In this document: in pieces, positions 1-64,000 of the stretch
Position numbering within the stretch: position 1 is the stretch's first letter
How the letters are laid out: each line of letters begins with the position of its first letter
Source of the DNA: Thiobacillus sp.
GTDB taxonomy: Bacteria > Pseudomonadota > Gammaproteobacteria > Burkholderiales > Thiobacillaceae
Reading direction: 5' to 3'
DNA: 64,000 nt
Assembly: GCA_030680405.1 (NCBI GenBank)
Contig: JAUXVT010000011.1
Span: forward strand, 1 to 64,000
The notes under the pieces: generated by a model
The model's input: the letters and a program-made list of their open reading frames with translations, nothing else
Databases searched by the model: none
Told to the model about the DNA's origin: nothing
Made by a program: the position numbers and the translations under genes

Positions 1-47
1 CATTCGTAATGCGAAGGTCGCCAGTTCGATTCCGGCCAACGGCACCA
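1..47 (+). tRNA. tRNA-Thr (anticodon CGT), 3' part only
   Basis: The window opens inside this tRNA. Visible are the anticodon loop with CGT at 5-7, the 3' anticodon stem, the variable loop AGGTC, a T-arm with loop TTCGATT, the acceptor 3' strand and an encoded CCA at 45-47. The anticodon region matches bacterial tRNA-Thr(CGT). One A-C mismatch lies in the T stem as read here. The 5' half is outside the window. Confidence 0.88.
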
Positions 48-55
48 GTTGTAAA

Positions 56-84
56 AAAACGCCGCTCATTGAGCGGCGTTTTCC
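56..84. terminator. Bidirectional Rho-independent terminator
   Basis: A GC-rich stem (ACGCCGCTC/GAGCGGCGT-type arms, ATT loop) is flanked by an A-run on the left and a T-run on the right. It can end the tRNA-Thr transcript on the plus strand and the gene ending at 99 on the minus strand, where it is followed by seven T. Confidence 0.9.
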
Positions 85-98
85 ATTTTGGCGGTTGC

Positions 99-1154
99 TT
101 AAAGTTTCAGGCTGGCAAAGCCGCCGTCTGCAAGGGCCTTGATGTTGGTGTCGACGTGAGCCGGGTCATGCCGATAGACAGCAGTCAGTTGCTGCGCAAC
201 CCTCAGCCAGTGCGCGGCAGCTGCACTGACCACACCAGCAAGCTGGGCGGTATCGCGGCTGTTAAGCCATTGATCGTACGCCTGCGTCAAAGCCGGAAAC
301 AGTGCGCGCCGCAGGCCGGACAAGTTGGCCAGATAAAAATGCAGTGAGCCATAGGCTTCTCGTTCAAGCAGTGTCGGCAACGTCACCAGGCAATCGGCCA
401 GATGGTCGCGCACGGCGCGCGCCAGAAACTCGGCGTGTTTCGAGGTGAGCTGGCCCAGCATGCTGTTCCAGTCTTCGCCGAGCAGCTTTTCGGCGCGCGC
501 CTCACCCACTTCGTGCAGGATCATGGCTTCGCTTTCGGCGTCGCTCATGCGGTCGAGACCATGCTCGATGTCCCGCTCAAAATCATAGTGAGCGAAGGCG
601 CGACCAAGCGCGGTGTCTTTTTCCTTCCATTGCCATTCTTCGAATTTGTTCCACAGCAGGCGTCGCACCGCATCCATCCGCAGGAAGATGGCGCCGTCGC
701 GCATGGCGGCGGGCGGCGCGATCAGGTCGCGCGCGTATTCGCAGCCAGCCACATAGACCTTGACGCCTTCGCGCACCTCGGCGCGCTTGAGTTCAGCCAG
801 CACAAAATGGGGTTTGCGGAAATGCCCCAATCCGCTGCTATAGACCAGCCCAAGCGGAACCAAGGCACGGTTGATGTCGTCGGCATCAAACGGATCGATG
901 CCGCCGCCACTCACCGGCAGGGGGGCGAACGATTCTTCTTCCACCGTATCCCACAGGCTTTCCCGCGCGTTGAGCCAGTCGCCAAGTTCGTCTTTGGGCA
1001 GGCGCGCGCCGTAGGGGATTTCCATTTCCCAGCGGTAGTACTCGCGCATTTCAAGCAGAAAGGTGCACATCGTCATGTCGCGTGCGTGACGCGCGTCGGC
1101 GATGGTGCAGTTCTTCTGCACTGTGTCGATGAGGGCGGAGAAATTGTCGACCAT
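99..1154 (-). CDS. Conserved protein of unknown function (351 aa)
   Basis: Soluble, acidic protein of about 351 residues with no signal peptide or membrane segment. I do not recognise a characterised family or catalytic motif. The start at 1154 (MVDNFSALID) is chosen because GGGAGG lies 7 bases upstream; the longer open frame to 1265 would run into the 3' end of the upstream gene and through its terminator. The gene sits between two terminators, so it is probably monocistronic, transcribed towards tRNA-Thr. The sequence is rich in aromatic and acidic residues and looks like a helical, intact and expressed protein. Function unknown. Confidence 0.75.
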   Translation of the reverse strand: MVDNFSALIDTVQKNCTIADARHARDMTMCTFLLEMREYYRWEMEIPYGARLPKDELGDWLNARESLWDTVEEESFAPLPVSGGGIDPFDADDINRALVPLGLVYSSGLGHFRKPHFVLAELKRAEVREGVKVYVAGCEYARDLIAPPAAMRDGAIFLRMDAVRRLLWNKFEEWQWKEKDTALGRAFAHYDFERDIEHGLDRMSDAESEAMILHEVGEARAEKLLGEDWNSMLGQLTSKHAEFLARAVRDHLADCLVTLPTLLEREAYGSLHFYLANLSGLRRALFPALTQAYDQWLNSRDTAQLAGVVSAAAAHWLRVAQQLTAVYRHDPAHVDTNIKALADGGFASLKL

Positions 1155-1193
1155 GGGGTCCTCCCGAAAATGACTCCATTTCAAGTGTACAAA

Positions 1194-1224
1194 TAAAAAC
1201 AGCCCATACAACCGGGCTGTTTTC
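1194..1224 (-). terminator. Rho-independent terminator after the 610-aa repeat protein
   Basis: A 7-bp stem ACAGCCC/GGGCTGT with a short loop, followed on the minus strand by GTTTTTATTT. It lies 20 bases past the stop at 1243 and separates that gene from the next minus-strand gene. Confidence 0.85.
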
Positions 1225-1242
1225 AGGGGTATTGCAAGGTAT

Positions 1243-3075
1243 TTAGTGGCGGCGGGTCGCACCAAAGTAATTCAGGTCGGCGCGCGAACGGCGGCTGAGC
1301 TCAAAGCGCGCGGCGTCGGCGCCGCTGAACCGGTCGGCGAGCTGGCCATAGACTTCAGTCGCCCAAGCCTTGTCGTTCAGCGCATCGGCAATGCCTTCGG
1401 CCCAGCGCAGCTTGTCGGCAGGTTTGCTCAGGCGCGTGCCGCACTCGGCATACCACTTCTTCAGCGCCTCGGCGGGCAGGGCAAAGCCCTTCAGCCGGTC
1501 GATGAACTGGATGCAGGCGTCGCCATTGGGGCAGGCGGCCGCAGCGGCGGCATAAAGTTCATCCGCCTTGACGCTGTTGTCCATCGATGCGTACAGCCGG
1601 CCGATGTGGGTCAGCGCAAAGTGATCCTTGGCCTGGGCACGCGCCGCTTTCAGAAGGCGCCCGGCTTCGGCCGCATCCTGGGTGGCGGCAAAGCTTGCTT
1701 CCGCGAGTTTGGCGGTGTCGTACACTGTGGCATTGGCGTCCGCTGCCAGCGCGGCTTCGCGCGCGGCCAGATAGGCGCGCGCCTTGCTCACGCCGATTTC
1801 ACGGTGCTGAAGGTGCGCGGCGGTGACCACCAGATCCTTGAACGCGATGAAGTCGGTGGCGTTTTCCGCCGCGCGGTCGAGCAGGCGCCCGAGCCAGTCG
1901 GTGTCGTCCAGGTTCTTGTCCACCGCCAGCAGAATCGGCTTGTAGCGCGAAAATTGGTAGCCGGTGCCGTCGAGCAGCTTTTCTGCCGAATCGATCAGCT
2001 TGGCCGCGTAGAACGGGTCTTCCAACTCCAGCCGCACGCGGTCGGCCAGCGCGAGGAATTGCTTGACGCTGCCGGCCTCCTTTTCCAGTTGCTGGAATTC
2101 CATATACCGCGCGTGGTTGGCCTGGCGCTTTTCCAGCTTGGCCTTCACGCGGGTGAGGCGCTCGGCATCGTCGGCCAGATGGGCTTCGACTGCAGTCACC
2201 AGCCTCTGCATCTCGTCCAGCCCGGCCACCGCATCTTCGGCCTTGTCCAGCAGCGCCACTGCGCCCGGCTTGTCGCCCACACTTGCCAGCCCCTCGGCCA
2301 GTTCAATGTATTCGCCGGTGGCCGTTGCCAGGTCGCCCGCCTTTTTCAGTGCGGCCTGCATGAAGGCGGCATCACCCACCTGCTTGGCCGATTCGATCAG
2401 CGTCTTGGCGGCGGTGAAGTCGGTTGCGCCTTCGAGCGCACGCTGATACAGCGCCTTGGCGCGCGCCGGATCACCCAGCGTCTTGGTCACCTCGCCCGCC
2501 AGCGACAGCAGATCGGGCACGCTGGAGAGTTTTTCTCCCGCCTTGTTGAAAATCGCCGCGGCGTAGTCCTTGTCCAGCAGGTGCTCGGCCGAAGCGGCTG
2601 CCAGCTTGCTGTACTCCACCGCGCGCGAGATTTTCGCCTCGGCCTTTTCCAGCACTTTTTTCGCAAACGCGCTGTCGGCGATGACGCGCATCACGTTCTT
2701 CGCCAGATCGATCAGCGGGTCAAGGTTGTTGGTTTCCTTCAGCGCCTTTTCATACGCGCTCACCGCCGCCGCCTTGTCGCCCAGCACCTTGAACTTGGCC
2801 TCCGCCAGCGCGACCTGCTCCTCGCCCGACATGCAGTAGTCCTCCGCCGTCTGCAGCAATTCCTCGGCACGGCCCTGCTCGCCCAGCGCCTTGTAGACGA
2901 TGGCGCAGGCCGCCAGATCCTTGGTGAACTGGCAGTCGCCCGCCACGCGGTCCATCAGCTCCTTGGCGTAGGCCGCGTCGGCAGGTTCCTGCAGGGCTTC
3001 CAGCGCCAGTGCGGCGTAATCAGCGCCGCCGCTGCATTGGGCTTCTTTGGGGGTGAGGGTGTCGCGGGTGGCCAT
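1243..3075 (-). CDS. TPR-like helical repeat protein (610 aa)
   Basis: Soluble protein of 610 residues built almost entirely from roughly 35-residue helical repeats with a recurring pattern like AKALLDKAE...LxxLAxxxxxxGD. This is typical of TPR/SEL1-type scaffolds that mediate protein contacts. No signal peptide or catalytic motif is seen. The start at 3075 (MATRDTLTPK) has GGAG 8 bases upstream; an upstream GTG/ATG extension lacks one. A strong terminator follows the stop. The neighbours give no functional clue. Repeat assignment is from the visible periodicity; the family name is not known to me. Confidence 0.72.
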   Translation of the reverse strand: MATRDTLTPKEAQCSGGADYAALALEALQEPADAAYAKELMDRVAGDCQFTKDLAACAIVYKALGEQGRAEELLQTAEDYCMSGEEQVALAEAKFKVLGDKAAAVSAYEKALKETNNLDPLIDLAKNVMRVIADSAFAKKVLEKAEAKISRAVEYSKLAAASAEHLLDKDYAAAIFNKAGEKLSSVPDLLSLAGEVTKTLGDPARAKALYQRALEGATDFTAAKTLIESAKQVGDAAFMQAALKKAGDLATATGEYIELAEGLASVGDKPGAVALLDKAEDAVAGLDEMQRLVTAVEAHLADDAERLTRVKAKLEKRQANHARYMEFQQLEKEAGSVKQFLALADRVRLELEDPFYAAKLIDSAEKLLDGTGYQFSRYKPILLAVDKNLDDTDWLGRLLDRAAENATDFIAFKDLVVTAAHLQHREIGVSKARAYLAAREAALAADANATVYDTAKLAEASFAATQDAAEAGRLLKAARAQAKDHFALTHIGRLYASMDNSVKADELYAAAAAACPNGDACIQFIDRLKGFALPAEALKKWYAECGTRLSKPADKLRWAEGIADALNDKAWATEVYGQLADRFSGADAARFELSRRSRADLNYFGATRRH

Positions 3076-3192
3076 GGGTTTGTCTCCGTGAAAATTTATC
3101 GCGTGATTTTCCGCCTGCGGGGGGTGGCCAGCCAATAAGTAATGTCGATGGCGGTATTAGCGCATTTCAAGATGTTGTGGCTGCGATCGGTT

Positions 3193-3348
3193 CCGTTTGC
3201 GCCGAGCTTGTCGAAGGGCTGTTGGAGACAGTTGAGACCTTCAAGAGACCGAGGTCTCGTTGGCCGGGGGGTGCCCGGGTAACGGTCAGTAGTCCAGTGA
3301 TGCTCCCGACTATAACGACCAGCCCTTCGACAGACTTAGGGAAAACGG
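3193..3348. repeat. Pair of inverted short interspersed repeats
   Basis: The 310-bp gap between the gene starting at 3075 and the UPF0114 gene holds two degenerate copies of a widespread proteobacterial intergenic word (GAGCTTGTCGAAGGG type). One copy is at 3193-3220 and an inverted copy (AGCCCTTCGACAGACTTAGG) at 3321-3348. Together they can fold into a long hairpin and resemble REP/MITE-like elements. Confidence 0.6.
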
Positions 3349-3385
3349 CGCTGGTGGAAACGCCAGACCCGCCCCCGCTCTTCAG

Positions 3386-3919
3386 TCAATGCCTTGCCGG
3401 ATGCGGCATCAGCCTGTCGATGAATGCAATCGAGATGGCCGAGACGACAAAGGTCATGTGGATGACGGTCTGCCACAGCAGCACCTTGTCGGTCAGGTTG
3501 GGGGCGTTGATGAAGGTCTTGAGCAGGTGGATGGACGAGATGCCGATGATGGCGGTGGCCAGTTTGACTTTCAGCACGTTGGCGTTGACGTGCGACAGCC
3601 ACTCGGGTTCGTCGGGGTGGCCTTCGAGGTTCAAGCGCGAGACGAAGGTTTCGTAGCCGCCGACGATGACCATGATGAGCAGGTTGGAAATCATCACCAC
3701 GTCGATCAGGCCCAGCACGATGAGCATGATGGCTTCTTCGGAGAGGGTGAAGGTGCCGACGACGAGGTGCTCGAGCTCGATCATGAAGTGAAAGACGTAG
3801 ACCACTTGCGCGGCGATCAGGCCGAGATACAGGGGTACCTGCAGCCAGCGGCTGCCGAACAGGATGTTGGTGAGGAATTTGCCGCGTGCCTCGATGGGCT
3901 GGGTGATTTCGGATTTCAT
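3386..3919 (-). CDS. UPF0114 / YqhA-family inner-membrane protein
   Basis: A 177-residue protein with about four hydrophobic segments (near residues 28-48, 65-85, 120-140 and 150-168) and the family signature GGYETFVSRL. This matches UPF0114 (TIGR00645, YqhA), a conserved membrane family of unknown biochemical role. Length fits the family. It is encoded 29 bp past the end of hslU and may be read through from hslVU. The ribosome-binding site is weak. Confidence 0.85.
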   Translation of the reverse strand: MKSEITQPIEARGKFLTNILFGSRWLQVPLYLGLIAAQVVYVFHFMIELEHLVVGTFTLSEEAIMLIVLGLIDVVMISNLLIMVIVGGYETFVSRLNLEGHPDEPEWLSHVNANVLKVKLATAIIGISSIHLLKTFINAPNLTDKVLLWQTVIHMTFVVSAISIAFIDRLMPHPARH

Positions 3920-3948
3920 ACGCTAGGGGCCAGGGTGTCGAAAAAGGA

Positions 3949-5271
3949 TTACAGGACGTAGCGCGCCAGGTCTTCGCTTGCGGCCAGCGCAGCGAGACGG
4001 CTGGTGACCGACTCGGCATTGACGACGTATTCGCCGGTGACGCTGCCGGCGTCGAAGGAAATATCCTCCAGCAGCTTTTCCATCACCGTGTGCAGACGGC
4101 GCGCGCCGATGTTCTCGGTGCGCTCGTTGACCTCGAAGGCAATCTCGGCGATGCGGCGGATGCCGTCATCGGTGAATTGGAGCGTGACGCCTTCGGTCGC
4201 CAGCAGGGCTTCGTACTGCCGCGTCAGGCAGGCGTCGGTGGCGGTCAGAATCCGCTCGAAGTCTTCCACGGAGAGCGCCTGCAGTTCGACGCGGATCGGC
4301 AGCCGCCCCTGCAGTTCGGGAATGAGGTCGGACGGCTTGGACAGATGGAAAGCGCCGCTGGCGATGAACAGGATGTGGTCGGTTTTCACCATGCCGTATT
4401 TGGTCGAGACGGTGGTGCCCTCGATCAGCGGCAACAGGTCGCGCTGCACGCCCTGGCGCGATACGTCGCTGCCGTGGGCGTCGCTGCGGGTGGCGATCTT
4501 GTCGATCTCGTCTAGAAACACGATGCCGTTCTGCTCCACGGCTTCGAGCGCCTGCAGCTTGGTGTCCTCGTCGTTGATCAGCCGGCCGGCCTCTTCCTCG
4601 GTCAGCAATTTGCAGGCTTCGCGTACTTTCAGCTTGCGGGTTTGCCGGCGGCTGCTGCCGAGGTTCTGGAACATGCCCTGCAACTGCTGCGACAGGTCTT
4701 CCATCCCCGGCGGGGTGAAGATTTCCATGGTGGGGCTGATCGCCGCGACCTCGATCTCGATCTCCTTGTCGTCCAGTGCGCCTTCGCGCAGCATTTTCCT
4801 GAAGCGCTGGCGCGCCGCGCCTTCCTCGCGCTGCGGTTCGCGTTCGTCGAAGCCGGCGCTGCGCGGCGGCGGCAGCAGCGCGTCGAGGAGGCGCTCTTCG
4901 GCGGCTTCCTCGGCGCGAAACTGCACCTTGCTGGTCGCCTGTTCGCGCATCTGCTTGACCGCGGTTTCCATCAGATCGCGGATGATGGTGTCGACGTCGC
5001 GCCCGACGTAGCCGACCTCGGTGAACTTGGTCGCCTCGATCTTGATGAAGGGCGCATTGGCAAGCCGCGCCAGCCGCCGCGCGATTTCGGTCTTGCCCAC
5101 GCCGGTCGGGCCGATCATCAGGATGTTTTTCGGCGTGATTTCCTGGCGCAAGGGCCCGCTCACCTGCTGGCGCCGCCAGCGATTGCGCAGGGCAACCGCG
5201 ACCGCGCGCTTGGCGGCAGCCTGGCCGACGATGTGTTTGTCGAGTTCGTGGACGATTTCTTTGGGCGTCAT
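3949..5271 (-). CDS. hslU: ATP-dependent protease HslUV, ATPase/unfoldase subunit HslU
   Basis: HslU (ClpY) is an AAA+ unfoldase that threads proteins into the HslV peptidase. The 440-aa protein shows Walker A GPTGVGKT near residue 55, the pore-region motif GYVGRD, the inserted I-domain (about residues 110-230), Walker B FLDEID and the C-terminal [16 protein letters not shown] sensor region ending in ARYVL, the tail that docks in HslV. Length and motifs are complete. It follows hslV. The start ATG abuts a repeat cluster and no good Shine-Dalgarno is visible, so it may be translationally dependent on hslV. Confidence 0.97.
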
Positions 5272-5273
5272 AG

Positions 5274-5400
5274 GGGTCAGGATTCAGGGGTCGGGGATCA
5301 GGGGTCGGGGATCAGGGGATGTCGCTTCGCGGGTTTTTTCAGGGGCGCGGCCAGAGGCCGCTCATTCCCTGACCCCTGAATCCTGACCCCTATCCCCTAA
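5274..5400. repeat. Inverted clusters of a GGGATCAGGGGT-type short repeat
   Basis: Between hslU and hslV, tandem copies of a roughly 12-bp word (GGGGTCGGGGATCAGGGGTC at about 5292-5311) face an inverted cluster at 5366-5400 (CCTGACCCCTGAATCCTGAC). The second cluster overlaps the 3' end of hslV and the first touches the hslU start codon. The same word family reappears at 52940-52969. Confidence 0.8.
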
Positions 5401-5928
5401 AACCTCGATCACGTGATTCTGGTTCGAATAAATGCAGATATCCCCTGCAATGGTGAGGCTTTTTTTGACGATTTCAAGCGGGGACAGGTCGGTGTTTTCC
5501 TGAAGTGCGCGGGCGGCGGACTGGGCAAACGCGCCGCCGGAGCCGATGGCGGCGATGCCGAGTTCGGGTTCCAGCACGTCGCCGTTGCCGGTGATGATGA
5601 GCGAGTGCTCGCGGTCGGCCACCACCAGCATGGCTTCGAGTCGCCGCAGCATGCGGTCGGTGCGCCAGTCCTTGGCGAGTTCGACCGCGCTGCGCAGCAG
5701 ATGCCCCGAGTGCTTGTCGAGCTTGGCCTCGAAGCGCTCGAACAGGGTGAAGGCGTCGGCGGTGCCGCCGGCGAATCCGGCCAGGACTTTTTCCTGATAC
5801 AGCCGCCGCACCTTGCGCGCGGTGGCCTTGATGACGATGTTGCCAAGCGTGACCTGACCGTCGCCGCCGAGGGCGACTTCAGAACCCCGTCGAACGGAGA
5901 GAATGGTGGTGCCGCTATATTGTTCCAT
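5362..5928 (-). CDS. hslV: HslUV protease, peptidase subunit HslV
   Basis: HslV is the threonine peptidase core of HslUV. The start at 5928 gives MEQYSG, and removal of this propeptide exposes the catalytic Thr of TTILSVRRG. The conserved blocks [48 protein letters not shown] and [11 protein letters not shown] are all present. A longer frame to 6024 has no family support. HslV normally ends shortly after the IYTN block. Here about 11 extra residues ([11 protein letters not shown]) are encoded by the repeat cluster, a probable later addition. Confidence 0.96.
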
Positions 5929-5954
5929 GGGCGGGATTATCCTGAAAAAGAGGG

Positions 5955-5985
5955 TTAACCACGAAGGACGCGAAGGAGGGGCTGC
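5955..5985. repeat. CCACGAAGGA-type short repeat upstream of hslV
   Basis: GGTTAACCACGAAGGACGCG at 5955-5974, followed by AAGGAGGGG, resembles a common proteobacterial intergenic repeat of alternating ACGAAGG words. It lies in the 160-bp gap between the STAS-domain gene and hslV. No clear promoter was recognised here. Confidence 0.35.
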
Positions 5986-6089
5986 CTTGTCTTGCTTGCC
6001 CGCCGTGGTGTCCTGCGCAGGCAAATTCGCGCGCCTGAATTATACGTGTGCAGGCAATGCCGCAGCCTGATCGATCAGGACGGGCGACG

Positions 6090-7205
6090 TCAATCCGGAT
6101 GGTGCGGGATGAGGTGCGCCAACTGGTCGATGCCCATGACGCGGAAAAGTTCGTGGATGAGCGCGTTGTGGCCGCGCAGGGTGATGGTCTTGCCGCTGCC
6201 AAGGCACTGCATCAGCACGCTGATGAACTGGCTGACGCTGCCGTAATCGACGCGGGTGACCTGGGTCAGATCGACCAGCACCTCGTTGTGGGTGGTGGCA
6301 TAGCTGCCGAGTTGCTGCAAGGCGCTGTCGTTGGCGGGGGTGATTTCGCCAGCCAGCCGCAGGGCATCGTCCAGTGGTTCGGCAGGTTTTGCCTGCACCA
6401 CTTCGGCGGCCTGCACTTCGCTCCAGGACGGCGGTGACACTTCAAAGCGCACGGCGTAGTCGACCGCCAAGTCTTCGAAGTTTGCCTCCTGGCCGAGCGT
6501 TTGGTAGAGCTCCAGCAGCAGCAGCCAGTGCACTGCGCGGCTGTGGGTGGCACGGTTGAGGTCCTGCAGCAGCGCAATCAGACGGTCGACGCCGCTGACC
6601 TGCAGCTTGCGACGGGCCTTGCGCGCGGCGCTCAGGATATGGGCGCACTCGTCTGCGCCCGATTCGTCGACCATTGCGATGCGCGAAAAATCGATCCGCA
6701 CCACGGCATTTTTGGCGGTGGCGGCGATGCCCTCGCGCAGGGTGGCTGCCGCCTTTTTGTCGAGCAGGCCGGGTAATTCCAGGCTGGCGGTTTGGTCATT
6801 CTGGGGTTTGCTGGCTGCGCCGTTCCCCCCCATTTTTTGCCAGACCGGGGGCGAGGTCTCGAAGCGCATCGCGTAATCCAGCGCCAGCTGCTCGAATTCC
6901 TTCTCGCGGTTCTGGATGCCGTAAAGGTCGAACAGCATGTGCCAGGCGCGGCGGCCACCTGTTCCCAGAATATCCTTCAATAAGCGCTCGGCCATGTCGG
7001 TCTGGCCGCTGGCATAGAGGATGGCCGCTTCATCCACCGCCGACTGTGGCGCGCCGCTGGATTCCACCACAACAATGCCGCTACCCCCCATGTCCATGGT
7101 CAACAGGGCTTCGTTAGGCTGCGATTCGGCAGAAGGCGCAGGCGTCGGCTTGTGCGCGGGGCTGGGTGTCTTGTCCTTGCCTTTTTTGAAAAACGGGAGA
7201 GCCAC
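6090..7205 (-). CDS. Cytoplasmic protein with two STAS-like domains
   Basis: A 371-aa protein whose core repeats a cassette twice: a helical segment ending in LALDYAMRFETSPPVW or LAVDYAVRFEVSPPSW, followed by an STAS-like segment (VRIDFSRIAMVDESGADE near residue 175 and VLVDLTQVTRVDYGSVSQF near 320). STAS domains act as anti-sigma antagonists or regulatory modules; the conserved Ser positions are plausible phosphorylation sites. The N-terminus (about residues 5-35) is Lys/Pro-rich and probably disordered. The start is a GTG with a weak ribosome-binding site. The exact role is unknown. Confidence 0.7.
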   Translation of the reverse strand: MALPFFKKGKDKTPSPAHKPTPAPSAESQPNEALLTMDMGGSGIVVVESSGAPQSAVDEAAILYASGQTDMAERLLKDILGTGGRRAWHMLFDLYGIQNREKEFEQLALDYAMRFETSPPVWQKMGGNGAASKPQNDQTASLELPGLLDKKAAATLREGIAATAKNAVVRIDFSRIAMVDESGADECAHILSAARKARRKLQVSGVDRLIALLQDLNRATHSRAVHWLLLLELYQTLGQEANFEDLAVDYAVRFEVSPPSWSEVQAAEVVQAKPAEPLDDALRLAGEITPANDSALQQLGSYATTHNEVLVDLTQVTRVDYGSVSQFISVLMQCLGSGKTITLRGHNALIHELFRVMGIDQLAHLIPHHPD

Positions 7206-7245
7206 TGAATAGGTGTGCGTCGGTAAGGAGATTCAATGACGGATA

Positions 7246-8019
7246 CTAGCGCTGTCGAACCGTGGCGGCAACCCGCAGCACGCGGCCGGCAAGCAGGGCA
7301 GCGGCTGCAAGCGCGATGACAATTGCGGGCCCGGTGGGCCAGTCGAACAGCGCGGATGCGGCCAGCCCCGTTGCATACGCCAGTGCGCCCACCGCCCAGC
7401 CGGCCAGCAGGCCGGGGCGTGCCGGCAGACCGCGACTCGCTAGCGCCGGCAGAATCAGGCTGGCGAATACCAGATAAACCCCCACCAGTTGCACCGACGC
7501 GGTAATCGCCAGCGCAAACACCAGATAGAATCCGAGCCCGCCCAGGCGTTCGCCGCGCCAGACCATGAGCGCCAGCAAGATGCTGTAAAGCGCGGCAATC
7601 TGGATGGCCTGCGTGGGCGTGGCCCACAGGATTTGCCCGGTGAGCAGCTCGGCCAGGTGCTCGCTGCCGTGCGGGTCGCCCGCCAGCAGTAGCACCGCGA
7701 GGCTGGCTGCGACCACGAAGGTGGAGCCGATCAAGGCTTCCTGAATTTGCGGCCAGCGGCGCTCGCATCCGGCCAGCAGCGCCGCGCCGATCAGCGCGGC
7801 CGTAGCGGCCGCCAACTGGGTGGGCCAGCCGTCGGCAGCAAGACCCAGCGCATGCGCCGCGACGACGCCGAGCACGGCAAGCTGCGCCACCGCCAAGTCG
7901 AGAAAAATAATGCCGCGCGCCAGCACCCGCCGCCCCAGCGGGACGTGCGTGGCCAGGACGAGGAGGCCTGCGACGAACGGCCAGACGAGAAGTCCCGGGT
8001 CGAGTGCGGTCCAGTTCAT
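7246..8019 (-). CDS. ABC-3 family (Zn/Mn) transporter permease
   Basis: A 257-aa polytopic protein with eight or nine hydrophobic segments and the ABC-3 (ZnuB/MntB) family pattern, including FLDLAVAQLAVLGV near residue 40 and the loop preceding LVFASLILPALAS. It is predicted to form the membrane channel of a zinc or manganese importer. It is translationally coupled (ATGA) to the upstream ZnuA-like binding protein. Unusually, no ATP-binding subunit is adjacent, so the ATPase must come from elsewhere. The symbol is withheld because the metal is not certain. Confidence 0.85.
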   Translation of the reverse strand: MNWTALDPGLLVWPFVAGLLVLATHVPLGRRVLARGIIFLDLAVAQLAVLGVVAAHALGLAADGWPTQLAAATAALIGAALLAGCERRWPQIQEALIGSTFVVAASLAVLLLAGDPHGSEHLAELLTGQILWATPTQAIQIAALYSILLALMVWRGERLGGLGFYLVFALAITASVQLVGVYLVFASLILPALASRGLPARPGLLAGWAVGALAYATGLAASALFDWPTGPAIVIALAAAALLAGRVLRVAATVRQR

Positions 8020-8915
8020 CGCGCGGCTTTCAGCAATTGCTCGAGGCTGTCGTCGAACAGACCGAACAAGTCTTTGGCCCGATCCGAACCGCCGACGGTA
8101 AACGGCAGCACGACGACCGGGGTGACGGCATGTTCAGACAGCCATTCCGAGGGACGCGGATCCTGGTAGGCGGCACGCAGCACGGCTCGGGCAGGCGTGA
8201 TTTTCAGGCGCGCGGCGACTTCGGCAAGGTGGCCGACCGAAGGCTCGACCCCGGGCTTGGGTTCCAGCACCGCCACCTGCTTCAACCCCAGCCAGTTTTC
8301 CAGATAGGGGAAGGCCTTGTGCTGCACCACGATGCTCATGCCCTTGAGCGGCGCGGCCTGCGCTTGCCAGCGGGCCATCGCCGCATCCCAGCGGGTGTTG
8401 AAATCCATCAGCCGTGCCCGATAGGTGGCGGCGTGGCCCGGGTCGATTTCGGCCAGGCGTGCGCCGAGTGCTTGCGCCACGCGGGCGATGTTGCGCGGGT
8501 CGGTTTGAATGTGCGGATTGCCAGAGGCGTGGATGTCGCCCTGTGCGCGATCCAGCGTGCCCGGTTTTTCCAGCAGCGTGACCTGGCGCGCGGCCTCGAA
8601 ATAGCCCGGTTGGCCGGGCTGGATGGCGGCATTGCCCGACTGCCTCAGCAACACCGGCAGCCAGCCGACTTCGAGCTCGGCGCCGGTGCAGACGGCCAGG
8701 TCGGCGCGACGCATCTGCGCGATCAGGCTGGGGCGCGCCTCGATGCGGTGCGGGTCCTGAAAGGCCGTGGTGGCGGTATACACTTTGACGGCGTCGCCGC
8801 CGAGTTCGGCGGCCAGCGCACCCCACTCGGGCTCGCAGGCAAAGACGTTGAGCGTGGCATAGGCGAAGGTGGGCCATGCCGCGAACAGAAAGGCGAGTAA
8901 ACGAAACGGTTTCAT
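8016..8915 (-). CDS. Zinc-type ABC transporter periplasmic binding protein (ZnuA-like)
   Basis: A 299-aa protein with a cleavable signal peptide (MKPFRLLAFLFAAWPTFAYA) and a cluster A-I metal-binding fold. Probable metal ligands are the His of DPHR, of NPHIQTDP and of VVQHKAFPYL, the triad expected for ZnuA. The His-rich loop of some ZnuA proteins is absent. The start at 8915 is set by AAGGAG 7 bases upstream. It lies 10 bp downstream of an outer-membrane barrel gene and overlaps the permease. Zinc is the likeliest substrate; manganese is possible. Confidence 0.87.
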   Translation of the reverse strand: MKPFRLLAFLFAAWPTFAYATLNVFACEPEWGALAAELGGDAVKVYTATTAFQDPHRIEARPSLIAQMRRADLAVCTGAELEVGWLPVLLRQSGNAAIQPGQPGYFEAARQVTLLEKPGTLDRAQGDIHASGNPHIQTDPRNIARVAQALGARLAEIDPGHAATYRARLMDFNTRWDAAMARWQAQAAPLKGMSIVVQHKAFPYLENWLGLKQVAVLEPKPGVEPSVGHLAEVAARLKITPARAVLRAAYQDPRPSEWLSEHAVTPVVVLPFTVGGSDRAKDLFGLFDDSLEQLLKAAR

Positions 8916-8925
8916 GGGGTTCTCC

Positions 8926-10272
8926 TTAAAAAGCGTGCGCGCCATGCGTGCCGAGGCTGTAGATGTACTGCGCATACCACTGGTTCTCGTCCTGTCCCTC
9001 GCTGGCCCGGTCTTTCGTGTATTGCAGGCGCAGGCGCGAGAATTCGGAGGGCGAGTAATCAACCATCAGCGAGTGGCGGGTGGGCTTGTAATCGGGTCGC
9101 GGCAGGTTGGCGTTGTTGAGGCCGTAATCGCGGGAGCCTGGGTCGAGCAGGTCATAGCGATAGCCGGCGCGCCAGCGCGGCATGAACTGGACCACGCCCT
9201 GAGCGTAGCCGCCCCATTGGGTCGCCTGGTACGCGCCGGGACTGCCCGCCCCGCACAGCAAACCGCCTTCACAGCTCAGGCTGCCGTTTTCTTCACGGTG
9301 AAACAACTCGGCGGCAAACTTGAAGTTGTTGACCGTGGAATTGCCCAGCGGCGCCCATTTCCAGACAAAATCGGCCAGCCAGGTTTTGCTGTTGCCGGTG
9401 AATGCGGTGTTCACGCCCACGTCGGCAAAGTCGGCGAGACTGCCGCTGCGTTCGACCGCGCGCGTCGAAAGAAACGACACGCCACTGCGCCAGCTATGCG
9501 AATCGCCGACATCGCCGCCGAAGTGGCCGAACAGGGCATAGCTGCCCACGCCGTTTTCGTTGCGGTCAGTGCCGGGGAAATTTGCGCCGCGTCCGATTTC
9601 GGCGCCCAGCTCGGTGAAGAGATCGGTCGGCGCGACCCACTTCAGTTGCAGGCCGTCGTTGCCGTAGCCTTCGCCGAACAGCGCTTCAACCATCAGACTG
9701 TTGGTGGCGAAATCCCAGGCATGCGGGTGCTGCTCGTTCTGGTAGCCGGTGCCGGAACGGAATCGACCGCCCTTGAGGGTCAAGCCACTGCCCAGTGCCA
9801 GGGTCTGGAACCAGGCTTCTTCCACGCCGACCGTGCCATCGTTCAGCACGGCATTGAAATAGCCGCGGAAATACGGATCGATGTTGGCAGCCAAAACCAG
9901 TTCGCTGTCGTCGACTGAAAATCCGCGGGTGGCACCGCCTGCTGTGCCGTCGGGCAGGAAACCCGTGATGCGGCGCTCGGGCAGGTCTTTCAGGTGGGCA
10001 TAGCCGCCTTGCAGGATGAGCGAGATTTCGGGATTGAAACTGTTGCTGGCGGGTTGCGCGGTTTCGCCCTGGGGTGCTGTGTTGTCGGCTTTCGGCGAGG
10101 CATCCGCGGTTTTCGTTTCGGCTGCCTGCAGGCGCGCTTCCAGCGCCTGGATGCGCACCTCGTAAGCGGTTTTCATTTCTTTCAGCTCGGCGCGCAGGGC
10201 GTCGAGGTCGGCATCGGCATAAGCCGGGAAGGCAGCCGCGAGCGCGGCCACCAGCAGAGTGGTTCGTAACAT
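8926..10272 (-). CDS. Outer-membrane beta-barrel protein with N-terminal coiled coil
   Basis: A 448-aa exported protein: signal peptide ending AYA near residue 19, a heptad coiled coil (about residues 22-55, LRAELKEMKTAYEVRIQALE) as in trimeric or peptidoglycan-contacting porins, a Pro/Ala/Gln linker, then many amphipathic aromatic-rich strands ending in the C-terminal Phe expected of barrel proteins (GAHAF). Its position just before znuA- and znuB-like genes suggests passage of metal across the outer membrane, which is inference. It is not TonB-dependent by any visible plug or TonB box. GGAG precedes the ATG. Confidence 0.78.
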   Translation of the reverse strand: MLRTTLLVAALAAAFPAYADADLDALRAELKEMKTAYEVRIQALEARLQAAETKTADASPKADNTAPQGETAQPASNSFNPEISLILQGGYAHLKDLPERRITGFLPDGTAGGATRGFSVDDSELVLAANIDPYFRGYFNAVLNDGTVGVEEAWFQTLALGSGLTLKGGRFRSGTGYQNEQHPHAWDFATNSLMVEALFGEGYGNDGLQLKWVAPTDLFTELGAEIGRGANFPGTDRNENGVGSYALFGHFGGDVGDSHSWRSGVSFLSTRAVERSGSLADFADVGVNTAFTGNSKTWLADFVWKWAPLGNSTVNNFKFAAELFHREENGSLSCEGGLLCGAGSPGAYQATQWGGYAQGVVQFMPRWRAGYRYDLLDPGSRDYGLNNANLPRPDYKPTRHSLMVDYSPSEFSRLRLQYTKDRASEGQDENQWYAQYIYSLGTHGAHAF

Positions 10273-10336
10273 GGTCTGACTCCGTCAACCTGAGGTGAGC
10301 GCCTGCGCTATCAGTCGGCGCAGGTATTGAAAAAAC

Positions 10337-10642
10337 TCAGCTGTTGGACGGTGCGGGAGGCGCGCGTGCGCAGGCGGGGCGAGGGGCGAGATCGACGCAC
10401 AAGGGCGCGGCGCTGGATGCAATGATGCAGTCGCCGGGTGGAATCGTCAGGACGAGCAGGCTGGGGGCCACAGCAGCGCCCAGCTGCGCTTGCGCGACGC
10501 AGACTTCGCAGGTCTTGTCGGGTAGTGCCGAATCGTGCGCGCGCAGATGGGTGAGCGCATGCGCGAACGCTGCCACCTGACCGAACAGCAGGATCAGTGC
10601 GAACAGCCAGGGAAGCAGGCGGCGCGGGAACATGAACCGCAT
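10337..10642 (-). CDS. DUF2946-like small membrane or exported protein
   Basis: A 101-aa protein with a hydrophobic N-terminal segment (PWLFALILLFGQVAAFAHAL), a CEVC pair near residue 43 and a Pro/Ala-rich tail, as in DUF2946-type proteins found near metal-transport genes. The start at 10642 lies 1 bp past the yidD stop; an alternative ATG is at 10633. It probably belongs to the same transcript as yidD and the COG0523 gene. Function unknown; a metal-linked role is inferred from context only. Confidence 0.6.
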   Translation of the reverse strand: MRFMFPRRLLPWLFALILLFGQVAAFAHALTHLRAHDSALPDKTCEVCVAQAQLGAAVAPSLLVLTIPPGDCIIASSAAPLCVDLAPRPACARAPPAPSNS

Positions 10643-10643
10643 T

Positions 10644-10880
10644 TTACTCGCGCGGCTCGACCGGCGGTACCGGATCGTAGCCATGGTTGCAGCCAGGGCG
10701 GCAGCGGCCGATGCGTTTGGCGGCGAGCCAGCTGCCTTTGATCGCACCGTGCTTTTCGATGGCTTCCTTGCCGTATTCCGAGCAGGTCGGCAGGTAGCGG
10801 CATTGCCGCCCCAGCCACGGCGAGAACGCCAGCTGATATACGCGAATCGCGCCGATGAACAGCTTTTGCGCGAGGTTCAT
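10644..10880 (-). CDS. yidD: Membrane protein insertion efficiency factor YidD
   Basis: A 78-aa protein with the YidD signature: [29 protein letters not shown] and [15 protein letters not shown]. YidD is a small membrane-associated protein that assists YidC/Sec insertion and is normally next to rnpA and yidC. Here it is instead translationally coupled (ATGA) to a COG0523 GTPase gene, so it may be a relocated or second copy. The start at 10880 is the one that gives the family N-terminus. Confidence 0.92.
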
Positions 10881-11974
10881 GCGCGCGCCTCGGCATGGCC
10901 GCGCGCGGCGCCGGTAAAATCGGCCAACAGCTTGGCGACAAACTCGGGTTCGAGGTCGCGCACGATGAACACGAAGCGGCTGCGGTGGTCGTCGTCCGGC
11001 CAAGCGTCGAGCTTCACTTCCGGATACAGCACGTGCTGCACGCCATGCAGCACCACCGGCTGTGGCTCATCCTGCAGATTCACGATGGCCTTGAAGCGCA
11101 GCAGGTTTTCGGCGCGAAACGAGGTGAGCATGGAAAGCGCCGATTGCAGGCCGTAGCGATCAAGCGGCGCGTCGAGCACCACTGAAAACGCCTGGATGCG
11201 TGCGTCGTGCAATGCAGTCCGGGGCTTGCCACCGAGCTTGCTGGCACTGGCGGGCTGGTAGCGCTGCTGTTTCAGCCAGCGCGCGACTTCCAGCGATTGG
11301 GTCGCGGCGTTCCATAGCCCCAGGTTCTGGATCGCCGCCGGATCGAGTTCGCCGTGCGTCACCGGAATGATGTCGGCTGCCGGGTTGAGCGCCGCCAGCC
11401 GTTCGCGCAGGGCGGCGACCGTGTCGGGAGGCGCGAGATCGGTCTTGGTCAGCAGCAGCCGGTCGGCCACCGCTACCTGCTTGACTGCCTCGAAGTGTTG
11501 GTCCAGCTGACCCATGCCGAACAGGGCGTCGACCGTGGTGACCACGCCATCGAGGCGGAAGCGTGCGCGTACCCAATTGTCGTGCAGCAGGTTGTCGAGC
11601 ACCGGCGCCGGGTCGGCGATGCCGGTGGTTTCGATGATGACGCGCTCGAACGCCGGAATGTCGCCCTTCTGCCGCGCCATCCACAGGTTTTTCAGCGTCG
11701 GCGACAGGCTGCCCGAAATCGTGCAGCACACACAGCCGCCCGAGAGCAGCGCCATCGGGCCTTCCATCTTCTGCAGCAGCTGATGGTCGAGCGCGATTTC
11801 GCCAAACTCGTTCATCAGGATCGCCGTGCGCGGCAGCGTGCGCACCAGGTGATTCAATACCGTGGTTTTGCCGCTGCCCAGAAAGCCGGTCAGCAGGGTG
11901 ATTGGCAGCGGGGCATACGACTCCACACGGGCTTCAGCCCGTAGTGGACCGGAGTCCCCTTGTGGGGCATCCAT
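10877..11974 (-). CDS. COG0523 / CobW-type metal-chaperone GTPase
   Basis: A 365-aa G3E GTPase with Walker A GFLGSGKT near residue 32, the metal-binding GGCVCCT motif (CxCC), Walker B region [11 protein letters not shown], the base-recognition motif TKTD, and a C-terminal CobW domain (about 245-350). Members of this family deliver zinc or cobalt, and several are induced by zinc shortage. The start at 11974 has GGAGAGG upstream; an in-frame TTG lies at 11992. It sits 21 bp after the dksA-like gene and overlaps yidD. Confidence 0.92.
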
Positions 11975-11995
11975 CTCAGGCGGCCTCTCCAAATT

Positions 11996-12424
11996 TCAGG
12001 CGCGCAGCCTTTCCTTCTTCTCGTGACGCTCCTGCGCCTCGATCGAGTATTCGGCGGTGGGGCGCGCCAGCAGGCGCGGCAGGCCAATGGGGTCACCGGT
12101 TTCCAGGCACCAGCCATACTCGCCGCTGTCGATCCGTTTCAGGGCGGAATTGATTTTTTTCAGCTGCTTGCGTTCGCGGTCGCGCACGCGCTGCTCCAGC
12201 ATGTGTTCCTCTTCCACCGTGGCGCGGTCGTTGGGGTCGGCAAAGTTCTCGTTTTCCTTCAGGGTCGCACCGGTGTCAGCGGCGTTGCTGAGCATCTCGT
12301 CGCGCAGGGCTTCGAGGCGGCTGCGAAAGAACGCCAGCTGGTCAGCATTCATATAGGCGGCAGCCGGCATTTTCAGCAGCGCGGCTTCGGTGAGGGGTTT
12401 GAGGGATTTGGATGAGGCGGGCAT
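11996..12424 (-). CDS. DksA-family transcription factor with degenerate zinc finger
   Basis: DksA proteins enter the RNA polymerase secondary channel and assist ppGpp. The 142-aa protein has the coiled-coil hairpin (about 28-100) with the tip motif FADPNDRA and the C-terminal globular segment GWCLETGDPIGLPRLLARPT. Of the four zinc-finger cysteines only Cys106 remains; the others align with Thr109, Ser127 and Ala130. This matches zinc-independent DksA variants such as P. aeruginosa DksA2. Many betaproteobacterial housekeeping DksA proteins are also cysteine-poor, so this may be the main copy. The start at 12424 has GGAGCG upstream. Confidence 0.9.
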   Translation of the reverse strand: MPASSKSLKPLTEAALLKMPAAAYMNADQLAFFRSRLEALRDEMLSNAADTGATLKENENFADPNDRATVEEEHMLEQRVRDRERKQLKKINSALKRIDSGEYGWCLETGDPIGLPRLLARPTAEYSIEAQERHEKKERLRA

Positions 12425-12586
12425 CGAGGCGCTCCATGAGTCGAACAATGGACAATTTACAGCCGGGTGTGCCGGCGCGAAGAAGGGGGGCAGTCTGAAC
12501 GTCATGCGCCAAAGGTGCAACCCGGCAGCGTGGGAGCGGGCTGGCGCGGTTCGCTACTCCGCCCGTGATTACGCGATAATTAAAAC
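12425..12586. promoter_or_regulatory. Divergent promoter region, dksA-like versus RND operon
   Basis: 162 bp between divergently transcribed genes must hold both promoters. I see no convincing Zur-type palindrome and no strong -35/-10 pair. Confidence 0.35.
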
Positions 12587-13651
12587 ATGAAACCCTTTCT
12601 GACCCTGTGGGCTATTTTTACGCTGCTTGCCGGCTGTGGCCGCGAAGCCGCGCCGCCGCCCGCAGATATCCGGCCGGTACGCGCCGAGCAAGTGGAACCC
12701 ACCCGCGCGAACAGCCAGGGCCGCTATGCCGGCGAAATCCGTGCGCGTTACGAAACTGCCCTGGCTTTCCGTGTGGCAGGACGCGTCAGCGCACGTCAGG
12801 TCGAGGTCGGCACGCAGGTGAAAGCCGGTCAGGTGATCGCCACGCTGGACCCGCAGGATTACGCCCTGGCAGTACGCGCGGCGCAGGCGCAACTCGCCGC
12901 CGCCGAGGCCGAAGCGCAGCTGGCGCACCAGGATTTGCAACGCTTTACTGCGTTGCGCACGCAAAATTTCATTTCCCAGGCCGAGCTCGACCGCCGGCGC
13001 ACCACGGCCGAAGCGGCGCAGGCGCGGGTGCGGCAGCTGCGCGCCGAGGTCGCGCGCCAGGGTAATCAGCAGGCCTACACCCGACTGACCGCGCCGCATG
13101 CCGGGGTGGTGACGGCGATTGCTTTCGAGACCGGCCAGGTGGTGTCGGCCGGGCAGCCGCTGGCGCAGCTGGCGCGCACCGGTGAACTGGAGGCGCGCAT
13201 CGACGTGCCGGAGAACGCCATCAATGACGTGCGCGCGGCCAAAACCCTGACTGTCCGGCTATGGTCGCAGCCGGATAAAACCTACCCGGGACAGTTGCGC
13301 GAACTGTCGCCAATGGCCGACGCGGCCAGCCGTACCTACAGCGCGCGCGTGAGCCTGCTGCAGCCCGATGTCGCGGTGAAACTCGGCATGACCGCCACGG
13401 TGGAGACCAGCCAGGACGCAGCGCCCAGCCTGTCGGTGGCGCAGAGCGCGCTGTTCAGGGTCAACGGCCAGCCCCAGGTCTGGGTGGTCGATCAGAAATC
13501 CCAAAAAGTGGCGGCGCGCAGCGTGCAGCTTGGTGCGCTCAACGGCGAGCGCGCGACGATCGTGTCGGGACTGGCCGCCGGCGAATGGGTGGTGACCGCA
13601 GGCGTGCACAAGCTGGCGCCGGGACAGCAGGTTCGTCTGACACAGCCATGA
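12587..13651 (+). CDS. RND efflux periplasmic adaptor (membrane fusion lipoprotein)
   Basis: A 354-aa adaptor linking an RND pump to an outer-membrane channel. The lipobox LLAGC (Cys17) predicts a lipid-anchored periplasmic protein. The biotinyl-lipoyl half motifs (GRVSARQVEVGTQVKAGQVIA and the AGVVTAIAFETGQVVSAGQ region) flank a coiled-coil hairpin rich in Ala/Glu (about residues 92-150), followed by a beta-barrel and a membrane-proximal domain. It is coupled by ATGA overlap to the pump gene. No TolC-type gene is present. Substrate not predictable. Confidence 0.92.
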   Translation: MKPFLTLWAIFTLLAGCGREAAPPPADIRPVRAEQVEPTRANSQGRYAGEIRARYETALAFRVAGRVSARQVEVGTQVKAGQVIATLDPQDYALAVRAAQAQLAAAEAEAQLAHQDLQRFTALRTQNFISQAELDRRRTTAEAAQARVRQLRAEVARQGNQQAYTRLTAPHAGVVTAIAFETGQVVSAGQPLAQLARTGELEARIDVPENAINDVRAAKTLTVRLWSQPDKTYPGQLRELSPMADAASRTYSARVSLLQPDVAVKLGMTATVETSQDAAPSLSVAQSALFRVNGQPQVWVVDQKSQKVAARSVQLGALNGERATIVSGLAAGEWVVTAGVHKLAPGQQVRLTQP

Positions 13652-16600
13652 GCGACACGCCGCAATTCGTGCCGCCGCCTCACTTTGAACCCAGGCGCGG
13701 CAACCTGTCGCGCTGGGCGATCGAGCACCCGGTGCTGGTGCGCTTTTTCGTGATCCTGATCCTGCTGGTGGGGGTGCGCTCGTATTTCCAGCTGGGCCAG
13801 GCCGAAGATCCCCCGTTCACCTTCAAGACCATGCTGATCCAGGCGCAGTGGCCAGGGGCGACCGCGCAGGAAGTGTCGGAACAGCTGACCGAACGGATCG
13901 AGAAAAAACTGCAGGAAATGCCCGAGCTCGATTACGTGCAGAGCTACGCCAAGCCGGGCGAGACCGCGCTGTTCGTCAACATCAGGGAAACGGTGCGCGG
14001 GCGTGACGTGGCGGAAGCCTGGTACCAGATCCGCAAGAAAATCGGCGACCTGAAACCGCAGCTGCCGCCCGGCGTGCAGGGACCGTTTTTCAACGACGAA
14101 TTCGGCAACACCTTCGGCTCGATTTACGCCTTCACCGGCGACGGCTTCAGCCGTGCCGAGCTGCGCCGCACCGCCGAGGACGTGCAGCGCGAAGTGCGGC
14201 GGCTGCCCCATGTCGGCAAGGTCGAGCTGTTCGGCGTCGTGCCGGAAAAAATCTACATCGAGATTGCCACGCAAAAGCTCGCCACCCTCGGCCTCACCCC
14301 GCAGCAGATCATGCAGGCGGTGCAGGAGCAGAACGGCGTGGTGGCGAATGGCCGGGTGGAGAACGCCGTATTGTCGATCCCGCTCAGGGTGTCGGGGCCG
14401 TATGCCGAGGTCGAGCGCCTGCGCGAAACCATCCTCCGCGTCGGCGCACACAGCCTGCGGCTGGGCGATATTGCCGAGGTGACGCGGCGCTACGAAGATC
14501 CGCCTGCCAGCGAGATTCGCTCGCAGGGTGAACCCGCAGTGCTGCTCGGCGTCTCGCTGGCCGAGGGCGGCGATGTTCTGGCGATGGGGCGCAAGGTTGC
14601 GGCCGCGATGGCCGCGCTGCAGAAAACCCTGCCGCTGGGCCTGGAAATCCGGCAGATTCACGACCAGCCGGGCATCGTTGAGCGCGCGGTCAGTCTCTTC
14701 ATGCAAAGCTTCCTCGAGGCCGTCGCCATCGTGCTGGCGGTGACCTTCCTGGCGCTGAAATGGCGCGCCGGGCTGGTGGTGGCGCTCTCCATTCCGGTGG
14801 TGCTGGCGATCACCTTCACCGCGATGTGGCTGTTCAACATCGATCTGCACCGCATCTCCACCGGTGCACTCATCATCGCGCTCGGCCTGCTGGTGGACGA
14901 CGCCATCATCGCGGTGGAAATGATGGCGCACAAACTCGAGGCGGGGTGGGGGCGCTTCGAGGCGGCCACCTATGCCTTCCAGTCCACCGCCTTTCCCATG
15001 CTCACCGGCACCTTGCTGACGGCCACCGCGTTTCTGCCGATTGCGCTCGCCAAGTCGATGGTGGGCGAATATACCTTCGCGATTTTTGCGGTGACGACGA
15101 TCGCGCTGTTGTCATCCTGGCTGGTGGCGGTGATCGTCACGCCTTACTTCGGCTATATGCTGCTGAAGCCAACCCATCACGTGACCGATGAAAACGCCGC
15201 CTACCTGACGCCGTTTTACCGGCGTTTTCGTGCCGCGGTGACATGGTGCGTGTCGCATCGCTGGACGGTGATTGCACTCACCATCGTCGCACTAGTCATC
15301 GGCCTGGCGGCGATGCAGCGGGTCGAGAAACAGTTTTTCCCGCAGTCCGACCGCCTTGAAATTCTGGTCGAACTGTGGCTGCCGGAAGGCGCCTCGATTG
15401 AGGCCACCCACGCAGAGGCAGTCAAGCTCGAAACCCTGTTGCGGCAGGACAAGGACGTGGCGCACGTGCTCAACTATATCGGCCAGGGTGCGCCGCGCTT
15501 CGTGCTGGGGCTGGACCAGCGCCTGGCCAGCCGAAATTTTGCACAGATGGTGGTGATTGCAAAGGATGTGGCGGCGCGCGAACGCGAAATTGCCCGCATC
15601 CGCCAGCTGTTCGAGACCGATTTCCCCAACGTGCGCGGGCGCGCGGTGCGCTTTGAATACGGCCCGCCGGCGGGTTACCCGGTGCAGTACCGGCTTTCCG
15701 GCAGCGACATTCCAAGGCTGAAAAGCGAGGCCGAAGCATTGCGCAAGATCCTCGCCGCGCAGCCGCAGGTCACGGCGGTGAACCTGGACTGGAACGGGCA
15801 GTCGTTGGCGGTCAAGGCTCAGCTCGACCAGGACAAGCTCAAGGCGCTGGGCCTGAGCTCGGACGAAGTCGGACGGCAGGTGGCGCTGCAGCTGTCGGGC
15901 GCCACCGTCACCCAGCTCCGCGAGAACGATCTCCTGATCGACGTGGTGCTGCGCACGCCGCGCAACGAACACCGCGACGTCGATGCGCTGACGTCCCTGC
16001 TGATCGGCAGCTTCAACGGGAAGAGCGTGACGCTGGGGCAGATCGCCAATTTCAAGCCGGTGTTCGAGGACGGCGTGATCTGGCGGCGCAACCGTCTGCC
16101 GACCATTGCCGTGCGCGGCGACCCGATTGGAAACACCCAGCCGGCGACGATCATCGCCGCCATCGCGCCGCAGGTGGCCGCCTTCAAGGCCCAGCTGCCG
16201 CCCGGCTTCCGCCTGGAGATCGGCGGCCCGGTGGAAAGCAGCGCCAAGGCGAATACGGCGATCGGTGCGTCATGGCCGCTGATCATGATCACCACGCTGA
16301 CCCTGCTGATGCTGCAGCTCGGCAGTTTTTCGCGTTCGCTGCTGGTGGTGCTGACCGCGCCGCTGGGCCTCATCGGGGTGGCGATCGCGCTGCTGGTGAG
16401 CGGGCATCCGATGGGGTTTGTCGCGCTGCTGGGGATCATTTCGCTGGCCGGCATGATCATGCGCAACGCGGTGATTCTGGTCGATCAGATCCGCCAGGAC
16501 ATCGCACGCGGCCTGTCGCAGTGGGATGCCGTCATCGAGTCGACGGTGCGGCGCATGCGCCCGATCAGCCTGACTGCCGCGGCGGCAGTGCTGGCGATGA

Positions 16601-16734
16601 TTCCGCTGTCGCGCTCGATTTTCTGGGGGCCGATGGCGGTGGCCGTGATGGGCGGGCTGATTGCGGCAACCTTCCTCACGCTGTTTTTCCTGCCGGCCTT
16701 GTATGCGGCATGGTTTCGCGTGAAGAGCGAGTAG
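13648..16734 (+). CDS. RND-type multidrug/solute efflux permease
   Basis: A 1028-aa inner-membrane transporter of the HAE1/AcrB class, with two six-helix blocks each followed by a large periplasmic domain. The proton-relay acidic pair is in GLLVDDAIIAVE near residue 418, and the family motif GxxxRxRPI-like RRMRPISLTAAA is near residue 970. The start at 13648 overlaps the adaptor stop (ATGA), so the two are stoichiometrically coupled. Length is typical. Substrate range cannot be read from sequence. Confidence 0.95.
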   Translation: MSDTPQFVPPPHFEPRRGNLSRWAIEHPVLVRFFVILILLVGVRSYFQLGQAEDPPFTFKTMLIQAQWPGATAQEVSEQLTERIEKKLQEMPELDYVQSYAKPGETALFVNIRETVRGRDVAEAWYQIRKKIGDLKPQLPPGVQGPFFNDEFGNTFGSIYAFTGDGFSRAELRRTAEDVQREVRRLPHVGKVELFGVVPEKIYIEIATQKLATLGLTPQQIMQAVQEQNGVVANGRVENAVLSIPLRVSGPYAEVERLRETILRVGAHSLRLGDIAEVTRRYEDPPASEIRSQGEPAVLLGVSLAEGGDVLAMGRKVAAAMAALQKTLPLGLEIRQIHDQPGIVERAVSLFMQSFLEAVAIVLAVTFLALKWRAGLVVALSIPVVLAITFTAMWLFNIDLHRISTGALIIALGLLVDDAIIAVEMMAHKLEAGWGRFEAATYAFQSTAFPMLTGTLLTATAFLPIALAKSMVGEYTFAIFAVTTIALLSSWLVAVIVTPYFGYMLLKPTHHVTDENAAYLTPFYRRFRAAVTWCVSHRWTVIALTIVALVIGLAAMQRVEKQFFPQSDRLEILVELWLPEGASIEATHAEAVKLETLLRQDKDVAHVLNYIGQGAPRFVLGLDQRLASRNFAQMVVIAKDVAAREREIARIRQLFETDFPNVRGRAVRFEYGPPAGYPVQYRLSGSDIPRLKSEAEALRKILAAQPQVTAVNLDWNGQSLAVKAQLDQDKLKALGLSSDEVGRQVALQLSGATVTQLRENDLLIDVVLRTPRNEHRDVDALTSLLIGSFNGKSVTLGQIANFKPVFEDGVIWRRNRLPTIAVRGDPIGNTQPATIIAAIAPQVAAFKAQLPPGFRLEIGGPVESSAKANTAIGASWPLIMITTLTLLMLQLGSFSRSLLVVLTAPLGLIGVAIALLVSGHPMGFVALLGIISLAGMIMRNAVILVDQIRQDIARGLSQWDAVIESTVRRMRPISLTAAAAVLAMIPLSRSIFWGPMAVAVMGGLIAATFLTLFFLPALYAAWFRVKSE

Positions 16735-16767
16735 CAAGGTACAGGATTCAAGTTGCAAGGAGGTCTC

Positions 16768-17322
16768 ATGAAGGCGATCGGGATTGGGCTTGTGCTGTTG
16801 TTGGGTGGCTGTGCGGGATTGGAGTCGGCTGATCCGGCTTCGCCGTATTACGCCTATTCGACGGGTTGGATGGTGCAGCTGAATCGGCCGCTGACGATTC
16901 CGGCGGACGCCGCGACGGTGCGTTTGCAATACGGCCATATCGTGCCGCGCAACAGCGTGCAGGAGCACGATCCGTTCTGTGTGGTGGAACTCGATACGGT
17001 GCGTGCCGAGCCGCAGACGCTGCAGCCGGGTCGCTTCGAGGTGTGGCGGGTGACGCGCAGCGTCAGCCCGATCACCGCCGCGGTGAAGTCGCCGCTGATC
17101 AAGACGCGTCATGGCGACGACGATGGCGATCCGAGCTTTCTGTATTTCATCACAGAGTTCTGCCTGCGTGATGCGAATCAGCCGAACCTGCGCGGCATGC
17201 GCTGCGCCTGGAACCAGATGGCGCCCGGCAACCGGGCGCTGATGCGCCATCTCGCGCTGGATGAAATACGCCAAGCGCTGGGCGGCTGGATGACGCTGAT
17301 TCCCCCGAAGGAGAGGATATGA
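16768..17322 (+). CDS. Conserved lipoprotein of unknown function
   Basis: A 184-aa protein with a lipobox LLGGC (Cys about 17), so periplasmic and lipid-anchored. The mature part has conserved-looking aromatic residues and four further cysteines, which could form disulfides. The start at 16768 has AAGGAGG 5 bases upstream. It follows the RND pump by 33 bp and overlaps the PPK2 gene (ATGA), so it may be part of either unit. I do not recognise the family. Confidence 0.72.
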   Translation: MKAIGIGLVLLLGGCAGLESADPASPYYAYSTGWMVQLNRPLTIPADAATVRLQYGHIVPRNSVQEHDPFCVVELDTVRAEPQTLQPGRFEVWRVTRSVSPITAAVKSPLIKTRHGDDDGDPSFLYFITEFCLRDANQPNLRGMRCAWNQMAPGNRALMRHLALDEIRQALGGWMTLIPPKERI

Positions 17323-18128
17323 AACCTGCCGATACCCGTATTGCACCCGACACCAAGGTCAGGCTGTCGAACTGGGATGCCGACGATGACGACATCATCG
17401 GCAAGGACAAGTCCGATGCGCGCGAGCGCCTGGACGAATACCGCGCGCGGCTGGAAACGCTGCAGGAACTGCTGTACGCCGAGGGCAAAAACAAGCTGCT
17501 GATCGTATTGCAGGCGATGGACACCGCGGGCAAGGATTCCACCATTCGCCACGTGTTTCAGGGCGTCGACCCGCTGGGGGTGAGGGTGGTGGGCTTCAAG
17601 ACGCCGACGCCACATGAACTGGCGCGCGACTATCTGTGGCGGGTGCATCACCATGTGCCGGGTGCCGGTGAAATCGCCATCTTCAACCGCTCGCACTACG
17701 AGGATGTGCTGATCACCCGCGTTAACGGCTGGATCGATGCCGCCGAATGCAAGCGCCGCTATCGCCAGATCAACGATTTCGAACGCCTGCTGGCGGAAAC
17801 CGGCACGACGATCCTGAAGTTTTATCTGCACATCACCCGGGACGAGCAGAAAAAACGTCTGGAAGAGCGCCGCGATACCCCGGAAAAGCAGTGGAAATTC
17901 CAGCCGGGCGATCTTTCCGTGCGCGAGCAGTGGGACGACTACATGGAAGCCTACGAGACGGCGCTGTCCGCCACTAGCACGGCGCATGCGCCCTGGCACG
18001 TGATCCCAGCCAACAGCAATCTGGCGCGCAACCTGATGGTTTCCCGCCTGCTGATCGAGGCGCTGGAAGGGCTGAAGATGCGCTATCCGGAGCCGGTGGA
18101 AGGGGTTGCCGACACCGTGATTGTCTGA
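17319..18128 (+). CDS. Polyphosphate kinase 2 family protein
   Basis: A 269-aa PPK2 enzyme, which transfers phosphate between polyphosphate and nucleotides. Visible are Walker A-like AMDTAGKDSTIRH near residue 65, the lid region with YLWRVHHHVPGAGEIAIFNRSHYEDV (Walker B-type FNRSHYEDV), and KFYLHITRDEQKKRLEERRDTP. The single-domain length fits class I or III PPK2; which nucleotide is used is not decided. It is translationally coupled to the preceding lipoprotein. Confidence 0.93.
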   Translation: MKPADTRIAPDTKVRLSNWDADDDDIIGKDKSDARERLDEYRARLETLQELLYAEGKNKLLIVLQAMDTAGKDSTIRHVFQGVDPLGVRVVGFKTPTPHELARDYLWRVHHHVPGAGEIAIFNRSHYEDVLITRVNGWIDAAECKRRYRQINDFERLLAETGTTILKFYLHITRDEQKKRLEERRDTPEKQWKFQPGDLSVREQWDDYMEAYETALSATSTAHAPWHVIPANSNLARNLMVSRLLIEALEGLKMRYPEPVEGVADTVIV

Positions 18129-18132
18129 AGGT

Positions 18133-20949
18133 TTATTTGACCAGCGTCAGGTGAGGCGCGCGCGGGGTGAGCGCCTGTGCGGCCGCCTGCGTGACGGCGA
18201 CGGGTTGCCAGTGGGGCAAGGCTTCCGGGCGATGGATGTGGTAACCCTGTAAATAGTCCACGCCGATGTCGCGCAGCAGCGCCGCCATGTCGGCGTTCTC
18301 CACTTGCTCGGCCACCGAATGCATGCCGAAGTCGCGCGCCAGCTGTGCAATCGAGCGCACGATGGCCTGATCGCGGCGATCGTCCAGCATGCCGCGCACA
18401 AAGGCGCCGTCGATCTTGAGGAAGTCGGCCGGCAGATGCTTGAGATAGAAGAACGACGAGGCATCGCGCCCGAAATCGTCCAGCGCGAACTGGCAGCCGC
18501 GCTGGCGCAGGCCGTGAATCAGGCGCTGGGCGTCTTCCAGATTGACCACTGCGGCGGTTTCCGTAACCTCGAACCCCAGACGTTCCCCCGCCACGCCATA
18601 GTGATCGAGCAGATGGCAGACGGTGCCGAGGAAGGACTCGTCGGCCACGGTTTTGCCGGACAGGTTGATGAAGTACACCGCATTGTCGTCAGGCTGCGCC
18701 GCCAGATAGGAGACGACGGCCTCCAGCATCCAGCGATCGAGGGTGGGTGCCTGCCCGTAGCGTTCGAGCGCGGGCAGCAGCTTGGCCGGCCCCTCGATCA
18801 CGCCATTGCGCTGCCAGCGGATCAGCACTTCGTAATGCGGCTGACCGCCGCTGGAAGTCGGCTGGATCAGTTGGCGGTAAGGCAGGAACTGGTTGGCTTC
18901 CAATGCCTGCGAGAAATCGGCCGCCCAGCCCATTTCTGTTTCCAGACGGCGGAAGCCGACCTCGTCCGCTTCATACAGCATGACCCGCCCGCTGCCCTCC
19001 GACTTGACGCGATAGCACGCCATGTCGGCCTGCACCAGGATGTCGCCGGCGGTGGTCGCGGACTTGGTGATGGGGGCGATCCCGGCACAGGCGCCGAGGG
19101 TGAAGCGCCGCCCCTTGTGTTCGAACCGGAAGTCGCGGATGCGTTGCACCAGCTGCCGGCAGACCAGAATTGCCTCGTCAGGCTGGGTGTCGAACAGGAT
19201 GAGGCCGAATTCGTCGCCGCCCAGCCGGCCCAGATAGGCGTGATCGGGTAAGGCGGCTTTCATGGTTTTCGAAATGTCCAGCAGCAGGACATCGCCCACC
19301 GAATGGCCGCAGGTATCGTTCACCAGCTTGAACTGGTCGAGGTCGATGTAGCAGAACGCATGCTGCTGTGCCTGGTCGCGCGCGGTGCGCATGGCACGTG
19401 CCAGACGGCCTTCCACCGCGCGGCGATTCGGCAGCATGGTCAGGGTGTCGTGGAAGGCCATTTCGCGCAGGCTGTCGAGCAGCTGCTTTTTCTCGGTCTC
19501 GTCGCGCAATACATAGACGGCACCGAGGCCGCCGTGGCCGGTCAGCGGCGCACAGCTGTAACTGATGGCAAGGTGCTGGCCAAACCGGGTCTGCAGCTGG
19601 GCGGAGCCGGTCTGGCCGTGCAGCGCTGAAGCCGACGGCAAAAAGCAGGCCGGGGCGTCGTCGCCGCCCCGCTGGTCGAGCTGCATCAGGTTTTGCAGCG
19701 GGATCGACTGGGCCTCTTCCTGCGCAATGTTGAGCAGCGCTTCGGCGGCCGGGTTGATATAGGTCACCTGATTGTGGGCATTGGTGACGATGACGGCGTC
19801 GTTGATTGACTGCAGCGTGACCTGCCAGCGTTCCTTTTCCGCGCAGAGCGCGGCCTCATCAAGCTTGCGCTGGGTAATGTCGAAGCGGATCGACAGGTAT
19901 TTCAGAGGCAGGCCGTCGTCGTCCTTGATCGGAATAAAGGTCGAGTCCGTCCAGAACAGCCGTCCATCCTTGGCGCGGTTGCAGATTTCGCCGCGCCAGG
20001 TGCGTCCGCTCGAGAGGGTCTCCCACATCTGGGCGAAAAACGCGGCATCGTGCCAGCCCGAATTGACGATGCGGTGATTCTGGCCGTGGAGCTCTTCACG
20101 CGTGTAGCCGCTGATGATGCAGAACAGATCGTTGGCGAAGGTGATGTTGCCGGCGAGGTCGGCTTCGGACATGCTGGCCGTGCTGTCGAGCGCCTTTTGC
20201 TGTTCGTTGAGGTCGGTGAGCAAGCGCTCCAGGGCTGCGCTCATATGGTTGAATGCGCGGGTGGTTTGCTGCAGCTCGGGCGGGCTGCTGGCGCGTATGG
20301 GGATGCGCGCCCTGTAATCCCCGGCCTCGATCTGGCGCGCGGTTGCGCGCAGCCGGATCAGGTCTCGAAGATTGATTTTCAGCAGCACATGGGTAAGCCA
20401 GCCGAGCAGGACGAAAGCGGTGGCGAGCAGCAGGAACAGGCGGGTGCCGAGATGCCAGAGAAAATCTTCGTAGGCATGGGAAGACGGCTGGATCACCAGG
20501 CGGCCATAGGCGGTGCCGCCGATGACGAGGGCTTCCTGCATGACCGGAATCGACAGGCCGGTCAGTGTGGCAAACCAGTCGGGGCGGTCAGCACGGCGCG
20601 CAGGCGCCTGCTCGCGCAGGGCGTAGCCATTGGGCGCGGTGTATTCCACGTAGCGCAGGTTGCCCTGGACGATCGGGGTTTTCAGCTGGGCCTGCAAGGC
20701 GCTGTAATCACGCATGATGGCTGAATCGGCCACCGCCTGCGACAGCGCCGCAAGCTGTGCCGATGCCTGCACGCGCAACGCGGCATCGGCGTCCTGGCGG
20801 GCGATCTGTAGCGCCTGCTGTCCCGCCAGGACGAACACCGCAATCAGGATGAGCAGAAGCGCGCCCATGACACGACCTTGTGTGCTGAGATGGGCTAGTC
20901 GCAGACCTTGCACAAGGCGGGCATAAAGGGAAGCGGGATGGATGCGCAT
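18133..20949 (-). CDS. Membrane GGDEF/EAL c-di-GMP enzyme with HAMP and PAS domains
   Basis: A 938-aa sensor. Order: TM1 (about 25-45), periplasmic sensing segment, TM2 (about 165-190), HAMP, two PAS domains (the first with the PAC-like KDGRLFWTDSTFIPIKDDDG), GGDEF domain with intact GGDEF in GRLGGDEFG and no upstream RxxD inhibitory site, then an EAL domain. EAL residues are altered: EVLIR in place of EALLR and AEQVEN in place of AEGVE, while FEVTET, LDDFG and FLKIDGAFV are present. Diguanylate cyclase activity is likely; phosphodiesterase activity is uncertain. Start at 20949; the longer open frame overlaps xerC. Confidence 0.93.
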   Translation of the reverse strand: MRIHPASLYARLVQGLRLAHLSTQGRVMGALLLILIAVFVLAGQQALQIARQDADAALRVQASAQLAALSQAVADSAIMRDYSALQAQLKTPIVQGNLRYVEYTAPNGYALREQAPARRADRPDWFATLTGLSIPVMQEALVIGGTAYGRLVIQPSSHAYEDFLWHLGTRLFLLLATAFVLLGWLTHVLLKINLRDLIRLRATARQIEAGDYRARIPIRASSPPELQQTTRAFNHMSAALERLLTDLNEQQKALDSTASMSEADLAGNITFANDLFCIISGYTREELHGQNHRIVNSGWHDAAFFAQMWETLSSGRTWRGEICNRAKDGRLFWTDSTFIPIKDDDGLPLKYLSIRFDITQRKLDEAALCAEKERWQVTLQSINDAVIVTNAHNQVTYINPAAEALLNIAQEEAQSIPLQNLMQLDQRGGDDAPACFLPSASALHGQTGSAQLQTRFGQHLAISYSCAPLTGHGGLGAVYVLRDETEKKQLLDSLREMAFHDTLTMLPNRRAVEGRLARAMRTARDQAQQHAFCYIDLDQFKLVNDTCGHSVGDVLLLDISKTMKAALPDHAYLGRLGGDEFGLILFDTQPDEAILVCRQLVQRIRDFRFEHKGRRFTLGACAGIAPITKSATTAGDILVQADMACYRVKSEGSGRVMLYEADEVGFRRLETEMGWAADFSQALEANQFLPYRQLIQPTSSGGQPHYEVLIRWQRNGVIEGPAKLLPALERYGQAPTLDRWMLEAVVSYLAAQPDDNAVYFINLSGKTVADESFLGTVCHLLDHYGVAGERLGFEVTETAAVVNLEDAQRLIHGLRQRGCQFALDDFGRDASSFFYLKHLPADFLKIDGAFVRGMLDDRRDQAIVRSIAQLARDFGMHSVAEQVENADMAALLRDIGVDYLQGYHIHRPEALPHWQPVAVTQAAAQALTPRAPHLTLVK

Positions 20950-21043
20950 AGGCAAGGAATCGGCTGCAATTGCAATTCCTGAAGGTCGTGTAAAGCCTGA
21001 CTGCCCGGGTATGTGACTGCTCACACAGCCATCGGCGCGACAG

Positions 21044-21934
21044 TCAGCTTTTTTTGCGCGCGCGCGGGTGCGCCTGGTCGTATACCTTGGCGAGGTGTTG
21101 CCAGTCGAGGTGGGTGTAGACCTGGGTGGTGCTGATGCTGGCGTGGCCGAGCATTTCCTGCACCGCGCGCAGGTCGCCGGACGACTGCAGTACATGGGTG
21201 GCAAATGCGTGGCGCAGCATGTGCGGGTGAACGTGCTGGCCGAGTCCTGCCTGTAAAGCCCAGCGGTTGAGCCGCAACTGCACGCTGCGCGGGGTGAGAC
21301 GGGTGCCGCGCTGGCTGATGAACAGCGCGGCGGTGATGTCGCGCGCCAGCGGCTGCCGTTGCGGCAGCCAGGCCTTGACGGCGTCCAGTGCCTGCCGTCC
21401 CACCGGCACGATGCGGGTTTTGCGGCCCTTGCCGGTGACCTGCGCTTCGCCGGATTGCAGGTTGACATCGTTGAGATCGAGCCCGGTCAGCTCCGCCAGG
21501 CGCAGGCCGGACGAATAGAACAGCTCGAACATGGCGCGGTCGCGCGCCAGCAGGGCATCGTCGGTTGCCGAAGCGTTACCCCTGTCGAGCAGCTGGGTGC
21601 AGGTGTCGGGCGACAGCACTTGCGGCAGGGATTTGGCCGCCTTGGGCGGGCGCAGGCCGCTGCAGGGATTGCTCGCATAGCCGAGGCGGCGGCAGGCAAA
21701 GGTATAGAACCCGCGCCAGCTCGACAGCTGTCGCGCCACGCTGGTGGCCGCCAGGCTCTGGCTGCGCAGCTTGACGATGGCACCGCGGATATCGATGACG
21801 CTGAGTTCGGCCAGCGGTTTTCCGGAAACCAGTCGGGTCAGGTTTGCCAGATCACGCTGATAGGCTGCGACCGTATGCGGCGACAGCCGCCGTTCGGCGG
21901 CGAGGTGTTGCAGATAGTGTTCGACTGCATTCAT
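21044..21934 (-). CDS. xerC: Site-specific tyrosine recombinase XerC
   Basis: A 296-aa recombinase that with XerD resolves chromosome dimers at dif. It has the N-terminal SAM-like DNA-binding domain (LSPHTVAAYQRDL) and the catalytic set: Arg in SSGLRLAELTGL, Lys in GKGRKTR, HxxR in HPHMLRHAFATH, His in LGHASISTTQ and the nucleophile Tyr in VYTHLDW. The neighbourhood dapF-DUF484-xerC is the standard proteobacterial xerC locus, which supports XerC over XerD or a phage integrase. It overlaps the DUF484 gene by 4 bp. Confidence 0.96.
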   Translation of the reverse strand: MNAVEHYLQHLAAERRLSPHTVAAYQRDLANLTRLVSGKPLAELSVIDIRGAIVKLRSQSLAATSVARQLSSWRGFYTFACRRLGYASNPCSGLRPPKAAKSLPQVLSPDTCTQLLDRGNASATDDALLARDRAMFELFYSSGLRLAELTGLDLNDVNLQSGEAQVTGKGRKTRIVPVGRQALDAVKAWLPQRQPLARDITAALFISQRGTRLTPRSVQLRLNRWALQAGLGQHVHPHMLRHAFATHVLQSSGDLRAVQEMLGHASISTTQVYTHLDWQHLAKVYDQAHPRARKKS

Positions 21935-22593
21935 TCCTGCATCCGTACCAGCGCGGCGCCGACCAGCTGGCCCAGCCGTTCCAGATACAGCGTGCCCATG
22001 CCGGGGTAGAAGCGCTTGGCTTCTTCCGAGGCCAGCACCAGCAGGCCGACGGGTGCAGCGGCGGGCGTGGGCCGCAGCGGAATGCAGGCAAAGGCGCGCA
22101 GGTGCGGCGACACTTCGCCGAACCAGTCGCTGGCTTCACTGACGGCCAGCGCGCCGCACACCGGCTGCGTCATGGCGGCCACGCTGTCGCGCGCGGCTTG
22201 CGGCACCGGGCCGCTGAGGCCGGGCACGCTGTCGGCCGGCAGGTTCCACGCCCGCAGCGCGTGGTGCGGCACTGCAAAGCCTTCGCGCAGATGGAGGGCC
22301 AGCGCCGCGACGATTTCCTGTGGCGTGTGCGCAGCCAGCAGCGCCAGCGTCAGCGCATGCAGCTTGTCTGAAATGCCGTCGTTTTCCTCGCCGAACTGAA
22401 TCAGCTCGGCCAGCTTGTTTTCAAGCATCCGCACCTTGTCGCGCATCGCGATCAGCTGGCGCTCGCTCATCGACACCGCGTGGGTGCCGTGCGGATGCGG
22501 AATATGCAGATCCGCCAGCAGGGTGGGAAAGTCGTTGAAAAAATTCGGATGCCGGGTCAGAAACTCGGCGATGTGTTCGGGTTGCATGTCCAT
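21931..22593 (-). CDS. DUF484 family protein
   Basis: A 220-aa cytoplasmic protein of the DUF484 family: N-terminal FLTRHPNFFNDFPTLLADLHIPHP, a short coiled coil, then a GAF-like domain. It is typically encoded between dapF and xerC, as here, with a 1-bp overlap to dapF and ATGA to xerC. Biochemical role not established. Confidence 0.92.
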   Translation of the reverse strand: MDMQPEHIAEFLTRHPNFFNDFPTLLADLHIPHPHGTHAVSMSERQLIAMRDKVRMLENKLAELIQFGEENDGISDKLHALTLALLAAHTPQEIVAALALHLREGFAVPHHALRAWNLPADSVPGLSGPVPQAARDSVAAMTQPVCGALAVSEASDWFGEVSPHLRAFACIPLRPTPAAAPVGLLVLASEEAKRFYPGMGTLYLERLGQLVGAALVRMQE

Positions 22594-23423
22594 TAGCGTT
22601 CGATCTCTCCTTCAAATACCGTTTCAGCCGGCCCGGTCATGTAAACCGGCTGGCCCTTGCCTGCCCATTCGATGACCAGGTCGCCGCCGCGCGTGTGCAC
22701 GCTGACCGGGCTTTTTAGCCAGTCCTGGCGGATGCCGGCGACCGCCGCGGCGCAGGCCCCGGTGCCGCAGGCCAGCGTCTCGCCGGCGCCACGTTCAAAC
22801 ACGCGCAGGCGGATGTCATGGGGGGTGAGCACCTGCATGAACCCGGCGTTGACGCGTTGCGGGAAACGCGAGTGCGATTCGATTGCCGCGCCGAGGATGT
22901 CCACCGGCGCGCTGTCCAGATCGTTCACCCGCAGCACGGCGTGCGGGTTGCCCATCGACAGTACCGCGATCTCGAGGACGTGCTGGCCGACCTTGAGCGG
23001 ATAGGTCATCGCCTCGGCTTCAGCGGCGAATGGAATATCGGCGGGCGCAAAACGCGGCGCGCCCATGTCCACCGTGACCTGACCATTGTCGAGCAGGCGT
23101 GGTTCGATGACGCCGGACGCGGTTTCCACGCGGATGGCGGTCTTGTCGGTCAGCCCGTGGTCGTGCACGAAGCGCACGAAGCAGCGCGCGCCATTGCCGC
23201 ATTGCTCCACCTCGCCGCCGTCGGCGTTGAAGATGCGGTAGCGGAAATCGACATCATCGCGCGTCGGTTTCTCGACCAGCAGAATCTGGTCGCAGCCGAC
23301 GCCGAAGTGGCGGTCGGCGATGCGGCGGCATTGCTCGGGTGTGAGCGCGACGGTCTGGTTGATGCCGTCGAACACAACGAAGTCGTTGCCCAGGCCGTGC
23401 ATTTTGGTGAAGCGCAGTTTCAT
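22593..23423 (-). CDS. dapF: Diaminopimelate epimerase
   Basis: DapF interconverts LL- and meso-diaminopimelate for lysine and peptidoglycan synthesis. The 276-aa enzyme has the N-terminal [12 protein letters not shown], the first catalytic cysteine in [10 protein letters not shown] and the second in [12 protein letters not shown]. The start at 23423 gives the family N-terminus and overlaps the stop of the CoA-binding protein gene (ATGA). The enzyme is complete. Confidence 0.97.
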
Positions 23424-23875
23424 GCAGTAAATAACCTGACGTATTCCTTGAGGATGCAACGGTCCATTACCACCGTCATGCCGCCGGCCTGCGCGTGCTG
23501 CGCGGCGGCATCGTGAACGATGCCTTCCTGGATCCAGATAGCGCTCGGTAAATGATGCGCTGTCGAAAATGGCCGGAGCATGGAGTGTAGCGCCAGGCAT
23601 TGCTCGACGATAGCCGGCACATGCTCGGCGGCGCGAAACACGTTGACCAAGTCGACGGCGAACGGAATGTCGGCGAGGCTTGCGTAAGCCTGCTCGCCCA
23701 GCACCTCGTCCACCAGCGGGCGCACCGGAACAATGCGATAGCCGTACCGCTGCATCGCCTGCGCCACGCGGAAACTCTGGCGTGTGGGCTGCGGCGACAG
23801 GCCGACCACGGCGATGGTTTTGACGGTTTTCAGCAGCGCGCGCAGGGCGTCGTCGTCGGGGTTCACGAACGTCAC
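23420..23875 (-). CDS. CoA-binding (YccU-type) protein
   Basis: A 151-aa single-domain Rossmann protein of the CoA_binding_2 family: [29 protein letters not shown] near the start and the end region [12 protein letters not shown]. Such proteins bind CoA or acyl-CoA, with an unclear role. The start is GTG at 23875, set by the family N-terminus and by its GTGA overlap with the upstream GNAT gene. Confidence 0.88.
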
Positions 23876-24375
23876 AGCACGCGCTCCATCACGTGGTCGT
23901 CCATCACGAAGCCGTTGCCGGTGTCGAACACGCGCGACGCGACGATTTGAAAGCCGTATTTTTCGTAGGCGCGTATTGCCTGCGTATTGCCACGGTTGAC
24001 CTGCAGCCACAGGTGGCGCGCCTGCTGCCGGCGCGCCCAGTCCTCGACCGCCCGCACCAGCGCGGCGCCGATGCCGCGGCGCTGCTGCGCGGGATGCACG
24101 TAAAGCTTGTCGAGCTTGCAGCCGGTTTCATCGCGGATGGCGTGGGCAAAGCCGGCCAGCGCAGGATCCTGTCGCGCCACCCACCAGGCATGGCCTGGAT
24201 CGTCCAGCTGTTCGCGCACCCGTGCGGGCGCATAGCGGTCGGCCAGCATGGCGTCGATCTGCGCCTGCGAAATCAGGGGCGGGTAGGTGGCCTGCCACAC
24301 CACGCGTGCCAGCGCGCTGACGGCGTCGATGTCGACTACCGTCAACCGATGCAGGCTGGGCTGCGCGTCATTCAT
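23872..24375 (-). CDS. GNAT-family N-acetyltransferase
   Basis: A 167-aa GNAT enzyme with the acetyl-CoA-binding motif [18 protein letters not shown] near residue 95 and the C-terminal block [14 protein letters not shown]. The acceptor substrate cannot be predicted. It lies in a tight minus-strand run, overlapping both neighbours by a few bases. Confidence 0.9.
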
Positions 24376-25282
24376 AGAGGCTGGGTTCGCCCGCCGGGCG
24401 GGTCTTGAAGCGGCGGTGCAGCCACAGGTATTGCGCCGGCATTTCGCGGATGCGGTCCTCGATGAAGGCGTTCATGCGGGCGACGTCGGCTTCCAGATCG
24501 TCGCCCGGGAAGTTGTCCCACGGTGGATAGAAGCGCACACGATAGCCTTGGCCGCCGGGCAACTGGCGGGTGATGACCGGAATGATCTGGGCGTTGGTGA
24601 GTTTTGCCAGGCGCGGCAAAGCCGACACGGTGGCAGCAGGGATGCCGAAGAAAGGCACGAACACGGCGTTGAGGCGACCATGATCCTGATCCGGCGAGTA
24701 ATGAAGCGGCAGACCGCCCTTGAGCGCCTTGAGCACGGGCTTGATGCCGTCGCTCTTTTCGATCAGAACCGGCGAGGAAAAACGGGCGCGCCCACGCAGC
24801 ATCATTTTGTTGGAGACGGGATTCCTGGCGCGCGCATAAAAGTTAACGACAGTCTGATCCATGCTCAAGCGCACGCCGCCCATGCCGATGCCGACGAAAT
24901 GGGGCGCCAGCCAGATCACCGGGCGGACGCCGTCGCCGTGTGCGGCTTCAGGATTGTCGATCTGGATCAGGTGACGCAGGCGCGCCTCGGAACCCCACCA
25001 CAACACGCCGTGCTCGAGCACGGCGCGCATCGAGGCCTGGTAGGTCTGCCGCAGCCAGCGGCAGCGGATTCTGGTTGACGTGTCGGGAAAACACAGCGCC
25101 AGGTTGGTGGCGACGATGTGTCGCCGCTTCCCGGGCAGCAGTGCCAGCAGCCAGCCCATAGCATTGCCAATGGCCGCCTGCAGCGGCAGCGGCAGCCAAT
25201 GCAGCAGCCACAGCAAGCCGACGCTGAGCCAGACCGGAATCAGCGACGGGTGCAGCAGGTTTCCAGCGTTGGCGGATTTCAT
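24368..25282 (-). CDS. LpxL/HtrB-like acyltransferase, catalytic motif altered
   Basis: A 304-aa lysophospholipid/lipid A acyltransferase homologue with an N-terminal membrane anchor (about 15-50). Family members use an Hx4(D/E) catalytic pair. Here the motif reads APHFVGIGMGG: His128 is kept but the position of the acidic residue (133) is Gly. Other family blocks (PDQDHG, VPFFGIPA, HRRFKTRP) are intact. It may be inactive, or use another acid. It overlaps its paralogue upstream (ATGA) and GNAT downstream. Confidence 0.85.
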   Translation of the reverse strand: MKSANAGNLLHPSLIPVWLSVGLLWLLHWLPLPLQAAIGNAMGWLLALLPGKRRHIVATNLALCFPDTSTRIRCRWLRQTYQASMRAVLEHGVLWWGSEARLRHLIQIDNPEAAHGDGVRPVIWLAPHFVGIGMGGVRLSMDQTVVNFYARARNPVSNKMMLRGRARFSSPVLIEKSDGIKPVLKALKGGLPLHYSPDQDHGRLNAVFVPFFGIPAATVSALPRLAKLTNAQIIPVITRQLPGGQGYRVRFYPPWDNFPGDDLEADVARMNAFIEDRIREMPAQYLWLHRRFKTRPAGEPSLYE

Positions 25283-26184
25283 GCTTCGGGCGGATCGTCC
25301 GGCAGGGCGACGCCCCCCGGGCGCTTGTGGCGGTTGTAGCTCCACATGTACTGCGCGGGGAAGCGCCGCACCACGTCTTCCACCCCCTGGTTGATACGGG
25401 CTGCGGCTGCGGTTTTGTCTTCCGGCAGGGGGGTGTCCAGTGGAACGACATGCAGGTGATAGCCACGCCCCCAGCCCAATCGCTCGGCCGCGACAAAAAA
25501 CGCCGCCGCGTCGGTCTTGCGTTGCAGGCTGGCGACCAGCGTCGGCGTATAGGCTGGACGGCCGAAGAACGGCGCCCACACGCCGTCGCCGCCGGTCGCC
25601 ACCTGGTCGGGCAGGATGCCGATGGCTTCGTGGCGCTTCAGCGCCGCTAGCAGCGCGCGCACGCCGGACAGGTCGGTTGGCACCAGCGTCGCCTGGCCGC
25701 GCTGGCGTCCGGTCAGCATCAGCGCACCCAGCGCCGGCTGGCGCGGCGGCTTATACATGGCGGTGAACGGATGCTGCGCGGCGTAATACAAGTTGATCAT
25801 TTCGAAGCAGCCGATGTGCGGCGCGATGACGATCACCCCCTTGCCGGCGGCGCGCGCGGCCTCGATGTGCTCCCAGCCGCTGGTGCCCTTGACCAGCTTG
25901 AGCACCTTGTCGTAGGGGCGCAGCCAGACTGGCAGCAGCTCGATGATAGCCTTGCCCGCCTCGCCGATGGCCTGGCGCAGCAGGCGGCGGCAATCGTGTC
26001 CGGGCGTGCAGAGGCCGCTGTCGAACAGGTTGTTGCGCATGCGTTCGGAATGACGGCCGGGCGCCCAGTAAATCAGCCAGCCCAGCGCAAAGCCGATGCC
26101 ATGCAGCAGGGGCAAGGGCAGCCGGGCCAGCAGCTTGAACAGGAAGATCACGCGGGATTGACGCCGGGGGAGGTGGCGCGGCAC
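25279..26184 (-). CDS. Lipid A biosynthesis (KDO)2-lauroyl/acyl transferase, LpxL family
   Basis: A 301-aa inner-membrane acyltransferase predicted to add a secondary acyl chain to lipid A. The N-terminal anchor ([20 protein letters not shown]) is followed by the catalytic pair in APHIGCFEM (His123, Glu128), [19 protein letters not shown] and the C-terminal [10 protein letters not shown]. The listed start is a GTG; an internal GTG at 26151 (residue 12) is equally possible and neither has a good ribosome-binding site. Divergent from metK. Confidence 0.88.
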
Positions 26185-26208
26185 AATGCGGTCGCCGCCG
26201 CGTTAATC

Positions 26209-26294
26209 TTGACAACTTGCGGGCGGGATACAAATACAGCTAAAGCGTCGCCGCTCTGTCTGTCCCCCGAGCCGGTTACGCAGTCAGTAACCGG
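26209..26294 (+). promoter_or_regulatory. metK promoter and leader hairpin
   Basis: TTGACA at 26209-26214 is a perfect -35, with only a weak AT-rich -10 around 26229-26236. The leader holds a perfect 8-bp hairpin CCGGTTAC/GTAACCGG (26272-26279 and 26287-26294) with a 7-nt loop, 16 bp before the metK start. I could not match it to a known SAM riboswitch class. Confidence 0.45.
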
Positions 26295-26310
26295 GACAAC
26301 AGGAGCGGTC

Positions 26311-27477
26311 ATGCAAAAGGATTTCATTTTCACGTCTGAGTCGGTATCGGAAGGTCACCCCGACAAGATGGCGGATCAAGTGTCGGATGCGGTGCTCGAC
26401 GCGATTCTAACCCAGGACAAACATGCACGCGTGGCATGCGAGACGCTGCTGACCACCGGTCTGTGCGTCATCGCCGGCGAGATCACCACCTCGGCGGTCG
26501 TCGATTTCAACCAGATCGCGCGCCAGACCATCAAGCGCATCGGCTACGACTCCTCCGAAGTCGGCTTCGACTACAACACCTGCGCGGTAATGGTCACCGT
26601 TGGTAAGCAATCACCCGACATCGCACAGGGCGTGAACGAAGGCGAGGGCATGTTCCTCGACCAGGGCGCCGGCGACCAGGGCCTGATGTTCGGCTACGCC
26701 TGCAACGAAACGTCGGTGCTGATGCCGATGCCGATCCACCTCGCGCACCGGCTGACCCAGCGCCAGTCCGAACTGCGCAAGGACGGCCGCCTGCCGTGGC
26801 TGCGCCCGGACGCCAAGTCGCAGGTGTCGATCCGCTATGTCGATGGCAAGCCGCATTCGATCGATACCGTTGTTCTTTCCACCCAGCACCACCCCGAGGT
26901 CTCGCACGCCGTGCTGACCGAGGCGGTGATCGAGGAAATCATCAAGCCGGTGGTGCCGAAAGCCATGCTGACCGCCGACACGCGCTATTTGGTCAACCCC
27001 ACCGGACGCTTTGTGGTGGGCGGGCCGATGGGCGACGCCGGGCTGACCGGCCGCAAGATCATCGTCGACACCTACGGCGGCGCAGCCCCGCACGGCGGCG
27101 GCGCGTTCTCCGGCAAGGATCCGTCCAAGGTCGACCGTTCGGCCTCCTATGCCGGACGCTACGTGGCGAAGAACATCGTCGCTGCGGGGCTGGCGGACAA
27201 GTGCCTGGTGCAGGTGAGCTACGCCATCGGCGTCGCCAAGCCGACCTCGCTGATGGTCGACACTTTCGGCACCGGGAAAATCCCGGAAGCCAAGATCGTC
27301 GAACTGATCCGGACGCATTTCGACCTGCGTCCCAAGGGCATCATCCAGATGCTCGACCTGCTGCGGCCGATCTACAGCCGCACTGCCAGCTATGGCCACT
27401 TTGGCCGTGAAGAACCGGATTTCACCTGGGAAGTTACCGACAAGGCGGCAGCACTGAAGGCGGCTGCGGGCTTGTAG
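26311..27477 (+). CDS. metK: S-adenosylmethionine synthetase
   Basis: MetK makes S-adenosylmethionine from methionine and ATP. The 388-aa enzyme shows [21 protein letters not shown] (His15, ATP binding), the [20 protein letters not shown] signature, [24 protein letters not shown] and [20 protein letters not shown]-like blocks. The start at 26311 has AGGAG upstream; the open frame continues far 5' but without family support. It begins the methyl-cycle group metK-ahcY-metF. Confidence 0.98.
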
Positions 27478-27531
27478 TCAAACATGGCATAATCCGCACT
27501 CTTTTTATTTGGGCGAAGGCTTCGCCCCCCT

Positions 27532-27613
27532 GTGCTGAGGAGCGCTGCGACTACCACCCTCTTGGGCTTGGTAGCCAGGCTCAGCCCGGGCGATGTTTCA
27601 ACGGCGCTCGTTG
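27532..27613 (+). ncRNA. SAH riboswitch
   Basis: The ahcY leader contains the SAH riboswitch core: GAGGAGCGCTGCGAC at 27536-27550, the GCCAGGCTCAGC segment at about 27574-27585, and the pseudoknot partner CAACGGCGCTC at 27599-27609, in the order of the known class (RF01057). It senses S-adenosylhomocysteine and switches on ahcY when the inhibitor accumulates. A small hairpin at 27511-27527 lies just upstream. Confidence 0.92.
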
Positions 27614-27677
27614 ACTTGCAGCGGTTCTGCGGGCGAACGAGCATCCACCCGACCGCTGTCATTCAAGGAGACTCACC

Positions 27678-29102
<1,425 letters not shown>

Positions 29103-29127
29103 TCGGCCTCACCTAAAGGAGCGCACC

Positions 29128-29475
29128 ATGCGTTTACTGCTGCTGTGGATTCTGAATGCCGTCGCCCTGCTGGCGGTGACGTATCTCCTGCCCACCATTC
29201 AGGTGTCGGGCTTCGGCACGGCGCTTGTCGCCGCGCTGGTGCTGGGCTTCATTAATACGCTGGTGCGGCCGGTGCTGGCGATTCTCACCTTGCCGATCAC
29301 GGTGCTGACGCTGGGGATTTTTTATCTGGTGCTGAACGGCCTGCTGTTCTGGCTGGCCAGCGCGCTGCTCCCCGGATTCCAGGTGCAGGGCTTTGTGTCG
29401 GCGATGGTCGGCGCGATCCTGTATGGCGTGATTGCGTGGGCGCTGTCCGCGCTCATTCCCAACAAAAAAGGTTGA
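29128..29475 (+). CDS. Small four-helix membrane protein (phage_holin_4_2 family)
   Basis: A 115-aa very hydrophobic protein with four predicted membrane helices and the family motif NTLVRPVLAILTLPITVLTLG. This matches PF04020, named after phage holins but found as an ordinary chromosomal gene. In betaproteobacteria it is often placed between ahcY and metF as here (3 bp before metF). Role unknown; holin activity should not be assumed. Confidence 0.88.
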   Translation: MRLLLLWILNAVALLAVTYLLPTIQVSGFGTALVAALVLGFINTLVRPVLAILTLPITVLTLGIFYLVLNGLLFWLASALLPGFQVQGFVSAMVGAILYGVIAWALSALIPNKKG

Positions 29476-29478
29476 AGT

Positions 29479-30309
29479 ATGGCCACGCGCACCTTCAGCT
29501 TTGAGTTTTTCCCGCCCAAGACCGCCGAGGGCATGGAAAAACTGCGCGCCACCCGTAAGCAATTGGCGCAACTCAACCCGAAATTCTTCTCGGTCACCTT
29601 TGGCGCCGGCGGCTCCACCCGCGATCGCACCCTGGAGACCGTGCGCGAAATCCAGGCCGAAGGCTCGGAAGCCGCGCCGCACCTGTCGTGCATCGGCTCG
29701 ACCGAGGACAGCATCCGCGACATCCTCAACGAATACAAAAGCCAGGGAATCCGCCATCTGGTCGCGCTGCGCGGCGACCTGCCCTCGGGCAGCATGGACG
29801 CCGGCGCATTCAACTACGCCAACGAACTGGTGGCCTTCATCCGCAAGGAAACCGGCGACTGGTTCGAAATCGAGGTGGCGGCCTATCCCGAAGTCCACCC
29901 GCAGGCGCGCTCCTACACGGAAGATCTGGTTAACTTCAAGCGCAAGGTCGACGCCGGCGCGAATTCGGCGATCACGCAATACTTCTTCAACGCCGACGCG
30001 TATTTTCAGTTCGTCGAAAGTGCGCGCGCCCTCGGCGTCAGCATCCCCATCGTTCCCGGCATCATGCCCATCGGCAACTACGTGCAGCTGGCGCGCTTCT
30101 CCGACGCCTGCGGCGCCGAAATTCCGCGCTGGCTGAGAAAGAAGCTGGAAACCTACGGCGACGACCTGCCGTCGATTCGCGCCTTCGGGCTGGACGTGGT
30201 GACCGATCTGTGCGACCGCCTGCTCGCCGGCGGCGCGCCGGGGCTGCATTTCTACACCATGAACCAGGCGGGGCCCAGCACCACCATCTGGCAGCGGCTG
30301 GGATTGTGA
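29479..30309 (+). CDS. metF: 5,10-methylenetetrahydrofolate reductase
   Basis: MetF reduces methylene-THF to methyl-THF, the methyl donor for methionine synthesis. The 276-aa flavoprotein shows FSFEFFPPKT at the start (catalytic Glu), FGAGGSTRDRT, HLVALRGDLP, a VAAYPEVHPQ block and GLHFYTMN at the end. It closes the methyl-cycle gene group. Confidence 0.97.
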   Translation: MATRTFSFEFFPPKTAEGMEKLRATRKQLAQLNPKFFSVTFGAGGSTRDRTLETVREIQAEGSEAAPHLSCIGSTEDSIRDILNEYKSQGIRHLVALRGDLPSGSMDAGAFNYANELVAFIRKETGDWFEIEVAAYPEVHPQARSYTEDLVNFKRKVDAGANSAITQYFFNADAYFQFVESARALGVSIPIVPGIMPIGNYVQLARFSDACGAEIPRWLRKKLETYGDDLPSIRAFGLDVVTDLCDRLLAGGAPGLHFYTMNQAGPSTTIWQRLGL

Positions 30310-30340
30310 CTATTCGGGATAAATGTTGTTTTGCAAGATC

Positions 30341-30358
30341 ACGGCAGCCGCCGTTTTT
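30341..30358 (+). terminator. Probable terminator after metF
   Basis: A short ACGGC/GCCGT stem with a 4-nt loop followed by five T, 31 bp past the metF stop. The stem is short, so moderate confidence. Confidence 0.55.
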
Positions 30359-30378
30359 ACTGTCCGGGCAGAACTTGA

Positions 30379-31183
30379 TCAAGTACGCTGTTTGCGGCGC
30401 ATGACGCCCAGACCTGCCAGGCCAATGCCGAGGAGGGCCAGCGAAGCGGGTTCGGGTACTCGCAACGCCTCGTTCCAAGTCGTGGATAAGCGCAGATCAT
30501 CAAACAACACCACATCATTACTATCTAAATTTGCGGTACGGAAACCAATATTGGTGATTTATGCAATGCCGGCATTGCCACTGAACGCGGCATCAGGCAA
30601 GAGCAGATCACCAATGGTCGGATCAAGCCAGACTTCGAATTTGTTGTAATTGCCACCGGACTTGGTAAGCAGTCCAACGATATGATGGGTCACATCATTT
30701 GTGGATCCAATATTGCTGTTGGGCACAAAGCTGCCGCCTGTTCCGTTTGTCCTTGCGAACACATCGTTGAGGCCGCTTCCATCGGATTTGATGCCGATGT
30801 TGGGTCGGGCGGTGTGATCCCCTGCCGCTGCCGTGTCCAGCCAAAGCGCCAGAAAATCATTGTTAGCGAGTGTTCCACTGTCGACCTGGATATAGAAATC
30901 GACAAACAACTGATTGCCGGAAAAAGGCGGGGCAAACTGGCGGTAGGCAGCATTATTGTTATTGCCGGTGAACTGGACGGCACGGTCGCCACTGAGATCT
31001 ACGGCAGGATTGACAACCTGGGTGTTACTTGTGGACGCAGTCCAAGCGCCTGCCCACCCTGTTCCCCCGTTTTGGCTATTCAACTCGCCCAACGTGTAGT
31101 TGAAGTCATCACTTGCGATGATGGCGGCCAGGGATGCCGGTGTGGAGACCGAAAGCAGGATGGCGAGCGTGAGGTGGCAGCAT
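30379..31183 (-). pseudogene. PEP-CTERM exported protein, interrupted
   Basis: One reading frame runs from a signal-peptide-like segment (LTLAILLSVSTPASLAAII, coded near 31167-31110) through a beta-rich body (about 178 codons, 30559-31092), then a TAA at 30559-30561. The same frame continues for about 60 codons to a PEP-CTERM sorting signal (VPEPASLALLGIGLAGLG, then MRRKQR) and a stop at 30379. The only nearby ATG, at 31183, is one base out of frame with the signal peptide. The gene therefore looks broken twice, or contains sequence errors. No exosortase is in the window. Confidence 0.75.
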
Positions 31184-31267
31184 GAGGGCCAGACACAATA
31201 CCCAGAATTTTTCCTCTGCCCTTCACGACTGACCGAGCTTCCTTGGGGATGTGGGCCACCCTGACGT

Positions 31268-31582
31268 CTAAAGCCAGGTGATGCGTTGTTGTAAAGCAGT
31301 CAACCCGGCAACGGCATCTTTCAAGGTGGTGCCGTCGTCGCTTGATCTGACGACTACTGCCTTGTCTGCGACCGGCACCAGGTTGTCGAGCTTGAAACGG
31401 CCCTTGCCGGTCTGGTCGCGCAGGAAGCAGCCTTCGTCGAAGAACAGCCGGTCGCCGCTGGCATCGATTTCTTCGGAATCGACCGAGTCATAGCCGATCA
31501 GGCGGCGGATGTCGGGCAGTCCTTCGGCCAGTTCGACCGGGCTGACGGTTTTAGTGTTGGCGTCGATCAAATAGGCTTTCAT
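31268..31582 (-). CDS. Small conserved protein of unknown function (104 aa)
   Basis: A 104-aa acidic soluble protein beginning MKAYLIDANTKTVSPVEL, a pattern reminiscent of DUF3846-like proteins (early YLID, then the central IGYDSVD stretch). It lies 26 bp after the aminotransferase gene on the same strand and is probably co-transcribed. No catalytic residues recognised. Confidence 0.65.
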   Translation of the reverse strand: MKAYLIDANTKTVSPVELAEGLPDIRRLIGYDSVDSEEIDASGDRLFFDEGCFLRDQTGKGRFKLDNLVPVADKAVVVRSSDDGTTLKDAVAGLTALQQRITWL

Positions 31583-31608
31583 GGCGCGACCTTTCTGGTG
31601 CTGGTGGT

Positions 31609-32724
31609 TCAGGGCAAACAGGCTTTCAGCGCCTTCAGGCAGGCGTCGACGTTTTCCTGCTTGGCCGAATAGCCCATCAGGCCGATGCGCCAGATCTTGC
31701 CGGCCATGTCGCCGAGGCCGGCGCCAATTTCCAGGTTGAATTCGTTCAGCAGGCGGGCGCGGATCGCGGCCTCGTCGACGCCTGTGGGCACGTAGATCGA
31801 GTTGAGCTGCGGCAGGCGGGCGGACTCCTCGACCACATAGCGGAGGCCCATGCCTTCGAGCCCGGCCTTGAGTTTTTCATGCATCGCGCGGTGGCGCGTC
31901 CAGGCGTTTTCCAGGCCTTCTTCTTCCAGTATCACCAACGCTTCGTGCAGGCCGTACATCGGGTTGATCGGTGCGGTGTGGTGGTAGGTGCGCTTGCCGG
32001 CGGACTGCCAGTAGCCGAGCACTAGATTGAGGTCGAGGAACCAGCTCTGCACGGTGGTGGTGCGCGCCTTGATGCGGGCGATGGCGCGTTCGGAGAACGA
32101 CACCGGCGACAGGCCGGGGGTGCACGACAGGCATTTCTGGCTACCCGAATACGCCGCGTCGATACCCCATTTGTCCATATACAGCGGCGTGCCGGCGAGG
32201 CTGGTGACGCAGTCCATGATGGTCAAGGCGCCTGCTTCCTGCGCGATCCGGCCGAGCGTTTCGGCGTCCGACTGCGCGCCGGTCGAGGTCTCGGCATGGA
32301 CGAAGGCGAGAATTTTCGCATCGGGGTTGGCCTTGAAAGCGTCACGCACTTTCTGCGGATCGACCGGCGCGCCCCAGGCGTCGTCGACAATCACCGGCAC
32401 GCCGCGGGTGCGCTTGACGTTTTCCAGCATGCGCCCGCCGAACACGCCGTTGCGGCAGACGATCACCTTGTCGCCCGGCTCCACCAAGTTGACGAAGCAC
32501 ATTTCCATCCCCGCCGAGCCGGGTGCGGAGACCGGGAAGGTCAGCGCGTTTTCGGTCTGGAAGGCCATGCGCAGCATGGACTTGATCTGCTCCATCAGGT
32601 CGACGAAAGCGGGATCGAGGTGGCCGATGGTCGGGCGCGCCATCGCGTCGAGGATGCGCTGTGGCACGTCGGAGGGGCCGGGGCCCATGAGGATGCGCTT
32701 GGGGGGGATGAAGGAAGCCGTCAT
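31609..32724 (-). CDS. PLP-dependent aminotransferase, alanine/serine-glyoxylate type
   Basis: A 371-aa class V aminotransferase. It has the family opening MGPGPSDVPQRILDAMARPTIGH, the substrate loop APGSAGMEMCFVNL, the aspartate of MDCVTSLAGTPL and the PLP lysine in GSQKCLS near residue 196. The family transaminates glyoxylate with alanine or serine. The actual amino donor is not decided by sequence. It appears complete. Confidence 0.92.
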   Translation of the reverse strand: MTASFIPPKRILMGPGPSDVPQRILDAMARPTIGHLDPAFVDLMEQIKSMLRMAFQTENALTFPVSAPGSAGMEMCFVNLVEPGDKVIVCRNGVFGGRMLENVKRTRGVPVIVDDAWGAPVDPQKVRDAFKANPDAKILAFVHAETSTGAQSDAETLGRIAQEAGALTIMDCVTSLAGTPLYMDKWGIDAAYSGSQKCLSCTPGLSPVSFSERAIARIKARTTTVQSWFLDLNLVLGYWQSAGKRTYHHTAPINPMYGLHEALVILEEEGLENAWTRHRAMHEKLKAGLEGMGLRYVVEESARLPQLNSIYVPTGVDEAAIRARLLNEFNLEIGAGLGDMAGKIWRIGLMGYSAKQENVDACLKALKACLP

Positions 32725-32798
32725 AACCTTGGTCTCTATGTGGAAAATATCAACTGAAACAATGGGTTGATTCTACGGCAAACGGCTGGAGGCGGAAA

Positions 32799-33547
32799 TC
32801 AGGCAGGCGGCTCGCCCATCAGCGGCCGCATCGCGGTAAGCAGGCTGTTGAAGATGCTCGGGTGGGCTTTTTCCTGCTCGGCCAGCATCTGCTTCATCGC
32901 GTAGCGCTGCTGCGGCTTGGAGAAACACGCGGGGCAGTTCTCGAAGATCACCGGCAGCCCTGCATCCAGGGCAAACGCGCGGGTCTGGCGTTCGCGCGCG
33001 TAGGCGAAGGGGCGAATGATGCGCAGGTCGCCGGCGTCGTTCAGGTAATGAGGCTGCATGGTTCTGAGCTTGCCGCCGAACAGCATCGACATCATCAGCG
33101 TCTCGGCCAGGTCATCCAGATGCTGTGCCAGCGCGACGACGTTGCAACCCTGTTCGCGCGCGACGCGATAGAGGATGCCGCGTCGCATCCTTGAACAATA
33201 CGCGCAGAACGAATCGGAATCCTTGGTTAGCGTCTTTTGCGCCTCCGCCACAATCGGTTGCGATTCGAGAAAGTAGGGCACGCCGAGTTCGGCCAGATAG
33301 GGCTTCAGCGGCGTGGGGTCGTACTGCTCGGACTGCGGATCGACGGTACAGGCCAGCAGTTCAAATTTCACCGGGGCTTTCTGTTGCAAATGGTGCAGTG
33401 TGTGCAGCAGTGACAGCGAATCCTTGCCGCCCGACAACCCCAGCAGGATGCGGTCGCCGGCGCGGATCATGCGGTAGTCGCCGATGGCGCGTCCGGCGGC
33501 GGTGACCAGCGAGCGCGCCGGCTTCACCCAGCCTGTCGTCGTTATGT

Positions 33548-33551
<4 letters not shown>
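32799..33551 (-). CDS. ttcA: tRNA 2-thiocytidine synthetase TtcA-like
   Basis: A 250-aa PP-loop ATPase with SGGKDS near residue 40, the two cysteine pairs CAYC (about 115) and NCPAC (about 206) that hold an Fe-S cluster in TtcA, and the HLDDLAETLMMSMLFGG block. TtcA thiolates cytidine 32 of tRNAs. It is shorter than E. coli TtcA, as in many betaproteobacteria. Coupled by ATGA to msbA. Confidence 0.88.
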
Positions 33552-35286
<1,735 letters not shown>

Positions 35287-35290
<4 letters not shown>

Positions 35291-36729
35291 AGCAGCAGCA
35301 CGGTGGCGAGCCCGAGGAAGATGAAAAAGCCCATGCTGTCGGTGACGAAGGTGAGCAGCACCGACGAGCCGATGGCCGGGTCGCGCTTCACGCGTTCCAG
35401 CGTCATCGGAATGAAAATGCCGGCCAGTGCCGCGACAATCAGGTTGAGCAGCATGGCCAGCGCCATTACCCCGCCCAGCGCGGGGTTGTCGTACAACAGC
35501 CAGGCGAAGACGCCCACCACGGAGCCCCACATCAGGCCATTAAACAGGGCCACGCCGAGTTCCTTCACAATCAGGCGGCGTGCGTTGGCCTGCGTGATCT
35601 GGCCAAGTGCCAGACCGCGAATGATCAGCGTGATGGTCTGGTTGCCCGAGTTGCCGCCGATACCGGCGATGATGGGCATCAGTGCGGCCAGCGCGGCCAG
35701 CTTTTCGATTGAGCCCTCGAACGCACCGATTACGCGCGACGCGATGAAGGCGGTGGCGAGGTTGATCGCCAGCCACATCCAGCGGTTCTTCGCTGAACGC
35801 CAGACAGTGGAGAACAGGTCCTCCTCTTCCTTCAGGCCGGCCATAGACAGCATGTCGGAGTCGGCCGATTCGCGGATGTAGTCCACCACCGCATCGACCG
35901 TGAGACGGCCGATCAGCCGCCCCTGCGCATCGACCACCGGCGCCATCACCAGGTCGTAACGTTCGAACGCCTGCGCGGCTTCGTGCGCTTCGTCCTCGGG
36001 ATGAAACTTGATGAAATCCTCGACCATCACCGCCGCCACCGAGGCCTCGGGATCGGTCGTCAGCAGTCGTTTCAGCGGCAGCACGCCGATGATCGCGTCG
36101 TCGCGGTCCACCACGAACAGCTTGTCGAGCTGGTCGGGCAGTTCGCCCAGGCGGCGCAGATAGCGTAGGGCGACTTCCAGCGTGACATCGGCGCGGATGG
36201 TGACCATCTCGAAATCCATCAGCGCGCCTACCGTGTCCTCGGGATAGGCCAGCGCCGATTGCAAATGAGCGCGTTTCTGTGCGTCGAGGCTGATGAGCAG
36301 TTCCTGGATCACGTCGTGCGGCAGATCGGCCGCGATGTCGGCGATTTCGTCGGTGTCCAGCGATTCGGCGGCGGCCAGAAGCTCCGCCTTGTCCATCGTC
36401 TCGATCAGCGATTCGCGAACCGAGTCGGAAACCTCCAGCAGAATCTCGCCGTCGTGTTCCGCACTGACCAGGCTCCACACCAGCCGGCGCTCGTCCAGCG
36501 GCAGCGCCTCCAGAATGTAGGCCACGTCCGCCGGGTGCAGCGTTTCCAGATGCCGCCGCAACTCGGACAGGTTCTGCTTGTGCACCAGGTTCTCGACCAG
36601 AGCCTGCCGCGGCCCGCCCTGCTTGTGGACGAGCTCCTCCACCAGCCGCATCTTGGCGAGCAGGGTCTGCACCTGCGCCAGGCTGGTTTCGAGATTGTCC
36701 TGCGACTGATTTTCGAGGGCGTCGGTCAT
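35287..36729 (-). CDS. mgtE: Magnesium transporter MgtE
   Basis: A 480-aa Mg2+ channel. An N-terminal helical superhelix (about 35-150, LHPADVAYILEALPLDER), two CBS domains (about 155-275), a connecting helix and five membrane helices (about 305-478) with the pore-lining GIGGNSGNQT near 365. The architecture is complete. It is the upstream member of mgtE-msbA-ttcA, an unusual pairing but tightly overlapped. No Mg-sensing leader recognised upstream. Confidence 0.95.
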
Positions 36730-37084
36730 GGGGGCGTATGGGAAAAAGCCCCGCGATTGTAACGCGCTACGGTTTGCGGGCGTGTTCCATCTCGGCTAAA
36801 TGCTGTCAACGTAACCAATAGCGGGCTCACGCAGACCGGGAATGAGACGTTAACGTCTGGTGTACTTCCCTGCTGGGAATTTCTTAGGGTCACAAGGCCC
36901 CGAAGCGGACTTCAGGGATTTGCGGCGGACGTCTCATGTTCGGCCAAGCAGTCATCCAGATTTCCTAATGCAGACGTTCAACGCCAAGTTAAACCGCGAG
37001 CTCCCAGAGGCGGGACCGCCGGCTTCAACCGTAAGATATGCCGGCATCTGCAATGTTTGCACCAGCCTGAAACCCACGATTGGC
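36730..37084. other. Left boundary of the accessory island, no gene supported
   Basis: About 355 bp with no convincing coding region. It contains a perfect 14-bp palindrome AGACGTTAACGTCT (36845-36858) and several degenerate GCGGAC words (for example 36904, 36925) that also occur near 41505 at the other side of the island. It looks like old recombination debris. AT content rises here relative to mgtE. Confidence 0.4.
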
Positions 37085-37381
37085 TTAAGTAGTTCCAGGT
37101 GCCCAAGCCCAATCCCCGCCCGTAACCACGAAAATCTCTGATTTGAACTTCCGCGCTTTGAACGAAACCTGGACTTGGTTGCGTATGTTGGAGCAAACAT
37201 CTGCAGCTTTCTGTCCATCGAAGAAGCCCATCGCTGCAGTGGTGGGGATTACAACAGTATTTCCTTGACCGGATTTGTGCACCTTCTTCAAGCCAATTCT
37301 TTCTAAATCAGCATATGCGTTTTGATAATCTTGACTGCTGGCGCTTTTCAGATCGAACGTGCAGAAAACCAGGTAACTCAT
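37085..37381 (-). CDS. Small unknown protein in the ubiquitin-like operon (98 aa)
   Basis: A 98-aa protein starting MSYLVFCTFDLKSAS. Predicted strand-helix-strand order (YLVFCTFDL, then YQNAYADLERIGL, then VVIPTTAAMGFF, a helix, then EIFVVTGG) suggests a small ferredoxin-like fold as in Cas2/VapD-size proteins, but no catalytic residue assignment is justified. It lies 91 bp downstream of the DUF6527 gene on the same strand with AGGGG upstream of the ATG. It is likely the last gene of the operon. Confidence 0.6.
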   Translation of the reverse strand: MSYLVFCTFDLKSASSQDYQNAYADLERIGLKKVHKSGQGNTVVIPTTAAMGFFDGQKAADVCSNIRNQVQVSFKARKFKSEIFVVTGGDWAWAPGTT

Positions 37382-37472
37382 TTATTCATCCCCTGTGTTG
37401 TGGTGGTAAGGCATAACGTAGATCTAGCGGATGGAGGCAAGCGAAGCTTGCTCTTTGAGGTTATAAATTTGC

Positions 37473-37934
37473 TCATGAATTCCACCACCGTACTACGACT
37501 AGCCATAGGTGATGGGGCACGCTGCCGCTGGCGTCCGCTGGTTTGAAGTTGGCAGACTGGGGACCGGCCTGCTGTTCCTTCCGGCGATTCACCGCTGCGA
37601 TGTATGCCTCCTTGTCTCCCCGATCGCGCGCCCTGACCCGGCTGATCTCCCGCTGAGATATTGCCTTGTCCCATACAACTTGGTTACGCCGAATCCAATA
37701 ATGCGATTGACAGGCAAAACTCCAGTTCCCAATGGACGGATGGAGGGTCACGCTACCCCCCTCCTTGCGAATTGACCAGTCGGCCGGCGTTAGCGGGGTT
37801 ATGACCTCCTGGCCGCAACCACAACAGCATTTGTGGGCAGCCGTGCGGTATCGCTCGCAGATATAAAGAACACCTTCGCTCAGCCGCTCAGGTATGCAAC
37901 CCACAAATTGTGGCATCAGCGTTGAATGCTTCAT
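37473..37934 (-). CDS. DUF6527 family protein, cysteine-rich
   Basis: A 153-aa protein of the DUF6527 type, usually found beside ThiF-like E1 and multiubiquitin genes. The core (residues 7-80) carries CCCGC at 36-40, LTPADW, LHPSIGNW and C75/H78 in the SHYWIRRN block, arranged as a probable zinc site. The C-terminal third is charged and probably helical. The start at 37934 overlaps the E1 stop by ATGA, so translation is coupled. Molecular role not established; a ligase or peptidase partner of the Ub-like pathway is speculation. Confidence 0.8.
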   Translation of the reverse strand: MKHSTLMPQFVGCIPERLSEGVLYICERYRTAAHKCCCGCGQEVITPLTPADWSIRKEGGSVTLHPSIGNWSFACQSHYWIRRNQVVWDKAISQREISRVRARDRGDKEAYIAAVNRRKEQQAGPQSANFKPADASGSVPHHLWLVVVRWWNS

Positions 37935-39133
37935 TCGGCCGGGATCCCGACCATCTCGTCCCGAGTGAGTGACTGGGAGTTGATGGAGTACGTGGTGTGG
38001 TGCACTTGGAAAAGGTCCTGATAGAAACCGCAAAACCGCTTCCATTGAATTACTGCAAGGGCGGCGTTCAGGGCGTTCATGTCTGCAACCTGGATATTCT
38101 TTCGGTACAGATCATCCGCTACGTCATCCGCCATTGGCGCATGCCTTGGGAAGTGATCAAACTTAGCTGGGGTGCTCATGGTTACCCGGCACGTTCCGAT
38201 CAGGTTCTGCGCTTCCGGGCCCATCAGGAGTTCCATGCCGACATCGACAAACGGAATCTGTTGCGCTTGGAGGAATTCGCTAATGAGCTTTCGGACCGGA
38301 CCCTTATCCACGCACAGGAACACGAAATCAAACCCGGCGAGTTGCCCGATATTCTCATCGGTCAGGTATTCGTCGTGAGGTACGATCCCTCGGCGCATCG
38401 CCTCATAGATCTGGGTGTAGTAGATTACCTTTGGCAGTTTTTCTGCCAGGATTTCCTTCGAGGCTGCTCCCGGCGCGCGAAATGCGTTGTGCTGGAGGAA
38501 GGCATCGCCGTCGAACAAGTGGACCTCCCTAATTGGCGTCTTGGTGACAAGGTCCAGCACATATGACCCTGTGCCTCCTAACCCAACAATTGCAACCCTT
38601 TCCATCGCCAACTTCTTGGAGATGGCGAGAATGTCCGCCCGGCTCGACGCCGAATCGTGATAGTTGAAAACCGAATCATCCTCGATGGGCGGGATGACCT
38701 TGAACGTGCATGGGGTCGCCATCGGATCGATCGCCTTCACTTCATTCGAAATGATCTCGATGTAAGCCTTCATTTTCGAGTAGTAGTCCGGGTAGTTGCT
38801 GAACCCTATGGGCTTGTTAGAAAACCGGTGCTGGACGTGAAACTCTTCCCATAGCGACTGCGGATTTGAAGTGTTGCGAATCGCCTCGATCGGGACACCA
38901 GTGTGGTGGCATGGGTATTCACCGGTGAACCACACTTGATGATCCTTTGGCGGGAGCAGCTCTCCCACATTCTCGTTGAGGTCAGTCACGATGGTGCCTG
39001 CCAGAACCACGCGCTGGGCATTGACGTAGGGGATGGAATGCACAAGCAAATAGCCGTTCCGTACGTCAACTTCGTAGCCCTCATCCAGCAGGCGCTTTAT
39101 GTCCGGGTTAAGAGCGGTTGGTTTTGGTGACAT
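37931..39133 (-). CDS. ThiF/E1-like ubiquitin-activating enzyme with DUF6791-type N-terminus
   Basis: A 400-aa protein. Residues about 1-165 form a DUF6791-like domain (YPCHHTGVPI at 73-82, HRFSNKPIGFSNYPDYYSKM). The C-terminal half is an E1-type adenylation domain: GLGGTG at 184-189, FDGD at 207-210, Asn216 and Arg219 for ATP, and FLCVDKGPVRKLI near 272. Cys315 (GTCRV) is one candidate for a Ub-thioester cysteine. It overlaps the Ubl gene by 26 bp and the DUF6527 gene by 4 bp. E1-like function is strongly supported; the target is unknown. Confidence 0.87.
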   Translation of the reverse strand: MSPKPTALNPDIKRLLDEGYEVDVRNGYLLVHSIPYVNAQRVVLAGTIVTDLNENVGELLPPKDHQVWFTGEYPCHHTGVPIEAIRNTSNPQSLWEEFHVQHRFSNKPIGFSNYPDYYSKMKAYIEIISNEVKAIDPMATPCTFKVIPPIEDDSVFNYHDSASSRADILAISKKLAMERVAIVGLGGTGSYVLDLVTKTPIREVHLFDGDAFLQHNAFRAPGAASKEILAEKLPKVIYYTQIYEAMRRGIVPHDEYLTDENIGQLAGFDFVFLCVDKGPVRKLISEFLQAQQIPFVDVGMELLMGPEAQNLIGTCRVTMSTPAKFDHFPRHAPMADDVADDLYRKNIQVADMNALNAALAVIQWKRFCGFYQDLFQVHHTTYSINSQSLTRDEMVGIPAE

Positions 39134-39377
39134 TGAAGCTCATCCCATTCTTGACCATCACATCCTGACCATCGACCAGCGTGCCATCCTTTCCGTGCGG
39201 GTTTGCATACGCCACGGTGTAAAGCGTGTTCTGGTCGGGCTGATCATCAGGGAAGGCCAGCTTGACGACCTCCTGGTACGTCAGCTTATGTTCGGTAACC
39301 TCGCGCGGTCGGCCATTGACGATGATTGAATAACTCTTGGTGTGACCAGGTGCTTGGTCGGAATGGTTGTTGCTCAT
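39108..39377 (-). CDS. Ubiquitin-like protein, single multiubiquitin-type domain
   Basis: An 89-aa protein matching the bacterial multiubiquitin (beta-grasp) family: KSYSIIVNGRPREV, the LTYQEVVKLAF helix, LYTVAYANPHG, then GTLVDGQDVMVKNGMSFNVT. Only one domain is present. It ends TKTNRS and has no terminal Gly-Gly, so conjugation, if any, must use a different terminus or chemistry. It is the first gene of the minus-strand operon and overlaps the E1 gene by 26 bp. Confidence 0.83.
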   Translation of the reverse strand: MSNNHSDQAPGHTKSYSIIVNGRPREVTEHKLTYQEVVKLAFPDDQPDQNTLYTVAYANPHGKDGTLVDGQDVMVKNGMSFNVTKTNRS

Positions 39378-39614
39378 GGTTTAAATGCCTTGTAGGTAAG
39401 TTTCAAAAAATACACGTTCATAGTCCCCGCCTGTCCACTTCAAGTCGTAATTAATCGAGCAAATCATTAAACTCTCCTCGTCAGGGCGCCCTAAAAATTT
39501 AGGTCTTAAACGTACTAGGCTCCAAAACGGAACACCTTCGGACATGAAAACGTAAATTTTCTGTCCGAAGGTGTAGATAAAGAGAGCCCCTGTATTCAGA
39601 GAGAGGAAGTATTG
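39378..39614. promoter_or_regulatory. Divergent control region with long inverted repeat
   Basis: 237 bp separate the Ubl and sigma-like genes. At 39532-39574 lies a nearly perfect 18-bp inverted repeat (arms ACACCTTCGGACA(T)GAAAA and TTTTCTGTCCGAAGGTGT, 6-nt centre). GGGCGCCC (39484-39491) and CCTAAA/TTTAGG (39490-39503) are smaller palindromes. No T-run follows the large repeat on either strand, so an operator or RNA structure is likelier than a terminator. Confidence 0.7.
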
Positions 39615-40193
39615 GTGACAATCAGTCAGGCCGAAAAGCTTGCACCTGCGGAAATGACCGTAGCAATCGAATCCTTGTGTGACGCGGATATGCTGAAACT
39701 CAGGAAAATTGCTGCGCGATATGCGTTCGGACGGCCATTCTCATTCGATGAGTTGCTACAGGAGGCTTTTTGCCGCGTCATCGATGGGGCCCGAAACTGC
39801 CCACGCGATGTTTCTTTGGTTAAATTCCTCGCGAACGTGATGCGCAGCATTACTAGCTCATGGGTGAAAGAGTCACGCACCCAGCCCGTACATCTTGCTG
39901 TCGAGTCCAATGAGGATCCAGACCTGGATCCCATGCTCAATAGCGCCGACACAACCCGTACACCGGCCGAAGTCGTGGCTGACCATCAGGAGGCACTCAA
40001 GATCGCGAACGAAGTGATGGCCTTGTTTGATGATGACCCACAGGCTCAATTAGTACTTGAGGGGAACATGGGTGAATTAACTGCGGAAGAAATCAGGGAA
40101 TTACTGGAAATCGATAAGACTGCGTACGCCACCATCAAAAAGAGAATACGGCGACGCATCGATCAACATTATCCGGATGGGCGTAAATCATGA
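39615..40193 (+). CDS. Sigma-70-family-like regulator
   Basis: A 192-aa protein resembling a short sigma factor. A region-2-like helix set (SFDELLQEAFCRVIDGARN...LVKFLANVMRSITSSWVKE, about 42-95) is joined by an acidic linker to a region-4-like helix-turn-helix (LTAEEIRELLEIDKTAYATIKKRIRRRI, about 155-183). The GTG at 39615 is preferred over the TTG at 39612 for spacing to AGAGGAAG. It may act as a sigma factor or a DNA-binding switch for the divergent Ub-like operon. First of three overlapping genes. Confidence 0.75.
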   Translation: MTISQAEKLAPAEMTVAIESLCDADMLKLRKIAARYAFGRPFSFDELLQEAFCRVIDGARNCPRDVSLVKFLANVMRSITSSWVKESRTQPVHLAVESNEDPDLDPMLNSADTTRTPAEVVADHQEALKIANEVMALFDDDPQAQLVLEGNMGELTAEEIRELLEIDKTAYATIKKRIRRRIDQHYPDGRKS

Positions 40194-40627
40194 CTGGCAA
40201 GAAAAGGAATCCGAGTGAAGAGCTAGAACGGCTTGCCGATGCTCTTGTTGAGGACATCTTGAACGCAACGAATCAGGAAATACTTGATGAGGCGCAAGTG
40301 GACTACGGCAATGCCAAGGTTGGTGCCGATGAAATACGTGCGCTATTTCAACTAGCAAGAACCAAGGTGGCCAAGGGACGGCTTGAGACTGCAAGGAATG
40401 GCCTGGCGGCAGACCGCGCAAAGGGAATGGGGAAAGTATTGCCCTTCGATATAGCCAAGTCTCGCCAAATCGTTTCCAAATTTGCCGCAAATGATTCAGA
40501 ACTGCAGGGCAGGTTGACTATGGCGGCCCGAATGGGTGAAGAGCTATCTGATCAGGATATCCAGGGAATCATTGAAGATATGATCAAACTAGGCATTCTG
40601 ACGGAAGATGGCAGTGAGGAATCATGA
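40190..40627 (+). CDS. Unknown helical protein between sigma-like and ImmA-like genes
   Basis: A 145-aa charged, mostly helical protein with no signal peptide. Nothing in it matches a family I know. The middle (FQLARTKVAKGRLETARNGLAADRAKG) is basic and could bind nucleic acid or act as a peptidase substrate; the C-terminus is acidic. It overlaps both neighbours by ATGA, so it is made in step with them. Anti-sigma or adaptor is a guess from context. Confidence 0.72.
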   Translation: MTGKKRNPSEELERLADALVEDILNATNQEILDEAQVDYGNAKVGADEIRALFQLARTKVAKGRLETARNGLAADRAKGMGKVLPFDIAKSRQIVSKFAANDSELQGRLTMAARMGEELSDQDIQGIIEDMIKLGILTEDGSEES

Positions 40628-41409
40628 GTCTAACGGCATCAGAGGTCTTGTTGCAGGAACTGGGAGTCACCGATCCTGAAGAAATAGATGCCGAGGCGGT
40701 TGCATGGCATGTCGGTATCACGGTTAAGTATCGGTCTCTCGATGGTTGCGAGGCACGCATTCTTGGTTACGGTAATAAGGCGGTCGTTACTGTGCATTCT
40801 GACCGACCAGAACCTAGGCAACGATTTTCCTTGGCTCACGAACTTGGGCATTGGCATCATCATCGCGGCCGTGCTTTTATTTGTCGGTCCGAAGAAATTG
40901 GCGGTCAAGGTGTAAAGAGACCAGAGGTCGAAAAAGTGGCTGACGCCTATGCTGCCAACTTGCTGATGCCTTGGTATCTTTTTTCACCCCAGGCCTTGGC
41001 TATCAAGAGACCTACTTTTGGTGAAATCCGGAATTTGGCGAGCATTTTCAAAACCAGCTTCACGGCTACAGCTATACGATATGTGGAATCCAATGCAAGT
41101 CCGGTAATGATTGTTTGTCATGGCCGAAACGGTCGAAAGTGGTTCAAGCGTTCTCGGGATATTCCTGAGAGGTGGTTCCCGCGAGATGATCTTGATGCCG
41201 ACTCATATGCCTTTGATGTCCTTTTCGGGGATAGAGGTGAACATGCACCTGCACTTATTGATGCTTCGGCCTGGTTCAACAGACACGAGGCGGATCGGTA
41301 CGAAGTGCGAGAACAGACCATATCAATCGGGAGCGGGGAGATTCTGACCCTTTTGCATATTTCGGATGAAGAAATGCTTGCCGAAATAAGTAATCAAAAG
41401 GGTTGGTGA
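40624..41409 (+). CDS. ImmA/IrrE-family zinc metallopeptidase
   Basis: A 261-aa protein with the metallopeptidase motif HELGH (72-76) within RFSLAHELGHWHHH and a downstream glutamate helix (EVEKVADAYAANLLMP) that supplies the third zinc ligand. ImmA/IrrE peptidases cleave partner repressors after a stress signal, and related enzymes control phage-defence operons. Here the partner would be the sigma-like or 145-aa protein. The C-terminal 110 residues are of unknown function. Confidence 0.88.
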   Translation: MSLTASEVLLQELGVTDPEEIDAEAVAWHVGITVKYRSLDGCEARILGYGNKAVVTVHSDRPEPRQRFSLAHELGHWHHHRGRAFICRSEEIGGQGVKRPEVEKVADAYAANLLMPWYLFSPQALAIKRPTFGEIRNLASIFKTSFTATAIRYVESNASPVMIVCHGRNGRKWFKRSRDIPERWFPRDDLDADSYAFDVLFGDRGEHAPALIDASAWFNRHEADRYEVREQTISIGSGEILTLLHISDEEMLAEISNQKGW

Positions 41410-41679
41410 AGATGCTGAATGGCCAGATTTTGTATCAGCCAGCCTTTCGTTGTTAATCGCTGAATGTTCGAGACTGGCTGATTCCCGGGTCGTGGCGCAA
41501 ATAGCGGACGTTCGCATGGACTAACGGGCTCCGCTAGACCGTCTCCTAAGGCCGAACAAAAGACGGTCGGACTACCCGATTAGTGACCGTGGTGGCTGGC
41601 TAACAGAAGCCGACCCTTCGCCTCACGCCTCACGTCACATTCAGGGCGGCAGTAAATGAGGAGCCTAAAATAACTCGCC
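41410..41679. other. Right boundary of the accessory island, no gene seen
   Basis: 270 bp without a supported gene. It has two perfect inverted repeats: ATCAGCCAG/CTGGCTGAT (41434-41442, 41474-41482) and GACCGTCT/AGACGGTC (41537-41544, 41561-41568). Neither has a clear T-run. A GCGGACGT word near 41505 recurs at the left boundary. Confidence 0.45.
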
Positions 41680-42381
41680 TCAGCGGGGCACCTGCGCATA
41701 ACCCATGTAGCGCTTGATGACAGCAACACGGCGCTGGTAGGCGCGCGAGCTGCGATGGTTTTCGTACCAGCGCGGGTTGGGCACCATCGCGGCCATGCGC
41801 GCGGCCTGGTCGCGATTGAGCTTGGCGGCGGAGGTTTTGTAGTAGCGGCGGGCGGCGGCTTCGGCGCCGTAGATGCCGTTACCCCACTCGATGACGTTGA
41901 GATACACCTCGAGGATGCGGCGCTTGCTCCAGGTTGCTTCGATCATCAGGGTGATGACCGCTTCCTGGCCCTTGCGGATGAAGCTGCGCTCGCCGGACAG
42001 GAACAGGTTCTTGGCGAGCTGCTGGCTGATGGTGGAGCCGCCGGCGACCAGTTTGCCTTTTTTCAGGTTCTTTTCGACGGCGGCCTGGATGCCTTCGACG
42101 TCGAAGCCTTCGTGCTCGATGAATTTCGTGTCCTCGGCGGCGACGATGGCGCGCTTCAGGTGGATGGAAATGCGCTCATACGGCACCCATTTATGGCGCA
42201 GCTCGGCGTCGGGATCCTTTTCCTGCTGGCGCGCCAGCCCCGCCTCCATAAACGCAGTGGAGGAGGGGTTGTGATCAATCCACCACAGCACATGCGCGAA
42301 CATCCACAGCTGATACAGCAGCACCAGCGCGATCGCCGCGGCGATGCCCTTGCCCAGCCAGCGCAACGCGGTGCGCATCAT
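41680..42381 (-). CDS. mtgA: Monofunctional peptidoglycan glycosyltransferase
   Basis: A 233-aa GT51 enzyme that polymerises lipid II. One N-terminal membrane anchor (about 12-32), then the catalytic block [17 protein letters not shown] (Glu near 85), [45 protein letters not shown] and AAMVPNP. There is no transpeptidase domain, hence MtgA. The start at 42381 overlaps aroE (ATGA). Confidence 0.95.
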
Positions 42382-43175
42382 GCGCGCAGCGCCGCGATGA
42401 CGGGCGCGGTGTCGGGACGCACGCCGCGCCACAGATAAAATGCTTCGGCCGCCTGCTCCACCAGCATGCCAAGGCCGTCGGCGGTGGCCGCACCGTGCGT
42501 GCGTGCAAAGCTGAGGAAGGGGGTGTCGCGCCCGTACATCATGTCGTAGGCCAGCGTGTCCGCGGTGAAGACGCGCGGCGACAGCGGCGGCAGTTCGCCG
42601 GCGAGGCTGGCGGCGGTGGCGTTGATGACGAGATCGAAGGGTGTGTCCGCCGCGTCGAACCCGCACGCGGTGACGCCGTGGCCAAACAGCCCGGCGAGTT
42701 CCTGCGCACGGCTGACGGTGCGGTTGGCGATGACGAGCGCGGAAGGCTTCTGATCGAGGAGCGGCTCGATCACCCCGCGCGCCGCGCCACCGGCCCCCAC
42801 CAGCAGGATGCGTTTGCCGGCCAACGGACAGTTCAGATTGCGGGTGAGATCAGCCACCAGTCCGGCGCCGTCGGTGTTGTCGCCGAGGATGCCGTCTGCA
42901 TCGAACAGCAGCGTGTTCACTGCACCCGCACGCTGGGCGCGTGGGCTGAGACGATTCGCCAGCGCAAACGCCTGTTCCTTGAACGGCACGGTGATGTTGG
43001 CGCCGCGCCCGCCCACCACGATGAACTGCGCCACGCTCGCGGCAAAGCCGTCGAGCGGCGCGAGGATGGCCTCGTACGTCATGTCCTGCCCGGTCTGGCG
43101 GGCAAAGGCGGCGTGGATATGCGGGGATTTTGAGTGGGCAATCGGGTGCCCGAATACGGCGTAACGGTCGGTCAT
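42378..43175 (-). CDS. aroE: Shikimate dehydrogenase
   Basis: AroE reduces 3-dehydroshikimate with NADPH. The 265-aa enzyme has the substrate motif [24 protein letters not shown] (catalytic Lys), NTDGAGLV, the NADP loop [12 protein letters not shown], and the [16 protein letters not shown] end. Start at 43175 gives the usual N-terminus (MTDRYAVFG); an in-frame ATG at 43184 is also possible. Confidence 0.96.
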
Positions 43176-43239
43176 GGCGGCCATATTTTAGCTGCTGAAG
43201 CGACCGCGGTGCGTTTTGTGTTGCCCGAGGCCTGGCGTG

Positions 43240-43695
43240 TCAGCCCTGCGTCCAGGGCAGGCCGTGGTATTTCCAGCCATTGAGTTCGTTGCGGTGGCCG
43301 GTGGCCTTGTTGAGATCGCCTTCGAAACCTTCCAGCACGTTGTAGCAATTGCCGCGCCCAGCCTCGGTGCAGGCGGCGGCGGCCCAATGCGAGCGTGCAC
43401 CGTTGCGGCAGATGAAAATCAGCAACCCTTCCGGATCGGTGGCATGGGCGATCTGTGCCAGAAAATGGGGATTGAGCGCCCAGCCTGGCCAGGATTGCCA
43501 TTCGACATGCACCGCATCGGGGATGGCGCCGTTCAATTCGAGTTCCGCCCGCGAGCGTACGTCGATCAGGCGTGTCCCGGGTGCAAGGTGCAACAGCTCA
43601 CGCGCTTCGTGTGGCAGCAAGGCGCCAGCGAAAGACCAGGAATGCGCCTGGCTGCGGCTGTGGGCGGTGTCGAGCAACTCGGTGATGCGTCCCAT
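43240..43695 (-). CDS. Rhodanese-domain protein
   Basis: A 151-aa single rhodanese domain with RLIDVRSRAELELNGAIPDAVHVEW and the active-site loop CRNGARSH, where Cys can carry a persulfide. The substrate is unknown; a sulfur-transfer role fits a sulfur oxidiser but the gene is not in the dsr region. It lies 64 bp upstream of aroE on the same strand. Confidence 0.88.
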   Translation of the reverse strand: MGRITELLDTAHSRSQAHSWSFAGALLPHEARELLHLAPGTRLIDVRSRAELELNGAIPDAVHVEWQSWPGWALNPHFLAQIAHATDPEGLLIFICRNGARSHWAAAACTEAGRGNCYNVLEGFEGDLNKATGHRNELNGWKYHGLPWTQG

Positions 43696-43749
43696 GGCGG
43701 ATTCCTTTATTGTTCACTCAGTATATGAAATTCGCTGTTTGACGCAATG

Positions 43750-43887
43750 CGCACCAATGTGGTGCGTTAAGGGATTTGGGTGCATGTTAATGGTGCGTTA
43801 ACGAAAGCCGACTCTGCACTATCCTGTCGCATAGGCCTTGTGGCACAATGATCCAAGCTCGATTTCGTACATGGCACGGTTGCTGCT
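43750..43887 (+). promoter_or_regulatory. NtrC sites and sigma-54 promoter of glnA
   Basis: CGCACCAATGTGGTGCG (43750-43766) fits the NtrC palindrome, and a weaker TGCATGTTAATGGTGCG follows at 43781-43797. TGGCACGGTTGCTGCT at 43872-43887 fits a sigma-54 -24/-12 element with correct GG-N10-GC spacing. Transcription would start near 43898, 61 bp before glnA. This is the expected nitrogen-limitation control. Confidence 0.8.
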
Positions 43888-43958
43888 AAATTAAATTCAT
43901 TGCGGCACCCCATTGTGGTGTCGTTAATTTTATCCATTACAGTTTGAGGAGATTCAGC

Positions 43959-45368
43959 ATGGCCGTGGCCGATGTGATCAAGATGATTCAGGACAACGAA
44001 GTGAGGTTCGCTGACCTGCGTTTTACCGACACCCGTGGCAAGGAGCAGCACGTTTCCATTCCCGCTCGTCTTGTGACCGAGGACTGGTTTGAAGACGGCC
44101 ATCCCTTCGACGGTTCCTCGATCGCCGGCTGGAAGGGCATTCAGGCCTCCGACATGCTGCTGAAAGCCGACCCGGATTCGGTCTACATGGATCCCTTCTT
44201 CGACGAGCCCACGCTGATCCTGACCTGCGACGTGATCGAGCCGTCCGACGGCAAGGGTTACGAGCGCGACCCGCGTTCGGTGGCCAAGCGCGCCGAAGCC
44301 TATCTGAAATCGACCGGCATCGCCGATACCGCCTACTTCGGCCCCGAACCCGAATTCTTCATTTTCGATTCGATCACCTGGCACGACAACATGTCGGGCT
44401 GCGGCGTGAAAATCAATTCCGAAGAAGCCGCCTGGTCATCGGCTGAAAAATTCGAGAGCGGCAATACCGGCCACCGTCCCGGCGTCAAGGGTGGCTATTT
44501 CCCGGTGCCCCCGGTCGACAGCCTGCAGGACATCCGCGCCGCCATGGTGATGGCGCTGGAAGAAGCCGGCGTCCCGGTGGAAGTGTTCCACCACGAAGTG
44601 GCGACCGCCGGCCAGTGCGAAATCGGCACCCAGTTCAGCACGCTGACCAAGCGCGCCGACTGGACGCAGACGCTGAAGTACATCGTGCATAACGTCGCCC
44701 ACGCCTACGGCAAGACCGCGACCTTCATGCCCAAGCCCATCGTCGGCGACAACGGCTCCGGCATGCACGTGCACATGTCGCTGTGGAAAGACGGCAAAAA
44801 CCTGTTTGCGGGCAACGGTTATGCCGGCTTGTCCGAGCTGTGCCTGTATTACATCGGCGGCGTGATCAAGCACGCCAAGGCGCTGAACGCGATCACCAAC
44901 CCGTCGACCAACTCGTACAAGCGTCTGGTTCCCGGCTTCGAAGCGCCCGTGATGCTGGCTTACTCGGCACGCAACCGCTCGGCTTCGATCCGCATTCCGA
45001 TCGCCGCCAGCGAAAAGGCCCGCCGCATCGAAACCCGCTTCCCCGATCCCATGGCCAACCCCTATCTGTGCTTTGCCGCGCTGATGATGGCGGGCCTGGA
45101 CGGCATCCAGAACAAGATTCACCCCGGCGATCCCTCGGACAAGAACTTGTACGATCTGCCGCCGGAAGAAGAAGCGAAGGTCCCGAAGGTCTGCCACAGC
45201 CTGGAAATGGCGTTGGAGGAACTCGACAAGGATCGCGAGTTCCTGACCCGTGGCGGCGTGTTCACCAATGACATGCTTGACGCCTACATCGAACTGAAGA
45301 TGGAGGATGTCACCAAGTTCCGCATGACCACGCACCCGGTCGAGTTCTCGATGTATTACTCGCTGTAA
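43959..45368 (+). CDS. glnA: Glutamine synthetase, type I
   Basis: GlnA condenses ammonia and glutamate. The 469-aa subunit has [12 protein letters not shown], the ATP/metal block [11 protein letters not shown], the [18 protein letters not shown] signature, [17 protein letters not shown] and the adenylylation tyrosine in NLYDLPPEE, so it is probably controlled by GlnE. The start at 43959 has GAGGAG upstream. Sigma-54/NtrC sites lie in its promoter. Confidence 0.98.
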
Positions 45369-45389
45369 ACCCAGCGCGTGCAGCAAGCG

Positions 45390-45415
45390 GGGGCGGCTTC
45401 GGCCGCCCCTTTTTG
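45390..45415 (+). terminator. Terminator after glnA
   Basis: GGGGCGGC/GCCGCCCC stem with a TTCG loop region followed by five T, 22 bp past the glnA stop. It separates glnA from the DUF4124 and glnLG genes. Confidence 0.9.
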
Positions 45416-45484
45416 CTGGCGGGTTGCGGCTGTCAAGATTGCCGGATTTTGGTCGTTAACAAACGGGTACGCTACACTCAGCCC

Positions 45485-45955
45485 ATGCAAATCGCCCGAC
45501 TTTCCTTCCTGTTGTGTCTGATTCTGGCTGCGCCCGCGCAGGCGGAAATCTACAAATACGTCGATGAAAGCGGTCAGGTGACGTTTACCGACGTCTACAG
45601 GAAGGGGGCCAAGCGCATCGAGCTGCCGGGCGCGCCAGCGCCGCTTCCGGCCGGTGAAAAAGCGCCCCGGCGGACGTCCTACAATCCCAGCCCGGCGAAT
45701 TTTCCGCGCATCGATGCCGGCACACAGAAACACCGCGACGACATCCGCCGCCAGGTGCTGCAGGACGAAATTGCCGGCGAACGCCGCAATTCCGACGAGG
45801 CGCGCCGCCAGCTGGCGCTGGGTGTGCGTCTGCAGCCCGGCGAGCGCGAGACCGACGCAAGCTATCTCAATCGCGTGAAAAAATTGCGCGCCACCGTGCA
45901 GCAGCACGAGCAAAACGTCGCCTCGATCCAACGCGAACTGGCCAATCTGAAGTAA
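45485..45955 (+). CDS. DUF4124 exported protein
   Basis: A 156-aa protein with a signal peptide (MQIARLSFLLCLILAAPAQA) and the DUF4124 motif EIYKYVDESGQVTFTDVY right after the cleavage site, then a Pro-rich linker and a charged helix. Periplasmic; function unknown. Genes of this type recur between glnA and glnL in betaproteobacteria. Confidence 0.85.
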   Translation: MQIARLSFLLCLILAAPAQAEIYKYVDESGQVTFTDVYRKGAKRIELPGAPAPLPAGEKAPRRTSYNPSPANFPRIDAGTQKHRDDIRRQVLQDEIAGERRNSDEARRQLALGVRLQPGERETDASYLNRVKKLRATVQQHEQNVASIQRELANLK

Positions 45956-45975
45956 GCGTCTTGCTCCACTTGCTC

Positions 45976-45991
45976 TGGCACAATCAGTGCT
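45976..45991 (+). promoter_or_regulatory. Sigma-54-like element before glnL
   Basis: TGGCACAATCAGTGCT has TGGCAC, GG-N10-GC spacing and GTGC in place of TTGC. The implied start (about 46002) falls at the glnL start codon, so either the transcript is nearly leaderless, translation starts at the ATG at 46010, or the match is fortuitous. Confidence 0.4.
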
Positions 45992-46003
45992 TCTAGTGAG
46001 TGC

Positions 46004-47059
46004 ATGAGCATGATGCCACCTTCCCCAACCGAATTTTCCGGACTTGATTGTTTGTCCACCGGCGCCATGGTGCTGGATGCCGATGGCGGCATCGTCTATG
46101 TCAATCCGGCGGCCGAAACGCTGCTCGGCGTATCAGGCGCGCTGCTGATCGGGGACAGCGCCGACCGAACGTTTGAGCGCAGCACCGAGTTGCTGACGGC
46201 CATTCGGACAGCGCGTACCGCACAGGAAATCGTCATCGAATACGAGCTCGACGTGGCGGTGAGCGGCCATCCGCCGATTCGCCTCGGCTGCAGCATTACG
46301 CCGCTGGAGAAACCGCCGCACGCCGTTCTGATCGAAATGCGCGCGGTCGATCCTCAGCTGCGCATCGCCCGGCTGGAGCAGGCGCGCCTGCAGCAGGAAG
46401 CCAACCGTGAACTGCTGCGCAACCTGGCGCACGAAATCAAGAATCCGCTCGGCGGCATTCGCGGCGCCGCGCAATTGCTGGAGCACGAACTGCCGCGCGA
46501 AAGCTTGCGCGAATACACCCAGGTCATTATCAAGGAATCGGACCGTTTGCAATCGCTGATGGAGCGATTGCTGACACCACACCGCATGCCCCGTTTTGGT
46601 GCGGTGAATATTCACGAAGTGCTGGAGCGCGTCCGCAGCCTGATTCTGGCCGAAACGCCGAGCGTCACGCTGCGGCGCGACTACGATATCAGCCTGCCGG
46701 AAATCCGCGCCGATGCCGAACAACTGATCCAGGCCACGCTCAACATCGCGCGCAATGCGGTGCAGGCGATGCACGGCCAGGGCGAGATCGTCTTCAAAAC
46801 CCGGGTGGCGCGGCAGATCACCCTGGAAAGCCGCCGCTACCGGCTGGGCTTGCGTGTCGAGATCATCGACAACGGCCCCGGCATCCCCGAGGAAATCCGC
46901 GAGCAGATTTTCTATCCGCTGGTGTCGGGTCGCGAAGGCGGCAGCGGCCTGGGGCTGGCCGTCGCGCAGACGCTGGTCGCGCAAAACCACGGCACCATCG
47001 ACTGCGAAAGCCGCCCCGGTCACACCGTGTTTTCGATTTTTCTTCCCTTGCCTACTTGA
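46004..47059 (+). CDS. glnL: Nitrogen regulation sensor kinase NtrB
   Basis: A 351-aa cytoplasmic histidine kinase/phosphatase that controls NtrC under PII signal. PAS-like N-terminus (GAMVLDADGGIVYVNPAAE), phospho-acceptor box NLAHEIKNPLGGIRGAA (His near 142), N-box ATLNIARNAVQAM, and ATP-lid motifs DNGPGIP and GGSGLGLAVAQ. Followed directly by glnG. An alternative start is the ATG at 46010. Confidence 0.96.
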   Translation: MSMMPPSPTEFSGLDCLSTGAMVLDADGGIVYVNPAAETLLGVSGALLIGDSADRTFERSTELLTAIRTARTAQEIVIEYELDVAVSGHPPIRLGCSITPLEKPPHAVLIEMRAVDPQLRIARLEQARLQQEANRELLRNLAHEIKNPLGGIRGAAQLLEHELPRESLREYTQVIIKESDRLQSLMERLLTPHRMPRFGAVNIHEVLERVRSLILAETPSVTLRRDYDISLPEIRADAEQLIQATLNIARNAVQAMHGQGEIVFKTRVARQITLESRRYRLGLRVEIIDNGPGIPEEIREQIFYPLVSGREGGSGLGLAVAQTLVAQNHGTIDCESRPGHTVFSIFLPLPT

Positions 47060-47064
47060 ACATC

Positions 47065-48483
<1,419 letters not shown>

Positions 48484-48510
48484 TCGCCCGGGCGGGCGGA
48501 TGACGAAGCA

Positions 48511-48542
48511 ACAAAAAAGCCGACACGCAGTCGGCTTTTTTG
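48511..48542. terminator. Bidirectional terminator between glnG and grxD
   Basis: AGCCGAC/GTCGGCT stem flanked by six A on the left and six T on the right. It serves the converging glnG (plus) and grxD (minus) transcripts. Confidence 0.93.
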
Positions 48543-48558
48543 CATTCGGGGCGCGGCG

Positions 48559-48879
48559 TCAGGCAGCCTGCGCTTCTTCCAGCAACTTCTGGATTTCGCC
48601 CTTCTCGTACATCTCGAGCATGATGTCGGAACCGCCGATCAGTTCGCCCTTGACGTAGAGTTGCGGGAAGGTCGGCCAGTTGGCGTAGTACTTCAGATTT
48701 TCAAAAATTTCCGGGTCGGCCAGCACGTTGACCGCCAGAAAATCCTTCACGCCGCAGGCCTGCAGCACTTGCGCCGCGCGCGACGAAAAGCCGCATTGCG
48801 GAAACTGGGGCGTGCCTTTCATATACAGCACGACGGTGTTGGTGGTGACTTGGTCACGAATGCGGTCTAGCGCGGTCAT
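48559..48879 (-). CDS. grxD: Monothiol glutaredoxin
   Basis: A 106-aa CGFS-type glutaredoxin (Grx4) that carries or delivers [2Fe-2S] clusters. Visible are KGTPQFPQCGFSSRA with the CGFS active site near 29-32, the WPTFPQLYVKGELIGGSDI glutathione-binding block and the EKGEIQKLL helix. The start at 48879 has AGGAG upstream. Confidence 0.96.
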   Translation of the reverse strand: MTALDRIRDQVTTNTVVLYMKGTPQFPQCGFSSRAAQVLQACGVKDFLAVNVLADPEIFENLKYYANWPTFPQLYVKGELIGGSDIMLEMYEKGEIQKLLEEAQAA

Positions 48880-48943
48880 CTCAGGGCTCCTGAACAATAC
48901 TTGAGTGGAATACTCGGGAATTATACGCGCAGCGCGGTCGGCG

Positions 48944-50044
48944 TCAAGCCGGTTTGGGGGTGCTGTTGTCCAGGTAGGGGCTGATGAAGGCCTTGTGGAA
49001 CAAGTGCGGCAGCAGCAAATGCGCGGGCATGCGCAGCCAGTGGGCGCGCACGAAGGCGGCCAGGCGGGCGGCCGGGGTGAAGACGTCGGCGCAGCTGGTG
49101 TGCGCAGGCGCGAGTACGCGGGTGAAGACGCGGTCCATCAGGGCGAGCGTGGCGCGATTGGGCGCGGCGGCGTCCAGGGTGGTCATCACGCTGTCTGGAA
49201 CCGGCGTATCGAGAAAGTGGCGCAGATAACGCAAGGCATAGAACAGCGAGCGGTTCAACTGCAGCTCGTCGGCGCGCGCAGTCAGGCGCGGCCAGAAATC
49301 GCGATCCGCAGTGGCGTCGCGCAGCAGCAGATCGAGGTCGGTCAGGTCGCGCAGGCCATGCGGCAGTTCGCCGTCGTGGAACAAATGCGTGGCGGAATGC
49401 AGGATACGGTCTTCCGCCGCCAGCACATAGATGCCGGGCAGGCCTTCCACCGCGACGGCGCGGCTGCGCAGCTTGGCGGAATCCGGGTGGTAGCGCGCGG
49501 TGTCGGGCAGAATCGCGTGATGGACGTCAATCACCGTGGCGCGCTGGATATGTTGCATCGGGGGGATCTCGTGCATCCAGCGGCGGTAGTAGCGCTTGTC
49601 ATACTCCGACAGCCCGGTGGCGTGCCAGCCCGCCAGCATGAGCGAGGATTCGGCCTGCGGCAGCCGCTCGCGCGGCACCAGAATGTCGATGTCATTGAAC
49701 AGTCGCCCCTCCGCAGCGGGCAGACTTGCGGCGACGTAGGCCGCGCCCTTGAGCACGATCAGCGGACTGTCGAGATCGGCCAGCGCGGCGCGAAGCTGTT
49801 GCAGTTCCCAGTGCACCGCGGTTCGCTGCTTGCTGGCCAGCGTTTCGGCGGCGTCGAAATGCCAGCGTGCCGCCGCAGGGATTGCCGCGGTCAGCCCGTG
49901 CTGGCGCAAGCGGTGTGCCAGACGCGCCAGCAGCCCTGCTGCCCGTGCCTGCCGCACCAGCGTGTCCCACTCGCTTAGGGACAAGAGGGTGATGGCGTCG
50001 GGCGTGCGCAGGGTGCGGACGAGCAAATCGCGGGACATTGGCAT
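48944..50044 (-). CDS. Nucleotidyltransferase-like protein of the HprK/PqqD cassette
   Basis: A 366-aa protein of the uncharacterised NTP_transf_5 type: helical N-terminus, then the nucleotidyltransferase core KGAAYVAASLP...RLFNDIDILVPRERL (the two Asp of DIDIL as metal ligands, near 118-122) and VIDVHHAIL. Similar enzymes occur with HprK-like kinases in lasso-peptide tailoring clusters. It is the last of four minus-strand genes, 5 bp after the kinase. Substrate unknown. Confidence 0.82.
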   Translation of the reverse strand: MPMSRDLLVRTLRTPDAITLLSLSEWDTLVRQARAAGLLARLAHRLRQHGLTAAIPAAARWHFDAAETLASKQRTAVHWELQQLRAALADLDSPLIVLKGAAYVAASLPAAEGRLFNDIDILVPRERLPQAESSLMLAGWHATGLSEYDKRYYRRWMHEIPPMQHIQRATVIDVHHAILPDTARYHPDSAKLRSRAVAVEGLPGIYVLAAEDRILHSATHLFHDGELPHGLRDLTDLDLLLRDATADRDFWPRLTARADELQLNRSLFYALRYLRHFLDTPVPDSVMTTLDAAAPNRATLALMDRVFTRVLAPAHTSCADVFTPAARLAAFVRAHWLRMPAHLLLPHLFHKAFISPYLDNSTPKPA

Positions 50045-50049
50045 GGAGG

Positions 50050-50973
50050 TCAGGCAGGACGTGCGGTATTGGCGAGGTGGTCGAATGCGGCGATAGCCTC
50101 GTGCAACTGGCTGTAGCGAAAATCGTAACAGGCAGTCTGGTCAATCAGCGCTGCGCCGACGCGAAAGCCATCCGCGCCCAGATGGCTGTAGTTGAATGCG
50201 TTTTGCGCCAGAAACATGAAGGTCTGTGCTTGCGAACGTGGTGTCAGAGTGGCGGGCGCGCCCGCTTCCCATTGGGGGGAAATCACCCAGCCGGGGCGCG
50301 CCGTTTCGTGCTGGCGCCGCACGCTGTCACGCGGCGGACGCATATGCGCCACCGTGCCTTTGACGGTGTCGTGCGAGGCGCGGTTGATGTAGGTGTCCGG
50401 GGCAAATTGACGAATGACATCGATCGACTGGTTTTTCAGACTGACCGGACGCGGCAGCGGTTGAATCAGGCCGGTTTTGCGGTCGATCAGGGTGAGCTCG
50501 TCGGACAGCAGGCGCCAGCCCGACAGCACCAGCCCGGCCGTCAGCGTGCTTTTTCCGGAACCAGGCGGAGCGGGCAGGATCGCCGCCAGGCCGTTCTTTT
50601 CCACCACGGCGGCGTGGATGATGAGGTAATGATGCGCCTGGGTCGACACGCACCAGTTGAGCCCCCATTCCAGCATCGGAAAGGCCTGGTCGCGCGGCAG
50701 CGGCTTGAAGGGCTGCAAGCCGTCGAACGAAAAGCTCACCTGGGGCCGCAGCCAGCGGCGCAGGTTGGCAGGCGGGTTCACCGACACGTGGAAGTCAGCA
50801 AAGGCTTCGTGCGCGTTGCGTACCTCGAACTGGCCGTAGAGTTCGGCCAACCCCTCTGCCACGGACGAAATGCGCGATTGCACCTTGAGCGAGAACGGCC
50901 CGGTGCGCAGCCACACCCCGGCGCCAGCCAGTTGTCGCCGCAACTCGGCGGAAGGCAGTTGCCGCAGTTTCAT
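50050..50973 (-). CDS. HprK-related serine kinase (HPr-rel-A type)
   Basis: A 307-aa P-loop kinase related to the C-terminal domain of HPr kinase. A divergent N-terminal half precedes IHAAVVEKNGLAAILPAPPGSGKSTL (Walker A near 140) and WRLLSDELTLID. True HprK has a different N-domain, so it is not expected to act on HPr. It overlaps the PqqD-like gene by ATGA. Kinases of this type phosphorylate peptide or protein serines in some RiPP clusters. Confidence 0.85.
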   Translation of the reverse strand: MKLRQLPSAELRRQLAGAGVWLRTGPFSLKVQSRISSVAEGLAELYGQFEVRNAHEAFADFHVSVNPPANLRRWLRPQVSFSFDGLQPFKPLPRDQAFPMLEWGLNWCVSTQAHHYLIIHAAVVEKNGLAAILPAPPGSGKSTLTAGLVLSGWRLLSDELTLIDRKTGLIQPLPRPVSLKNQSIDVIRQFAPDTYINRASHDTVKGTVAHMRPPRDSVRRQHETARPGWVISPQWEAGAPATLTPRSQAQTFMFLAQNAFNYSHLGADGFRVGAALIDQTACYDFRYSQLHEAIAAFDHLANTARPA

Positions 50974-51242
50974 GCGGGTTCCAGCAGGCCGATTTTGCGT
51001 AGACTGGTAAGCGTATCCACAGTCTGTTCCTGGAATTGCAGCGTCTCCGCCACGCCGAGGCGGGTTGCCAGCGCGGCAGCGAGTTCGGCCGAGGTGTAAT
51101 CGGGATGGTCACGATAGGTCAGGTACAACGCCAGGGTTAGCGGCTTCAGATAATGGGTATCGCCCGACGCCATATCGTAGATGACCGCTTCGTCCCCCCA
51201 GCTTTTCAACAGGCGTGACGGAGGCGACGATGCGTGGGTCAT
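50970..51242 (-). CDS. PqqD-like protein (HPr-rel-A system)
   Basis: A 90-aa PqqD-family domain: VIYDMASGDTHYLKPLTLALYL followed by a helical half with LRKIGLLEPA at the end. PqqD-type domains recognise peptide leaders for modifying enzymes. No radical SAM or other maturase is next to it. It lies 9 bp after the 229-aa exported protein and overlaps the kinase, so it may present that protein or a peptide to the kinase. This is inference. Confidence 0.82.
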   Translation of the reverse strand: MTHASSPPSRLLKSWGDEAVIYDMASGDTHYLKPLTLALYLTYRDHPDYTSAELAAALATRLGVAETLQFQEQTVDTLTSLRKIGLLEPA

Positions 51243-51251
51243 TGGATCAGA

Positions 51252-51941
51252 TCACAGCGGGCAGCCGCGATTGTTCAGCATATCTAGCGTTTTCATCAAT
51301 TCTTCTGGGCGATGCAGGTTGTCCTGGAACAGGTCAATAATTTCGCCGGATGTGTAGCCGTAGTTAATGCTCGAATGCGCAGCACTGAGCAAGGCGGCGA
51401 CAGCATGGAAGCCGAGGTTAGTGGAGATGGGGTCACCTCCCAGGTCGCCGAAGGCGTTACCGTGACTACAATTGGCGGGAGCACCGCCCGGATTGGCGTC
51501 TTTGTTATTGCCATTGCCATTGCTATTGCTATTGCTATTGCTATTGGAATCAAGGCCGCAGACATAGCTGCCACCATTCAAGTACATGACATCCAGCAAA
51601 GTATAGGGTGTGCCTTTGCAATCCACGTATTGGGTGACACCGAAAACGCTGTTGAAGGTATCGGTAGTCTTGAAGCCGGTCGGACCCCATGAGCCTAGGT
51701 GTTGGCACACTTTCCAGTAGCCGGGGGTGCAGCCTTCGCACGTCACCTTGGGGGCAGACAGGTTGCCGGAAGCCATGCCGGAAATGGTGCACTGGTTGGC
51801 CCATACCGGGCGGCTGGCCAGCGTGAAAACTGCCGACACGCCGAGCGCGGCGCCGGTGAGTTTGCGGCGGGACTGGTCAATCGCATCGTTTTGCGATGCC
51901 TCGGGCGGGGTGTCCTTGTTTTCAGGGGTGTGGTCAGACAT
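51252..51941 (-). CDS. Tat-exported Cys-rich protein with Ser-Asn repeat, first gene of HprK/PqqD cassette
   Basis: A 229-aa protein with an N-terminal acidic leader (about 25 residues), a twin-arginine signal (SRRKLTGAALGVSAVF...RPVWA), then a mature part with CEGCTPGYWKVCQHLGSW (about 69-86), several further Cys (C108, C128, C158, C227), a (Ser-Asn)n/Gly-Asn tract (about 131-144) and a helical end. The order suggests it is the client of the PqqD, kinase and nucleotidyltransferase genes that follow. Function unknown. Confidence 0.8.
   Translation of the reverse strand: MSDHTPENKDTPPEASQNDAIDQSRRKLTGAALGVSAVFTLASRPVWANQCTISGMASGNLSAPKVTCEGCTPGYWKVCQHLGSWGPTGFKTTDTFNSVFGVTQYVDCKGTPYTLLDVMYLNGGSYVCGLDSNSNSNSNSNGNGNNKDANPGGAPANCSHGNAFGDLGGDPISTNLGFHAVAALLSAAHSSINYGYTSGEIIDLFQDNLHRPEELMKTLDMLNNRGCPL
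51503..51547. repeat. Hexanucleotide microsatellite (ATTGCT)n inside a gene
   Basis: Tandem ATTGCT and variant ATTGCC/ATTGTT units. On the coding (minus) strand they read as Asn-Ser and Asn-Gly pairs. Six-base units keep the frame, so length changes would alter only the number of Ser-Asn pairs. Confidence 0.9.
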
Positions 51942-52082
51942 GGCAGGCCTCGATAATCATTTGGAATCTGTTCAAATGTTTATAGCAAGAATCACACCAA
52001 TATACATCATGCTGGCTTGAAATGACCACTGCGTGCTGTTTTCAGCGATATTGCGTCTTGCCCGCGCGTGCCAATATGTAAA

Positions 52083-52979
52083 TTATTCCGACAGTTTGCC
52101 GCCGCTGACGCGCAGGATTCCCGCCAGGTCGGCCCAGCTTTGGGGATGGCGGATGCCGTTCATTCGCAACAAGGCCTGGACGGCGTCCGCCTGGTCGTAG
52201 CCATGTTCCAGCAGCAGCGCGCCGCCGGGCTTGAGGTGGGCGCAGGCGGCGCGGATCAGGCGGCGCAGGTCGTCGAGGCCGTCATGGCCGGCGGCCAGCG
52301 CGGTCAAGGGCTCGAAACGCACGTCGCCGCGCGCCAGATGGGGATCGGCGGCGGCGATGTAGGGCGGGTTGCTGACAATGAGGTCGAAACGCCGCCCGGC
52401 GAGCGCGGCGAACCAGTCGCTGGTCAAAAACTCGACACGGGCGTTGAGACTGTCGGCATTGCGCCGCGCGATGGCCAGCGCCGCCGCGGAGCGATCCACC
52501 GCCGTGACCCGCGCAAGCGGGCGTTCCTGCACCAGCGTGATGGCGATGCAGCCGCTGCCGGTGCCTAGATCCAGAACGTCCACGGCCTGATCGGACGGGA
52601 TGCGCGCCAGTGCCAGTTCAACCAGCAATTCGGTATCGGGGCGCGGAATCAGGACGTCGGGCGAGACGCGGAACGGGCGGCCATAAAACTCCCGCGTGCC
52701 GGTGAGGTAGGCGACCGGTTCGCCCGCCAGTCGGCGGCTTAACAGCGTCTGGAATTGCGCGGATTGCGCGTCGCTCAGCGGGTCGGTGTCGTGCGCGATC
52801 AGCCAGGCGGGGCTGACGGCCCAGGCAAATGCGGCCAGCACGCGCGCTTCCAGCCGCGCTTCGCGTTTTTCCAGCCCGAGGGCCGTTGCGAGTTGCAGGT
52901 TGGCGGCTGCCAGGAAGTCGGCTACCGTTCGCGGCCCCCCTGATCCCTGATCCCTGATCCCTGAATCCTGTTTATTCAC
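52083..52979 (-). CDS. prmC: Peptide chain release factor N5-glutamine methyltransferase
   Basis: PrmC methylates the GGQ glutamine of release factors. The 298-aa enzyme has an N-terminal helical domain and a SAM-binding domain with [15 protein letters not shown] and the substrate motif NPPY in [14 protein letters not shown]. It follows prfA as usual. The first ~15 residues ([14 protein letters not shown]) come from a repeat insertion, and the only plausible start is the GTG at 52979, 8 bp before the prfA stop ends. Confidence 0.95.
52938..52969. repeat. TGATCCCTGA tandem repeat at the prfA/prmC junction
   Basis: Four imperfect copies of a 10-bp word (CCTGATCCCTGATCCCTGAT, then CCCTGAATCCTG). 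It is translated as the N-terminus of PrmC. Same family as the clusters beside hslUV at 5274-5400. Confidence 0.85.
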
Positions 52980-54051
52980 CGGAGAGCGTTGCCAGCAGTT
53001 CGGCCTGATGCTCGGCCGCCAGCGAGTCCAGCAGTTCGGTGAGATCGCCGTCCATCATCGCGTCGATCTTGTACAGCGTGAGGTTGATGCGGTGGTCGGT
53101 GATGCGGCCCTGCGGGAAGTTGTAGGTGCGGATGCGGTCGGAGCGGTCACCACTGCCGATCAGGCTCTTGCGCGTGCTGGCTTCGGTGGCGTGCTGCGCC
53201 TGGATTTCACGGTCTTTCAGGCGCGCCGCCAGCACGCTCATCGCCTGGGCGCGGTTGCGGTGCTGGGAGCGGTCGTCCTGGCATTCCACCACCAGCCCGG
53301 TCGGCAGGTGGGTGATGCGCACCGCCGAATCGGTCTTGTTGATGTGTTGGCCACCGGCGCCGGATGCACGGTAGGTGTCGATGCGCAAATCCGCGGGGTT
53401 GATGTCGACTTCGCCGACCTCGTCGGCTTCCGGCATCACCGCCACGGTGCAGGCCGAAGTGTGGATGCGCCCCTGCGACTCGGTTTCTGGCACGCGCTGC
53501 ACGCGATGGCCGCCGGACTCGAATTTCAATCTTGAATAGGCGCCGTGGCCGACGATGCGGATGATCGCTTCCTTGTAGCCGCCGACTTCGCCGGGGTTTT
53601 CCGAAACAATCTCGACCTTCCATCCCTGGCGCTCGGCGTAGCGCGTGTACATGCGCAAGAGGTTGCCGGCAAACAGCGCGGACTCGTCGCCGCCGGTGCC
53701 GGCGCGGATTTCCAGAAAGATGTTGCGTTCGTCGTTGGGATCCGTCGGCAGCAGCGCTGTTTGCAGCGCGGTTTCCAGTTGCGCGATCTTCGCCGCGCTG
53801 TCGGCGAGTTCCGCTTCGGCCAGTTCGCGCATATCCGGGTCAGCCAGCATCTCGCCCGCGGTTTTCTGATCCGCTTCAACTTGCCGATACTGGCGATACA
53901 GTGCCACCACCGGGGTGAGGTCGGCGTGTTCACGGGTGAGCTTGCGATAGGTCTCCATGTCGCCGGCGATTTCCGGCTGCGACAGCAGGGCGTCGAGTTC
54001 CTCCAGCCGCTCGTCGGCGCGAGCGAGCTTGTCCGCCAGAGAGGCTTTCAT
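52972..54051 (-). CDS. prfA: Peptide chain release factor 1
   Basis: RF1 reads UAA and UAG stop codons. The 359-aa protein has the codon-recognition domain and the catalytic GGQ in [24 protein letters not shown] near 235, plus QSRGRI-type [18 protein letters not shown]. It is complete and overlaps hemA by ATGA and prmC by 8 bp in the order hemA-prfA-prmC. Confidence 0.97.
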
Positions 54052-55298
54052 TCGTGATGCAGGCCGTAAAGCTGGCTGATGAGGCGGGCGAACTGGTCGC
54101 GCTCGCTGCGCGTTGCGTGGTTGAGCGCGTGGGTGGGCGCGTGCAGCAGCTTGTTGGTGAGTGCGTGGCTCAGCGCATCGAGCACCGCGCGCGGGTCGTC
54201 GCCGTGCGCCAGCGCCTTTTCGGCTTTTTCGATTTCGTGGCGGCGATGGCGCTCGGCGGTGTCGCGCAGTGCGCGGATCACCGGCACCAACTCGCGGCCT
54301 TCCATCCAGTGCACAAAACTCTCCACGCTGGTTTCGATGATCGCCTCGGCCTGCGCCACCTGCGCGACGCGGTTGTCCATGCCTTCACGCACCACTTGTC
54401 CCAGGTCGTCCACGCTGTACAGAAACACGTCATCCATGTCGGCGACTTCGGCCTCAACGTCGCGCGGCACCGCCAGGTCGACGATGAATATCGGGCGGTG
54501 GCGGCGCTGCTTGATTGCGCGCTCCAGCATGCCCTTGCCTAGGATCGGCAGCGGACTGGCGGTGGAGGTGATGATGATGTCGTAAGCCGGCAGTTCGTCG
54601 GGCAACGCGGTGAGCGGGATCACGCCGGCGTTGAAACGCTCGGCCAGCGGGCGGGCACGTTCGGTGGTGCGGTTGGCCACGGTCATGCGGCGCGGATGCT
54701 GCGCGGCAAAGTGGGTGAGGCACAGCTCGATCATTTCGCCGGCACCGATGAACAGGCAGGCCTGTTCATGAATGCTGGGGAAGATGCGCTCGGCCAAACG
54801 TACCGCGGCGGCGGCCATCGACACCGAATTGGCGCCGATCTCGGTGCTGGTGCGCACTTCCTTGGCGACCGAGAAGGTGCGCTGGAACAGCTTGTGCAGC
54901 AGCAGACCGAGGGTGCCGGCTTCCTCGGCGGTCTGCACCGCCTGCTTCATCTGTCCGAGGATCTGGGTTTCGCCCAGCACCATCGAATCGAGCCCGGCGG
55001 CGACGCGGAACGCGTGCTGCGCGGCTTTTTCGCGCGGCAACGCATACAGGTAGGGTGCGAGTTCGCGCCGTTCGATGTGGTGAAAATCGGCCAGCCATTG
55101 CGTGACGTCATCGGGGGAGGGCGTGTTGACATACAGCTCGGTGCGGTTGCAGGTCGACAGGATGGCGACTTCGGACGCGCGCTGGCTTTGCGTCAGTTCG
55201 TGCAGCGCCTGCACCAGTTTATCGGGGCCGAACGCCACCTGCTCGCGGATCGCGAGTGGCGCAGTGTGATGGTTGACCCCAAGGGTGAGAAGCTGCAT
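54048..55298 (-). CDS. hemA: Glutamyl-tRNA reductase
   Basis: HemA makes glutamate-1-semialdehyde, the first committed step of haem and sirohaem synthesis. The 416-aa enzyme has [14 protein letters not shown], the catalytic Cys in [10 protein letters not shown] near 50, [15 protein letters not shown] and the NADPH domain. Sirohaem is needed by DsrAB encoded 4 kb away, though the genes are not in one operon. Confidence 0.97.
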
Positions 55299-55348
55299 GA
55301 CGGCAGAGGGCCGAAACGAAAAATGAAGACCGCTATTTTACCCGCTGC

Positions 55349-56245
55349 CTAAGCTGCGCGCGCGGGGAATGTCAGGCGGTCGTAATAGCGCCCGCGGTAC
55401 AGCAGGCGGCGATGGCCGGGCGAATCGGAAAACGCGCTGCGGGTGTGCAGCACGTTGTTGCAGACGAGGCCCATGCCGGGGCGCAGGCGGGCGGTGAGAA
55501 TGTATTCCGAGCCGGCGAGAATGTCGGCCAGGGTTTTGACGGCAGCCTGTGTGGTGGTGTCGTCCTTCCACACGATCGAGCGGGTGCGCGCGGTGTAGCG
55601 CATGGTGAGAAAGCCCTGTTCGGGATCGACCGCGTACACCGGGCCGCCCTGCTCGGGGCGGGCGATGTTGTCCTCGTCCATGCGCGCGGGGATGGTCATT
55701 GCGTCGGGCTGCATCAGCGCGGCGACGTACTCGGGCTTGACGTCGCGCAGCTGGAGGTAGGCGATTTCATGATCCAGCAGCGCATTTTCGCCGCCTGCTT
55801 CCGCATCCTGCGCGCAGTGCAGCGTCATGCCGAGGATGCGGCGGTCGAGCGCGTTGTAATAGCCGTCGGTGTGCCAGTTGATCGGCTTGTGCGTGTAGGG
55901 GATGTATTCGCCGCGCACGCTGCCTTCGTCGCCTGCCGGGGTGATGCTGGACAGGCCATCGTCGTCGGCGAGGTAATTGCCTTCCAGGCGGACGAGACCG
56001 AGTTGGCGCGCCAGCTGGTGTGGCAGCGACTTGTCGGCGGCGGGCAGGTGAGGCGCGCTGTAGATCGCCATGTTGGCGCGCGCACAGCGCGCTCCGAGCG
56101 CGTCGAATTCGCCTGGCGTGAGATGGCGCGGATCGGCCAGCGGCACGATCAGTTCGTCGACGCTGCGCGGATAGGCTGCGAGCTTGGCGTCGCGCCAGGC
56201 ACGATAGCCGGATTCGTTGGCCAGGTCGAAGGGCGAGTTGCTCAA
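55349..56245 (-). CDS. TauD/TfdA-family Fe(II)/2-oxoglutarate dioxygenase
   Basis: A 298-aa protein with the 2-His-1-carboxylate set: HxD in INWHTDGYYN near 123 and the distal His in NNVLHTRSAF near 270, with the 2-oxoglutarate Arg in PGHRRLLYR. TauD-type enzymes often release sulfite from sulfonates. Here the substrate is not known, but it ends an operon of sulfur-linked genes and lies 4 bp after the 206-aa unknown gene. Confidence 0.85.
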   Translation of the reverse strand: MSNSPFDLANESGYRAWRDAKLAAYPRSVDELIVPLADPRHLTPGEFDALGARCARANMAIYSAPHLPAADKSLPHQLARQLGLVRLEGNYLADDDGLSSITPAGDEGSVRGEYIPYTHKPINWHTDGYYNALDRRILGMTLHCAQDAEAGGENALLDHEIAYLQLRDVKPEYVAALMQPDAMTIPARMDEDNIARPEQGGPVYAVDPEQGFLTMRYTARTRSIVWKDDTTTQAAVKTLADILAGSEYILTARLRPGMGLVCNNVLHTRSAFSDSPGHRRLLYRGRYYDRLTFPARAA

Positions 56246-56249
56246 GGAC

Positions 56250-56870
56250 TTATTCCGGCGGCAGCATGTCGGGCGAACCGAAGCCGCGCTTGACCGGCGC
56301 GTCGGACAGCAGCCCCTTAAAGCTCTTGCGCACCGTGCCCATCATCTCGGGCATTTCGATGTCCATGATCTGGTCCATGATCCAGGTCTTGTCGTTCTCG
56401 CCCATTTCGTCGCGGATCTGCAGGCCGAGAAAGCGCAACGCCGGGAAGCTGGCTTTTTCGTCATCGGGGAACTCGAACTCGGCGTAGTCGGCGAAGCGGC
56501 GGTTCAGAAAGTCGATGAACTCGGCCTTGTAGTTGCGGGTGGGGTCAGGGCCGACGACGCTGATGATGTTTTCTTCCATCACTTCGCCGAGCCGGTTGGC
56601 GACTGCCTGCAGCACCGCGACGCGGCGTTCCGGCGTCAGCGAGGCGTAGGCCATGCGGTCGCAGTAATGCACCAGGAAGGCGAGAAATTCCGCGATCAGC
56701 TTGAAGCCGCGCGCCGGGGTGATGATGTCGTAATTCTCGCGGCCGAGGTTGTCCACGGCCTTGTCGGCGACGCGCCAGGTGGTGGTGGCGACGGCCGAGG
56801 CGATTTCTTCGGCGCTGCGCTCGCCGTCCTTCTTGAACCAGATAGTTTTGACGCGGATGGGCATGGCCAT
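56250..56870 (-). CDS. Conserved protein of unknown function in the dsr-flanking operon
   Basis: A 206-aa soluble, mostly helical protein (KTIWFKKDGERSAEEIASAV at the start; IMDIEMPEMMGTVRKSFKG late). I do not recognise a characterised family. It lies between the sulfurtransferase and the TauD-like gene with short gaps (20 and 4 bp), so it is probably in the same transcript. Confidence 0.7.
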   Translation of the reverse strand: MAMPIRVKTIWFKKDGERSAEEIASAVATTTWRVADKAVDNLGRENYDIITPARGFKLIAEFLAFLVHYCDRMAYASLTPERRVAVLQAVANRLGEVMEENIISVVGPDPTRNYKAEFIDFLNRRFADYAEFEFPDDEKASFPALRFLGLQIRDEMGENDKTWIMDQIMDIEMPEMMGTVRKSFKGLLSDAPVKRGFGSPDMLPPE

Positions 56871-56890
56871 GGATGTTCTCCTTTAGTCGC

Positions 56891-57745
56891 CTAGGCGACG
56901 TCTCCTGTGGCGACGGGGCGGGCGGGATCGGTGATCCACTCGCTCCACGAGCCGGGGTAAAGCCGTGAACCGGGGAGGCCGGCGATTTCCATCGCCAGAA
57001 TGTTGTGACAGGCGGTGACGCCGGAACCGCACATGTGGATAGCCTGCCAGGCCGGTTTGCCTTTCAGCAGCGCCTGGTAGTTCTCGCGCAGCGCCTCGGG
57101 CGGCAGGAAGGTGCCGTCCACATCGAGGTTTTCATCAAAGGGGTAGTTGATGGCGCCGGGCACATGGCCTGCCACCGGGTCGAGCGGTTCGAACTCGCCG
57201 CTGAAGCGGCGATCGGGACGCGCGTCGATGATGAGCTGTTCGCCCGTTTTAGACGCGTGCATGACTTCGTCCGCCGTCACGATCTGGCTCGGTTCTGGCA
57301 GGCAGGCGCAAGCGGCTTTGTGTGGCATCGGGATGTCGGCGTTGACCGGGCGTTTTTCGCGCAGCCATTTTGGATACCCCCCGTCCAGCAGCGCCACGCC
57401 AGGGTGGCCGAGCCAGCGCATCATCCACCACAACCGCACGGCCATGGCGCCGTAGCTGTCATCATATACCACCACCTGCCTGTTGACGCCGACCCCCCAC
57501 TCGCAGAGCTTTTCAGTCAGCACGCGGGGATCGGGCAGGGGGTGCCGTCCCGTGGTTTCGCCCATGGGAGCGGAGAGGTCATCGTCCAGATGCACGTAAC
57601 GCGCACCCGGAATGTGGGCTTTCGCGTAGGCCTGACGACCGGCTTCAGGATCGGTGAGGGTGAAGCGGCAGTCCAGAATGACCCAGTTGGGATCGTCCAG
57701 ATGAGCGGCCAGGTCTTCGGTGGTGACGAGGGTGTTGGAAAACAT
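56891..57745 (-). CDS. Thiosulfate/3-mercaptopyruvate sulfurtransferase (two rhodanese domains)
   Basis: A 284-aa tandem rhodanese. The N-terminal domain is the inactive one; the C-terminal domain carries the active Cys in CGSGVTACHN near 239, a TST/MST-type loop. CRFTLTDPEAGRQAY and GHVPGAINYPFDEN are the usual CH2 blocks. The start at 57745 gives the family N-terminus. In a dsr neighbourhood it may feed sulfane sulfur to the DsrC/DsrEFH relay; this is inference. Confidence 0.9.
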   Translation of the reverse strand: MFSNTLVTTEDLAAHLDDPNWVILDCRFTLTDPEAGRQAYAKAHIPGARYVHLDDDLSAPMGETTGRHPLPDPRVLTEKLCEWGVGVNRQVVVYDDSYGAMAVRLWWMMRWLGHPGVALLDGGYPKWLREKRPVNADIPMPHKAACACLPEPSQIVTADEVMHASKTGEQLIIDARPDRRFSGEFEPLDPVAGHVPGAINYPFDENLDVDGTFLPPEALRENYQALLKGKPAWQAIHMCGSGVTACHNILAMEIAGLPGSRLYPGSWSEWITDPARPVATGDVA

Positions 57746-57778
57746 GAATGGAGCCGTAAGGGGTGAACTGTAGATGAC

Positions 57779-57812
57779 AGCGGGCAGCGTGGCCTTCACC
57801 ACGCTGCCCGCT
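57779..57812 (-). terminator. Strong hairpin between the DsrC-like and sulfurtransferase genes
   Basis: A perfect 14-bp stem AGCGGGCAGCGTGG/CCACGCTGCCCGCT with a 6-nt loop, 23 bp past the DsrC-like stop. No T-run follows on the minus strand, so it may be a partial terminator or an mRNA 3'-end stabiliser that raises DsrC-like output relative to the downstream gene. Confidence 0.6.
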
Positions 57813-57834
57813 CAACGGCTGATTCCTGCTTGAA

Positions 57835-58167
57835 TCAGTAGCCGCCCTTGCCGAAAGGCTTGGGCAGACCAGCGACGCGGCAGCCCTGGCGAGCAGGCAT
57901 GTTGGGGAAGAGTTCGTACAGCTTTTTCTTCCAGTCCACGCCTTCGTGCATTTCGTCCAGTTCGGCGACCATGTTGCGGAAATTGGGGGTTTGACCGTCT
58001 TCCTTGTATTTCTCACGCAGGTAGTTGATGACCTGCCAGTGCTCGTCGGTCAGCGTGATTTTTTCAGCCGCGGCGATGACCGGGGGGACGTCGTCGCTGA
58101 AATTGGCTTCCAGCAGAAACTCCTCTTCGCCGGTTTCGAGCTCTTCACCATTTACAACATAAGACAT
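57835..58167 (-). CDS. DsrC/TusE-family protein lacking the C-terminal cysteine
   Basis: A 110-aa DsrC homologue: LTDEHWQVINYLREKY and LYELFPNMPARQGCRVAGLPKP match the family. The functional DsrC arm ends GCV/GCI with a penultimate Cys; here it ends KPFGKGGY and only Cys96 (equivalent to the second, upstream arm cysteine) is present. It cannot form the usual DsrC trisulfide or intramolecular disulfide. Regulatory RspA-like DsrC proteins lack such cysteines. GGAG precedes the ATG. Confidence 0.9.
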   Translation of the reverse strand: MSYVVNGEELETGEEEFLLEANFSDDVPPVIAAAEKITLTDEHWQVINYLREKYKEDGQTPNFRNMVAELDEMHEGVDWKKKLYELFPNMPARQGCRVAGLPKPFGKGGY

Positions 58168-58189
58168 GTTTTCTCCTTTCGGGTTGGTT

Positions 58190-58849
58190 TCAATGATTCG
58201 CCTGAACAACCGGCGCGATGGATTTATGCGGGATGAAAATCCCGCAGCCTAACAAACGGTTGCGTCCCAGCCCTTCGTCCTGCAGTTGCAGGGACTTGTG
58301 CGGCGGCACGTCGTGCAGCATCAGACTGAAGCCATGCAACGGACCGGATGCGCTTTGCAGGGTTTGTGGCTTGCCGCAGATAAACCCGCAGCGTAACTGG
58401 AAATGACCATCCAGTTCGCGCATCACATCCTGTACGAATTGTTCTTCAGTGGCGCCGCCGGTGTCAACGAAATGCGCGTAGATGTTGGCGAACGGGCTGA
58501 ACTCGCGGGTTTTGAAGCTGCCGATCTGCAAGGCGTGGCCGGCCAGGTCGAGCGCCTGCCCGACCAGCTGCTGCATGTCGTCCACCCGCGCCTTGGCCAC
58601 ACGCAGGAAAAGCTTGGTGCGCCGGTTGATGTTGAGTGTGGCATCGCCCTTGTTGGTCTCCGCGCCTTTCAGGTGCTGGATTCCGGTGCCGGACTCTTCG
58701 CCCAGCCACGGCAGCAGGCACAGTAGCGCGTCGGCCAGCATCTGTGCATTGTCGGCCGGGATGGTCATGCCGATCAGATCGAACTGCAGATCGATCATGT
58801 GGGGTACATACTCCTCCGGCTTGTCTCCAGGCCAGTCCGCCCAGCTCAT
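58190..58849 (-). CDS. Cas6/Cmx6-like RAMP protein, no CRISPR nearby
   Basis: A 219-aa protein resembling type I-MYXAN Cas6 (Cmx6): MIDLQFDLIGMTIPADNAQ at the start, KTREFSPFANIYAHFV mid-protein, LHGFSLMLHDVPPHKSL, and the glycine-rich loop GLGRNRLLGCGIFIPHK near the C-terminus that in Cas6 binds repeat RNA. No CRISPR array or other cas gene is in the window. It overlaps the 73-aa gene (ATGA) and precedes the DsrC-like gene by 22 bp. Its role beside sulfur genes is unknown; RNA binding is a reasonable guess. Confidence 0.68.
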   Translation of the reverse strand: MSWADWPGDKPEEYVPHMIDLQFDLIGMTIPADNAQMLADALLCLLPWLGEESGTGIQHLKGAETNKGDATLNINRRTKLFLRVAKARVDDMQQLVGQALDLAGHALQIGSFKTREFSPFANIYAHFVDTGGATEEQFVQDVMRELDGHFQLRCGFICGKPQTLQSASGPLHGFSLMLHDVPPHKSLQLQDEGLGRNRLLGCGIFIPHKSIAPVVQANH

Positions 58850-59067
58850 GGCGCATCCCCAGCATTATCCTTGGCCCAGGCCTGCATCAGATCAGCCCAT
58901 TTCTGTGCACTGATCGGGTCGACGTCGAAAATGGTGAAGCGCTTGTTTTCGCGGATTCGAATGCGCAGAAACGGTACGCCGCCTGACTCGTGAATCAGGT
59001 GTTGGAACTCGATTTCCTGGCCACCGAACGGCAGCCGCATTTTGTCTAGAAGCGTAATCTCAGGCAT
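58846..59067 (-). CDS. Small conserved protein, first gene of the dsr-flanking operon (73 aa)
   Basis: A 73-aa protein (MPEITLLDKMRLPFGGQEIEF), with beta strands HESGGVPFLRIRIRENKRFTI and a C-terminal amphipathic helix (AQKWADLMQAWA). No known family recognised. Its stop overlaps the Cas6-like start by ATGA, which ties the two functionally. It diverges from dsrA across the control region. Confidence 0.65.
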   Translation of the reverse strand: MPEITLLDKMRLPFGGQEIEFQHLIHESGGVPFLRIRIRENKRFTIFDVDPISAQKWADLMQAWAKDNAGDAP

Positions 59068-59460
59068 GCAGTCTCAATCCGTTTTACTTCAATTTCTTCG
59101 ATCTATTGATAGGGGTTGCGTTGCCGGGGCAACATAACTTTTCAGGTCTTGCGTTTTATGAGGGTGTCACGTGGCATTTCAACCCTGTTCAAGTCAGGGG
59201 CTTGCGTTTGCAACAATATTTTAATACTCTTATTTGTTCCTGTGGCGGGCATGAAATGTCTCACTCTTTGCCTAAATGAGACATAACCGCGTTGGGGAAA
59301 ATCATCTACTCCCTATGGGTAGGTACAAGTCTACCGCAATGGAGTAGGTGAATTACCCATGAGAATGATGGTGGCGCGACTGTCTAGCCAATACGATGCT
59401 GGTATACCGTTGAGCTGTCTGCTGAGCGGGCACTTCGAAATTTTCTAGGAGATGAAGATA
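59068..59460. promoter_or_regulatory. Divergent dsr control region with inverted repeats
   Basis: 393 bp without a gene. Two elements stand out: ATGTCTCA/TGAGACAT with a 13-bp spacer (59256-59263, 59277-59284), and a nested structure CTACTCC(59306)..GGTAG..CTACC..GGAGTAG(59347) with an 8-nt loop. The first looks like a dimeric activator site; the second could be DNA operator or RNA leader. AT-rich stretches near 59205-59235 are candidate promoter regions. No clear sigma-54 element seen. Confidence 0.65.
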
Positions 59461-60762
59461 ATGGCAAAGCAAATGATTGATACGCCCATGCTCGACCAGC
59501 TCGAAAGCGGCCCGTGGCCCAGCTTCGTGACCGGTCTCAAGCGCCTGGCTAAGGATAACGACATGATGGTTGACCTGATGGGTCAGCTGGAAACGTCCTA
59601 CCAGACCATGAAGGGGTACTGGAAGGGCGGTACGGTCGGGGTGTTCGGTTACGGCGGCGGCGTGATCCCCCGTTTCACCGAACTGAAAGACGAAAACCAC
59701 CAGCCGCTGTTTCCCGAGGCGGCCGAATTTCACACCTTGCGTATCCAGCCGCCAGCTGGCATGCATTACACTTCCGATCTGCTGCGCAAGATGTGTGACG
59801 CCTGGTCGGAGACCGGCGGTTCGGGCCTGATCGCGTTCCACGGCCAGTCCGGCGACATCATGCTCCAAGGCTGCAAAACGGAGGATGTCCAGAAGGCCTT
59901 CGACAAATTCAACGATATGGGCTTCGACCTCGGTGGCGCCGGCCCTGCGCTGCGTACCTCGATGTCCTGCGTCGGCGCTGCCCGTTGCGAATTGTCCAAC
60001 TTCGATGAAGCCAAGGCGCTGCGCACCGTCATCAACAACAACCTGGACGACATGCACCGCCCGTCCCTGCCCTACAAGTTCAAGTTCAAGTTCTCCGGTT
60101 GCCCGAACGACTGCGTCAACGCCATTCAGCGTTCCGACATGGCCACCATCGGCACCTGGCGCGACAACATCCGCGTCAACGAAGAGCAGGTTCAGGCCTA
60201 TTACAAGGCCCATGGCATGTCCGATCTGGTCAACGACGTGATCAGCAAGTGCCCGACCAAGGCCATCACCCTGGTTGCGGCTGACAAGGTTGTGGCCAAC
60301 GAGCACACCTCGGTGGCCCACCTGGGCGACGGCAATGCCCTGTGCATCGACAACAAGAACTGCGTGCGCTGCATGCACTGCCTGAACGTCATCCCCGGCG
60401 GTCTGCGTCCTGGTCTCGACAAGGGTGTGACCATCCTGGTGGGCGGCAAGGGCGTGCTGAAGATCGGCGCAACCATGGGTACCGTGGTGATTCCGTTCAT
60501 GAAGCTCGAATCCGACGAGGACTTCGAGAAGCTGAACGAGCTGGCTCGCAACATCCTCGACTTCTTCGCGGAAAACGCACTGGAGCACGAGCGTACCGGT
60601 GAAATGATCGAGCGTATCGGCCTGACCAACTTCCTCGAAGGTCTGGACATCCCGGTCGACCCCAACATGATCAAAGAGCCGCGTTCCAACCCCTACTTCC
60701 GTGCCGACGACTGGGACGAGCAAGTCGAGAAGTGGAACGAGTACAAGAAGTCCGCAGCTTAA
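59461..60762 (+). CDS. dsrA: Reverse-type dissimilatory sulfite reductase, alpha subunit
   Basis: DsrA with DsrB forms the sirohaem enzyme that, in sulfur oxidisers, converts DsrC-bound sulfane sulfur to sulfite in the cytoplasm. The 433-aa protein has the cluster/sirohaem cysteines in SCVGAARCEL and SGCPNDCVN and a ferredoxin insert with NCVRCMHCLN. The start at 59461 has AGGAG at a workable distance; the ATG at 59452 is too close. First gene of the dsr operon. Confidence 0.97.
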   Translation: MAKQMIDTPMLDQLESGPWPSFVTGLKRLAKDNDMMVDLMGQLETSYQTMKGYWKGGTVGVFGYGGGVIPRFTELKDENHQPLFPEAAEFHTLRIQPPAGMHYTSDLLRKMCDAWSETGGSGLIAFHGQSGDIMLQGCKTEDVQKAFDKFNDMGFDLGGAGPALRTSMSCVGAARCELSNFDEAKALRTVINNNLDDMHRPSLPYKFKFKFSGCPNDCVNAIQRSDMATIGTWRDNIRVNEEQVQAYYKAHGMSDLVNDVISKCPTKAITLVAADKVVANEHTSVAHLGDGNALCIDNKNCVRCMHCLNVIPGGLRPGLDKGVTILVGGKGVLKIGATMGTVVIPFMKLESDEDFEKLNELARNILDFFAENALEHERTGEMIERIGLTNFLEGLDIPVDPNMIKEPRSNPYFRADDWDEQVEKWNEYKKSAA

Positions 60763-60825
60763 GTTTCTTTACCGCGGGCCTCGGTGCGAGCTGGGGCCTG
60801 TGCATTAACTCAGTTGGAGATAAAC

Positions 60826-61896
60826 ATGGCAGAAATGCGTCCGCCTATCGAATCCGGTGCGCCGGATCCGATGCCCTACATGCACCCCGTGATGGTGAAG
60901 AACTATGGCAAGTGGGCTTTCCACAGCCATCCGAAGCCGGGTGTCCTGTATCACCGCGCCGAATCTGGCGACGAAATCTGGACGGTCAAGGCCGGTACGG
61001 CACGTCAGATGGACCACTACACCATCCGCGAACTGGCCGACATTGCCGACCAGTATGGCGACGGTTTCGTGCGGTTCACCGCGCGTTCCAACATCGAATA
61101 CATGGTGGCTGATGGCGCCAAGGTCGAGCCGCTGATCAAGGCGCTGAACGACAAGGGCTACCCCATCGGCGGCACCGCCAACTCGGTGTCCATGATTGCG
61201 CACACCCAGGGTTTTTTGCATTGCGATATCCCGGGCACCGACGCCTCCGGCGTGGTCAAGGCGCTGATGGATGAGTTGTACGACGACTTCGTCAAGTGCG
61301 AGATGCCCAACCGAGTCAAGCTGTCCACCTCCTGTTGCGAAATCAACTGCGGTGGCCAGGCCGACATCGCCATCATCGTTCAGCACACCAAGCCGCCGAA
61401 GATCAACCACGATCTGGTTGCCAACGTGTGTGAGCGTCCTTCCGTCGTGGCGCGCTGCCCGGTGGCGGCGATCCGTCCCGCCCTGGTGAACGGCAAGCCC
61501 TCGCTGGAAGTCGACGAGAAGAAGTGCATCTGCTGCGGCGCCTGCTTCCCGCCCTGCCCGCCGATGCAGATCAACGATCCCGAGCACTCCAAGATTGCGA
61601 TCTGGGTGGGCGGCAAGAACTCCAACGCCCGCTCCAAGCCGACCTTCCACAAGCTGGTCGCCGCCGGCCTGCCGAACAACGCGCCGCGTTGGCCGGAAGT
61701 GGGCGAGGTGGTCAAGAAGATCCTCGCCACCTACAAGGAAGATGGCAAGCCCTGGGAGCGCATGATCGACTGGATCGACCGCATTGGCTGGCCTGCATTC
61801 TTCGAGAAGACCGGTCTGCCCTTCACCAAGTATCACATTGATAATTGGCGGGGTGGTCGTGCCAACCTGAACGCTTCTGCGCACATCCGCTTCTAA
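60826..61896 (+). CDS. dsrB: Reverse-type dissimilatory sulfite reductase, beta subunit
   Basis: The 356-aa partner of DsrA. It carries STSCCEINCGG and the ferredoxin-type clusters in CICCGACFPPCPPMQI. The SCCEINCGG motif with a downstream RCPVAAI cysteine coordinates the coupled Fe4S4-sirohaem site. GGAG lies upstream of the ATG at 60826. The 63-bp gap to dsrA has no terminator. Confidence 0.97.
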   Translation: MAEMRPPIESGAPDPMPYMHPVMVKNYGKWAFHSHPKPGVLYHRAESGDEIWTVKAGTARQMDHYTIRELADIADQYGDGFVRFTARSNIEYMVADGAKVEPLIKALNDKGYPIGGTANSVSMIAHTQGFLHCDIPGTDASGVVKALMDELYDDFVKCEMPNRVKLSTSCCEINCGGQADIAIIVQHTKPPKINHDLVANVCERPSVVARCPVAAIRPALVNGKPSLEVDEKKCICCGACFPPCPPMQINDPEHSKIAIWVGGKNSNARSKPTFHKLVAAGLPNNAPRWPEVGEVVKKILATYKEDGKPWERMIDWIDRIGWPAFFEKTGLPFTKYHIDNWRGGRANLNASAHIRF

Positions 61897-61919
61897 GCTG
61901 TTTCTGGACGCTGTCAACA

Positions 61920-61943
61920 CCGCCGCAGCTTCGGTTGCGGCGG
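61920..61943 (+). terminator. Hairpin between dsrB and dsrE
   Basis: CCGCCGCA/TGCGGCGG stem (61920-61927, 61936-61943) followed by AAGTTTGA, not a clean T-run. Likely a partial attenuator or RNA-processing/stability element that sets dsrAB above dsrEFH. Confidence 0.5.
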
Positions 61944-61987
61944 AAGTTTGATAATAATGACTGGATTTTTCGGAGTTTGAACTAGCC

Positions 61988-62347
61988 ATGCAATTCGGCA
62001 TACTTATTAATGAAGGACCTTACAGCCATCAGGCAAGTGATTCTGCCTACCTTTTTGCGCGAACCGCGCTTGAGAAAGGCTACAAAGTTCCACGTGTTTT
62101 TTTCTATCACGATGGCGTGTATAACGCGTCGCGTCTCGCAACACCGCCGGTGGATGATCGTAACGTGGGCGCGCGCTGGTCCAAGCTGGCTGCTGATTAT
62201 GGCGTGGATCTGGTTGTGTGCGTGGCTGCTGCACAGCGTCGCGGCATCACGGATGGCGTTCTCGGCGATAACTACCGCATCTCGGGTCTGGGCCAGTTGG
62301 TTGAAATGGGTATTCAGTACGATCGTCTCGTGACGTTCGGTGATTGA
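61988..62347 (+). CDS. dsrE: Sulfur relay protein DsrE
   Basis: DsrE is the sulfur-carrying subunit of the DsrE2F2H2 complex that passes persulfide to DsrC. The 119-aa protein has the Rossmann-like DsrE fold (MQFGILINEGPYSHQASDSAYLF) and the active Cys in VVCVAAAQRRG near 78. Presence of dsrEFH beside dsrAB marks oxidative, not sulfate-reducing, use. Confidence 0.96.
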   Translation: MQFGILINEGPYSHQASDSAYLFARTALEKGYKVPRVFFYHDGVYNASRLATPPVDDRNVGARWSKLAADYGVDLVVCVAAAQRRGITDGVLGDNYRISGLGQLVEMGIQYDRLVTFGD

Positions 62348-62371
62348 TGGCGAAAAATTGAGATATTCGAG

Positions 62372-62767
62372 ATGAGCGAAATGGACGATATGGATGACGG
62401 CTCCGGCATCATCAAAAAATTCATGTTCCTGAACCGCAAGGCGCCACACGGTACCGTGTACGCGCTGGAAGGTCTGGAAGTGGTGCTGATTACCGCCGCT
62501 TTCGATCAGGATGTGAGCATGGTGTTTACTGATGATGGTGTGTATCAGTTGATTAAAGGCGTCGACACCAAGGGCATCGAAGTCAAGGATTTTTCCAGGA
62601 CTTATCGTGCGTTGGAAGGCTATGACATCGAGAAGCTGTATGTCGATCAAAAGTCGATGGATGCGCGTGGTCTGACTGAAGAAGACCTGATTGTGGATGT
62701 GACGGTGCTCTCCGTCGATGAGATGGCCAATCTCATGGCCGAGCAAGACGTCGTGATCAGCTTCTAA
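62372..62767 (+). CDS. dsrF: Sulfur relay protein DsrF
   Basis: A 131-aa DsrF subunit: FLNRKAPHGTVYALEGLEVVLITAAF and VFTDDGVYQLIKG. It lacks the catalytic cysteine, as expected for DsrF. The acidic N-terminus (MSEMDDMDDGSG) could instead start a few codons later; ribosome-binding site weak. Confidence 0.94.
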   Translation: MSEMDDMDDGSGIIKKFMFLNRKAPHGTVYALEGLEVVLITAAFDQDVSMVFTDDGVYQLIKGVDTKGIEVKDFSRTYRALEGYDIEKLYVDQKSMDARGLTEEDLIVDVTVLSVDEMANLMAEQDVVISF

Positions 62768-62777
62768 GGGGATGGAT

Positions 62778-63077
62778 ATGCTGCATATTGTGAATAAATC
62801 GGCTACAGAGCGCGGCGCGTTGGATAGCTGCCTCTCCATGGCCACAAAGGGTTCTGCTGTATTGCTGATCGAAGACGCGGTTTACGCGGCGACGAACGGC
62901 AATGCAGCAGCGGCGAAAATCCAGGCAGCAGCGGCTGACCTCAAGATTTACGCGCTCGGTCCTGATCTGGCAGCGCGCGGCATGGCCGGGCGCGTGCTGG
63001 ACGGAGTCAATGTCGTGGATTACGGCGGTTTTGTGGATCTGGTCGCAGAGCACAGCAACTGTCAGTCTTGGCTGTAA
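62778..63077 (+). CDS. dsrH: Sulfur relay protein DsrH
   Basis: A 99-aa DsrH subunit: MLHIVNKSATERGALDSCLSMA with the conserved Cys near residue 20, ending in the family NCQSWL. The start at 62778 has AAGGGG at good spacing; the ATG two codons earlier is too close to it. Confidence 0.95.
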   Translation: MLHIVNKSATERGALDSCLSMATKGSAVLLIEDAVYAATNGNAAAAKIQAAAADLKIYALGPDLAARGMAGRVLDGVNVVDYGGFVDLVAEHSNCQSWL

Positions 63078-63100
63078 CTTTTAATAGAAGGAGTATTGCT

Positions 63101-63436
63101 ATGCCCATGGTGAATATCGCCGGTAAGGAAGTCGAAGTCGACGAAGAAGGTTATCTGGTCGATCTGTCGCAGTGGAACGAAGACATCGCCAAGTACATGG
63201 CTGTCGAAGAAAAGGTCGACCTGACCGACAGCCACTGGGAAGTCGTCAACTTCCTGCGTGAGTACTATGCCGAATACCAGATCGCACCTGCTGTGCGCGT
63301 ACTGACCAAGGCCATCGGCAAGAAGCTCGGCCCTGAAAAAGGCAACAACAAGTACCTGTACGAGTTGTTCCCCTACGGCCCCGCCAAGCAGGCTTGTAAG
63401 ATCGCAGGTCTGCCCAAGCCGACCGGCTGTATCTAA
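63101..63436 (+). CDS. dsrC: Sulfur carrier DsrC
   Basis: DsrC carries sulfur on its flexible C-terminal arm to DsrAB and releases a trisulfide or sulfite-bound product. The 111-aa protein ends KQACKIAGLPKPTGCI with Cys99 and the penultimate Cys110, so it is the functional form, unlike the paralogue at 57835. AAGGAG precedes the ATG at 63101. Confidence 0.97.
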   Translation: MPMVNIAGKEVEVDEEGYLVDLSQWNEDIAKYMAVEEKVDLTDSHWEVVNFLREYYAEYQIAPAVRVLTKAIGKKLGPEKGNNKYLYELFPYGPAKQACKIAGLPKPTGCI

Positions 63437-63452
63437 GCTGTAATACCGTCGG

Positions 63453-63477
63453 GTCGCCCCGGGGTTTTCGGGGCGAC
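63453..63477 (+). terminator. Hairpin between dsrC and dsrM
   Basis: A 9-bp stem GTCGCCCCG/CGGGGCGAC with a GGGTTTT loop, 17 bp past the dsrC stop. It is followed by TTCGATTTTC, a weak T-rich tail, so partial termination is likely and would keep DsrC more abundant than the membrane subunits. Confidence 0.6.
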
Positions 63478-63570
63478 TTCGATTTTCAGGCTGTGTTTCC
63501 CAATCGAATGTGGCTGGGCTTGCCTAGCTCACGTTTGATTCGTAAACACAACGTTGTTGGGGGATAGAGA

Positions 63571-64000
63571 TTGTCTACTGTGACGATGATTTATGCCGGG
63601 ATGTTTTACGTCGCCACTTTGCTGCTGGTGACCGGCCTGGTTTACAAGATTTTTGATTACAGCCGTACGCCTGCGCCGCTGAAGATTCCGACCACCCCTG
63701 CGCCGACCACGCAAAAGGGCGTTGTGTACCGGATGGCGAAGGAAGTGGTGCTGTTCGAATCGCTGTTCAAATCCAACAAGTGGATCTGGGTGTTTGGCTG
63801 GCTGTTCCATTTCGGGCTGTTTCTGGTGCTGGCGCGCCATCTGCGCTACTTCACTGAGCCGGTCTGGTTCTGGGTCGGCATTGTGCAGCCGTTTGGCAAA
63901 TACGCCAGCATCATGATGGTGATAGGCCTGACGGGTCTGCTGGCGCGCCGTTTCCTGGTCGACCGGGTGCGCTACATTTCGACCCCGTCCGACTACCTGA
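63571..64000 (+). CDS. dsrM: DsrM, membrane cytochrome b-type subunit of the DsrMKJOP complex (partial)
   Basis: The open frame runs to the window end (about 143 codons). It begins MSTVTMIYAGMFYVATLLLV if TTG at 63571 is used (GGGGGA upstream); GTG 63580 and ATG 63586 are alternatives. A first membrane helix is followed by WIWVFGWLFHFGLFLVLARH, whose His residues are likely haem b ligands, as in NarI-like DsrM, and a further helix near the end. Next member of the standard dsrEFHCMK order. The 3' end is missing. Confidence 0.9.
   Translation, partial: MSTVTMIYAGMFYVATLLLVTGLVYKIFDYSRTPAPLKIPTTPAPTTQKGVVYRMAKEVVLFESLFKSNKWIWVFGWLFHFGLFLVLARHLRYFTEPVWFWVGIVQPFGKYASIMMVIGLTGLLARRFLVDRVRYISTPSDYL

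Follow-up and report, generated by a model that had tools for sequence, protein, structure and literature searches.

How immune operons that can kill their own cell stay silent until they are needed is an open question. Among the described systems closest to the locus studied here, the Bub pathway reportedly goes back to Gong 2025 and Ye 2026, and the CapH+CapP pair to Lau 2022. The plug-in controllers CapW, CapH+CapP and CapK+CapS are presented as repressors in the excerpts consulted (PMC13373217, PMC9122588), and CapH+CapP is described there as controlling CBASS and Bub operons, with the CapH repressor being removed (PMC13373217). Our locus combines an extracytoplasmic function (ECF)-type sigma factor, a 145-aa helical protein and a CapP-type peptidase. 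As far as the excerpts go, it shares with CapH+CapP the peptidase type, a position opposite CBASS and Bub-like operons and, as the likely logic, damage control, but CapH is a helix-turn-helix (HTH) repressor, whereas activation by a sigma factor is proposed for our locus, whose 145-aa protein lacks a significant HTH match. Similarly, CalpL-CalpT-CalpS of type III CRISPR unites a protease with anti-sigma and sigma factors in immunity, but in the portion of the source consulted (PMC12751052) CalpL belongs to the Lon proteases and senses cA4 through a SAVED domain, whereas the protease here is of the M78/CapP type, with no such sensor in the cassette. CapK+CapS and CapW/BrxR are likewise swappable controllers ahead of diverse immune operons, but they are repressors released by phosphorylation or single-stranded DNA (ssDNA), and the excerpts report no sigma partner (PMC13373217, PMC9122588). 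No sigma-type immune controller of this kind appeared in the literature listings surveyed.

The window, a 64,000-nucleotide stretch of a Thiobacillus sp. contig, carries the locus at 37-42 kb, where GC content is 0.50-0.55 compared with 0.59-0.68 in the adjoining kilobases 31-37 and 42-51. The insert comprises both arms and is flanked by mgtE on one side and a transglycosylase gene on the other, in agreement with the original prediction of an AT-richer island amid core genes. All seven open reading frames of that prediction were found again in place, as were the domains and overlaps of its two facing gene runs: a minus-strand operon encoding a ubiquitin-like protein (Ubl), a DUF6791-E1 enzyme and a DUF6527 protein, opposite a plus-strand operon encoding the sigma factor, the 145-aa protein and the peptidase (originally read as ImmA). 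Neighbouring frames overlap by 26 bp between Ubl and E1 (39108-39133), by 4 bp between sigma and the 145-aa gene (40190-40193) and by 4 bp between the latter and the peptidase gene (40624-40627). The seventh, a 98-aa minus-strand gene 91 bp past the DUF6527 gene (37085-37381), had been counted as a member but is not conserved: it went unmatched across 72,556 plasmid records, a search of 100 genomes of relatives found it in none of the 99 besides its own, and its sole match among the compared loci was weak (L122, E 0.021). This orphan is probably a passenger outside the system. We also considered and rejected a phage origin for the insert: in viral contigs, a single-sequence scan with the sigma factor found no relative, the E1 scan gave three loci (one of them a partial ThiF-domain match), and of 45 loci found with CapP, only L125 matched the window protein over most of its length (46%).

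The peptidase (40624-41409, plus strand) is a zinc peptidase of the CapP/ImmA/IrrE type with an HELGH motif, matching the PADLOC capP model at 6.7e-66, Peptidase_M78 at 3.5e-12 and the solved CapP structure 7t5t at 3.1e-5; residues H72, E73, H76, E103 and C87 are invariant across 11 aligned rows. By analogy with CapP and PprI, we infer that ssDNA may activate it. The 193-aa sigma factor (39612-40193, plus strand), predicted to fire both promoters of the locus, starts at a TTG codon, with an alternative GTG possible 3 bases downstream. It narrowly misses the TIGR02937 sigma70-ECF cut-off (41.4 bits, E 1.1e-10, against 42.9 bits), and 8 of the 12 aligned sigma rows, including the window's own, match this model at E<=0.001. 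The 145-aa protein (40190-40627, plus strand), predicted to be an anti-sigma factor and the substrate of the peptidase, was modelled as six helices (pLDDT 89.1, pTM 0.48). The model matched no solved PDB structure at E<=0.001, anti-sigma factors included; the top-listed matches were DNA-binding regulators, all non-significant (E at least 1.2, TM at most 0.2). Nor did the sequence match any Pfam family significantly, HTH families included, the best being the MCM_C winged helix at 0.047. Weak matches to PADLOC capH, from the window protein (7.5e-6, model positions 29-97) and from the relatives in L003 and L006 (0.0025 and 0.0027, over most of the model) and absent for the relative in L004, leave open a distant tie of the family to the repressor CapH; in contrast, the HTH protein of L009 covers positions 3-100 at 1.8e-31. 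Taking CapH/CapP and CalpL-CalpT-CalpS as models, we consider an anti-sigma factor the most likely role of the 145-aa protein, which the peptidase would destroy upon DNA damage. A conserved AAR motif (residues 112-114) in this protein is a candidate site of cleavage or contact.

Between the two arms lie two predicted divergent promoters of consensus TGTCCG-N15/16-[CG][CA]GC[AC]T. The predicted promoter of the Ubl operon reads TGTCCG-N16-GAGCCTAG (39515-39544, minus strand) and that of the sigma operon TGTCCG-N16-GAGCC (39562-39588, plus strand); the second box of the latter is weak, its GAGCCCC being off consensus, and was assigned by the fit to another position, offset 24. Their first boxes form an inverted repeat (39532-39574) with 18-nt arms that are 89% complementary and a perfect 13-bp core. 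Exact CGGACA..TGTCCG pairs occur in 56 of 91 sigma loci, compared with means of 0.06 in shuffled sequences and 0.6 in real control stretches, and pairs with at most one mismatch in 74 of 91 (1.4 and 3.3, respectively); 17 loci lack a pair even when one mismatch is allowed, and 8 still lack one at two mismatches. Box 2, fitted on the same sequences, agrees between the two promoters of a locus at 6.39 of 8 bases, a value reached in none of 5,000 re-pairings (4.74 when re-paired), whereas their spacers do not stand out (2.27 against 2.18). Within its own genome, the window's promoter pattern has six matches, two of them at the locus, and a control pattern has ten.

The bases of box 2 also covary with the sigma factor. 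Of all scored sigma columns, that of residue 83 tracks base 1 of box 2 best, and that of residue 81 does so for base 4; they rank first and second in sets thinned below 70% sigma identity, and both still lead the 178 columns once thinning goes below 55% or 45%. Thinning lessens the effect of kinship on this partly inherited covariation without removing it. The predicted pairings at residue 83 are N or S with A at base 1, G, E, D or Q with C, and H with G. Bases 0 and 6 of box 2 showed no clear sigma column. We take residues 83 and 81 to lie in region 2, the part expected to recognise a -10 element, such that the -10-like bases of a two-box promoter track region 2 residues, as judged by covariation. 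Because divergent promoters are paired and their box 2 bases covary with these residues, we conclude that a dedicated ECF-type sigma factor would fire both operons.

To assess how general this arrangement is, we surveyed 80 loci retrieved with CapP alone. Sigma, 145-aa and CapP genes occurred together in 73 (66 when loci sharing CapP at 90% identity are counted once); among the other seven, CapP lay less than 600 bp from a contig end in four, and three lacked a sigma or 145-aa gene. Of the 14 sigma loci examined on plasmids, three (L015, L016 and L018) had no CapP. Classified by homology, the operons facing the 73 trios were CBASS in 19 cases, more often than Bub-like Ubl operons in 11, followed by small-gene sets (13), MBL/E1-E2 (10), Pycsar (5), CEHH (2), an S8 peptidase (1) and other or unclassified genes (12, in two of which the sequence ahead of the sigma gene is shorter than 800 bp). 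The L010-type protein was rejected as a CBASS cyclase, as PADLOC shows it to be MBL-like; ten scan loci and L010 itself are counted as MBL/E1-E2. Since two congeners carry a divergent WYL gene ahead of a Ubl operon of the window's type, the trio is, judging from its neighbourhoods, a swappable, self-contained controller cassette. The original prediction of a single system of exactly seven genes is supported in that the arms look tied but not as to the exact set, the trio being a general controller and the Ubl operon having other neighbours elsewhere.

We therefore favour, with a probability of roughly 0.7, a protease-released sigma switch that drives both itself and the Ubl operon. At rest, the sigma factor would be held by the 145-aa protein. 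On a trigger, most likely ssDNA from phage attack or repair, the peptidase would cut the 145-aa protein and free the sigma factor, which would recruit RNA polymerase to a back-to-back pair of like promoters, the plus-strand promoter raising the controller itself in positive feedback and the minus-strand promoter switching on the Ubl-E1-DUF6527 operon, which would modify proteins with Ubl in a defence or damage response. The three-gene cassette, its immune-operon neighbours, the paired promoters and the match of sigma residues to promoter bases are supported by the sequences compared; binding of sigma by the 145-aa protein, its cleavage, the ssDNA trigger and Ubl conjugation itself we infer. 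It also seems rather probable that the trio adds another family to the plug-in controllers of immunity, one acting by positive control: a sigma factor, caged until an ssDNA-sensing CapP-type peptidase frees it, would use a two-way promoter to run CBASS, Pycsar, Bub-like, MBL/E1-E2 and other operons, with a readable one-residue, one-base code. If true, a sigma-based controller would reinforce its own switching by positive feedback, would account for a single cassette driving unrelated immune operons and would predict a directly testable sigma-promoter code; the promoter signature could serve to find new defence operons, as 12 of 73 trios face unclassified genes.

The inverted repeat of the first boxes could instead be the operator of a dimeric repressor, formed by the sigma-like protein with or without the 145-aa protein and destroyed by the peptidase as CapH is by CapP. 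Derepression is how CapH/CapP acts in the excerpted source (PMC13373217), and the weak capH matches fit such a repressor, but we consider it unlikely: the distance between half-sites ranges from 6 to 33 bases (s.d. 7.7, 64 loci), unlike an operator, whereas box 1 and box 2 keep a fixed distance of 21 or 22 bases between their starts in 122 of 128 promoters, box 2 bases follow sigma region 2 residues, and the 145-aa protein has no significant HTH match. Gene order cannot separate an inhibitor from a partner, and no anti-sigma fold was recognised in the 145-aa model, both of which would suit a helper of the sigma factor in a response that the peptidase turns off. This reading is quite improbable given that CapP, PprI and CalpL, in the parts of the sources consulted, all act by destroying an inhibitor, and that the promoter pair implies self-activation, for which an inhibitor is needed to keep the system off.

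Sigma and Ubl genes co-occur in 11 of the 80 CapP-scan loci, in 2 of the 14 plasmid sigma loci examined (one without CapP) and in 3 relatives, spanning Pseudomonadota, Thermodesulfobacteriota and Acidobacteriota; of eight full-length E1 loci among 100 relatives, four have the trio and two the divergent WYL gene. The expected co-occurrence thus recurs in three phyla but is loose across the class, where only one of five sampled DUF6791 genomes, the window's own, has both arms. That looseness, together with an mgtE junction that varies among congeners, would fit two unrelated arms that happen to share an insertion hot spot, a very unlikely explanation in view of the common promoter region with matched boxes, its pair recurring within one mismatch in 12 of the 16 other Ubl-operon loci listed, and of the repeated co-occurrence in three phyla. 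Because the two-way promoter region has one specificity and sigma and Ubl genes repeatedly co-occur, the arms look functionally tied, and the best reading of the sequence is a locus under its own damage- or phage-triggered control.

The operon that this switch would drive is, by its domains, a Bub-related variant with predicted conjugation chemistry. Its Ubl (39108-39377, minus strand) is a single beta-grasp domain matching Multi_ubiq (PF14452, E 4.6e-21) and the solved multi-ubiquitin protein 9cd2 (2e-9), and ends in VTKTNRS, without Gly-Gly. The E1-like enzyme (37931-39133, minus strand) contains DUF6791 (1.7e-53) and ThiF (2.5e-13) domains, scores 527 bits against NF004804 and matches Citrobacter BubCD (9ea5, 3.1e-6; BubCD taken as Bub-defining from PDB names) over the ThiF domain only; no cysteine is invariant across its 10 aligned rows. 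Like the Bub pathway, the window thus pairs a Multi_ubiq protein with a ThiF E1, and DUF6527 occurs in some Bub-like loci (L012), but these have JAB-E1 and Prok-E2_E, whereas the window's operon has DUF6791 in place of JAB, one beta-grasp domain and no recognised E2. Prok-E2_E was found in L012, L015 and L044, and Prok-JAB with ThiF in L071 and L083 (below its cut-off in the latter). DUF6791 was rejected as an E2, for which the evidence is suggestive only: hhalign against Prok-E2_E found nothing (probability 0.25%), and although the highest-probability match among the best 50 of 529 is an E2 (2h2y, 0.35, E 0.68), with Atg10, UBE2H and UBE2O also present, none is significant. The DUF6527 protein (PF20137, E 2.2e-24 to 3.3e-24) had no convincing relative in a PDB sequence search and is predicted to bind zinc, with C-x3-C and C-x2-H motifs invariant across 12 aligned rows. 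The listed start of its frame is too early: the alignment with four relatives begins only at residues 37-42 of the window's protein, in keeping with a start at 37934, which gives a 153-aa protein (37473-37934, minus strand) with a 4-bp ATGA overlap with E1.

The plus-strand trio at window positions 39612-41409, encoding a sigma factor, a 145-aa protein and a CapP-type peptidase, is best read as a sigma-based, probably protease-released controller common to many immune operons. The original prediction had cast it as the dedicated control of a single ubiquitin-like system, a finding that proved real and more general than claimed. PADLOC's capP model (6.7e-66) and the solved CapP 7t5t (3.1e-5) both match the peptidase, whose HELGH motif, E103 and C87 do not vary across 11 aligned rows, including the HTH-associated CapP of locus L009. 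C87 would correspond to the cysteine described as a switch in work on CapP.

Seven aligned CapP proteins from trio loci served as the query for a scan of 84,980 species genomes that ignored neighbours. The 80 loci analysed (the best of 90) favour this CapP subfamily, as the query was built from trio-locus proteins. The sigma and 145-aa genes accompanied CapP in 73 of the 80; CapP lay <600 bp from a contig end in four, and neither gene was found in three (L043, L072 and L077). The 73 trio loci form 66 groups at 90% CapP identity. By longest ORFs, the 145-aa ORF overlaps or abuts sigma in 71 of the 73 and CapP overlaps or abuts the 145-aa ORF in 62 of the 73, and 70 share the same-strand order sigma, 145-aa, CapP. 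In the remaining three, which are near-identical, the longest 145-aa ORF extends upstream, and the order is kept if its start adjoins the sigma stop. Of the 80 scan loci, 72 are from Pseudomonadota, 4 from Acidobacteriota and 3 from Thermodesulfobacteriota; the last is in a record titled Bacillus. Sigma matches (E<=0.001) occurred in 33 of 370 sampled genomes of the window's class, but only two are strong: the window's own, at 2.2e-72, and one at 4.0e-43. Matches in the other 31 genomes reach 6.6e-7 at best and probably represent ordinary ECF factors. CapP in L002 (7015-7744) and L098, and the sigma gene in L080, are each divided between two reading frames or ORFs.

The operons facing the trio, classed by BLAST against reference proteins drawn from the loci themselves, are diverse. 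CBASS cyclases face 19 of the 73 trios (two also with small genes), small-gene sets, including DUF2188 and a 92-aa protein, face 13, and Bub-like Ubl operons face 11 (DUF6791-E1 in five, JAB-E1 in five and one truncated at a contig end). A further 10 trios face operons that pair an MBL-like protein with an E1-E2-JAB protein, 5 face Pycsar, 2 CEHH and 1 an S8 peptidase, leaving 12 other or unclassified. In the loci tested with Pfam or PADLOC, models matched cyclase or SMODS proteins in nine (L002, L014, L070, L085, L089, L094, L098, L105 and L110), Pycsar in L074 and L097, CEHH in L099, and E1-E2 and JAB in L010. Matches to a cyclase domain were seen in L076 and L103, to SAVED effectors in L002 and L037, and to RTasMBL, with LmuA more weakly, in L010, L057, L061 and L096. 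On a quick CapP tree (86 rows, 68 labelled, many branches weak), operon type changes at least 21 times, against an average of 39.1 for shuffled labels; thus operon types cluster on the tree yet switch often.

The sigma family was also found in 29 plasmid records, and 14 plasmid loci were examined. Two face Ubl operons (L012 and L015), two CBASS (L002 and L014), one the MBL type (L010), four a small-gene set (L003-L006, with two IS21 genes intervening in L006) and five other, unannotated or unclassified genes. CapP was not found near sigma in three of the 14, where another trigger may replace the peptidase. In these loci, sigma is partnered by a short or 145-aa-like protein or, in L018, an 80-aa gene. 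On the facing side L015 has a Ubl operon, L016 a gene with a methyltransferase annotation and L018 an S8 peptidase.

The 92-aa family adjoins sigma on the opposite strand in L003 (5529-5807), L004 (5081-5359), L005 (5532-5810) and L002 (5538-5816), and recurs in a number of the scan loci. DUF2188 (PADLOC candidate PDC-S16, matched in L004) or an 85-aa protein often accompanies the family, which looks Cas2-like by eye (weak Cas2d match, E 0.048) and with its companions may form an undescribed defence set. Relatives of a 348-aa protein face the trios of L107, L108, L111, L113 and L115, which are Sphingomonas records plus the one titled Bacillus, a title that may reflect a labelling or contamination problem. 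The L113 protein matched nothing in Pfam (E<=0.01) or PADLOC (E<=0.001), and these loci are a candidate new defence operon. The MBL-like and E1-E2-JAB operons (L010, 138-4776; scan loci L046, L057-L061, L096 and L100-L102) add a patatin-like protein in L010, L096 and L100-L102. A Tle1-like phospholipase domain protein (PF09994, 1.5e-63), perhaps a CBASS effector, faces the trio in L082 (4224-5798), and beyond it lies a cyclase-like ORF.

Between sigma and the divergent operon lie two back-to-back copies of one element, comprising box 1 (TGTCCG), a spacer and box 2; in the window, the predicted promoter facing Ubl reads TGTCCGAAGGTGTTCCGTTTTGGAGCCTAG and the one facing sigma TGTCCGAAGGTGTAGATAAAGAGAGCCCC. 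Across 91 sigma loci (73 scan, 14 plasmid, 3 relatives and the window, near-copies included), the CGGACA/TGTCCG pair was exact in 56, compared with means of 0.06 in Markov shuffles and 0.6 in real stretches of the same loci. The corresponding numbers were 74 versus 1.4 and 3.3 with up to one mismatch, and 83 versus 12.9 and 18.9 with up to two, the least telling level given its high background. Of the eight loci still without a pair, L032 and L033 have at that position another word, CCGTGGACGCG, as an inverted repeat of 11 bp.

Such a symmetrical pair could be either a dimer operator or two promoters read by one sigma factor. In 64 non-redundant loci, out of the 74 with the pair within one mismatch, box 1 and box 2 start 21 or 22 bases apart in 122 of 128 promoters, and the gap between the two first boxes ranges from 6 to 33. 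Constant box spacing with variable half-site spacing is expected of a sigma promoter pair, not of a dimer operator. Box 2 (consensus [CG][CA]GC[AC]T[AT]) agrees between the two sides of a locus at 6.39 of 8 bases, versus 4.74 (sd 0.14) when re-paired, with 0 of 5,000 re-pairings as high; the spacer showed no such likeness (2.27 versus 2.18; 628 of 2,000 as high). A perfect two-box match was absent before seven trio-less Ubl genes (L007-L009, L029-L031 and L035; 1-3 mismatches), a small and weak control since trio locus L032 (two mismatches), as well as L012 and L015 (one each), is also imperfect with these words. TGTCCGN{14,17}GAGCC has 6 matches in the window's genome (87% complete), 2 of them at this locus, against 10 for the reversed control, so a further regulon is not visible.

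Sigma residues covary with promoter bases. By mutual information scored against permuted loci, base 1 of box 2 peaks at sigma residue 83 (z 12.9) and base 4 at residue 81 (z 9.0), both within FLANVMRSITSSW, which we take to be region 2.3-2.4 of the ECF layout. Counting both promoters of the 64 loci, base 1 is A with N83 (26/28) or S83 (11/12), G with H83 (13/14) and C with G83 (21/24), E83 (12/16), D83 (11/14), Q83 (4/4), Cys (2/2) or Val (2/2); alanine goes with a mixture (5 A, 4 C, 3 G). In the window, residue 83 is S, and both promoters, as interpreted, carry A at base 1. When kinship was thinned to <70, <55 and <45% sigma identity (61, 49 and 40 loci), residue 83 ranked first of 178 columns throughout and residue 81 second, first and first, with columns elsewhere in sigma scoring below them. 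For a study of sequences, the promoter and sigma-code evidence is strong.

The rest of the trio may explain how the sigma factor is held and released. The 145-aa family is predicted to form six helices (pLDDT 89.1, pTM 0.48; 60 rows), with one invariant residue, R114, and three nearly invariant ones, A112, A113 and L134; a search of PDB structures found no matching solved fold. The window protein matches capH at 7.5e-6 over model positions 29-97 only, those of L003 and L006 weakly over most of the model (0.0025 and 0.0027) and that of L004 not at all, making a distant tie to CapH possible. Gene position, the CalpT precedent and the need of a self-activating sigma for an inhibitor lead us to infer an anti-sigma factor: sigma would activate its own operon, an inhibitor would then be needed for the off state, and a protease step would free the sigma factor. 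PMC13373217 reports CapW or CapH+CapP in 219 of 544 Bub operons and introduces CapK+CapS; in the passages covered, 'sigma factor' is met only inside anti-sigma wording and references. By titles and abstract starts among the matches listed, no paper deals with a sigma factor that works with a CapP-type peptidase in immunity, in a survey to which the main CapH/CapP paper and both Bub papers did not belong.

The minus-strand Ubl operon of the window is related to Bub. Its Ubl is one Multi_ubiq domain ending in VTKTNRS, which resembles the tail of the solved multi-ubiquitin protein 9cd2, and its E1 is DUF6791 plus ThiF, in which no invariant cysteine was found among 10 rows (best residue 274, 9/10). 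DUF6527 has invariant C-x3-C and C-x2-H motifs (12 rows), a predicted zinc site. Bub-like L071, whose E1 matches Citrobacter BubCD over nearly its whole length (1.2e-103), and L083 have a JAB-E1, and L012, L015 and L044 have Prok-E2_E; the window operon has neither, and is therefore Bub-related minus two Bub features. The two arms are only loosely tied in the class-wide sample: DUF6791 occurs in 5 of the 370 class genomes, and among these a strong sigma match only in the window's own. Of 100 related genomes, 8 have a full-length E1 relative, the window's own among them; four carry the trio and two a divergent WYL gene, with no controller identified in the other two. The closest two-armed matches are Oryzomonas L048 (Ubl 66%, E1 67%, DUF6527 64%) and Geobacter L075 (66%, 62% and 58%).

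Genes for an MgtE transporter and a transglycosylase flank the island itself (37085-41409), whose AT-richness relative to its surroundings was borne out. ORF and domain calls recovered the seven predicted ORFs as described, except that DUF6527 should start at 37934, its relatives aligning from residues 37-42; the 98-aa gene, counted in the original set, is instead an orphan. A search for the transglycosylase gene in 40 genomes of the genus returned 29 loci of other genomes, with an mgtE-transglycosylase gap of 71-92 bp in 7, 295-1244 bp in 4 and mgtE not within the available flank in 18. Extending 10 of those 18 placed 2.2-3.3 kb between the genes in four; mgtE was not found in the extended stretch of the other six. 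As this gap varies across the genus, the island is an insertion at a variable junction (36729-41680), where several congeners have other genes.
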